NCBI RefSeq assembly: GCF_001894865.1
Contig: NZ_BCXA01000061.1
Span: 1 to 34,472, forward strand
DNA length: 34,472 bases
DNA from: Rhodococcus maanshanensis NBRC 100610
Lineage (GTDB): Bacteria; Actinomycetota; Actinomycetes; Mycobacteriales; Mycobacteriaceae
Direction: 5' to 3'
A program made the translations under genes and the position numbers. Each line of letters opens with the position of its first letter. Within the stretch, counting starts at the first letter, position 1. This document shows positions 1-34,472 of the stretch, piece by piece. The notes below the pieces were generated by a model. The model did no database searches and had not been told where the DNA came from. It saw only the letters and a list, made by a program, of their open reading frames with translations.

Positions 1-85
1 AGGAGTCCCGACCGCCGCCGATCTGCGGGCCGCACTGCTCCCCCTGTGCGGACCCGGGGATTCACACCCGCTCGAAAACGGGTAA
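1..85 (+). CDS. C-terminal end of probable thioredoxin-family protein (partial)
   Basis: The reading frame beginning at base 2 is open into the window and stops with TAA at 83-85. The visible 27 residues include GVPTAADLRAAL, which resembles the last helix of actinobacterial thioredoxin-fold proteins, where a 'G-V-P' turn precedes a leucine/alanine-rich helix. In related genomes a thioredoxin gene sits just before the DUF4395-cysA2-sseC cluster, so position supports the call. The stop codon overlaps the -10 box of the next promoter. No catalytic CxxC is visible because the gene is cut by the window edge, so the identification rests on context and a short tail. Confidence 0.4.
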   Translation, partial: GVPTAADLRAALLPLCGPGDSHPLENG

Positions 86-88
86 GCT
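61..88 (+). promoter_or_regulatory. promoter of the sulfur operon, leaderless type
   Basis: A -35-like TTCACA (61-66) is followed after 16 bp by TAAGCT (83-88), which fits the actinobacterial TANNNT -10 consensus. Seven bases downstream is GTG at 96, the proposed transcription start and start codon of the cysteine-rich leader ORF. The promoter lies inside the last codons of the upstream gene. Confidence 0.6.
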
Positions 89-95
89 GCTCCTC

Positions 96-182
96 GTGCA
101 AACCAGCCAGGAGCTCATGCTCACCCGACGCCGCACAGTTGATCTGTGCCGCCTCGGCGGTTGTTGCTGTACCTGCTGCTGA
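96..182 (+). CDS. leaderless poly-cysteine leader peptide (28 aa), cysteine-responsive attenuator uORF
   Basis: GTG at 96 starts a 28-codon ORF ending in TGA at 180-182. Six of its last eleven codons are cysteine: C18, C23-C24-C25, C27 and C28. The centre reads TRRRTVDLCRLGG. There is no Shine-Dalgarno sequence before the GTG, and the TAAGCT -10 box 7 nt upstream predicts an mRNA beginning at the start codon. Leaderless poly-cysteine short ORFs upstream of sulfur genes are known in mycobacteria as cysteine-responsive attenuators: ribosomes pausing at Cys codons change the leader structure and raise expression downstream. The genes here (DUF4395, rhodanese, SseC) are the kind controlled that way. 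An internal ATG at 117 with AGGAG 3 nt before it is an alternative start that keeps all cysteines. Confidence 0.75.
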   Translation: MQTSQELMLTRRRTVDLCRLGGCCCTCC

Positions 183-312
183 TTACACGGCTGACGTTCT
201 CCGCTCATCCGGCACCTTCTGCCTGAGCATCGCGCCGTGATCGCAATCCGGAATACCCGCGGTTCATCTCCGCACGTCAAGGCATCCGTTTCAAGCGCAG
301 GAGCTCTCTCCC
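183..312 (+). promoter_or_regulatory. structured leader between the poly-Cys uORF and DUF4395
   Basis: Bases 186-191 (CACGGC) can pair with 234-239 (GCCGTG), enclosing an inner bulged hairpin of 203-207 and 211-214 with 220-223 and 224-228. The outer stem begins 4 nt after the uORF stop, so a ribosome at the Cys codons or stop would be expected to block it. The DUF4395 Shine-Dalgarno AGGAG is at 299-303. No U-run typical of an intrinsic terminator is present, so control is more likely at translation or by Rho. The pairing was done by eye and the mechanism is inferred. Confidence 0.4.
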
Positions 313-798
313 ATGTCCACCTCCACCACCTCCCGGTCCCGCACCGGTAGTGCCGACCAGGTCGATGTCCGCGGTCCGCGGTTCGCGGCCTGGATCACCA
401 CCGGTGTCCTCGTGGCCGTGCTCGTGCTGTCGACGTTCTCCCTGGTCGCGGCCGGCCTGCTGCTCGCGGCGCAGGCCGTGGTCTTCGGGCTCGGCGCGGC
501 CCGCGGCCCCCGCAACAGCCCGTACGGTCAGCTGTTCGCCCGGTTCGTCGCACCGCGGCTGTCCCCGGTCACCGAGCGTGAGCCGGTCGCCCCGCTGCGG
601 TTCGCCCAGCTCGTCGGGCTCGCCTTCGCCGTCGTCGGCGTGATCGGCTTCCTCACCGGCCTCACGGTCATCGGCACCGTGGCCACCGGGTTCGCCCTCT
701 TCGCCGCGCTGCTGAACGCGGCCTTCGCGTTCTGCCTCGGCTGCCAGATCTACCCGCTCGTGGCCCGCTTCCGCAGGTCGACCTCGATCGCGGTCTAG
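313..798 (+). CDS. DUF4395 family membrane protein
   Basis: This 161-aa protein has the DUF4395 layout: a short polar N-terminus, a hydrophobic pair at about residues 28-65, a polar stretch with the family-like 'RFVAPRLSP' segment near 75-85, and a second hydrophobic pair at about 97-145. A C-L-G-C motif at about residues 141-144, at the end of the last membrane segment, could be redox active. The family is often found beside thioredoxins and sulfurtransferases, and its biochemical role is unknown. The ATG at 313 is preceded by AGGAG at 299-303 with 9 nt spacing. It is the first large gene after the poly-Cys leader and lies 45 nt before the rhodanese gene, so cysteine-dependent control of the operon is inferred to start here. 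Confidence 0.8.
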   Translation: MSTSTTSRSRTGSADQVDVRGPRFAAWITTGVLVAVLVLSTFSLVAAGLLLAAQAVVFGLGAARGPRNSPYGQLFARFVAPRLSPVTEREPVAPLRFAQLVGLAFAVVGVIGFLTGLTVIGTVATGFALFAALLNAAFAFCLGCQIYPLVARFRRSTSIAV

Positions 799-843
799 GC
801 CGCACCACCTCATACCCACGCAAGAAGTATCGAAAGGAAAACC

Positions 844-1677
844 ATGGCTCGCTCCGACGTCCTGGTCTCTGCCGACTGGGCCGAGCAGAACCTCACCGCA
901 CCGAAGACGGTCTTCGTCGAGGTCGACGAAGACACCTCGGCCTACGACGGTGGCCACATCGAGGGTGCTGTCCGGCTCGACTGGCGCAAGGACCTGCAGG
1001 ACGGCGTCCGTCGTGACTTCCTCAACCGCGAGCAGTTCTCCGCGCTGCTGTCCGCCAAGGGCATCGCCAACGACGACACCGTCGTCCTCTACGGCGGCAA
1101 CAACAACTGGTTCGCCGCGTACGCGTACTGGTACTTCAAGCTGTACGGCCACCAGGACATCAAGCTGATCGACGGCGGCCGCAAGAAGTGGGAGCTCGAC
1201 GGCCGCCCGCTGTCGAAGGACGAGGTCGTCCGCCCGGCCACCACCTACCAGGCCGGCGAGCCGGACACCTCCATCCGCGCCTTCCGCGACGAGGTCATCA
1301 ACGCCATCGGCAACAAGAACCTGGTCGACGTGCGGTCGCCCGACGAGTTCTCCGGCAAGATCCTCGCGCCCGCGCACCTCCCGCAGGAGCAGGCGCAGCA
1401 GCGTGGCCACGTCCCCGGCGCCATCAACATCCCGTGGAGCACCACCGCCAACGAGGACGGCACCTTCAAGTCCGACGAGGACCTGACGAAGCTCTACGCC
1501 GAGAAGGGCTTCGACGAGAGCAAGGAAACGATCGCCTACTGCCGCATCGGCGAGCGCTCGAGCCACACCTGGTTCGTGCTGCAGGAGATCCTCGGTAAGA
1601 ACAATGTCAAGAACTACGACGGCAGCTGGGTTGAGTACGGCTCCCTCGTGGGTGCACCGATCGAGTTGGGAGCCTAG
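844..1677 (+). CDS. cysA2: thiosulfate sulfurtransferase (two-domain rhodanese, CysA2/SseA type)
   Basis: The 277-aa protein has two rhodanese domains. The N-terminal one (about 1-125) lacks an active cysteine. The C-terminal one (about 140-275) carries the active loop CRIGERS with the persulfide-forming cysteine at about residue 233. Rhodaneses transfer sulfane sulfur from thiosulfate or similar donors to thiophilic acceptors. Length and motifs match mycobacterial CysA2/CysA3, which despite the name are not sulfate transporters. The start ATG at 844 follows an AAAGGAAA ribosome site. The stop at 1675-1677 is 2 nt before the next ATG, so the two genes are co-translated. It lies in the cysteine-attenuator operon, consistent with a role in sulfur supply. 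Confidence 0.93.
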
Positions 1678-1679
1678 TT

Positions 1680-2483
1680 ATGTGTGGAGCACCTGTTCAG
1701 GGCCAGACCCTGCCCGCGGGCGTGGACGTCGAGAAGGAGACCGTCATCACCGGCCGCGTGCTGGCCGCTGACGGCCAGCCGGTCGGCGGCGCGTTCGTCC
1801 GCCTGCTCGACGGCACCGGCGAGTTCACCGCCGAGGTCGTGGCCTCGGGCACCGGCGACTTCCGGTTCTTCGCCGCCGCCGAGGAGCGCGCGAAGGAAAC
1901 CAGCGCGCGCAACATCCCGGTGTTGCCCGGCCTCCCCATCCCCGAGGACACCGCCAACCTGCGGCTCGGCCCCGACCTGAACCCCGGCATGCTCGCGCTG
2001 CTCCCCCTGGTCGGCGTCTGGCGCGGCGAGGGCGAGGCCAACAACCCGACCGACGGCGAGTACCGCTTCGGTCAGCAGATCGTGGTCTCGCACGACGGCG
2101 GCAACTACCTGCACTGGGATTCGCAGACCTGGGTCCTAGACGCCGACGGCGAGTACGTCCGGCCGGACCTGCGCGAGAGCGGATACTGGCGCGTCGCGGG
2201 AGACGGCATCCCGGGAAGCATCGACGAGGAGACCGTCGAGCTGCTGCTCACGCACAGCTCCGGGGTCGTCGAGTTGTACTACGGCCAGGCGCTGACCCAG
2301 TCCAGCTGGGAGCTCGCGACCGACGTGGTCATCCGCAGCAAGCAGGGCGCCCTCGTCGGCGGCGCCAAGCGCCTGTACGGCATCATCGAGGGCGGCGACC
2401 TCGCCTACGTCGAGGAGCGCATCCTCGCCGACGGTCCGCTGAAGCCGCACCTCTCGGCCCGCCTCTCCCGATACATCGGCTAG
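1680..2483 (+). CDS. SseC (DUF1416) N-terminal half fused in frame to a nitrobindin/FABP-like heme-binding protein
   Basis: One 267-aa ORF combines two proteins that are separate neighbours in related genomes. Residues 1-66 follow SseC/DUF1416 closely ([49 protein letters not shown]). SseC normally continues for about 33 residues, starting with a PGxWTLR segment, but that part is absent. From about residue 67 ([14 protein letters not shown]) the sequence is the FABP/nitrobindin family, a ten-stranded barrel with G-x-W-x-G-x-G (GVWRGEGE, about 112-119) and a C-terminal His ([12 protein letters not shown]) in the position of the heme-ligating His of mycobacterial nitrobindin. The junction lies in a GCC-GCC-GCC run (1872-1880). 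Nitrobindins bind ferric heme and isomerise peroxynitrite; SseC has a poorly defined sulfur-linked role. The fusion may be real or a sequence or assembly deletion. Confidence 0.85.
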
Positions 2484-2500
2484 CAGCGGCTTCGCCGCCC

Positions 2501-2542
2501 GTGCGCGATCGATACCCCAGCTGGGGTGAAGTTCGCTCACAG
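2501..2542. repeat. left copy of 42-bp palindromic repeat flanking the AbiEi-like gene
   Basis: The copy begins GTGCGCGATCGATACCCC and ends GGGGTGAAGTTCGCTCACAG. It differs from the copy at 3652-3693 at 6 of 42 positions. Within the unit ACCCC pairs with GGGGT around a 4-nt centre, and the outer arms are also roughly complementary, so it can form a stem-loop. It begins 17 bp after the SseC-nitrobindin stop codon. Confidence 0.75.
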
Positions 2543-2639
2543 TCCTGGTCGTGCACAGGAGTGAATTCATCCACAGCCAGGCCTCGTGGTGCGGTGTCGC
2601 CCAGCCACGCTGTCACTGGTCCGGGCAACCGTCCGTTGC

Positions 2640-3680
2640 ATGACCGATCCCACCCAACCTGCACTGCGACAACTACTCGACGCTCAACACGGAGTCCTGT
2701 CAGCCACCCAGGCCTGCGCGCATGGCTACACCCGCAAACACGTCCAGTACCTCGTGGAGTCGGGCCAGTGGCAGCGCCTCCTGTTTGGTGTCTACGCGGT
2801 CACCACCGGTCCCCTGTCCAGACCGATGTCGCTGCGCGCGGCACTGCTCTATGGGGGCGGCGCGGCGATCCTCAGCCATGACACCGCGGCCGAGGAATGG
2901 GGCCTTCTGCCCATCTCCCCCGATTCACCAACGCACATCACCGTGCCCTACGGGCGCTCCGCCCATCATCAGTCGACCACCGCAATTCGACGTCCGACCC
3001 GCCCACACGAGCCTGTTCCGCGAACCGGCGACACACTGCATCCTGGCGTGGTCGTGCACCGTTCCAGGGCCTACGACCACATCTCGGTTCCGACCGATCC
3101 GCCCCGTACCTCCCTCGCCGACACCGCGATCGACCTCGCTGTGGCTCAGCCCACCGCCCGGCAGGCCTACGGATCCGTCATCGCCAGCGTCACCAATGGC
3201 GGAATCCAGCTGTCCCGTTTGCGATCCCGGATCGCTGAACGCAAACCGCGACGGTTCAACCGCGCGATCGACGACGCATGCGTGGCGATCGCCGGCGGGA
3301 TCCAGTCGGTGCTCGAGTCCCACTACGCCGTCGACGTCGAGCAGGCACACGGACTTCCCGACGCGACGCGCCAAGGCCCGGTGATCGTCGATGGAGTGAC
3401 GCTCTACGAAGACGTCACATACTCCCTATCCGGGATGGACACGGTTGTTCGCCTCGACGGACACAAGTGGCATTCATCGCGAAAGGTGCGCCGCCGCGAT
3501 CGTCGCCGCACGAACGCGGCGACCCTTGCCGGGACGGACCAGCTCATCTACGGCTGGGAAGAGGTGACCGACGACCCCTGTGTCGTGGCCGGTGAGGTGC
3601 GCACGGTGCTCGAACGCAGCGGGTGGCGGGGCACCAACCCCTGCCCGAACTGTGCGCGATCGGTACCCCTGGTGGGGTGA
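2640..3680 (+). CDS. AbiEi-type antitoxin wHTH domain protein with C-terminal DUF559-like nuclease fold
   Basis: The protein starting MTDPTQPALRQLL has 346 residues. Residues about 5-50 (LSATQACAHGYTRKHVQYL, then WQRLLFGVYAV) match the winged-helix domain of type IV AbiEi antitoxins, followed by the common 'SHDTAAEEWGL' segment. The C-terminal part (about 230-335) has the DUF559/Vsr-like layout: HGLP, a YEDVTY aspartate, LDGHKWH, RDRRRTNAA and QLIYGWEEV. At the place where relatives have V-E-L-D-G, this copy has V-R-L-D-G, so a probable catalytic Glu is replaced by Arg. No AbiEii toxin gene is adjacent. Its last nine codons and stop lie inside the right-hand 42-bp repeat. Codons are somewhat less GC-biased than in its neighbours. 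ATG 2640 was chosen because the domain begins there. An accessory, possibly mobile, origin is inferred. Confidence 0.75.
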   Translation: MTDPTQPALRQLLDAQHGVLSATQACAHGYTRKHVQYLVESGQWQRLLFGVYAVTTGPLSRPMSLRAALLYGGGAAILSHDTAAEEWGLLPISPDSPTHITVPYGRSAHHQSTTAIRRPTRPHEPVPRTGDTLHPGVVVHRSRAYDHISVPTDPPRTSLADTAIDLAVAQPTARQAYGSVIASVTNGGIQLSRLRSRIAERKPRRFNRAIDDACVAIAGGIQSVLESHYAVDVEQAHGLPDATRQGPVIVDGVTLYEDVTYSLSGMDTVVRLDGHKWHSSRKVRRRDRRRTNAATLAGTDQLIYGWEEVTDDPCVVAGEVRTVLERSGWRGTNPCPNCARSVPLVG

Positions 3681-3693
3681 AAATCGCACACAG
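3652..3693. repeat. right copy of 42-bp palindromic repeat flanking the AbiEi-like gene
   Basis: The copy begins GTGCGCGATCGGTACCCC and ends GGGGTGAAAATCGCACACAG. The outer arms TGTGCGCGAT (from 3651) and ATCGCACACA pair with one mismatch, and the inner ACCCC/GGGGT arms pair around TGGT. The first 29 bases code for the C-terminal tail and TGA stop of the AbiEi-like protein. The left copy has the same reading frame ending in the same TGA. Confidence 0.75.
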
Positions 3694-3955
3694 GCGCGGA
3701 GCGCAGAACGGCCCCCGAGCCGTACCCGTGCGCGGACGTTTGTCGCACGGATCCCGATCGGACTCGACCGGGGACTCGGGGGCCGGGTAGCTGCCTGGGA
3801 TTCGCCAGCCGCGATGCGCGGTTGATGGAACCCCACCGTCAGCGGTAGCGGCTAGCTGACAGCCACCTCACGCGTCCTGTAGTTCTTCAACTTCAGACCA
3901 CCTCCTTCCTCGTGTACGGACGAAGGTACGCCCGCCGCGAGGGCCTGGCAATCGA
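3694..3955. other. 262-bp spacer between the AbiEi-like gene and cydC, no convincing gene of normal size
   Basis: The spacer separates the plus-strand AbiEi-like gene from the minus-strand cydC. It holds an inverted pair GTCAGC (3838-3843) and GCTGAC (3855-3860) without a T-run, and the micro-ORF described next. No strong terminator for either flanking gene was found. Long open frames here are GC-rich shadow frames without coding character. Confidence 0.5.
3852..3890 (-). other. possible 12-codon micro-ORF with strong Shine-Dalgarno and promoter
   Basis: On the minus strand TTGCCA (3951-3946), 17 bp, then TACCTT (3928-3923) forms a plausible promoter. AAGGAGG (3907-3901) sits 10 nt before TTG at 3890, which opens a 12-residue frame reading LKNYRTREVAVS and stopping with TAG at 3854-3852. 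The ribosome site is better than those of most genes here, yet the frame is tiny. It may be a leader, a remnant of the 5' end of a lost gene, or chance. Confidence 0.25.
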
Positions 3956-5653
3956 TTAAATCGTCGCCTCTTCCTGCGCGGATGCCGACTCGCTCCCGAC
4001 CGCGATCACCAGGTCGGCCCCGGTGTCCGCGGGCAGCTGATGCGTCACAACGACCACCGTGCGACCGGGGTCCACCAGGCCTGCGCCGCGGTCGAGCAGG
4101 CCCCGAAGCAGCGCCGCGCCTGCCTCCGCGTCGAGGTGCTCGGTCGGCTCGTCCAGCAACAGCACCCGCGCGGGCGATGCGATGGCCCGCGCCAGCAGCA
4201 GGCGCCGACGCTGGCCGCCGGACACCGACCGGCCCCCCGACGCCAGCGAGGTGTGCACGCCGTCGGGGAGCCCCGAAACCCAGTCCCCCAGCCCGACCTT
4301 CTCGAGCGCCGCCCGCGCGCCCTCCTCGTCCAGCTCGCCGTCCGCGACGCGCAGGTTCTCCAGCAGCGAGGTGTCGAACAGGTGGGCGTCCTCGGCGAAG
4401 AACCCCACCGCGCGACGCAGCGAGCCGGCGTCGACCGATCCGGCCGGGGTCCCGTTCACCGTCAGGGAACCGGCGACGGGGGTGAGCAGCCCCGCGAGGG
4501 TCATCAGCATCGTGGTCTTGCCCGCGCCGCTCGGTCCGACGACAACGACCCGGGCGCCCGGCGCCAGGTGCAGGTCCAGGGGCTCGGTCACCGCGCCGCC
4601 CGGCCACCCGCAGCGCAGGTTCTCGGTACGCAGGTGCACCGGCCCCTCGACGGGCGCACCCCCGGTCGGCACCGGATCCCCCGCCCGGTCGAGCAGGTCC
4701 ATGATGCGCACCGACGCGAGCCTCGCCCTGGTCAGCGCGACCGCCGCCGCGGGCAGCGCGGCCGTCCCCTCGAACGCGGCGAGCGGCACCAGCACCAGGA
4801 TCGCCAACGCCATCGGGGTCATCTCGCCAGGGGCCCCGCCGTCGGGGCCGTACAGCGAGATGCCGATCAGCAGCGACCCGAGCACGCTCACCCCGATGGC
4901 GAGCGGCGTCGCGGCGGCGGCGAAGGCGGACGGGACCGCGGACCGGTCGGTGGCCCTGATCGCGCGGGCCTCCCAGTCGTTGGCGGCGCCGACCGTCTCG
5001 CCGAGCCGGCCCGCGACGCGGAGTTCCGCGGCGTGGTCGAGGGCCAGCACCGCGGTCTCGCTGAACCGCGCCGACGCGACCGCGCCGTCCGCCTCCGCCA
5101 TCCGCGCGGCCCTCGCGGACAGCACCGGAGCCAGCACCCCCGAGACCGCGAGCGCGACGGCCAGTACCAGCGCCGCGGCCGGCGAGATCAGCGCCAGCCC
5201 GACGGTCGCCGCGACCGTAAGTATCGCGGCGACGGCCATCGGGATCAGCGCCCGGACCACCACGTCGCCGAGGGTGTCGACGTCCGCCCCGGTGCGCGCG
5301 AGCAGGTCCCCTCGGCGCAACCCGGCCGGTGCGGCTGGGTCGCCGGTGGAGAGCCGGCGGTAGATCCGTTCGCGGGCCGCGGTTGTGCCGCGCAGCGCCG
5401 CGTCGTGGGTGGCGAGTCGTTCGAGGTAGCGGAACACACCGCGCGAGATGCCGAGGGCCCGTACCGAGACCACCGCGACCGAGAGATCCAGCACCGGCGG
5501 CATCTGCCAGGCCCTGGTGATCAGCCAGGCGGACAGCGCGGCCAGGGCGAGCGCGCTGCCGAGGGTCGCGACCCCGGCCGCGACGGCGGACAGGACCCGG
5601 CCCGGCCGCAGGTCCAGCAGCCGGAGGGCGCGCAGCAGCGGATCGCCGTTCAT
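3956..5653 (-). CDS. cydC: thiol reductant ABC exporter subunit CydC
   Basis: This 565-aa half-transporter has an N-terminal membrane domain (about 15-300, several hydrophobic segments) and a C-terminal ATPase with Walker A GPSGAGKTT (about 373-381), ABC signature SGGQRRRL, Walker B VLLLDEPTEHLD and the switch His in VVVVTHQLP. CydDC exports glutathione or cysteine-type reductants, and in E. coli also affects heme, and is needed to assemble cytochrome bd. The start ATG (5653) overlaps the cydD stop by 4 nt (ATGA), so the two subunits are translationally coupled. It is the last gene of the cydABDC operon. Confidence 0.93.
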   Translation of the reverse strand: MNGDPLLRALRLLDLRPGRVLSAVAAGVATLGSALALAALSAWLITRAWQMPPVLDLSVAVVSVRALGISRGVFRYLERLATHDAALRGTTAARERIYRRLSTGDPAAPAGLRRGDLLARTGADVDTLGDVVVRALIPMAVAAILTVAATVGLALISPAAALVLAVALAVSGVLAPVLSARAARMAEADGAVASARFSETAVLALDHAAELRVAGRLGETVGAANDWEARAIRATDRSAVPSAFAAAATPLAIGVSVLGSLLIGISLYGPDGGAPGEMTPMALAILVLVPLAAFEGTAALPAAAVALTRARLASVRIMDLLDRAGDPVPTGGAPVEGPVHLRTENLRCGWPGGAVTEPLDLHLAPGARVVVVGPSGAGKTTMLMTLAGLLTPVAGSLTVNGTPAGSVDAGSLRRAVGFFAEDAHLFDTSLLENLRVADGELDEEGARAALEKVGLGDWVSGLPDGVHTSLASGGRSVSGGQRRRLLLARAIASPARVLLLDEPTEHLDAEAGAALLRGLLDRGAGLVDPGRTVVVVTHQLPADTGADLVIAVGSESASAQEEATI

Positions 5654-7371
5654 GCCTGCACCTCCGAGTCCCGGTCCACACCGTCGGTTCCCTCGACCGT
5701 CACCACCACGTCACCGGCCCGGAGCACCGTGTCACGGTGCCCGACCATCACCACGGTGCGGCCGCGGGCGGCGAGGCCGCACACCGACCGGAGCACCGTC
5801 GCCTCGGTCGCGGGATCGAGATGCGCGGTCGGCTCGTCGAGCAGCACCACCCTCGCGTCGGAGAGCAGCACCCTGGTCAGCGCCAGCCGCTGCCGCTGTC
5901 CCAGCGAGAGACCGAGTCCGCCCACCCCGACCCGCGTCTCCCAGCCGTCCGGGAGATCGGCCAGTACCTGATCGAATCCCGTTGCCGTGCAGGCCCTGTC
6001 GATGGCATCGACATCGGTGGTCACCGGCCCGGTGAGTTCCAGGTTCTCGCGCAGGGTGCCGGGGATCAACACCGGGTGTTGCGGCAGCCACGCCACCTCG
6101 CGCCACCACTGCTCGGCGTCGAGTGCGCGAACGGGCACCCCGCCGACCGACACCTCGCCCTCGTCCGGGGCCGCGAGGCCGAGGATCAGGTGCAGCGCGG
6201 TGGACTTGCCGGATCCGTTGGCGCCGGTGAGCACGGTGACCCGGCCCGGTTCCAGGACCGCGTCCAGCCCGCGCGGGGCCCACTGCCCGCGGGCCCGCAT
6301 CCCCACCCCGCGCAGCACGATCGGGCCGTCGGGCACGGCGCGATCGCCTTCCCCCGCGACGACCGGGTCCCGGTCGTCCAGCACCCCGAAGGCCTTCTCC
6401 GCGGCCGCCATCCCGTCCTCGGCGGCGTGGAACTGCGCGCCGACCATCCGCAGCGGCAGGTACACCTCGGCGGCGAGGATCAGCGCGATCACGCCGCCGC
6501 GTAGTTCCATGCCGCCGAACACGAGTCGCAGGCCGATGCTGACCGCGACCAGCGCGACGCAGAGCGTGGCCAACAGCTCGAGCACCATCGCGGACAGGAA
6601 CGCGATCCGCAGCGCCGACATGGTGGTGTGCCGGTGCGCGTCGCCCAGTGCGCGGACCCGCGCCGCCGGGCCCCGTTCGCGGCCGAGCGCCCGCAGCGTC
6701 GGCAGGCCGGCCAGCAGGTCGAGCAGCTGCGCGGACAGCGCGGTCATCGTGGTCAGCGAGGCGGCCGCCTTGCCCTTGGTGAGCAGCCCGATCAGGATCA
6801 TGAAGACCGGCACCAGCGGCAGCGTGAGCGCGATGATGACCGCGGAGGTCCGATCGGCGAACAGGATCACCAGCAGGGTGAGCGGCGTGACCGTGACCGC
6901 CAGCATCAGCGCGGGCAGGTAGCCGGTGAGATACGCACGCAGACCCTCGATCCCGCGGGTGAGGACGGTGGCGAGCTCACCCCGCCGCGGGTCCAGCTCA
7001 CGCGGCGGCAGTTCGCCTGCCGCGGCGAGCACCTCGCCCCTGAGCTCCCCGATGACCCTCGATGCCGAACGATGCGCGAATCGGGCGTGCGCCCAGGTGG
7101 ACACCGTCCGCACCGCGACCGCGGCGGCGAGCACCGCCAGTTCGGTGCCCCACGCGGCAGGCGTCCGCGCGTCGGGGTCGGTGATCACCCCGGCCAGCAC
7201 GGTGCCGATCATCAGCGCCGAGACGATGACCGTCCCCGCAGTGACCAGGGACAACGCCACCGTGAGCAGCAGGTAGCCGCGGGCCGACCTCGAGTAGTGC
7301 CAGAGCCGGGGGTCCACCGGACCGCGCCTGCGGGAGGGCTCCGCCGGCGCGGCCGGTGCGTCGAGCGACAT
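5650..7371 (-). CDS. cydD: thiol reductant ABC exporter subunit CydD
   Basis: The 573-aa protein has an ABC exporter membrane domain (about 25-310) followed by an ATPase domain with Walker A GANGSGKST, signature LSLGQRQRL, Walker B VVLLDEPTAHLD and the switch His in VMVGHRDTV. It pairs with CydC to form the heterodimeric exporter needed for cytochrome bd maturation. Its ATG directly follows the cydB stop (TAGATG), and its own stop overlaps cydC. The order cydA-cydB-cydD-cydC is the usual one in actinobacteria and identifies this subunit as CydD. Confidence 0.93.
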   Translation of the reverse strand: MSLDAPAAPAEPSRRRGPVDPRLWHYSRSARGYLLLTVALSLVTAGTVIVSALMIGTVLAGVITDPDARTPAAWGTELAVLAAAVAVRTVSTWAHARFAHRSASRVIGELRGEVLAAAGELPPRELDPRRGELATVLTRGIEGLRAYLTGYLPALMLAVTVTPLTLLVILFADRTSAVIIALTLPLVPVFMILIGLLTKGKAAASLTTMTALSAQLLDLLAGLPTLRALGRERGPAARVRALGDAHRHTTMSALRIAFLSAMVLELLATLCVALVAVSIGLRLVFGGMELRGGVIALILAAEVYLPLRMVGAQFHAAEDGMAAAEKAFGVLDDRDPVVAGEGDRAVPDGPIVLRGVGMRARGQWAPRGLDAVLEPGRVTVLTGANGSGKSTALHLILGLAAPDEGEVSVGGVPVRALDAEQWWREVAWLPQHPVLIPGTLRENLELTGPVTTDVDAIDRACTATGFDQVLADLPDGWETRVGVGGLGLSLGQRQRLALTRVLLSDARVVLLDEPTAHLDPATEATVLRSVCGLAARGRTVVMVGHRDTVLRAGDVVVTVEGTDGVDRDSEVQA

Positions 7372-8394
7372 CTAGCGCGTCTTCAGGGGCAGACCGATCG
7401 ACGGCGGGATGTGCTTGGTCGAGATCCGCTGACGGAACACCCAGTACGTCCAGCCCTGGTAGATCAGCACCACCGGCGTCATGATCACCGCGGCCCAGGT
7501 CATCACCTTCAGCGTGTACGGGCTCGAGGAGGCGTTGTAGATGGTGAGGCTGTACGCCTCGTCGATCGTCGAGGGCATCACGTTCGGGAACAGGGATCCG
7601 AACAGCAGCACCACCGTGGCGATCACCGCGACGGAGGTGAGCACGAACGCCCAGCCCTCACGCGCGGCCGCGGTCAGCGCGACCACCCCGAGCAGGGCGG
7701 CCGCCGCGACGGCGACCAGGATCCACGTCCATCCCTTGCCATAGGCGATCTGGGTCCACAGCACGAAGGCGCCTGCGACCACCACCGTCGGAACAGACAG
7801 CCGCGCAGCGAGTTTCACCGCATCAGCCCGGACCTCGTCGGCCGTCTTGAGGGCGAGGAACACCGCCCCGTGCAGCGCGAAGACCAGGGCCGTTGTCGCC
7901 CCACCGAGCAGTGCGTACGGGTTGAGCAGCGCGAAGAAGCCGGAGGTCACCTGCTTGTTCTCGTCGATCGCGACGCCGCGCACGATGTTCGCGAAGGCCA
8001 CGCCCCACAGCACCGCCGGCACCCACGAGCCGATCATGATGCCCCAGTCGGCCCTGGCCCGCCATCGGTCGTCGTCGATCTTCCCGCGCCACTCGATCGC
8101 ACAGACCCGCAGGATCAGCGCGACGAGGATCAACAACAGCGGGATGTAGAAGCCCGAGAACAGCGTTGCATACCACTCCGGGAACGCCGCGAAGAGTGCG
8201 CCGCCACCGGTGATCAGCCAGACCTCGTTGCCGTCCCACACCGGACCGATGGTGTTGAGCATGACCCGTCGGCGGGTGTCGGTGCGGCCGAGCACCGGGA
8301 ACAGCATGCCGACGCCGAAGTCGAAGCCCTCGAGGACGAAGTAGCCGACGAAGAGCACCGCGATGAGGATGAACCAGAATTCCTGAAGTCCCAT
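7372..8394 (-). CDS. cydB: cytochrome bd ubiquinol/menaquinol oxidase subunit II
   Basis: The 340-aa membrane protein has CydB hallmarks: GFDFGVGML near residue 25, TIGPVWDGNEVWLITGGGALFAAFP at about 48-72 (the W-D-G-N-E-V-W-L core), and eight or so hydrophobic segments. CydB supports the CydA heme subunit in the plasma membrane. The high-affinity oxidase reduces oxygen to water and works at low oxygen or when the bc1-aa3 branch is inhibited. The ATG at 8394 lies 14 bp after the cydA stop, with a GGGAG-like site upstream. Confidence 0.95.
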   Translation of the reverse strand: MGLQEFWFILIAVLFVGYFVLEGFDFGVGMLFPVLGRTDTRRRVMLNTIGPVWDGNEVWLITGGGALFAAFPEWYATLFSGFYIPLLLILVALILRVCAIEWRGKIDDDRWRARADWGIMIGSWVPAVLWGVAFANIVRGVAIDENKQVTSGFFALLNPYALLGGATTALVFALHGAVFLALKTADEVRADAVKLAARLSVPTVVVAGAFVLWTQIAYGKGWTWILVAVAAAALLGVVALTAAAREGWAFVLTSVAVIATVVLLFGSLFPNVMPSTIDEAYSLTIYNASSSPYTLKVMTWAAVIMTPVVLIYQGWTYWVFRQRISTKHIPPSIGLPLKTR

Positions 8395-8408
8395 GGTCTT
8401 CTCCCGCC

Positions 8409-9902
8409 TCAGTACGCGAACGACAGTTGTTTGGGCTCGCCCGGCTCCTCGGGCTCCTGTTCATCGCCCGGCGGATGCTTGTCGTGGTCGGACGGTCCGG
8501 CGATCGCATAGCGCCGGATCAGCATGAACCACACCACGCCGAGCGCGGCGTAGACGAGGGTGAAGACGATCAGCGAGAAGACCACGAGGCTGGTCGGGTG
8601 ATCCGACACGCCCTGGTCGACGGTCAGCCGGATCTGGTCCACCCCAGTCGGATTCGGGTGCACCACCCAGGGCTGGCGGCCCATCTCGGTGAAGATCCAG
8701 CCGGCGCTGTTACCGAGGAACGGGGTGGGGATGGCCAGGAGGGACAGCCAGCCGAACCACTTCTTGTCCGGGACCCGGCCGCCGCGCGTCATCCACAGCC
8801 CGACCACCGCGAGCACGGCGGAGCCCGCGGCCCAGCCGATCATCGCGCGGAAGGTCCAGTAGGTGACGAACAGGTTGGGCTTGTAGTTACCCGGTCCGAA
8901 CTGCTCCTCGTACTGGGCCTGGAGTTCGGTGACGCCCTGAAGGGTGGAGTTGGGGTCGCCGTTCGCCAGGAACGAGGTGAGACCGGGGATGCTGATGAGC
9001 TGAGTGATGTTCTCGCAGTTGTTCTGCGTTCCGACCGTCAGGATGGAGAAGTCGGCACCGGTCTCGGTGTGGCACAACGATTCCGCGGAAGCCATCTTCA
9101 TCGGCTGCTGTTCGAACATCAGCTTCGCCTGAATGTCGCCGGTGATCGCGAGGCCGACACCCGAGGCAACCATCACCCACAGGGCGAGGATGGTGACCGG
9201 GCGGAACATCGTCCGGCCGGTGTTCTCGTGCTCCGCTGCCACTGCCTGATCGGTGGCCTCCTTGGCCCTCCGCATGCTGCGCACCATCGACCAACCGCCG
9301 ATGCCCGCGACGAACGTGCCCGCGGTGAGGAGCGCGCCCGCCACCACGTGGGGGAAGGCCGCCAAAGCCGTGTTGTTGGTGAGCAGTTCCCAGATACTCG
9401 TCAGCTCGGCGCGACCGCGCTCCTCGTTGTACCGCGCGCCAACCGGGTGCTGCATGAACGAGTTCGCGGCGATGATGAAGAACGCGGAGGCGTTGACACC
9501 GATCGCGACCAACCAGATCGTCGCCAGGTGAACGAGTTTCGGCAAGCGTCCCCAGCCGAAGATCCACAGGCCGAGGAAGGTGGATTCGAGGAAGAAGGCG
9601 ACCAGGCCCTCCAGGGCCAGCGGTGCGCCGAACACGTCACCGACGAACCGTGAGTACTCGCTCCAGTTCATGCCGAACTGGAACTCCTGCACGATGCCGG
9701 TTGCGACGCCAAGTGCGAAGTTGATGAGGAAGAACTTGCCGAAGAACTTGGTGAGCCGATACCAGTGATCCTTCTTGGTGATCACCCACATCGTCTGCAT
9801 GATCGCGATGAGCGGGGCGAGCCCGATCGTCAGCGGGACGAGAATGAAGTGGTAGACGGTGGTGATTCCGAATTGCCACCGAGATACGTCCAGTGCGTCC
9901 AT
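8409..9902 (-). CDS. cydA: cytochrome bd ubiquinol/menaquinol oxidase subunit I
   Basis: This subunit carries hemes b558, b595 and d. Visible hallmarks are the N-terminal His in VYHFILVPLT, the second His ligand in NSFMQHPVGARY, and the WIFTEMGRQPWVV segment near the quinol loop. The Q-loop is of the short type usual in actinobacteria. The C-terminus after the last helix is a charged tail. The ATG at 9902 (MDALDVSRWQFG) was preferred over the in-frame ATG at 9914 because GGGAGAAG lies just before it and family members begin at this point; the product is then 497 aa. It is the first gene of cydABDC and is preceded by a promoter with a palindromic operator. Confidence 0.95.
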   Translation of the reverse strand: MDALDVSRWQFGITTVYHFILVPLTIGLAPLIAIMQTMWVITKKDHWYRLTKFFGKFFLINFALGVATGIVQEFQFGMNWSEYSRFVGDVFGAPLALEGLVAFFLESTFLGLWIFGWGRLPKLVHLATIWLVAIGVNASAFFIIAANSFMQHPVGARYNEERGRAELTSIWELLTNNTALAAFPHVVAGALLTAGTFVAGIGGWSMVRSMRRAKEATDQAVAAEHENTGRTMFRPVTILALWVMVASGVGLAITGDIQAKLMFEQQPMKMASAESLCHTETGADFSILTVGTQNNCENITQLISIPGLTSFLANGDPNSTLQGVTELQAQYEEQFGPGNYKPNLFVTYWTFRAMIGWAAGSAVLAVVGLWMTRGGRVPDKKWFGWLSLLAIPTPFLGNSAGWIFTEMGRQPWVVHPNPTGVDQIRLTVDQGVSDHPTSLVVFSLIVFTLVYAALGVVWFMLIRRYAIAGPSDHDKHPPGDEQEPEEPGEPKQLSFAY

Positions 9903-10002
9903 GGCTTCTCCCATGCAGTGCCCGTAGGACAGGCGTGACCGGGGCCGAGTCGTGGGCTGACGCCTCAGTCCCGCTTCAAAAGGTACGTCCTGCGACCTCT
10001 TG

Positions 10003-10044
10003 CCGCAGGCCTTTATCTACTACCGACAGTAGTAGCGGAGTCAA
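10003..10044 (-). promoter_or_regulatory. cyd operon promoter with BlaI/MecI/CopY-type palindromic operator
   Basis: On the minus strand TTGACT (10044-10039) is a good -35. A -10 in the TAGTAGATA segment lies 16-19 bp further. Between and overlapping them is the perfect inverted repeat CTACTAC-N5-GTAGTAG (10017-10035). TACTA half-sites of this form resemble operators of the BlaI/MecI/CopY winged-helix repressor family, so binding would occlude RNA polymerase. The operator is about 115 bp before the cydA start. No Rex-type or CRP-type site was seen. The regulator itself is not encoded in this window. Confidence 0.6.
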
Positions 10045-10070
10045 GTCGCCCGCGCCGTCCCCGACCGCGC

Positions 10071-10943
10071 TCAGACGGCGTCCGGCATCGCCCCGACGGT
10101 CTCCGCCGACAGGTCGACCAGCGCCGACAGCTCCTCGGCGATCTCCGGCACCGCCGTCACCCGGCCGTTGAGCGCCCGCACCCGTGCGGCGAGAGTCACA
10201 CTCGAGAGCAGCCAGACACCGTCCGCCAGAATGAGATCCGCGGGCCGCAGCGGCGCCACCTCGGTGCGGAACCGATGCTCGCCCGCGATCTCGAACAGCG
10301 CCCGCTGGGTGGTTCCCGGCAGGATCCCCTGATCGATCGGCGGGGTGATCAGCGTGCGTCCGCGCGCGACGACGACCGTGGAGCGGGGGCCCTCGAGCAC
10401 GAGACCCTCGCTGCTGGTGAAGATGACGTCGTCGGCGCCGAGCGAGTTCGCGTGCCGCAGCGCCGCCATGTTGGTCGCGTAGGACAGCGTCTTCGCGCCG
10501 AGCAGCTGCCAGGGGGCCAGCGCCGCCAGTTCCACCGAGAACCCTCGGGGCAGGGTCACCACCGCGATCCCGTCGCGCCTGGCGGCCGCGACCCGCTCGT
10601 CGATGGGGCCGATCGTGAGGTAGCCGGTCGGCCCCCCACCGATCTCGCGGCCGCGGCTGAGCACCAGCCGCATCAGCCCCTCGCCGCCGCCGTCCCACTC
10701 CGCGAGGGCGGTCTTCACGGCGGCACGCCAGCGGCCCAGGTCCTGCTCCGGCAGGTCCATCGCCGCCGCGGAGGAGTTCATCCGTTCGAGATGCAGCTCG
10801 ATGGTGCACGGGGAACCGCCTCGCACCAGCACGGTTTCGAACACTCCGTCACCACGCACGGCCGCCAGGTCGTCCGCGTAGAGCAGCGGGACGTCGGGGT
10901 CGTGCACCTTGCCGTCGAGGGTCACCAGTACGCGCGGGGCCAT
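10071..10943 (-). CDS. pabC: aminodeoxychorismate lyase (class IV aminotransferase fold)
   Basis: The 290-aa PLP enzyme converts 4-amino-4-deoxychorismate to p-aminobenzoate and pyruvate for folate synthesis. Features are the N-terminal GDGVFETVLVRGG, the PLP-lysine segment GAKTLSYATNMAAL, the conserved SSEGLVLEGPRSTV stretch and a Gly-Thr-Thr phosphate-binding turn (LPGTTQRAL). Branched-chain or D-amino-acid aminotransferases share the fold. Neighbourhood (M. tuberculosis Rv0812 position) and pairing with a folate-binding YgfZ gene favour PabC. It is divergent from ygfZ across 55 bp and appears to be leaderless. Confidence 0.8.
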   Translation of the reverse strand: MAPRVLVTLDGKVHDPDVPLLYADDLAAVRGDGVFETVLVRGGSPCTIELHLERMNSSAAAMDLPEQDLGRWRAAVKTALAEWDGGGEGLMRLVLSRGREIGGGPTGYLTIGPIDERVAAARRDGIAVVTLPRGFSVELAALAPWQLLGAKTLSYATNMAALRHANSLGADDVIFTSSEGLVLEGPRSTVVVARGRTLITPPIDQGILPGTTQRALFEIAGEHRFRTEVAPLRPADLILADGVWLLSSVTLAARVRALNGRVTAVPEIAEELSALVDLSAETVGAMPDAV

Positions 10944-10949
10944 GCCAAC

Positions 10950-10955
10950 AGCCTA
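10950..10955 (-). promoter_or_regulatory. leaderless -10 box of pabC
   Basis: TAGGCT on the minus strand is followed by exactly 6 nt and then the pabC ATG. No Shine-Dalgarno sequence lies in between, so the transcript is predicted to begin at the start codon. Confidence 0.55.
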
Positions 10956-10986
10956 GGACGACCGACCGGCGGAGGCCGGACGCTCC

Positions 10987-10992
10987 TACTAT
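10987..10992 (+). promoter_or_regulatory. leaderless -10 box of ygfZ
   Basis: TACTAT is followed by 6 nt and then GTG at 10999. There is no Shine-Dalgarno sequence. Together with the pabC box this gives divergent leaderless promoters within 55 bp. Confidence 0.6.
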
Positions 10993-10998
10993 GGAACT

Positions 10999-12126
10999 GT
11001 GTCCGAGTCGCCGAGCGTCGCCCCAAGTCCGCTGCTGTCCCTCTCCGGCGCCGTCGCCGGTCCCGATGATTCCCTCGACGCCGGGGTGGCCTGGCACTAC
11101 GGCGACCCGCTGCGTGAGCAACGCAACGCCGAGACCGGCGCCGCCATCGTGGACCGCTCTAATCGCTTCGTGCTCTCCATCGGCGGTGCCGAGCGCCTGA
11201 CCTGGCTGCACACCATCTCCAGCCAGCACATCGCACAGCTGCCCGACGGCGGTTCCGCGGAGAATCTGAGCCTCGACCTGAACGGCCGGGTCGAGGAGCA
11301 CTTCGTGCTCACCGATCTGGACGGGGTCACCTGGATCGACACCGAGCCCACCCATGGCCCCGGCCTGCTGGCCTTCCTCCAGAAGATGGTGTTCTGGGCG
11401 AAGGCCGAGCCGGCCGCCGCGCCCGAGATGGCCGTCCTCAGCCTGCTGGGCCCCGACGTGCGCAGGCCGAAACTCCTTGCCGCGCTCGGCATCGCCGCAC
11501 TTCCGCCCGTCTACGGGGCGGTTGCGCTGCCCGGCGGCGGCTTCCTGCGCTCGATGCCGTGGCCCGGCGAGCACGCCTTCGATCTGATCGTGCCCCGCGA
11601 CCGGCTCTCCCACTGGTGGGAGACGCTGACAGCCGCGGGCGCCGCACCCGCGGGCAGTTGGGCGTTCGAGGCCCTGCGGGTGGCCGCCGTGCGCCCCCGG
11701 ATCGGCGTGGACACCGACGAGCGCACCATCCCGCACGAGGCCCGCTGGATCGGCGGCATCGCCGAGCACGGGGCCGTGCACCTGGACAAGGGGTGCTACC
11801 GCGGGCAGGAGACCGTCGCCCGGGTGCACAACCTCGGCAAGCCGCCCCGGCACCTGGTGCTGCTGCATCTCGATGGTTCCGCGGACACCCGTCCGGAGCC
11901 GGGCGACCCGGTCACCGCGGACGGCAGGGCCGTCGGGCACCTGGGCACCGTCGTCGACCACCACGAGCTCGGCCCCATCGCACTGGCCCTGATCAAGCGC
12001 ACCGTGCCCGCCGACACCGCGCTGCTCGCCGGCTCGGTGGCCGCCTCGATCGATGCCGACTCGGGGCCGAGCTACGACGCCGTGCAGGCGGGCCGGGCCG
12101 CCGTCGACCGGTTGCGCGGCCGGTGA
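10999..12126 (+). CDS. ygfZ: folate-binding YgfZ/GcvT-like protein
   Basis: The 375-aa protein has the GcvT-type folate-binding fold and the YgfZ signature KGCYRGQE (about residues 265-272), whose cysteine is conserved in the family. YgfZ-type proteins assist maturation or repair of some iron-sulfur enzymes in a tetrahydrofolate-dependent way. GTG 10999 was chosen because a TANNNT box lies 6 nt upstream, the frame begins there, and the hydrophilic N-terminus MSESPSV is typical. An ATG at 10991 is in another frame. The stop overlaps the next start (GTGA), making it the first gene of a coupled three-gene operon. Confidence 0.85.
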   Translation: MSESPSVAPSPLLSLSGAVAGPDDSLDAGVAWHYGDPLREQRNAETGAAIVDRSNRFVLSIGGAERLTWLHTISSQHIAQLPDGGSAENLSLDLNGRVEEHFVLTDLDGVTWIDTEPTHGPGLLAFLQKMVFWAKAEPAAAPEMAVLSLLGPDVRRPKLLAALGIAALPPVYGAVALPGGGFLRSMPWPGEHAFDLIVPRDRLSHWWETLTAAGAAPAGSWAFEALRVAAVRPRIGVDTDERTIPHEARWIGGIAEHGAVHLDKGCYRGQETVARVHNLGKPPRHLVLLHLDGSADTRPEPGDPVTADGRAVGHLGTVVDHHELGPIALALIKRTVPADTALLAGSVAASIDADSGPSYDAVQAGRAAVDRLRGR

Positions 12127-12803
12127 GCGGCGCGGGGCGCGATACCGGTCGCGTCGAGGCCGTCTGCGTGGTGCACGCCGAGCGCGACAGCGGCACCAAA
12201 CGGGTGCCGCGCACCGCGATCGACAAGCGCCCGGTCGACGGGCCGGTACGGATCGGGCCCGCGGGGCTGACCGGGGACCACATCTGCGACACCGAGTTCC
12301 ACGGCGGGACGTACAAGGCGGTGTACGCGTACCAGCAGGACGAGGCGCAGCGGTGGGAGTCGGAACTGGGACGCCCGCTGCCCGCCGGCTGGTTCGGCGA
12401 GAACCTCCGGGTCAGCGGGATCGCCGCGAGCGACGCGGTGATCGGCGAACGCTGGCGACTGGGTGACGGCGATCTCGCGGCCGAGCTGGAGGTGAGCGGC
12501 CCGCGGACCCCGTGCGGCACCTTCGGCGTGTGGTCCGGCGAACCCCGCTGGGTCAAGCGCTTCGCCGACCGCGCCGACACCGGCGCCTACCTGCGGGTGG
12601 TCCGCGGCGGCCTGGTCACCGCGGGCGACGCGATCCACCGCGTGCACGTGCCTGCCCACGGGGTGACCGTGCGCGACCTGTTCACCGGGCGGAACCAGGA
12701 AGGTCTGGCCGCAATGCTCGAGCAGCAGCCCGACCTGTCGCCTACTGTCGCAGACAAGGCACGCCGACGGATCGCCGGACGGAAGGTGCAGGTGGAGTAT
12801 TGA
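12123..12803 (+). CDS. MOSC domain protein, YiiM-like
   Basis: The GTG at 12123 overlaps the ygfZ stop and yields a 226-aa protein. It has MOSC features: GLTGDHICDTEFHGGTYKAVY (about 45-65) and GPRTPCGTF (about 125-134) with the conserved cysteine of the domain. MOSC proteins bind molybdenum cofactor or sulfur. YiiM-like members reduce N-hydroxylated bases such as 6-hydroxylaminopurine. The C-terminal part (about 165-226) has a helical extension with an arginine-rich end (DKARRRIAGRK), as in YiiM homologues. The substrate cannot be read from sequence. It ends in a 4-nt overlap with the asparaginase-like gene. Confidence 0.82.
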   Translation: MSGAGRDTGRVEAVCVVHAERDSGTKRVPRTAIDKRPVDGPVRIGPAGLTGDHICDTEFHGGTYKAVYAYQQDEAQRWESELGRPLPAGWFGENLRVSGIAASDAVIGERWRLGDGDLAAELEVSGPRTPCGTFGVWSGEPRWVKRFADRADTGAYLRVVRGGLVTAGDAIHRVHVPAHGVTVRDLFTGRNQEGLAAMLEQQPDLSPTVADKARRRIAGRKVQVEY

Positions 12804-13756
12804 GCGTCGAACTGGTCGAAGTGGATCGCTCCGGTTTCCGCGAGTGCGTGCACCGCGGTTCGGTGGTCGTGCTGGACCCGGACGGCGAGGTGATCCTGGC
12901 CCTCGGCGAGGTACACACCCCGATCTACCCCCGTTCGTCGAACAAACTCATGCAGGCCGTGGCCCTGCTGCGCAGCGGATTCGACCCGGCCGACAACCGG
13001 GAACTGGCGATCGCTGCCGGCTCCCACGAGGGTGAGCCCGAGCACGTGGCTGTGGTGCACCGGCTGCTCACCCGCAACGGGCTCGCCGAGAACCAGCTGC
13101 GCTGCCCGCCCGAGCTGCCCTCGAACGACACCGCACGGGCCCGCGTGCTCGCCTCTGGGGCGCTACCGCGGCGGATCTTCATGAACTGCTCCGGGAAGCA
13201 CGCGGCGATGCTCGCGGCCTGCGTCGCCCGCGACTGGCCGCTGGAGAGCTACCTGGAGCCCGCACACCCCATTCAGACGGCAGTGGTGGACACCATTGCC
13301 GAACTGGCGGGTGAGACGGATTCCGAGCTGGGCATCGACAGCTGCGGCCTCCCGATCGTGCCGCTCTCGCTCACCGCCCTCGCGCGCGGATTCGCCGCGT
13401 TGGCCACCGCGGCCGCAGGCAGCCAGGAACGGGCGGTGGCCGATGCGGTCCGCGAACAACCGTGGCTGATGTCCGGCACCGGGCACGACGACTTCCTGCT
13501 GATGAGTGCCGTACCGGGCCTGCTCTGCAAGGTGGGCGCCGACGGGGTGCACGCGGGCGCACTGCCCGACGGCACCTCCTTCGCGCTCAAGATCGACGAC
13601 GGCGGCGAACGCGCCCGACTGCCGCTCACGGCCGCGCTGCTGCATCGGCTCGGGGTCGCCTGGACCGAGGATCTGGCCGAACTCGCCTCGCCACCGGTAC
13701 TGGGTGGGGGTGTTCGGGTGGGCACGATCCGGGCGATTCCCGGCGTTCTGAGATAA
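12800..13756 (+). CDS. asparaginase (asparaginase II family, PF06089 type)
   Basis: The TTG at 12800 overlaps the MOSC stop (TTGA) and has GGTGGAG a few bases before it. The 318-aa product shows family landmarks: RSSNKLMQAVAL (about 46-57), SHEGEPEHV, MNCSGKHAAMLAAC (about 128-141), GIDSCGLP, and KVGADGVHAGALPDG (about 240-254). This is the thermolabile rhizobial-type asparaginase family, unrelated to E. coli AnsA/AnsB, and converts L-asparagine to aspartate and ammonia. Activity is inferred from family. It is the third gene of the ygfZ operon and is followed by a 138-bp spacer. Confidence 0.85.
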   Translation: MSVELVEVDRSGFRECVHRGSVVVLDPDGEVILALGEVHTPIYPRSSNKLMQAVALLRSGFDPADNRELAIAAGSHEGEPEHVAVVHRLLTRNGLAENQLRCPPELPSNDTARARVLASGALPRRIFMNCSGKHAAMLAACVARDWPLESYLEPAHPIQTAVVDTIAELAGETDSELGIDSCGLPIVPLSLTALARGFAALATAAAGSQERAVADAVREQPWLMSGTGHDDFLLMSAVPGLLCKVGADGVHAGALPDGTSFALKIDDGGERARLPLTAALLHRLGVAWTEDLAELASPPVLGGGVRVGTIRAIPGVLR

Positions 13757-13894
13757 ATCAGACACCCAACCCGGCCTGGGGTGGGAGCGCCCGCCGAGTT
13801 CTCAGGCTAGAGTGTGTGTCAGGAAGAAATACACACTCAAACGGGGCCGCCAAAAATTCCCAGGCCGCCCCGCGGAAGCGCGAGGGGGTTGGCC

Positions 13895-14101
13895 ATGGGC
13901 CGCGGCCGGGCTAAGGCAAAGCAGACCAAGGTTGCACGCGAGCTCAAGTACAGCTCGCCGTCCACGAACTTCGACAGCCTGCAAAAGGAACTGTCCGGAG
14001 GTTCGTCCAGCTCCCACCGGAACGGGGTCCTCGCCGACCAACGTTCCGAGGACACTGCGTCGCGCTGGGACGACGACGAAAACGACGACTGGCGCCGCTG
14101 A
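13895..14101 (+). CDS. DUF3073 family small protein
   Basis: This 68-aa protein begins MGRGRAKAKQTKVARELKY, the invariant basic start of DUF3073, and ends in an acidic tail (DDDENDDW). Family members are small, highly charged and actinobacterial; the function is unknown. A basic head with an acidic tail is compatible with nucleic-acid or ribosome contact, but that is speculation. GAGGGGGTT lies just before the ATG. The 138-bp upstream spacer contains TAGAGT (13808-13813), a possible -10. A strong hairpin follows 17 bp after the stop. Synteny with Rv0810c next to purM supports the call. Confidence 0.9.
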   Translation: MGRGRAKAKQTKVARELKYSSPSTNFDSLQKELSGGSSSSHRNGVLADQRSEDTASRWDDDENDDWRR

Positions 14102-14117
14102 CACGGCGCAGTACAGG

Positions 14118-14150
14118 AATGCGGGGTAGCCCACCGGCTCCCCCGCATTT
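14118..14150 (+). terminator. hairpin terminator of the DUF3073 gene
   Basis: AATGCGGGG (14118-14126) is perfectly complementary to CCCCGCATT (14141-14149) with a 14-nt loop. Only a short T-run follows. It is likely a terminator or RNA-stabilising hairpin. Confidence 0.55.
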
Positions 14151-14193
14151 CGGCATGTACGGTCGGCGTGCAATCTCGATCTGCTGATCACAT

Positions 14194-14250
14194 AAACGAA
14201 CGGACCGTTGACCTCCCGCCAGGGTGGTCAACGGTCCGTTTGTTTGTTTG
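14194..14250. terminator. bidirectional terminator between DUF3073 and purM
   Basis: AACGGACCGTTGACC (14199-14213) pairs perfectly over 15 bp with 14226-14240 around a 12-nt loop. Flanking AAAC and GTTT bases extend it. The plus strand continues with a T-rich TGTTTGTTTG, and the minus strand has TTCGTTTATG after the stem. It lies between convergent genes, 10 bp past the purM stop, so it should stop transcripts from both sides. Confidence 0.85.
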
Positions 14251-14260
14251 TCCTGTCGGA

Positions 14261-15346
14261 TCAGAAGCGCGGGTGGTCCCCGACCATGCGAACCAGGTCG
14301 GTTCCGTCCTGCTTGTCCGATGCCTTGGCCACGGTGCCGAGCGTCCAGCAGTCGATGTGACGGGCGGTCAGCACCGCCAGCGCACGATCGACGTCCTCGG
14401 GCGCCACGATGGCGACCATGCCGACGCCCATGTTGAACGTCTGCTCCATCTCGGCCCGCTCCACCCGGCCGCGCTGCGCGATCATCGCGAACACCGGCGC
14501 CGGGCTCCAGGTGCCGCGGTCGAGCTCGGCGACGAGCCCCTTCGGCATGACCCGGGCCAGGTTGTTCGCCAGGCCGCCGCCGGTGACGTGGCAGAACGTG
14601 CGCACGTCGGTCTCGGCGATCAGGGCCAGGCAGTCCTTGGCGTAGATCTTGGTCGGCTCGAGGAGCTCCTCACCGAGGGTCCGGCCGAACTCCTCGACGT
14701 GGCCGCCGAGCGACATGCGGTCGATCTCGAGCAGCACCTTGCGGGCCAGCGAGTAGCCGTTGGAGTGCAGGCCCGACGAGCCCATGCCGATCACCACGTC
14801 GCCGGGGCGCACGCGCTGCGGGCCGAGCACGGCATCCGCCTCGACGACGCCGACGCCGGTGGCGGAGAGGTCGTAGTCGCCGTCCGCCATCAGCCCGGGG
14901 TGCTCAGCGGTCTCGCCGCCGAGCAGCGCACAGCCGGCGATGATGCAGCCGTCGGCGATGCCCTTGACCAGCTCGGCGACCCGCTCCGGGACGACCCGGC
15001 CCACGGCGATGTAGTCCTGCAGGAACAGCGGCTCGGCGCCGCACACCACGAGGTCGTCGACGACCATCGCGACCAGGTCGAGGCCGAGGGTGTCGTGCTT
15101 GTCCATGGCCTGCGCGACGGCGATCTTGGTGCCGACGCCGTCGGTGGACGCCGCGAGCAGCGGCTCCTTGTACCCGCCCTTGAGCGCGAACAGCCCGGCG
15201 AACCCGCCGAGGCCGCCGATCACCTCGGGGCGGCTCGCCTTCTTGGCCAGCGGGGCGAACAGCTCGACGGCCCGGTCTCCGGCCTCGATGTCCACCCCCG
15301 CCGCCGCGTAGGAGGCGCCGGTGGGGCGGTCGTTGTCGTCGGTCAT
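14261..15346 (-). CDS. purM: phosphoribosylformylglycinamidine cyclo-ligase (AIR synthase)
   Basis: PurM closes FGAM to aminoimidazole ribotide with ATP, the fifth step of purine synthesis. Landmarks include ASYAAAGVDIEAGDRAV at the start, AMVVDDLVVCGAEPLFLQDY, LLGGETAEHPGLM, GSSGLHSNGYSL, CHVTGGGLANNLARVMP and FNMGVGMVAIV. The product is 361 aa from ATG 15346 (MTDDNDRP), the usual family length. In-frame ATGs at 15367 and 15391 are alternatives. It lies 77 bp downstream of purF in the same direction, so the two are probably co-transcribed. The strong two-way terminator follows. Confidence 0.95.
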   Translation of the reverse strand: MTDDNDRPTGASYAAAGVDIEAGDRAVELFAPLAKKASRPEVIGGLGGFAGLFALKGGYKEPLLAASTDGVGTKIAVAQAMDKHDTLGLDLVAMVVDDLVVCGAEPLFLQDYIAVGRVVPERVAELVKGIADGCIIAGCALLGGETAEHPGLMADGDYDLSATGVGVVEADAVLGPQRVRPGDVVIGMGSSGLHSNGYSLARKVLLEIDRMSLGGHVEEFGRTLGEELLEPTKIYAKDCLALIAETDVRTFCHVTGGGLANNLARVMPKGLVAELDRGTWSPAPVFAMIAQRGRVERAEMEQTFNMGVGMVAIVAPEDVDRALAVLTARHIDCWTLGTVAKASDKQDGTDLVRMVGDHPRF

Positions 15347-15423
15347 CGGATTCGCTGCTCCAGCCATCTTCTCGGCGGCGCCTTGGGGCACCGCATGGTG
15401 ATCTACGTGTTGGCGCTACGCGC

Positions 15424-17022
15424 CTACGGTCGACTCAGCGCACTCGCGTTGTCGTTGTCCTGCGTCGCCGCGGCGCCCGCGGTGCTCTCCAGCATTCCCT
15501 CGAGCACGTTCTTACCCATCGAGGTCTCGGTCGGCAGCGCAATCGGGTAATTACCGTCGAAACACGCCGAGCACAGTCGGGACGCGGGCTGCTCGGTGGC
15601 GGCGATCATGCCCTCGATCGAGACGTATCCGAGGGTGTCGGCACCGATCGAACGGCGCACGCCCTCGAGCATCTCGTCCATGCTGTGACTGGTCACGCCG
15701 TCGGCATCGCTTGCCCCCGCGCCGTTGGCGATCAGCTCCGCGGGCGAGGCGAAGTCGATGCCGTAGAAGCAGGGCCACTTGACCGGCGGCGAGGCGATCC
15801 GCACGTGGATCTCCAGCGCGCCCGCCTCGCGGAGCATCCGGATCAGCGCGCGCTGGGTGTTGCCGCGGACGATGGAGTCGTCCACGACGATCAGGCGCTT
15901 GCCGCGGATGACCTCTTTGAGCGGGTTGAGCTTGAGCCGGATGCCGAGCTGACGGATGGTCTGCGACGGCTGGATGAAAGTGCGGCCGACGTAGGCGTTC
16001 TTCATCAGGCCCTGGCCGTAGGGGATGCCGGAACCCTGCGCGTAGCCGACCGCGGCCGGGGTGCCGGACTCGGGAACCGGGATGACCAGGTCACCCTCGA
16101 TCGGGTGCTCCTTGGCCAGCCTGCGACCGATCTCGACGCGGGTGGCGTGCACCGACCGGCCGCTGATGGTGCTGTCCGGGCGGGCCAGGTAGACGTACTC
16201 GAAGACGCAGCCCTTGGGCGTCGGCGCGGCGAAACGCGAGGAGCGGACGCCGTCGGCGTCGATGGCGAGCAGCTCGCCCGGTTCGATCTCGCGGACGAAC
16301 GAGGCGCCGACGATGTCGAGCGCGGCGGTCTCGCTGGCGACGACCCAGCCGCGGTCGAGCCTGCCGAGGCACAGCGGGCGGACCCCGTGCGGGTCGCGGG
16401 CCGCGTACAGGGTGTGCTCGTCCATGAAGGTCAGGCAGAACGCGCCGCGCAGGGTCGGCAGCAGCTCCATCGCGGCCTGCTCGATGGTGCGGTCGGCCGC
16501 CGCGTGCGCCAGCAGCGCGCCGACGATGTCGGAGTCCGAGGTGGCGCCGCCCGGCCGCTTGTCGTTGATCAGCCCGGCCGCGCGCGCTCTGGTGGCCAGC
16601 TCCGCCGTGTTGACCAGGTTGCCGTTGTGGCCGAGGGCGATGCCCGTGCCCGCCGCCGTGGTCCGGAAGATCGGCTGGGCGTTCTCCCATGTGGTCGACC
16701 CGGTGGTCGAGTAGCGACAGTGCCCGACGGCGACGTGCCCCGGCATCGCGCCGAGGGTCTGCTCGTCGAACACCTGGCTGACCAGGCCGAGGTCCTTGAA
16801 GACCAGCACCTGCGAACCGTCAGCGACGGCGATGCCTGCCGCCTCCTGACCACGGTGCTGCAGCGCGTAGAGGCCGTAATAGGTGAGCTTCGCCACATCC
16901 TCGCCGGGAGCCCAGACGCCGAAGACGCCACACTCCTCGCGAGGCGGCTGCTCGTCCTGATCCGACAGGTCTGCGGGTGCGAGAAGATTCGGGCTGTTGA
17001 CCGACAATTCGGCTTGAGTCAC
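15424..17022 (-). CDS. purF: amidophosphoribosyltransferase (glutamine PRPP amidotransferase)
   Basis: The first committed step of purine synthesis makes phosphoribosylamine from PRPP and glutamine. The 532-aa protein has a 30-residue propeptide before the nucleophile Cys31 (EECGVFGV), an Ntn glutaminase domain with YALQHRGQEAAGIA, and a phosphoribosyltransferase domain with the PRPP loop RLIVVDDSIVRGNT. Cysteines in GCVFEYVY, WPCFYGID and LCSACFDG occupy the positions that hold a 4Fe-4S cluster in the B. subtilis enzyme, so this is the oxygen-sensitive clustered type. The GTG start at 17022 is preceded by AGGGAG at 9-10 nt. Confidence 0.95.
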   Translation of the reverse strand: MTQAELSVNSPNLLAPADLSDQDEQPPREECGVFGVWAPGEDVAKLTYYGLYALQHRGQEAAGIAVADGSQVLVFKDLGLVSQVFDEQTLGAMPGHVAVGHCRYSTTGSTTWENAQPIFRTTAAGTGIALGHNGNLVNTAELATRARAAGLINDKRPGGATSDSDIVGALLAHAAADRTIEQAAMELLPTLRGAFCLTFMDEHTLYAARDPHGVRPLCLGRLDRGWVVASETAALDIVGASFVREIEPGELLAIDADGVRSSRFAAPTPKGCVFEYVYLARPDSTISGRSVHATRVEIGRRLAKEHPIEGDLVIPVPESGTPAAVGYAQGSGIPYGQGLMKNAYVGRTFIQPSQTIRQLGIRLKLNPLKEVIRGKRLIVVDDSIVRGNTQRALIRMLREAGALEIHVRIASPPVKWPCFYGIDFASPAELIANGAGASDADGVTSHSMDEMLEGVRRSIGADTLGYVSIEGMIAATEQPASRLCSACFDGNYPIALPTETSMGKNVLEGMLESTAGAAATQDNDNASALSRP

Positions 17023-17061
17023 CGGGGTTGCTCCCTAGGGGGTGGGATGGGGGGCAAGGTC

Positions 17062-17067
17062 ATTCTA
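17062..17067 (-). promoter_or_regulatory. -10 box of purF promoter
   Basis: TAGAAT on the minus strand lies 40 bp before the purF GTG in the 85-bp spacer after the SCP-like gene. It is the only clear TANNNT box there. The -35 is not obvious. Confidence 0.45.
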
Positions 17068-17107
17068 CGGGTTAACGGCGGGTGTACTGACCACAGGCCT
17101 CCGGCCC

Positions 17108-17494
17108 TCAGAAGCGGAGCAGCGGCAGCCAGTGCTCGATCTCGCGGGCCCTGGTGCCCGACGCCGTCAGCGCGCCCGTCGCCGAGGCGGCGTCGAACGT
17201 CAGTCCCCCGGTCACCAGCAGCAGCCAGCTCCGCGGATCGGTCTCAACCACGTTCGGCGGGGTGCCCCTGGTGTGCCGCGGTCCCGCGACGCACTGCACC
17301 GCCACGAACGGCGGCACCCGCACCTCCACCGAGGAGCCGGGCGCGGTGTTCTCGAGGGTCCTGGCGCTGAGCCGGACGGCGGCCGCGAGCTGGGCCCGGC
17401 TCGGCGCAGGAGCGTCGGCGTCGGCCAGCCAATCGCGGACCTCGAGCAGCGCCGCCCTCAGGTCGGCGGGGTCGATCTTCTTGCGTGCGGTCAC
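17108..17494 (-). CDS. SCP-like (sterol carrier family) small protein
   Basis: GTG at 17494 overlaps the stop of the GNAT gene (GTGA) and opens a 128-aa protein. It begins TARKKIDPADLRAALLEVRDWL, includes SVEVRVPPFVAVQC and ends GTRAREIEHWLPLLRF. This matches the short actinobacterial SCP_3/sterol-carrier-like family at the place of M. tuberculosis Rv0807. The tail resembles the substrate-binding strand-helix end of SCP-2, but no ligand is known. The longer in-frame extension reaching 17605 lies inside the GNAT gene and was not used. Confidence 0.7.
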   Translation of the reverse strand: MTARKKIDPADLRAALLEVRDWLADADAPAPSRAQLAAAVRLSARTLENTAPGSSVEVRVPPFVAVQCVAGPRHTRGTPPNVVETDPRSWLLLVTGGLTFDAASATGALTASGTRAREIEHWLPLLRF

Positions 17495-18141
17495 CGCACG
17501 AACCCAGCGGCGGCCGGGTCCGCGGCCTGACCGGGTCGAACAGCAGGCCGGTTCGCCGATCGGCGCGAGATCCGCGCGAGCAGGCCTGCCCGCACCCCAG
17601 GCCATTCTTCGTCCGTCACCGAGTAGACGATCGTGGTCCGCACCGTGCCGTCACGCCGACGGGCGTGCCGACGGAGCGCACCCTCCTCGGTCGCGCCGAT
17701 CGCGGCGACGGCTGCGCGCGAGCGAACGTTCTCGTCGTCGACGTTCAGCTCCGCCCGCCGCGCCCCAAGAGTGTCGAAAACATGTTCCAGCACAAGAAGT
17801 TTCGACTCGGCATTGATCGCCGTGCCCCGCACGCGGGAGGCGAGCCATGTGTAGCCGACCGTCACCCGGCCGTGCAGCTCGCTCATGTTGTAGATCGAGG
17901 TGGTACCGACGATCTCACCGGTCGCGGCGTCCACCTGCGTCAGTGTCTGCCGCCCGGACCGCAGCGCGTGGTCGACCGAGGCCACCGACGGCGGCTCCGA
18001 CTCGATCCCATACGGGAAGTACCGCAACGTCTCGGGATCATCGTGCGCCCTCGCCAGCCCGTCGACGTCAGCGATCGTCGTCGGACGCAGCAACACGAAT
18101 TCCCCGTGCAGTGTCGGCGCCTCGCTCCAGTGGTCCGTCAC
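17491..18141 (-). CDS. GNAT family N-acetyltransferase
   Basis: The 216-aa protein has the RimJ/RimL-type GNAT layout: LHGEFVLLRPTTIADVDGL at the start, GTTSIYNM (about 78-85), VTVGYTWLASRVRGTAINAESKLLVLEHVFDTLGARRAEL (acyl-CoA-binding region, about 92-131) and ENVRSRAAVAAIGATEEGALRRH, the typical end. It is comparable to M. tuberculosis Rv0802c, which succinylates or acetylates proteins in vitro. The GTG start is preceded by AGAGGGGG. A 20-residue Ala/Pro/Arg tail follows the fold. It sits 19 nt after the hydrolase gene and overlaps the SCP-like gene, in an operon with purL. Confidence 0.85.
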   Translation of the reverse strand: MTDHWSEAPTLHGEFVLLRPTTIADVDGLARAHDDPETLRYFPYGIESEPPSVASVDHALRSGRQTLTQVDAATGEIVGTTSIYNMSELHGRVTVGYTWLASRVRGTAINAESKLLVLEHVFDTLGARRAELNVDDENVRSRAAVAAIGATEEGALRRHARRRDGTVRTTIVYSVTDEEWPGVRAGLLARISRRSANRPAVRPGQAADPAAAGFVR

Positions 18142-18160
18142 GATTCCCCCTCTGTCTGCG

Positions 18161-19960
18161 TCACTTCTCCGGCCCCTGTGTTCCCGCCCGCGCCTCGATC
18201 GCCGCGCGGACGCGTTCGGTGTCGCCTGCGGTCCAGCCGTCCGGACCGGCCACCGCGACCCAGCCGTCGAGCACGGTGGTGCCGTAGTTGTGTCCGTGAC
18301 CGTCGGGCACCCCCGCGGCGTTGGCGAGGTCGGCGGCGACCTGCCAGAACGTCACGAACGGGAACCACCGCATGCTCGGCAGCCGGTCCGCGCCCGGCGC
18401 CTCCGAGAGCCAGTCGGGGCGGTTGAAGATCAGGTCGGGGCTCCACCACACCACCGGGTCCGACGGGTGCTGGATGTAGAGCACCCGCGGCTTCATCCAG
18501 GGCGAGGGCGGACTCCCGATCGAGGCGGCGTCGTTGGCGAAACGGACCACCAGCCCGTCGGCGTACTCCGGTTCGACCTGCCGTGTGCCGGGGTCCCGCC
18601 GCGCGACGAGCTGGCTCCACAGGGTGTTCGAGTTCGGTGGACCAACCCACAGCACCCCGTCGACGGTCTCCCGGATGTCGGAGAGGCCGTCGAACGCCGC
18701 CTCGCCTGCCTGCGTGCCGAGGCTCTCGCCGTAGATCAGCAGCTCGGGCCTGGTCTCCGCAGGCTCGCGCAGCCAGCGCTCGTGCACGCGGCCGATCAGC
18801 GCGCGGCCGGCCTCGGCGGCCTTGTTCCGGTCCGCGAGGAACGAGATCCAGCTGGGCAGGTACGAGTACTGGCTGGCGACGAGCGCGCTGTCACCGTTGT
18901 GCACCAGCTCGATCGCCTCTGCCGCGGTCGGGTTGACCCAGCCGGTGCCGGTGGTCGGGATGACCACGAGGACGCTGCGCTGGAAGGCCCCGGTGCGCTC
19001 GAGCTCGGAGATCACCACGTCCAGTCGGGCGTCGGTGTCCGCCGCCGTCTCGAGCCCGGCGTAGACCCGGATCGGCTCGAGCGCCTGCTTCCCGTTCACG
19101 GCCGCCAGCTCGTCGGCGTGCATGCCCCGCGAGACGAAGTTGCGGCCCTCGAAGCCGAGCGACTCCCAGCTCGCGTACGAGGCGGGACTGCCGGACCGCT
19201 CGGGTTCGGTCGGCGCCACGACACCCTCTCGGGTGGTGTTGTTCTGCAGGCTGAAGGCGGAGTTGATCGCCGCGTACGCGGCATCGAACAGCACGTCCGT
19301 CACCATGGTGTAGCTGAGGAACGCGACCAGCACCACGCCGATCGGGGCTGCGGCGGAACGCGGCACCTTCAGCCACCGGTTCAGGTAGCGGGCGATCAGC
19401 CTGACCAGGTCCCGCAGCACCCGCCACAACGAGATCAGCAGCGCCGCGATCAGCATGCTCAGGAACAGCGTCCGCAGGTACCCGGTGGTGGTGGTGCCCT
19501 CGGCGTCGGTCAGCGCGGCCAGCTCCCGCTGCCAGGCGGCCGCGACGATGAGCATGCCGATCGACACCAGCAGCGACAGGGTCGGCACCGCGATCTTGAG
19601 TGCCAGCTGGACCTTCGCGGGCGGTGGCCACCAGGGCAGCCGCGCCAGCAGGAACCGGCTGACCGCCCACCCGACCGCGGTTCCGACGCCGTAGCCGATG
19701 GCCGCGGTGATGCCGCCGATCAGGCCCTGATAGAGCCAGTCCCGGGGAAGCAGGGACGGCGTCAGCGACCAGCAGAAGAACAGCGCCGCGAACGCGATGC
19801 CCGTGTAGTCCAGCCGCAGCAGACCCCAGGCCCAGCCCACGAAGGGGTGCCGCTGCCGCAGCTCCTCGGGAGAGGCGAGGACCTCGACCCAGCTGGACTG
19901 CTCGTGCTTCGTCCCGGCCGCTCCCCCGGTCTGCTTGGTCTCGACCTCTCCCCCGGTCAA
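18161..19960 (-). CDS. membrane-anchored alpha/beta hydrolase (DUF2319/Abhydrolase_9 type)
   Basis: The 599-aa protein has an N-terminal membrane part with about five hydrophobic segments (residues about 55-265) and a C-terminal alpha/beta-hydrolase domain (about 280-590). The nucleophile elbow is YGESLGTQAGE. Candidate acid and His are in HPSDPVVWW and GHGHNYGTTV. It matches a two-part actinobacterial family with an extracytoplasmic lipase or esterase-like domain; the substrate is unknown. TTG at 19960, 4 nt after the purL stop, is the only start that retains the N-terminus, and a weak start coupled to purL translation is inferred. An 11-nt GACCGGGGGAG direct repeat occurs in the first codons. 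Confidence 0.8.
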   Translation of the reverse strand: MTGGEVETKQTGGAAGTKHEQSSWVEVLASPEELRQRHPFVGWAWGLLRLDYTGIAFAALFFCWSLTPSLLPRDWLYQGLIGGITAAIGYGVGTAVGWAVSRFLLARLPWWPPPAKVQLALKIAVPTLSLLVSIGMLIVAAAWQRELAALTDAEGTTTTGYLRTLFLSMLIAALLISLWRVLRDLVRLIARYLNRWLKVPRSAAAPIGVVLVAFLSYTMVTDVLFDAAYAAINSAFSLQNNTTREGVVAPTEPERSGSPASYASWESLGFEGRNFVSRGMHADELAAVNGKQALEPIRVYAGLETAADTDARLDVVISELERTGAFQRSVLVVIPTTGTGWVNPTAAEAIELVHNGDSALVASQYSYLPSWISFLADRNKAAEAGRALIGRVHERWLREPAETRPELLIYGESLGTQAGEAAFDGLSDIRETVDGVLWVGPPNSNTLWSQLVARRDPGTRQVEPEYADGLVVRFANDAASIGSPPSPWMKPRVLYIQHPSDPVVWWSPDLIFNRPDWLSEAPGADRLPSMRWFPFVTFWQVAADLANAAGVPDGHGHNYGTTVLDGWVAVAGPDGWTAGDTERVRAAIEARAGTQGPEK

Positions 19961-19964
19961 GGAC

Positions 19965-22259
19965 TCAGCCGAAGAGTTCGGGGAGCGTCGCCTCCGACAG
20001 TTCGCGCAGCTCGGCCATGGTCACCGAGAACTGGCCCTGGACCTCGATCGAGTCCGAACCCTCGTCGACGACGCCGATGCGCACCCACGGCAGGCCGCGG
20101 GCGGTGCACATGCCGGTGAACCGGGTCTCCTCGGTGCGCGGCACCGCGACCAGGACACGTCCCGCCGACTCGGAGAACAGCGTGACGAACGGGTCAGCGT
20201 CCTCGGGGAGCAGGATCCGGCAGCCGGTCTCGCCCGCCAGCGCGGCCTCGACGACCGCCTGGGCGAGGCCGCCCTCGGACAGGTCGTGCGCGGCGCTGAT
20301 CAGCCCGTCCCGCGAGCCTGCCAGCAGGATGTCGGCGAGCAGCTGCTCGCGCGCCAGGTCGACCTTCGGCGGCACGCCACCGAGGTGATCGTGCTCGACC
20401 TGCGCCCAGATCGAGCCATCAAGCTCATCGCGAGTCTCCCCCAACAGGATCAGGGTCTCGCCGGGCTCGAGGCCGAGCCCGGTGGGGATGCGGCGGTGCA
20501 CGTCGTCGATCACGCCGAGCACGGCGACCACCGGGGTCGGCAGGATCGCCGTCGAGCCGGTCTGGTTGTAGAAGCTGACATTGCCACCGGTGACCGGGAT
20601 GCCGAGTGCGGCGCAGCCGTCCGCCAGGCCGCGCACGGCCTGCTGGAACTGCCACATCACGCCCGGGTCCTCCGGCGAACCGAAGTTGAGGCAGTTGCTG
20701 ACGGCCTTCGGGGTCGCACCGGTGACCGCGACGTTGCGGAACGCCTCGGCCAGCGCCAGCTGGGCACCTGCGTACGGGTCGAGCAGGGTGTAGCGGCCGG
20801 AGGCGTCGGTGGCCAGCGCGATACCGCGGCCGGTCTCCTCGTCGATCCGGATGACGCCCGCGTCGGCCTGCTCGGCGAGCACGGTGTTGCCGCGCACGTA
20901 GCGGTCGTACTGCTCGGTGATCCACTTGCGGCTGCACAGCTGCGGCGAGGCCACCATGTTCAGCAGCGTCGTCTTCAGCTCGTCCGGCGTGGTCGGGCGG
21001 GCCAGGGCGGCGGTGGTGTCGGCGACGAGCGCGTCCTGGGTCGCGGGCCGCTGCACGGGACGCTCGTAGACCGGGCCCTCGTGCGCGACGGTGCGCGGCG
21101 GGACGTCCACGACGTTCTCGCCGTGCCAGTCGATGGTGAGCCGGTCGCCGTCGGTGACCTCACCGATGACGGTGGCGAGCACGTCCCACTTGCGGCAGAC
21201 CTCCATGAACGCGTCCACGTTCTCGGGGGTGACCACGGCACACATCCGCTCCTGCGACTCGCTGGAGAGGATCTCGGCCGCGGTCATGCCGGTCGCGCGG
21301 GTCGGCACCTTGTCCAGGTCGATGTGCATGCCGCCGTCGCCGGCCGCCGCGAGCTCGGAGGTGGCACAGGACAGCCCGGCGCCGCCGAGGTCCTGGATGC
21401 CGACGACCAGCTTCGCCTTGTACAGGTCGAGGCAGCACTCGATGAGCACCTTCTCGGTGAACGGGTCGCCGACCTGGACGGCGGGCAGCTTCTTCGGGCG
21501 GCCGCCGGAGGACTCGTCGAAGGTCTCCGAGGCGAGCACGGAGACGCCACCGATGCCGTCGAGGCCGGTCCGCGCGCCGAACAGGATGATCTTGTTGCCG
21601 GCGCCGGAGGCGAAGGCGAGGTGCAGGTCCTCGACGCGCATCGCGCCCGCGCACAGCGCGTTCACCAGCGGGTTGCCCGCGTAGGAGGCGTCGAAGACCG
21701 TCTCGCCGCCGACGTTCGGCAGGCCGAGGGAGTTGCCGTAGCCGCCGATGCCGCGGACCACGCCGTCGACCACCCGGCGGGTGTCGGGCGCGTCCGCCGC
21801 GCCGAAGCGGAGCTGGTCCATGACCGCGATCGGGCGGGCGCCCATCGCCATGATGTCGCGGACGATGCCGCCGACGCCGGTCGCCGCACCCTGGTAGGGC
21901 TCGATGTAGGACGGGTGGTTGTGCGACTCGACCTTGAAGGTGACCGCCCAGCCGTCGCCGATGTCGACGACGCCCGCGTTCTCACCGATGCCCGCGAGCA
22001 TCGAGGAGCGCATCTCGTCGGTGGTGGTCTCGCCGAAGTAGCGCAGGTGCACCTTGGAGGACTTGTAGGAGCAGTGCTCGCTCCACATCACCGAGTACAT
22101 CGCGAGCTCGGCATCGGTCGGGCGCCGACCGAGGATCTCCTTGATCCGGGCGTACTCGTCTTCCTTGAGTCCCAGTTCCTTGAAGGGCTGGGCGACATCC
22201 GGGGTCGCTGCGGCCTTGGTGACGGTGTCGACCTGCACGGTGCTCGTCTCTGAAGACAC
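19965..22259 (-). CDS. purL: phosphoribosylformylglycinamidine synthase subunit PurL
   Basis: The synthetase subunit of FGAM synthase converts FGAR to FGAM with ATP and ammonia delivered by PurQ. It is the small (about 764 aa) form that needs PurS and PurQ. Landmarks are [16 protein letters not shown] (about 55-70), [42 protein letters not shown] and [15 protein letters not shown] 22259 ([10 protein letters not shown]) was preferred over the in-frame ATG at 22325 because family N-termini are short. TAGACT (22331-22326) is a possible -10. purS and purQ are also in this window, about 9 kb away, so the complex is complete but split between loci. Confidence 0.95.
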
Positions 22260-22325
22260 GGGGAGTCGGGTCCCTTCCCTGGAGGAGTCAAATCGGCCGC
22301 GGCTGGCGCCACGCTGCCTGGGCAA

Positions 22326-22331
22326 AGTCTA
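22326..22331 (-). promoter_or_regulatory. possible -10 box of purL
   Basis: TAGACT on the minus strand lies 66 bp before the purL GTG in the 132-bp spacer upstream. The -35 is weak. No purine riboswitch or PurR-like palindrome was recognised. Confidence 0.35.
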
Positions 22332-22391
22332 ACCGCCAGGACAGCGTGCCCCCGCACTGGTAGTGGCCACCCCGCACCACCGCGGCACCCG

Positions 22392-23711
22392 TCACTGCTC
22401 GTCGGGGTACTCCACCCGCAGCAGCCGCGCGTCTCCCGTGGTCGCAGGGTCGGGGCGGTCTGCCTGATCCGTGGCCTTCATCTGCAGACCGTTCAGGTCG
22501 GTGCGCATGTAGATGACGTTGTAGCGGTCCCAGGTGGTGGCCACGAACTCCAGGTACTGGCCCGTGGCCCACGGGTGCATGAAGCCGCCGTAGAGGGCGG
22601 GCACCAGCGTCCCGCTGAGAATGGTCTGCTTACCGCTCCACGGGCCCTCGAGCCGGTCCGCCTGCCGGATCACGAGCGAGTTGGTGGCATCTGTGTACAT
22701 CGCGACGTACTTGCCCAGGTAGCCGTTCCACTGCACAGCGAGCTCGCTGACCGGCGAGCCGATCACCGGCGCCGCCTGCGCGAGATCGGTGCCCCAGGTG
22801 CTGCCGTTCCAGTACGTGTACGCGTTCAGGTCGCGGATCTGACCGGCCGGGACGCGGGCGAGCAGCGCGGTGCCCTGCCTGCCGGACTCGGTGCCGTACT
22901 CGTAGACGAAGCCGTCCCTACCGTCGACGAAGGCGCTCTGCTGGAACTTCGAATTGCCAGGGCTGACCGCAGGGAAGCCGGGGACGTCGATGCCCTCGAT
23001 GTTGGTACGGATGGTCGCGGGGTCCGCGGTCCAGTTCTCACCGTTGTCCGTCGAGTACGCGATGGCCGAGTAGTTCGTGGTCCAGTTACCCGGGGTGTCC
23101 CAGGACCGCACCGACATGAAGCGGACGTACTGCACCCCGTTCACCGCGATGCCTGCGGTCGGGATGGTCGTGTACTCGCCGGGGATCGCGAAGCCGGGGA
23201 TGATCTCCTTGGAGTTGTTCGGACCGCTCAGGGGCGAACTGTCGATCCGCATGCCGTCGGACAGCACGGTGTCGGAACTGCGGAACAGGACGTTGCTCCG
23301 CCAGTCGTCGCCGTCCGCCTCGCAGTCGCCGACGGTGTCGCCGAACGCCATCAGGACGTCGTGGCGGCCGAGGGCGTTGCCGTTGTCCCACATGATGCCC
23401 AGGTCGGTGCCCGAGACGTTGAAGCGCGCGATGGTGTTGTTCGGGCTGCCGGGACCGGTGACCATCTCGATCGCCTTGGTCCTGCCGGTCAACTGCGGGA
23501 CGCCGCCGTCCGGCGGCCCGGTGATCCACGGCATCAGCCCGGCCAGCGAGCCGGTGCTGCTACCGCTGCTGCCGCCGGAACTGCCCGATTCGCCCTGACC
23601 GCATGGGCCGCCCTCCGCCGCCGAGGCAGGCGAGACCGCCGATGCCGCAAGGGCAACCGCGACCGCCGCCGCGGACAGGACCGATGACCAAGACCGACTC
23701 AGCGCACGCAC
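22392..23711 (-). CDS. secreted DUF4185 (GH183) protein, endo-D-arabinanase-like
   Basis: The 439-aa protein begins with a Sec signal (RALSRSW, then about 20 hydrophobic residues ending ASAVSPASA-AEGG), followed by a Gly/Ser linker (about 40-55) and a DUF4185 domain. Visible family-like segments are IMWDNG, LMAFGDTVGDCEADGDDWRSNVLFRSSD, FAIPGEYTTIPTAGIAVNGVQYVRFMSV and WNGYLGKYVAMYTD, compatible with a five-bladed propeller. Some DUF4185 proteins have been shown to be endo-D-arabinanases (GH183), cutting arabinogalactan or lipoarabinomannan. The domain has several acidic residues, but which are catalytic is not certain from sequence alone. GTG 23711 was chosen because AGAGGA lies 9 nt upstream and the signal peptide begins there. 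Confidence 0.82.
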   Translation of the reverse strand: MRALSRSWSSVLSAAAVAVALAASAVSPASAAEGGPCGQGESGSSGGSSGSSTGSLAGLMPWITGPPDGGVPQLTGRTKAIEMVTGPGSPNNTIARFNVSGTDLGIMWDNGNALGRHDVLMAFGDTVGDCEADGDDWRSNVLFRSSDTVLSDGMRIDSSPLSGPNNSKEIIPGFAIPGEYTTIPTAGIAVNGVQYVRFMSVRSWDTPGNWTTNYSAIAYSTDNGENWTADPATIRTNIEGIDVPGFPAVSPGNSKFQQSAFVDGRDGFVYEYGTESGRQGTALLARVPAGQIRDLNAYTYWNGSTWGTDLAQAAPVIGSPVSELAVQWNGYLGKYVAMYTDATNSLVIRQADRLEGPWSGKQTILSGTLVPALYGGFMHPWATGQYLEFVATTWDRYNVIYMRTDLNGLQMKATDQADRPDPATTGDARLLRVEYPDEQ

Positions 23712-23778
23712 AGAGATGTTCCTCTCGTGGTTCTGCAGGGGGCGCGGAAATGAACGCGGCCCAGCCAAACACGGGAGA

Positions 23779-23823
23779 ACTGTTACTGAGGTGACCGTTG
23801 GGGCAATTGTTACTAAACGTCAA
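23779..23823 (-). promoter_or_regulatory. direct repeats AGTAACARTT upstream of the DUF4185 gene
   Basis: On the minus strand AGTAACAATT (23814-23805) and AGTAACAGTT (23788-23779) are direct repeats with a 26-bp period, and TTGACG (23823-23818) lies just upstream. GTAAC motifs are recognised by the cell-wall response regulator MtrA in actinobacteria. Regulation of a wall hydrolase by MtrA would fit but is inferred. Confidence 0.35.
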
Positions 23824-23845
23824 CAAACAAGTCCGCCCGGGCGGC

Positions 23846-25132
23846 CTAGTCCGCCGGTGCCAGGAAGGCCGCGAGCGCCTCGGCGTACGAGGCCACGTCG
23901 GCCGCCCCCATCAGCTCCCGCGCCGAGTGCATCGCGAGCTGCGCGGCCCCCACGTCGACGGTGGACAGCCCGGTCCGCGACGCCGTGATCGGTCCGATGG
24001 TGGAACCGCACGGCAGGTCCGCCCGGTGCACGTAGCGCTGCAGCGGCACCCCCGCCTGATCGCAGGCGAGGGCGAAGGCGCCGGCTCCGGCCGCATCGGT
24101 GGCGTAGCGCAGGTTCTGGTTGACCTTGAGCACCGGACCGCCGTTGATCTGGATCCGGTGCGCGGGCTCGTGCCGGTCCGGGTAGTTCGGGTGGGTCGCG
24201 TGCGCCATGTCCCCCGACGCGCACACCGAGCCCGCCATCGCGCGCATGAAGTCCTCCCGGCCACCGCCGCGCGCCAGCACGATCCGCTCGAGCACCGAGT
24301 TCAGCAGGTCGGAGAAGGCGCCGCGGTCGGACATGCTGCCGACCTCCTCGTGGTCGAACAGCACCAGCACCGGGATCGCCTCGGCCGGGTTCTCCACCGC
24401 GGCGAGCAGCGCCCGGCTGCCCGCGTAGCAGGTGCCCTGGTTGTCCAGGCGCGGCGCGCTGACCAACTCGTCGTGCAGCCCGACCACCGCGCTCGGTGCC
24501 AGGTCGTGGGTCATCAGTTCCCAACCGAGCACCGCGCCCGGATCGACGCCCGCCTCCTCGGCGAGGAAGCCGAGGAACCGCCGCGGCGAGGACCCGACAC
24601 CCCAGATCGCGTTCACGTGCCGCTGCGGGTCGAGCTGCACCCCCTTGCGATCCTCCGACAGGTGGATCGCCAGCTGCGGCACCCGCAGGATCGGCCGGTC
24701 CACCCGGATCAGCTTCTCCTGCAGCGTGTTTCCGTCGCGGATGCTCAGTCGGCCGGAGATGCCGAGATCACGGTCCAGCCAGGAGTTCAGCCACGCACCG
24801 CCGTACGGCTCGAGGCCGACCAGCTGCCAGCCTGCGGATTCGAGGTCCGGGTGCTGCTTGACCCGCAGGTTCGGGCTGTCGGTGTGCCCGCCGACGATCC
24901 GGAACGGCGCCGCCTCCCGCCCGCTGGCCTCGGTGCTCCACGCGACCAGCGAGCCGCCGCGCACCAGGAAATAGCGACCCGGCGCCGACGGCCAGCCCTG
25001 GGCCTCGCGCAGCCGCACGAACCCCGCGGCGGTCAGCTCGGCCGCGACCGTTTCGCAGACGTGGAACGGCGACGGTGACGCGTCGACGAAGGAGCAGAGC
25101 CCGGATGCGGTGGCGTCGGTGAGCTGCGGCAT
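23846..25132 (-). CDS. pepC: M18 family aminopeptidase
   Basis: The 428-aa cytosolic zinc aminopeptidase has M18 metal and catalytic motifs: [12 protein letters not shown] (about 78-89, first His ligand with Asp), FDHEEVGS (about 258-265, catalytic Glu pair), [11 protein letters not shown] and the C-terminal [15 protein letters not shown] with a His ligand. M18 enzymes remove acidic or neutral N-terminal residues from peptides and form dodecamers. The length is normal for the bacterial family, and the position equals Rv0800 (PepC). No Shine-Dalgarno sequence precedes the ATG; a TANNNT box 6 nt away suggests a leaderless transcript. Confidence 0.93.
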
Positions 25133-25138
25133 GAGTCG

Positions 25139-25144
25139 ATCCTA
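25139..25144 (-). promoter_or_regulatory. leaderless -10 box of pepC
   Basis: TAGGAT on the minus strand is followed by 6 nt (CGACTC) and then the pepC ATG. It lies in the 30-bp gap after the VOC gene stop. Confidence 0.55.
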
Positions 25145-25162
25145 GTGACCGGGTCGACCCCG

Positions 25163-25513
25163 TCAGTGGCTGCCCGACACGCAGAACCTGTTCCCGTCGG
25201 GGTCGGTGAGGGTGACCCACCGGAAGCCGTCCATGTCGTGCCGCTCGTACTCCTGCGCTCCGGCCGCGGTCAGCCGGGCCACCTCGGCGTCGAGGTCCTC
25301 GGTGATCAGGTCGAGGTGCACCCGGTTCTTGCCCGGCGTGGGGTCCGGCACCTTCTGGAAGGCCAGCTTGTGCGCGGCATCCGGCACGTCGACCATGTAG
25401 AACCAGCCGTCGTTCTCCTGCTCGATCCGGCCTCCGACCTGCTCCGCCCACCACGCGGCGAGGGGGCCCGGTTCGGCGCTGTCGAAGGTGATCATGCCCA
25501 GTGTCAGTGTCAT
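25163..25513 (-). CDS. VOC family (glyoxalase-fold) protein
   Basis: The 116-aa protein has a single vicinal-oxygen-chelate domain: TLTLGMITFDSAEP, LAAWWAEQVGG, VPDPTPGKNRVHLDLITED and the closing WVTLTDPDGNRFCV. These are strand starts typical of the VOC fold. The candidate metal ligands (His in VHLDL and Glu in the first repeat) are not complete, so it may bind a ligand without metal, like bleomycin-resistance-type relatives. It matches M. tuberculosis Rv0801 in position. The ATG at 25513 has a TAGCGT box 6 nt upstream and no ribosome site. Confidence 0.85.
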   Translation of the reverse strand: MTLTLGMITFDSAEPGPLAAWWAEQVGGRIEQENDGWFYMVDVPDAAHKLAFQKVPDPTPGKNRVHLDLITEDLDAEVARLTAAGAQEYERHDMDGFRWVTLTDPDGNRFCVSGSH

Positions 25514-25519
25514 GACCGA

Positions 25520-25525
25520 ACGCTA
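25520..25525 (-). promoter_or_regulatory. leaderless -10 box of the VOC gene
   Basis: TAGCGT on the minus strand is followed by TCGGTC and then ATG at 25513. Confidence 0.55.
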
Positions 25526-25579
25526 CCGCCGGGCACCGACATTCGGCGCGGTCATCGAGCGCGTCCACCGGGCCACGTG

Positions 25580-25600
25580 TCTGGCTCGAAAGCCAGATTT
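25580..25600 (+). terminator. hairpin with T-run in the divergent VOC/methyltransferase spacer
   Basis: TCTGGCT (25580-25586), CGAA, AGCCAGA (25591-25597) and TTT form a compact 7-bp hairpin with a tetraloop. It lies about 90 bp before the methyltransferase remnant in a divergent spacer, where no plus-strand gene ends, so it could be an attenuator or a stop for antisense RNA. Confidence 0.35.
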
Positions 25601-25689
25601 CCACGCGCCTGCCGTGCCGATCTGTGAGACTGCTCGGGTCGTGGTGCCGACCGCGAAAGGGTTGCACCCAAAGGGCGAACGAGGCGAAG

Positions 25690-26465
25690 ATGCGCAACTA
25701 CGCTCAGAGCGTTCTGGGGCATGACATGCCCGACGAGCTCCAACGACTTCGACTGCTCGAGTCGTTCACAGATCCGGTGACGTTGCCCGTTCTGGAATCG
25801 CTCGGGGTCGGATCGACATGGCGATGCCTCGATGTCGGCGCAGGAGCCGGATCGGTCGCGCGCAGCCTCGCCTTCAGCGCGGCTGACGGCAGCGTCATCG
25901 CCACCGACGTGGAGTTCGCTTCTTGCCGACCGATATCCACAATCTGAAGCCGACAGCGCACGACATCACCGTCGATGACTTCCCGCCCGCCTCGTTCGAT
26001 CTGGTTCATACGCGGCTCGTCCTCGAGTACCTTCCTGCGCGCGACGAAATCTTGCGCCGCATGGCCGGGTGGCTCGCCCCGGGAGGTTGGTTGTGTCTCG
26101 GAAGTCTCGACATCAGCGAGGGCCTGTCCTCTCCGTTTCCACCCGTTCGTGCGGCGATGACGAGTCTCGCCGCAGCGATGCGCGCACACCTCGGCGCGGA
26201 CATCGGATATGGGCGGCGCGCAACGGGAGCGATGCGCGAACTCGGGCTACGCGACGTCACGCTCACGGGTGTGCCGTTCCTCCTCGGCGACGGGGGCAGC
26301 GGAGACCGGTTCTTCGGCGCGATGCTGAACCGATTCCAACCGCTCCTTCGCGCATCCGGTCACGTTTCTGCCGCAGACGACATGGAGAAGGGACTCGAGT
26401 GGCTCGCCCAGCCATCCGGAATCGACTTCGGCGGCATCCTCACAACAACGTTCGGGCGTCGCTGA
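25690..26465 (+). pseudogene. class I SAM-dependent methyltransferase, frameshifted
   Basis: Two frames together make one methyltransferase. The first (from ATG 25690) has LQRLRLLESFTDPVTLPVLE and the SAM-binding motif LDVGAGAGSVARSLA, followed by the acidic strand-2 end VIATDV, then runs out of homology at about 25915 and stops at 25945-25947. The second frame (open from about 25920 to 26465) carries on with FLPTDIHNLKPTAHD, DDFPPASFDLVHTRLVLEYLPARDEIL and the C-terminal half. The shift lies near 25915-25925 (GAGTTCGCTTCTTG), consistent with gain of 1 or loss of 2 bases. The reunited length would be about 258 aa. The ATG at 25690 has only a weak GAGG site. A sequencing error cannot be excluded. 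Confidence 0.75.
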
Positions 26466-26595
26466 CCGCGAGGGTCGTCGCAGGGGCGGGACCCACAGGA
26501 CGGCGCCGGGGCCGTTGCCCTGCCGTCGATTACCGTTGGAGCGCAGGGTCGATACCGCCGATGACCCCAGATCACCGCGAAGACCGGAGCCCTCG

Positions 26596-27555
26596 ATGAC
26601 CGAATCGCCCCGCCCGCCACGGGCTCCCGAGTCCCAGACGGTGACCAGCCCCCTCTCCCCCGCCGCGATCTTCCTCGTCGCGACCGTCGATGCCGGCGGC
26701 GAGGCGGTCATCCGCTCGCTGCTCGCGGACGCTGCCGGACTCCGTCGGGCGGTCGGGCTGCGGGTGCCGGGATCGGGCCTGGAACTGATCGTCAGCATCG
26801 GATCGGACGCCTGGGACCGACTGTTCGCCGGGCCACGACCGGCGCAGCTGCACCCGTTCCCTGCGTTGCGCGGCGGGAGGCATCAGGCCCCGTCCACCCC
26901 TGGCGACCTGCTCTTCCACATCCGGGCGATGAGCCTCGATGCCTGCTTCGAGCTCGCACACCAGATCGCCAAGCGGCTCGCAGGCGCGGCCACCGTCGTC
27001 GACGAGGTGCACGGCTTCCAGTACTTCGAGAACCGTGACCTGATCGGGTTCGTCGACGGCACCGAGAACCCGTCCGGGCGAGCCGCCGTCGCCGCGGTCA
27101 CCGTGGGCGACGAGGACCCTGCCTTCGCGGGTGGCTCCTACGTGCACGTGCAGAAGTACCTGCACGACATGTCGGCCTGGGAGGCGCTGCCGGTCCCCGA
27201 GCAGGAACGGGTCATCGGGCGCACCAAGCTCGAGGACATCGAGATGCCCGACGACGTCAAGCCCGCGAACTCGCACGTCGCACTGAACGCGATCAAGGAC
27301 GAGAACGGCCGATCGCTGGAGATCCTGCGCGCGAACATGCCGTTCGGCCGCGTCGGCGACGGCGAGATGGGCACGTACTTCATCGGTTACTGTCGCACGC
27401 CCGCGATCACCGAACGGATGCTCGAGAACATGTTCCTCGGCGATCCGCCCGGCAATCACGATCGGCTGCTCGACTTCTCGGTGCCGGTCACCGGATCCGC
27501 GTTCTTCACCCCGAGCGCCGATTTCTTCGACGCACTGCCCGCGCCGCCGCCGTGA
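26596..27555 (+). CDS. Dyp-type heme peroxidase
   Basis: The 319-aa protein has the DyP signature G-x-x-D-G (GFVDGTENPSG, about residues 152-162), a proximal-His segment (ANSHVALNAI, about 232-241), and the GEMGTYFIGYCR region. DyP enzymes use peroxide to oxidise dyes, lignin-like phenols or porphyrins. In M. tuberculosis and Rhodococcus the homologue is packaged in an encapsulin encoded next door, using a C-terminal loading peptide. Here the protein ends FFDALPAPPP, no loading peptide is recognisable, and no encapsulin gene follows. GGAG lies 7 nt before the ATG. About 130 bp separate it from the methyltransferase remnant. Confidence 0.92.
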   Translation: MTESPRPPRAPESQTVTSPLSPAAIFLVATVDAGGEAVIRSLLADAAGLRRAVGLRVPGSGLELIVSIGSDAWDRLFAGPRPAQLHPFPALRGGRHQAPSTPGDLLFHIRAMSLDACFELAHQIAKRLAGAATVVDEVHGFQYFENRDLIGFVDGTENPSGRAAVAAVTVGDEDPAFAGGSYVHVQKYLHDMSAWEALPVPEQERVIGRTKLEDIEMPDDVKPANSHVALNAIKDENGRSLEILRANMPFGRVGDGEMGTYFIGYCRTPAITERMLENMFLGDPPGNHDRLLDFSVPVTGSAFFTPSADFFDALPAPPP

Positions 27556-27581
27556 TCCCGACCTCGGGCCCGCAAACCCGA

Positions 27582-27587
27582 TAGGTT
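27582..27587 (+). promoter_or_regulatory. leaderless -10 box of the DUF1361 gene
   Basis: TAGGTT is followed by TCGGCC (6 nt) and then ATG at 27594, without a Shine-Dalgarno sequence. It implies the membrane protein has its own promoter downstream of the peroxidase gene. Confidence 0.55.
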
Positions 27588-27593
27588 TCGGCC

Positions 27594-28316
27594 ATGTCGC
27601 TCGACACCCTGCTGTTGTTCGCGATCGGGCTCAACGCCTACGCGCTGCTGCTGATCTACCTGCGATCGTGGCTCTATCGGGTCCCGGTCTACCGGCCGAT
27701 GGTGAAGAACTTCATGCTCTCGGTGCTGCCGCTGGCGCTGTTCCTCGCGGTCGCGATCGTGCTGGTGCTGACCGTCGGATTCGTCTCCCGCCCGCTCGGG
27801 ATAGCAGTGGGCACGGCGGGATTCGCGGTCTGGCTGCTGGCCCTGCCCAACTCCGGCTACCTGATCACCGAGCTGAACCAGAGCCATCGGCGCGAGGACG
27901 AGGAGGTCCCGCTCTGGTACGACATCATCGCGGTGCTCACCTTCGCCATGTCGGGTGTGGTCAACACCGTCCTCGGCGTGATGGCCGCGCAGCTGATGCT
28001 CACGGTGATGCTGTTCGGCGATTCGAACGCCGCGTTGGCGAGTGTGCCCGCGCGCAGCACCGCCGTCGTCATCATCGCCCTGGTGTCGGTTGGCATCTAC
28101 CTCGGCAGATACCTGCGACTCAACAGCTGGGACGTGCGGTCACCGCGGCGCATGTGGACGAAGGTCCGCGAACACTTCGACTCCCGCGCCGCGGTGGGCA
28201 ATTTCGCGTTGTTCTGCCTGACGCACACCGTGTTCCTGCTGCTCATCTACGGCCTGATCGCCGGACCGTTCCTCGATGCGATCGCCAACTCCCCTGACCT
28301 GGTCGTCGACGAGTAG
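27594..28316 (+). CDS. DUF1361 family integral membrane protein
   Basis: The 240-aa protein has about six membrane segments and the DUF1361 pattern: ALPNSGYLITELNQSH (about 82-97, the 'LPN-x-x-Y-L-x-T-x-L' core), WYDIIAVLTFAMSG (about 107-120) and SVGIYLGRYLRLNSWDV (about 162-178). The family function is unknown. It occupies the place where relatives carry the encapsulin gene after Dyp peroxidase. Its stop is one base away from the convergent stop of the next gene, and no terminator separates them, so the two transcripts probably overlap. Confidence 0.85.
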   Translation: MSLDTLLLFAIGLNAYALLLIYLRSWLYRVPVYRPMVKNFMLSVLPLALFLAVAIVLVLTVGFVSRPLGIAVGTAGFAVWLLALPNSGYLITELNQSHRREDEEVPLWYDIIAVLTFAMSGVVNTVLGVMAAQLMLTVMLFGDSNAALASVPARSTAVVIIALVSVGIYLGRYLRLNSWDVRSPRRMWTKVREHFDSRAAVGNFALFCLTHTVFLLLIYGLIAGPFLDAIANSPDLVVDE

Positions 28317-28317
28317 C

Positions 28318-28797
28318 TCAGTGCCCGGGTAGCACGCACACGCTGTCGAGGCCGAGCACGTGATTGAGCCGGCCGAACGCCAGCCAGGCGCCGATGCTCA
28401 TCGAGAGCTCGACGACCTCGGTCTGGGTGTAGTGCGCGAACATCCGGGTCCAGAACTCGTCGTCCAGTCCGTGGTGGTCGAGCGCGTACCGCTCCGCGTA
28501 CTCGGCGGCCAGCCGGGTGCGATCGTCGAAAATGTCGGTGGTGCGCCAGTTCTCGACCGCATCGTCGAAGCCGGCCTCCACCTTCTTGCCGTCCCTCTCG
28601 GTGCGCCAGTCCTGGCAGAAGATGCAACCGTTGATCTGCGCGATCCGCAGCCGTGCGGCCTCGAACGCCCGCAGATCGATGGTCGAGTGTTCGTACACGG
28701 ACAGCGAGAACTTCGAGGCCGCGATCCCGATGCCGGGGACCATCTCGCCCCACACGTACCCGATCGGGTCCTTGTCTTCGGGAATGTCGATGAGCAT
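28318..28797 (-). CDS. carboxymuconolactone decarboxylase family (AhpD-like) protein
   Basis: This 159-aa all-helical protein has the redox pair C-I-F-C in INGCIFCQDW (about residues 54-63), preceded by FEAARLRIAQ, and a downstream helix with His (FAHYTQTEVVELSMSIGAWLAFGRLNHVLG). CMD-family proteins include AhpD-type alkylhydroperoxide-cycle partners and gamma-carboxymuconolactone decarboxylase; the C-x-x-C favours the former. It follows the first 357-aa dehydrogenase by 17 bp with GAAAGGACGAG before its ATG, so the two are probably co-transcribed. Confidence 0.87.
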   Translation of the reverse strand: MLIDIPEDKDPIGYVWGEMVPGIGIAASKFSLSVYEHSTIDLRAFEAARLRIAQINGCIFCQDWRTERDGKKVEAGFDDAVENWRTTDIFDDRTRLAAEYAERYALDHHGLDDEFWTRMFAHYTQTEVVELSMSIGAWLAFGRLNHVLGLDSVCVLPGH

Positions 28798-28814
28798 GGC
28801 TCGTCCTTTCGTGA

Positions 28815-29888
28815 CTACCGTTTTCCGAGTTTGCCGACTGCTGGGCGCAGCGGGACGTCGAGCGCGTCGTAGATTCCTGGTTCCGCGGCCACCAGCCAGT
28901 CGATGGCGCTCACCAGTCGCCCGACCGCGGTGGCGTTTCCGCCCGCGGACCGGCTGCCGTCCTCGTCGGTGCACTCGACCGACACCTCGATGCGCGGGCG
29001 GCCCTCGATGATCACCCGGTGGGCGCCGTCGCCGTCCGGCGGCATCGGCCAGTCGGTGGCGCAGGTCGGGTGGATGCGGGTGACGTGTTCGACGACGATG
29101 CGGGGCTCGCCGTCGACGATGCCCTGCACCTCGAACCGCACCGCGCCCTGGGTGCCCGCCTCGAACTCGCCCATCGTCTTGGTGCTGACGGTCTCGTCGA
29201 GCGCGCGCCGGTCGAGCGTCTCGCGGATCTCGTCGAGTTCGACGCCGAGGGCCCGCGCCATCATCCGGATCTGCCCGCCCCACACCATGGTCGGGATCGT
29301 CGGCGCGATCATCGGCGGCAGGTAGTCCATCGGCTGGCCCATGCCGACCAGGTAGCGAACCGAGTCGGGCTGGTCGTAGGTGGAGTAGTCGAAGATCTCC
29401 TGACAGCGGATCACGTCGACGGTGCTGCCGAGCCCGCTGAGCAGCAGCGGCAGCACATCATTGCCCCAGCCGGGGTCGACGCCCGAGGCGAACATCGAGC
29501 CGCCACCCTCCGCGATGGCGGCCAGCACCGGGCCCCGCAGTTCCGCGGGGGCATTGGTCGGGTCGTAGAGCGGGTACAGCGCGGGACTGACGACGACGGC
29601 CCCGGCGCGGATCGCCCGGCAGATGTCCGCGAGGGCATCGTCCGGCCGGATGTCGCCGGAGGCCGCATAAACCACCGCCCCCGGGCTGGCGGCCAGCACC
29701 GCCTCGATGTCGTCGGTCGCGGCGACCCCCAGCTCGGCGTCGAGACCGGCCAGATGGCCCGCGTCGCGGCCGACCTTGTCGGGGTTGTTCACGATCACAT
29801 TCGTCAGCTTCAGCGCCGGGTGCGCATCGACCGCCCTGATGGCCGCCCGTCCGACGTTTCCGGTACCCCACACCACCGTTGAGATCAT
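28815..29888 (-). CDS. NAD(P)H-dependent dehydrogenase of the DapB/2,4-diaminopentanoate dehydrogenase-like family (paralog 1)
   Basis: This 357-aa protein begins ISTVVWGTGNVGRAAIRAV, a Rossmann G-x-G-x-x-G dinucleotide site related to dihydrodipicolinate reductase. The middle includes VVYAASGDIRPDD, FASGVDPGWGNDVLPLLLSG and the conserved SVRYLVGMGQPMDYLPPMIAP stretch; the C-terminal part is a beta-rich domain. It belongs to the actinobacterial family annotated as dihydrodipicolinate reductase or amine dehydrogenase, whose substrate is usually unknown. It is too long and diverged for lysine biosynthesis DapB. An adjacent paralog has identical length. A TAGCGT box lies 7 nt before the ATG. Confidence 0.8.
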   Translation of the reverse strand: MISTVVWGTGNVGRAAIRAVDAHPALKLTNVIVNNPDKVGRDAGHLAGLDAELGVAATDDIEAVLAASPGAVVYAASGDIRPDDALADICRAIRAGAVVVSPALYPLYDPTNAPAELRGPVLAAIAEGGGSMFASGVDPGWGNDVLPLLLSGLGSTVDVIRCQEIFDYSTYDQPDSVRYLVGMGQPMDYLPPMIAPTIPTMVWGGQIRMMARALGVELDEIRETLDRRALDETVSTKTMGEFEAGTQGAVRFEVQGIVDGEPRIVVEHVTRIHPTCATDWPMPPDGDGAHRVIIEGRPRIEVSVECTDEDGSRSAGGNATAVGRLVSAIDWLVAAEPGIYDALDVPLRPAVGKLGKR

Positions 29889-29895
29889 GGCCGGG

Positions 29896-29901
29896 ACGCT
29901 A
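29896..29901 (-). promoter_or_regulatory. leaderless -10 box of dehydrogenase paralog 1
   Basis: TAGCGT on the minus strand is followed by CCCGGCC (7 nt) and then ATG at 29888. The box, spacer and start closely resemble those of paralog 2. Confidence 0.5.
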
Positions 29902-29938
29902 CCGAACTGGAACACGTTCTCGTGGGCGTTCGGCCGAC

Positions 29939-31012
29939 TCAGACGGAGGCGTCCGCCAACTCCGGTGCGCGCGTCGGGCGCAGCGGGACGTCGAGCGCGT
30001 CGTAGAACCCCGGCGCCTGGCCTGCGAGCCAGTCGATGGCGCCGACCAGCCGTGAGACCGACGTCGCGTCCTCGTCGCCGGCGGGGGCGGCGCCCACCAC
30101 GATCATCGCGATCCGCGGGCCACCCTCGACGAGCACCCGCTGCGCGCAGGACTGCCCCTCCGGCGGGCTCGGCCAGTCCGGCGCGCAGGCCGGGTCGATG
30201 CGGTTGACGTGCTCGATCACGATGCGCGGCTCGCCGCCCACGATGCCCTGCACCTGCAAGCGCAGCGCACCCTGCCCTCCGGCGTCGAACTTGCCCATCG
30301 TGTCGGTCTCGATCGAGACCTCGAGCGGCCGCCGTTCGAGGCTCTCGCGGATCTCGTCGAGTTCGACGCCCAGCGCCCTTGCCATGAGCCGTACCTGACC
30401 GCCCCACACAGTCGTCGGCATCCTCGGCGCGATCATCGGCGCCAGATAGTCCAGCGGCTCGCCCATGCCAACCAGGTAGCGCACCGAATCGGGCTGGTCG
30501 TACCCGGAATAGTCCACGATCTCCTGGCAGTGGATCCGATCGACGCCCGCGCCGAGCCCGCTGAGCAGCAGCGGCATCATCTCGTCCGTCCAGTCGGGGT
30601 CGACGGAGGTCACGAACAGCGAGCCGTTCCCATCGGCGAGCGCGGCGCGGATCTCCTCGCGCAGATCCTGCCGATCATCGCGATGGTCGTACAGCGGGTA
30701 GATCGACGGGGTCACCACGATGGCGCCTGCCCGGAGCGCCGCGCAGATGTCGGCGACCACATCGACCGAGCGGATGTCGCCGGAGGCCGCGTACACCACC
30801 GCGCGCGGGCCCGCCGCCAGCACCGCCGCGGCGTCGCCGCTCGCCACGACCCCGAGCGCCCGGCCCAGGCCGCCGAGGTCGCCCGCGTCGCGCCCGACCT
30901 TGCCGGGATCGTGCACGAGCACGGCCGCCAGCTCCAGACCCGGGTGCGCGTCGACCGCGCGGATCGCCGCGCGCCCGAAGTTCCCTGTCCCCCACACGAT
31001 CGTCGAGATCAT
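29939..31012 (-). CDS. NAD(P)H-dependent dehydrogenase, DapB-like family (paralog 2)
   Basis: Also 357 aa, it starts ISTIVWGTGNFGRAAIRAV and aligns with paralog 1 over the whole length without obvious gaps in the core: AVVYAASGDIRSVD, FVTSVDPDWTDEMMPLLLSG, SVRYLVGMGEPLDYLAPMIAP and RLMARALGVELDEIRESL. Differences cluster in residues 30-65, about 115-130 and the C-terminal third, which suggests different substrates on a shared scaffold. The 50-bp gap to paralog 1 holds that gene's promoter, so the pair can be read separately or together. A terminator hairpin lies upstream, isolating it from purQ. Confidence 0.8.
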   Translation of the reverse strand: MISTIVWGTGNFGRAAIRAVDAHPGLELAAVLVHDPGKVGRDAGDLGGLGRALGVVASGDAAAVLAAGPRAVVYAASGDIRSVDVVADICAALRAGAIVVTPSIYPLYDHRDDRQDLREEIRAALADGNGSLFVTSVDPDWTDEMMPLLLSGLGAGVDRIHCQEIVDYSGYDQPDSVRYLVGMGEPLDYLAPMIAPRMPTTVWGGQVRLMARALGVELDEIRESLERRPLEVSIETDTMGKFDAGGQGALRLQVQGIVGGEPRIVIEHVNRIDPACAPDWPSPPEGQSCAQRVLVEGGPRIAMIVVGAAPAGDEDATSVSRLVGAIDWLAGQAPGFYDALDVPLRPTRAPELADASV

Positions 31013-31018
31013 GGCCGG

Positions 31019-31024
31019 ACGGTA
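31019..31024 (-). promoter_or_regulatory. leaderless -10 box of dehydrogenase paralog 2
   Basis: TACCGT on the minus strand is followed by CCGGCC (6 nt) and then ATG at 31012. No Shine-Dalgarno sequence is present. Confidence 0.5.
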
Positions 31025-31054
31025 GCAAAAGAGCGGACCGGATAACCGGTCCGC
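31025..31054 (-). terminator. intrinsic terminator of purSQ
   Basis: On the minus strand GCGGACCGG pairs perfectly with CCGGTCCGC over 9 bp around a TTAT tetraloop (31033-31054), followed by TCTTTTGC. It starts 30 bp after the purQ stop. Confidence 0.8.
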
Positions 31055-31083
31055 CCTGGTGCGGGATTCAACTCGAACTCCGC

Positions 31084-31761
31084 TCAGGCGGTGAGGACCG
31101 CGTCCAGCGCCGAGTAGAACATGCCGAGGCCGTCGTCGCTCGGTCCGGTCAGCGACTCGGTCGCGTGCTCGGGGTGCGGCATCAGGCCGACGACCCGGCC
31201 GTTCGCCGAGGCGATGCCCGCGATCGCGCGCTGCGAGCCGTTCGGGTTGTCGCCGGAGTAGCGGAACACCACGCGGCCCTCGCCCTCGAGCTCGTCGAGC
31301 ACCTTCTCCGAGGCCTGGTACCGGCCCTCGCCCGACTTGAGCGGGATGAGGATCTCGGCGCCCGACTCGTACCTCGAGGACCACGCCGTCGAGGTGGACT
31401 CCACCTTCAGCCACTGGTCCCGGCAGATGAAGTGCAGGCCCTCGTTGCGGGTCAGGGCGCCGGGGAGCAGCCCCGCCTCGCACAGCACCTGGAAGCCGTT
31501 GCAGATGCCGAGCACCGGCATGCCGCCCGCCGCGGCCTTGATGACCTCTTCCATCACCGGCGCGAACCGGGCGATGGCGCCGCAGCGCAGGTAGTCGCCG
31601 TAGGAGAAGCCGCCGGGCACGATGACCCCGTCGACGCCCTTGAGATCGGCATCGCCGTGCCAGAGGCTGACGGCCTCGCCGCCTGCCAGGTTCACCGCGC
31701 GGGCAGCGTCGACGTCGTCGAGGGTGCCGGGGAAAGTGATGACTCCGATGCGGGCGCTCAC
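31084..31761 (-). CDS. purQ: phosphoribosylformylglycinamidine synthase subunit PurQ (glutaminase)
   Basis: The 225-aa class I glutamine amidotransferase releases ammonia from glutamine for PurL. It shows [18 protein letters not shown] at the start, [16 protein letters not shown], the nucleophile cysteine in [10 protein letters not shown] (about residue 87), and the His-Glu pair in MPHPEHATE (about 199-207). GTG 31761 overlaps the purS stop (GTGA), giving translational coupling. The purSQ unit ends at a strong terminator. PurL, its synthetase partner, is encoded about 9 kb away on the same strand. Confidence 0.95.
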
Positions 31762-31994
31762 TGGACTCGGGTGACCTTCCAGTCCTCGATCACCGTGTTG
31801 CACAGCAGCGACTCGGCGATCTTCTCCAGCTCGGCATCGTCGACGCTGTCGTCGACCTCGAGCTCGAAACGCTTGCCCTGGCGAACATCCGACACTCCGG
31901 TGAACCCGAGTCGGGGCAGGGCGCCGACAACTGCCTGCCCTTGGGGATCGAGAATCTCGGCCTTGGGCATGACATCGACAACGACACGGGCCAC
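31758..31994 (-). CDS. purS: phosphoribosylformylglycinamidine synthase subunit PurS
   Basis: The 78-aa protein ([18 protein letters not shown], then [16 protein letters not shown], ending [13 protein letters not shown]) has the standard length and pattern of PurS, the dimeric bridging subunit that docks PurQ on PurL and channels ammonia. GTG at 31994 is preceded by GAGGAG at about 7 nt. TAAACT (32058-32053) is a likely -10. The next gene, purQ, overlaps by 4 nt. Confidence 0.95.
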
Positions 31995-32052
31995 GTGCTG
32001 CTCCTCGCTAGGTGCTCCGGTGCGCCCGGGAATGATCCGCCGGGCAACAGGC

Positions 32053-32058
32053 AGTTTA
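32053..32058 (-). promoter_or_regulatory. -10 box of purSQ
   Basis: TAAACT on the minus strand lies 58 bp before the purS GTG in the 83-bp divergent spacer. The transcript would have a short leader with a GAGGAG ribosome site. Confidence 0.45.
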
Positions 32059-32077
32059 CCGGCGCATACTCGAACCC

Positions 32078-32725
32078 ATGCGACTGACCCACTTCGGCCA
32101 CTCCTGCGTGCTCGCCGAGATCGACGACGCAACCGTCCTGTTCGATCCCGGCAACTTCTCACACGGCTTCGAAGGCATCACCGGCCTGGATGCCATCCTC
32201 ATCACCCACCAGCATCCCGACCACGCCGACCCGGCGCGGCTGCCGGCCCTGGTCGAGGCGAACCCCGGCGCGGCGTTGTACGCGGACCCGCAGACGGCGG
32301 CGCAGCTCGGCGGCCGGTGGACGGCGGTGCACGCGGGCGACTCCTTCGCCATCCGCGACGTCCAGGTCACCGGGGTCGGCGGGCGGCACGCGGTGATCCA
32401 CCCGGAGATCCCGGTGATCGACAACACCGGCTACCTCCTCGGCGATCCGGCCGAGCCCGCGCGGCTGCTGCACCCTGGCGATTCCCTGTTCGTGCCAGAG
32501 CAGCCGATCGACGTGCTGGCGATCCCCGCCGTCGCGCCGTGGATGAAGATCTCGGAGACCGTCGACTACCTGCGGGCCGTCGCGCCACGGGTCGCGGTGC
32601 CGATCCACCAGGGCATCATCAACGCCCCCGCGACCGGTATCTACTACGGCCGGCTGCGCGAGATGGGGCCCGCGGGAACCGAGTTCCTGGTGCTCCCGGC
32701 GGAGTCCGGCACCGAGGTGAGCTGA
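32078..32725 (+). CDS. MBL-fold (UlaG-like) metal-dependent hydrolase
   Basis: The 215-aa protein has the metallo-beta-lactamase fold of the UPF0173/UlaG-like group: MRLTHFGHSCVL at the start, the metal motif THQHPDHAD (about 43-51, H-x-H-x-D-H), a further His in LLHPGDS (about 126-132) and VAVPIHQGIIN (about 170-180). It matches M. tuberculosis Rv0786c beside purSQ. The natural substrate is unknown; relatives act on lactones or cyclic phosphodiesters. No Shine-Dalgarno sequence precedes the ATG; CATACT, 7 nt upstream, is a near-consensus leaderless box. Confidence 0.88.
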   Translation: MRLTHFGHSCVLAEIDDATVLFDPGNFSHGFEGITGLDAILITHQHPDHADPARLPALVEANPGAALYADPQTAAQLGGRWTAVHAGDSFAIRDVQVTGVGGRHAVIHPEIPVIDNTGYLLGDPAEPARLLHPGDSLFVPEQPIDVLAIPAVAPWMKISETVDYLRAVAPRVAVPIHQGIINAPATGIYYGRLREMGPAGTEFLVLPAESGTEVS

Positions 32726-32814
32726 CCCGCTCCGGCGGCCATGGGGCGGACGAGCGCCCGCGCGGCGGGGTGACTACGGTCACAGTCATCAGTCGCCGTC
32801 ACACAGGAGTTCCC

Positions 32815-34437
32815 ATGCTGAGCACGATGCAAGACGCCCCGCTGTCGATCGCCCAATTGCTTCGGCACGGGAGCACGGTGCACGGCGCGGCGGAGGTGGT
32901 GACGTGGACCGAGTCGGGCCCCCGCCGCACCTCCTACGCCGAGGTGGGCAGGCGGTGCGCGGCGCTGGCGCATGCCCTGCGCGGCCTCGGTGTCACCGGC
33001 GACCAGCGGGTGGCGACGTTCATGTGGAACAACTCCGAGCACCTCGAGGCGTACCTGGCGGTGCCGTCGATGGGCGCGGTACTGCACACGCTGAACATCC
33101 GGCTGTTCCCCGAGCAGCTGGTGCACGTGGCCAACCACGCCGAAGACCACGTGATCATCGTCGACCCGTCCCTCATCCCGCTGCTGGCGCCGCAGCTGCC
33201 GCAGCTGACCACCGTCAAGCACGTGATCGTCACCGGCTCCTCCACCGCCGGGCTCGAGGCCCCCGAGGGGGTGCAGGTCCACACCTACGAGGGCCTGCTC
33301 GACGGCCAGCCCGGCGAGTTCGACTGGCCTGAGGTCGACGAGCGCAGCGCCGCGGCGATGTGTTACACCTCCGGCACCACCGGTGACCCGAAAGGTGTTG
33401 TCTACTCGCACCGTTCGATCTACCTGCATTCGATGCAGGTGTGCATGTCCGACGGCCCGAACCTCGCGCAGGGCGACCGCGCCCTTGCTGTCGTGCCGCA
33501 GTTCCACGCCATGTCCTGGGGCCTGCCCTACGCAGCGTTCATGATCGGCGCCTCGCTGATCATGCCTGACCGGTTCCTGCAGCCCGCCCCGCTCGCCGAG
33601 CTGATCGCCGCCGAGAAGCCCACCCTCGCCGCCGCGGTGCCCACCATCTGGCAGGGCCTGCACCTGCACCTCGAGCACCATCCGCAGGACATCTCCTCGA
33701 TGCGGGAGGTCCTGATCGGCGGATCCGCGGTGCCGCCCGCGCTGATGCACACCTTCGAGGACGAGCACAGCGTCTCGGTCTTGCACGCCTGGGGCATGAC
33801 CGAGACCTCCCCGCTGGGTTCGGTGGCCCGCCCGCCCGCAGGCACGACCGGCGACGAGATGTGGAAGTACCGCTACACCCAGGGCCGGTTCCCCGCGTCC
33901 GTGCAGGCCCGACTCGTCGGCGACGACGGCGCAGTCCTCCCCAACGACGGCACCTCCGTCGGCGAGCTCGAGGTCCGCGGGCCCTGGATCACCGCGGCCT
34001 ACTACGGGGTCGACGCGGCGGACAAGTTCGACGACGGCTGGCTCAGGACCGGCGACGTCGGATCGATCACGCCCGACGGCTACCTCAGCCTCTCGGACCG
34101 CTCGAAGGACATCATCAAGTCGGGCGGCGAGTGGATCTCCTCGGTCGACCTGGAGAACGCCGTGATGGGACATCCGTCCGTCGCCGAGGCCGCCGTCATC
34201 GGCGTGCCCGACGAGAAGTGGGACGAACGCCCCCTGGTCGCGGTGGTGCTGCGTGAGGGCGCCACGACGACCGTCGCCGAGCTGCAGCAGTACCTGGCGG
34301 ACAAGGTCGCCAAGTGGCAGGTGCCGGAGAACTGGACGCTGATCGACGCGGTCCCGAAGACCAGCGTCGGCAAGTTCGACAAGAAGCGTCTGCGCGCCGA
34401 CTACCACGACGGCGGGCTGACGGTCACCCGACTCTGA
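32815..34437 (+). CDS. AMP-forming acyl-CoA synthetase (medium/long-chain fatty acid type)
   Basis: The 540-aa protein belongs to the ANL adenylating superfamily: P-loop YTSGTTGDPKGVVYSH (about 182-197), VVPQFHAMSWGLPY (about 225-238), the AWGMTETSP motif (about 323-331), the hinge region GWLRTGDVGSITPDGYLSLSDRSKDIIKSGGEWIS (about 404-438) and a C-terminal catalytic Lys in KTSVGKFDKK (about 520-529). It activates a fatty acid to acyl-AMP and then acyl-CoA; the pattern resembles AlkK-like medium-chain ligases. ATG 32815 has AGGAG 6 nt upstream. A long in-frame upstream extension is GC-rich open frame across purQ and was rejected. TACGGT at 32775-32780 may be its -10. Confidence 0.9.
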   Translation: MLSTMQDAPLSIAQLLRHGSTVHGAAEVVTWTESGPRRTSYAEVGRRCAALAHALRGLGVTGDQRVATFMWNNSEHLEAYLAVPSMGAVLHTLNIRLFPEQLVHVANHAEDHVIIVDPSLIPLLAPQLPQLTTVKHVIVTGSSTAGLEAPEGVQVHTYEGLLDGQPGEFDWPEVDERSAAAMCYTSGTTGDPKGVVYSHRSIYLHSMQVCMSDGPNLAQGDRALAVVPQFHAMSWGLPYAAFMIGASLIMPDRFLQPAPLAELIAAEKPTLAAAVPTIWQGLHLHLEHHPQDISSMREVLIGGSAVPPALMHTFEDEHSVSVLHAWGMTETSPLGSVARPPAGTTGDEMWKYRYTQGRFPASVQARLVGDDGAVLPNDGTSVGELEVRGPWITAAYYGVDAADKFDDGWLRTGDVGSITPDGYLSLSDRSKDIIKSGGEWISSVDLENAVMGHPSVAEAAVIGVPDEKWDERPLVAVVLREGATTTVAELQQYLADKVAKWQVPENWTLIDAVPKTSVGKFDKKRLRADYHDGGLTVTRL

Positions 34438-34472
34438 TCGACGTGAAAGGGGCGCGACCCGTCAGTGAACTG

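Follow-up and report, generated by a model that had tools for sequence, protein, structure and literature searches.

A conserved, leaderless-looking cysteine-codon leader upstream of the DUF4395-rhodanese-SseC operon in Rhodococcus, a probable counterpart of the mycobacterial switch

Across the mycobacteria, a small ORF with a C-terminal cysteine cluster lies upstream of cysA2/Msmeg_5788 and is occupied by ribosomes, according to the accessible part of Shell et al. 2015 (PMC4633059). Leader peptides of cys genes with runs of cysteine and no terminator are described in Seliverstov et al. 2005, the available portion of which gives conserved terminator hairpins as absent from the cysteine leaders and suggests Rho in their place (PMC1262725). 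A review, summarising Canestrari et al. 2020, reports in the excerpt available that attenuation in M. smegmatis operates via contiguous cysteine codons (PMC9031893), and a 2026 paper citing the same work names the process translation attenuation in the passage available (PMC13236596). Two more distant systems resemble these leaders, as far as the extracts of their sources describe them. The LEU element of actinobacterial leuA has a run of regulatory codons that is proposed to pair with the Shine-Dalgarno (SD) box of the gene under its control, but it involves leucine and a pseudoknot (PMC1262725). The upstream ORF (uORF) uORFC-8-2, which precedes cysS in Rhodobacterales, has conserved cysteine codons and is proposed to act by attenuation, but it has two such codons and an intrinsic terminator, belongs to another phylum and is transcriptional (PMC8632094). 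In the open-licence literature, a set outside which the key mycobacterial study lies, no description of a Rhodococcus form of the leader was found, nor a paper related to peptide letters of the RRxVDLxR type, nor one treating DUF4395, DUF1416, SseC and rhodanese together with Rhodococcus. Because a leader at the same locus has already been described in mycobacteria, the novelty of the present one is lower than a preliminary description of this DNA had estimated.

The window, the whole stretch of DNA analysed here, comprises 34,472 nucleotides and is contig C61 of a 5.67-Mb Rhodococcus genome; all of its features described below lie on the forward strand. The nearest named relative among the fetched loci is Rhodococcus oryzae, in which DUF4395 is 97% identical and the aligned operon exhibits 95-96% DNA identity. 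A uORF of 28 codons occupies 96..182, from a GTG start codon at 96-98 to a TGA stop codon at 180-182, and encodes the leaderless-looking, cysteine-rich peptide MQTSQELMLTRRRTVDLCRLGGCCCTCC, which has six cysteines within its final 11 residues. The Cys tract, codons 23-28 (162..179), reads C C C T C C and is the proposed sensor and the proposed strand antisense to the downstream ribosome-binding site (RBS). A density of at least six cysteines in 11 codons is reached by a single reading segment when the window is read in all six frames; 40 dinucleotide shuffles of the window produced no such segment. Domain searches place three genes downstream: the DUF4395 protein as the first structural gene (313..798; PF14340, 3e-41); a rhodanese, or thiosulfate sulfurtransferase (844..1677; PF00581, 4e-35), which we take from its position to be CysA2-like; and a gene (1680..2483) that combines an SseC-type DUF1416 domain (profile positions 1-65 of 97) with a nitrobindin-like THAP4 heme-binding domain. 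The preliminary description had placed promoter-like boxes, the GTG at 96, a 28-codon ORF with six cysteines and a complementarity of 186-191 to 234-239 in front of a sulfur-transfer operon; all of these positions can be read from the letters, and the nature of the operon is confirmed by the domain searches.

As in Ms5788A-type leaders, the uORF is the first ORF before a rhodanese/SseC operon and its run of Cys codons lies just before the stop codon. It matches the NCBIfam model NF042933 (Ms5788A family Cys-rich leader peptide) with 38.2 bits and an E-value of 8e-10, under the cut-off of 45. Among 10 homologues, the six mycobacterial sequences score 48.5-57.5 bits and the four from Rhodococcus/Nocardia 34.4-40.7, and as these four all lie under the cut-off, the shortfall is common to the clade. 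The uORF is therefore called a positional orthologue, likely to work like Ms5788A, rather than a certified member of NF042933. A kinship with mycobacterial uORFs had been suggested beforehand, and it is supported both by this match and by the common peptide core LTxRRxVDLCR. NF042934 (putative leader peptide), a family with the same RRxVDLxR...C motif, is matched by the ORF with 27.7 bits, above its cut-off of 27, and with 25.9 bits, under the cut-off, in the genome scan; nine of the ten homologues pass, and L032 scores 26.3 bits. An Rfam search of window positions 1-2600 returned a single match, at E 0.57 and far under the gathering score, and no family was assigned.

The uORF shares with the Ms5788A/cysA2 leader (Msmeg_5788, Rv0815c) the peptide core, the terminal cysteine run and a GTG start without an SD motif, and the homologous mycobacterial loci have the same DUF4395-rhodanese-SseC gene order. 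The Rhodococcus/Nocardia form differs in its terminus, which is mostly CRLG(G/A)CCC followed by one non-cysteine residue and then C. The window also has a longer spacer after the uORF, 130 nt as against 66-107 nt in 57 leaders of the other group, its RBS reads GCGCAGG in place of the ACAACAACAGG-like letters of mycobacteria, and the post-stop stem of the Rhodococcus/Nocardia form is absent from those 57 leaders.

Conservation was examined in 81 loci, comprising the best 80 of 198 DUF4395-encoding genome loci and the window. A uORF with a cysteine run and a GTG start is present up to 1,200 nt upstream of DUF4395 in 76 of the 81 loci, yielding 67 distinct uORF sequences with 5 to 9 cysteines each; these sequences are related, so that counts across leaders do not represent independent events. 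The frame and its Cys codons are thus conserved in relatives, as expected of the element first proposed, and cysteine sensing is supported as the likely input. In the five uORF-less loci (L017, L020, L025, L083 and L086) a thioredoxin-like gene directly precedes DUF4395, and no rhodanese was recognised after DUF4395, both as read by eye; the leader therefore appears to follow the sulfurtransferase operon rather than DUF4395. Of the 76 uORF loci, 71 contain a rhodanese-like ORF identified by motif pattern. At an E-value of 0.001, NF042933 matches 269 of the 298 genomes sampled in the order (83 above the curated cut-off) and 66 of its 76 sampled genera, and none of 14 control genomes; in the subset of match neighbourhoods that was read by eye, the next gene is mostly DUF4395 or rhodanese. 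The poly-cysteine leader of mycobacteria thus has a place before this operon in Rhodococcus and Nocardia too, and most of the genomes sampled from the order contain model matches to such leaders. Judged from these comparisons of sequence, the uORF is a genuine, conserved and leaderless-looking Cys-codon leader that is ordinary as a kind and constitutes the Rhodococcus counterpart of the mycobacterial switch.

Upstream of the uORF, a putative -35 box, TTCACA (61..66), and a putative -10 box, TAAGCT (83..88), are separated by a 16-nt spacer, and TAAGCT ends 7 nt before the GTG. A TANNNT box ending 6-8 nt before the GTG is present in 75 of the 76 homologous leaders (exactly 7 nt in 68), compared with 3.5 of 76 expected from shuffling. 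All 67 distinct uORFs begin with GTG, and an SD-like purine motif is found before the uORF in only 5 of 76 leaders but before DUF4395 in all 76. The spacing of the box and the missing SD motif are strong signs, short of proof, of leaderless initiation, and they favour the leaderless-looking character ascribed to the uORF at the outset. The -35 box is a reading of the letters, is weak and has different letters in mycobacterial loci, and a generic sigma-70 scan of positions 1-400 reported no promoter, TTCACA included, so that the promoter claim depends on the conserved TANNNT box. The TAA of the putative -10 box also ends a reading frame at 2-85 that resembles, by eye, the C-terminus of the thioredoxin-like proteins preceding DUF4395 in the uORF-less relatives, and the box would therefore overlap the stop codon of that gene.

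Two hairpins lie within the uORF: H2, GAGC-N4-GCTC, at 111..122 (codons 6-9), and H3, GCACAG-UUGAU-CUGUGC, at 133..149 (codons 13-18), which contains the first Cys codon (codon 18, 147..149; TGC in 66 and TGT in one of the 67 distinct uORFs). All four pairs of H2 are present in 65 of 67 distinct uORFs, compared with 9.8 expected, and all six pairs of H3 in 66 of 67, compared with 8.7 expected. The expectation was obtained from 1,000 draws in which the peptide was fixed and synonymous codons followed the usage of the downstream genes, with maxima of 22 for H2 and 19 for H3; the draws ignore kinship, so that the contrast is overstated. The third positions of the H3 loop (codons 15 and 16) vary, whereas those of the stem hardly do, and inspection of H2 and H3 for two-sided compensating changes revealed none, only swaps among G-C, G-U and A-U pairs. 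Both hairpins thus seem to be kept by codon choice. Among leaders of other families, 20 of 25 have a complete H3, as do all 13 parsed leaders of the f15 set, and H2, complete in none of the 25 and none of the 13, was rejected as a family-wide element. Codon choice is also distinctive at cysteine: TGT accounts for 236 of 462 Cys codons in the uORFs but for 7% in the downstream genes, where TGC makes up 93%, and codon 25 (168-170 in the window) is TGT in 65 of the 67 distinct uORFs. Pairing is the sole explanation that can be offered for this preference.

In the minimum-energy fold, the end of the Cys tract (169..182) pairs with 291..304, a segment that includes the DUF4395 SD sequence AGGAG at 299-303; the pairing letters are CCUGCUGCUGA against UCAAGCGCAGG. 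The Cys tract, from codon 23 to the stop codon, was subjected to duplex analysis against the RBS and against other windows of the same leader. The RBS falls within the best 5% of Cys-tract partners in 52 of the 76 leaders, the window included, as against about 4 by chance, and within the best 2% in 47; in the remaining 24 it lies outside the best 5%. For the window, the duplex has a predicted energy of -14.5 kcal/mol, compared with a mean of -6.9, and a rank of 0.007. The complementarity is reached with different letters in Rhodococcus and in mycobacteria, several of which pair CUGUUGUUGU against ACAACAACAG. Cognate duplexes have a mean of -14.9 kcal/mol and non-cognate duplexes of -13.4, and as a partner swap costs only 1.5 kcal/mol, the specificity of the tract for its RBS is modest. 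Eleven mycobacterial loci keep the uORF together with an AGGAG..GTG ribosome site (L030, L031, L038, L053, L058, L059, L060, L067, L078, L087 and L088), and the RBS is within the best 5% of Cys-tract partners in none of them; a different read-out and a wrong start are candidate readings. An unusually long leader of 264 nt is present in L069, at about 2198-2461, and carries repeated CGAACGCACAGTCC-like and GTTCGAGAA-like units before DUF4395.

Averaged over the 76 leaders, the predicted cost of RBS opening falls from 8.16 to 6.41 kcal/mol when the Cys codons are masked by a gap the size of a ribosome. The cost is more than 0.5 kcal/mol lower in 48 leaders and more than 0.5 kcal/mol higher, the wrong way, in 18. 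With the gap moved to codon 10 the mean cost stays at 8.15 kcal/mol; with the gap at the stop codon it is 6.46 kcal/mol, so close to the value for the Cys codons that folding alone cannot tell a starved from a fed ribosome. Opening energy was preferred to the probability that the SD sequence is unpaired because the SD sequence has local alternative pairings; the unpaired probability rises from a mean of 0.25 to 0.31 with the gap on the Cys codons and is higher in 54 of the 76 leaders. For the window alone, the opening cost changes from 7.9 to 7.2 kcal/mol and the unpaired probability from 0.21 to 0.22, a small predicted change that arises because GGAG can pair with CUCC just downstream. Support for the attenuation model is therefore weak from the fold of the window itself and better from the family as a whole.

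Immediately after the uORF, CACGGC at 186-191 and GCCGTG at 234-239 are exact complements, and they form the core of a stem whose 5' arm is 181..191 (181-183 and 186-191) and whose 3' arm is 234..242. In the ribosome-free leader its bases are predicted to pair with probabilities of 0.14-0.16; a ribosome positioned on the Cys codons raises these to 0.80-0.91, and one positioned on the stop codon reduces them to 0. Nine aligned, hand-picked Rhodococcus leaders all possess, by eye, an equivalent stem of the form GAU(C)..CAC/GUG..(G)AUC, and a pattern count recovers these same nine, out of 22 leaders of the Rhodococcus/Nocardia group, and none of 57 others; the stem was accordingly rejected as a general element. 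The preliminary description had assigned a switch of the leader fold to this stem. Its predicted dependence on ribosome position stands, with one correction: the DUF4395 RBS seems to be what the Cys codons chiefly pair with, and the stem a competitor in one Rhodococcus group. The stem shares bases with the tract:RBS helix at the stop-codon end of the latter and so may serve as an alternative partner in that group.

The 28-codon ORF is best explained as a cysteine-sensing leader that acts by translation attenuation, a reading to which we assign a probability of roughly 0.7. Transcription would start at or beside the GTG at 96, and ribosomes would load directly on the 5' end. With ample Cys-tRNA, the ribosome would pass through and the Cys tract (169-182) would pair with the DUF4395 RBS (291-304), damping translation. 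With scarce Cys-tRNA, the ribosome would halt on the Cys tract and sequester the anti-RBS strand, the post-stop stem (181-191/234-242) would form, the RBS would become more open and DUF4395, rhodanese and SseC would be made; both the stalling and the direction of the response are inferred. Stalled ribosomes were reportedly found by Canestrari and colleagues in 2020 to block structures that hide the RBS. The result is a testable account in which a single codon stretch would be both the sensor and the antisense strand to the gene controlled.

The same ribosome at the Cys codons could instead decide a Rho- or terminator-dependent stop of transcription within the 183-312 leader. Rho has been suggested for the mycobacterial cys leaders on account of the absent terminator hairpin, in the portion of Seliverstov et al. 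available (PMC1262725), and the untranslated stretch that follows the uORF is long, at 130 nt. However, an intrinsic-terminator-like site between the uORF and the gene start is present in none of the 76 leaders, the longest T run of this interval in the window is 3, and the leader lacks the intrinsic terminator by which a classical transcription attenuator is defined; a terminator-like match at 147-159 lies inside the uORF and was rejected as a leader terminator. Transcriptional attenuation also has no need of the complementarity between the Cys tract and the RBS, and it is considered improbable. The conserved peptide would suit a small cysteine-rich protein that binds metal or thiols and acts in trans with no cis regulator, yet the position before the operon is conserved, the peptides carry anywhere from 5 to 9 cysteines, the tract complements the RBS and related leaders stand in front of other sulfur-type genes, all of which makes such a protein very hard to credit. 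A chance or artefactual reading with no functional uORF has a negligible probability, being contradicted by the conservation of the GTG, the TANNNT spacing, the hairpin codon choice and the cysteine run, and by model matches in 66 of 76 genera of the order.

Translation attenuation is compatible with a contribution of the nascent peptide, in which a programmed stall would be caused jointly by RRxVDLxR, while it occupies the exit tunnel, and by at least one Cys codon, and the poly-cysteine run would only sharpen that stall. M1 (the start), L9, T10, R12, R13, V15, D16, L17, C18, R19 and C25 are invariant in the 76 aligned peptides, and the invariance of R12, R13, V15, D16, L17 and R19 poses the direct question of whether the RNA hairpin, the nascent peptide or both are under conservation. 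From 24 further loci, 17 leaders were read that keep RR[H/A][VI]DLxR, and the other seven gave none by pattern. In 12 of the 17 a single cysteine is present in the last 18 residues, and 16 of the 17 are of the RRH type, where the window uORF reads RRT; both features set these NF042934-type leaders apart from the present one. The 16 RRH leaders have one to three cysteines in the last 18 residues, form 0-3 of the 6 H3 pairs and vary in their Arg, Asp and Leu codons, and the motif appears to be maintained in them as peptide, without H3. Most of them were collected with a model of the same motif and by motif parsing, so that the presence of the motif is circular but the codon variation is not. This circularity and the seven loci without a leader count against nascent-peptide arrest, as does the RNA-level constraint on the same codons in Ms5788A-type leaders, and we regard arrest as possible but doubtful. 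A composite sensor, in which the RRxVDLxR nascent peptide is a cysteine-dependent arrest peptide of an actinobacterial sulfur-leader family and the Ms5788A codons serve in addition as hairpins and anti-RBS, is an unlikely extension; in it H3, whose end would lie roughly at the rear edge of a ribosome stopped on the Cys tract, could re-form behind that ribosome and hold the stall. Of all the observations, the sharing of RRxVDLxR with leaders of one to three cysteines has the poorest explanation and the greatest interest.

Four of the 17 further leaders lie in the source genome, with downstream genes named by eye. The RRHVDLKRVCSC leader of L010 (C17 2047-2097, forward strand) precedes a sulfite/nitrite-reductase-like gene and probably corresponds to the nirA leader already published. 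L002 (C54 44978-45031, reverse strand) is a RRHVDLLRVAAALC leader with one cysteine, located before an SsuD-like alkanesulfonate monooxygenase. L007 (C12 116918-116965, forward strand) and L008 (119004-119051, reverse strand) both read RRHVDLCR and lie on opposite strands with about 2 kb between them; they precede luciferase-like and flavin-reductase-like genes. Opposite-strand pairs of leader-model matches, with gaps of 73-85 bases, are present in G068 C53, G023 C57, G117 C104 and G110 C85, and represent either divergent genes, each with a leader, or a single sequence recognised by the model in both orientations; leader parsing of four stretches (L200-L203) from three of the opposite-strand pair sites found none.

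An anomaly in the operon is the joined gene at 1680-2483, the sole DUF1416 match in the genome, which had at first been described as an unusual SseC-nitrobindin fusion under the control of the leader. Comparison with the closely related L016 (95-96% DNA identity), which possesses a separate SseC of 101 aa, reveals a 426-bp in-frame deletion in the window between two copies of GCCGCC; the loss eliminates the intergenic stretch and fuses SseC, at about residue 67, with the nitrobindin-like domain. By start pattern, SseC is 100 or 101 aa in 60 of 61 loci, the window being the exception, and the pattern gave nothing in 15 of the 76. A full-length match to a query spanning the junction was found, among 21 genomes, in the window's own genome only. 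The deletion may be real or may reflect an assembly error. The fusion was therefore rejected as a feature of the operon, since the deletion is seen in one assembly only and the genes of L016 are separate, and it provides no basis for claims on operon control. The 5'UTR of Rv0813c contains a small transmembrane ORF that is conserved in Rhodococcus aetherivorans, according to the part of the source available (PMC11133741). About 100 bases 3' of the operon and on the same strand, an ORF at 2586-3680 encodes an AbiEi_4-like domain (PF13338).
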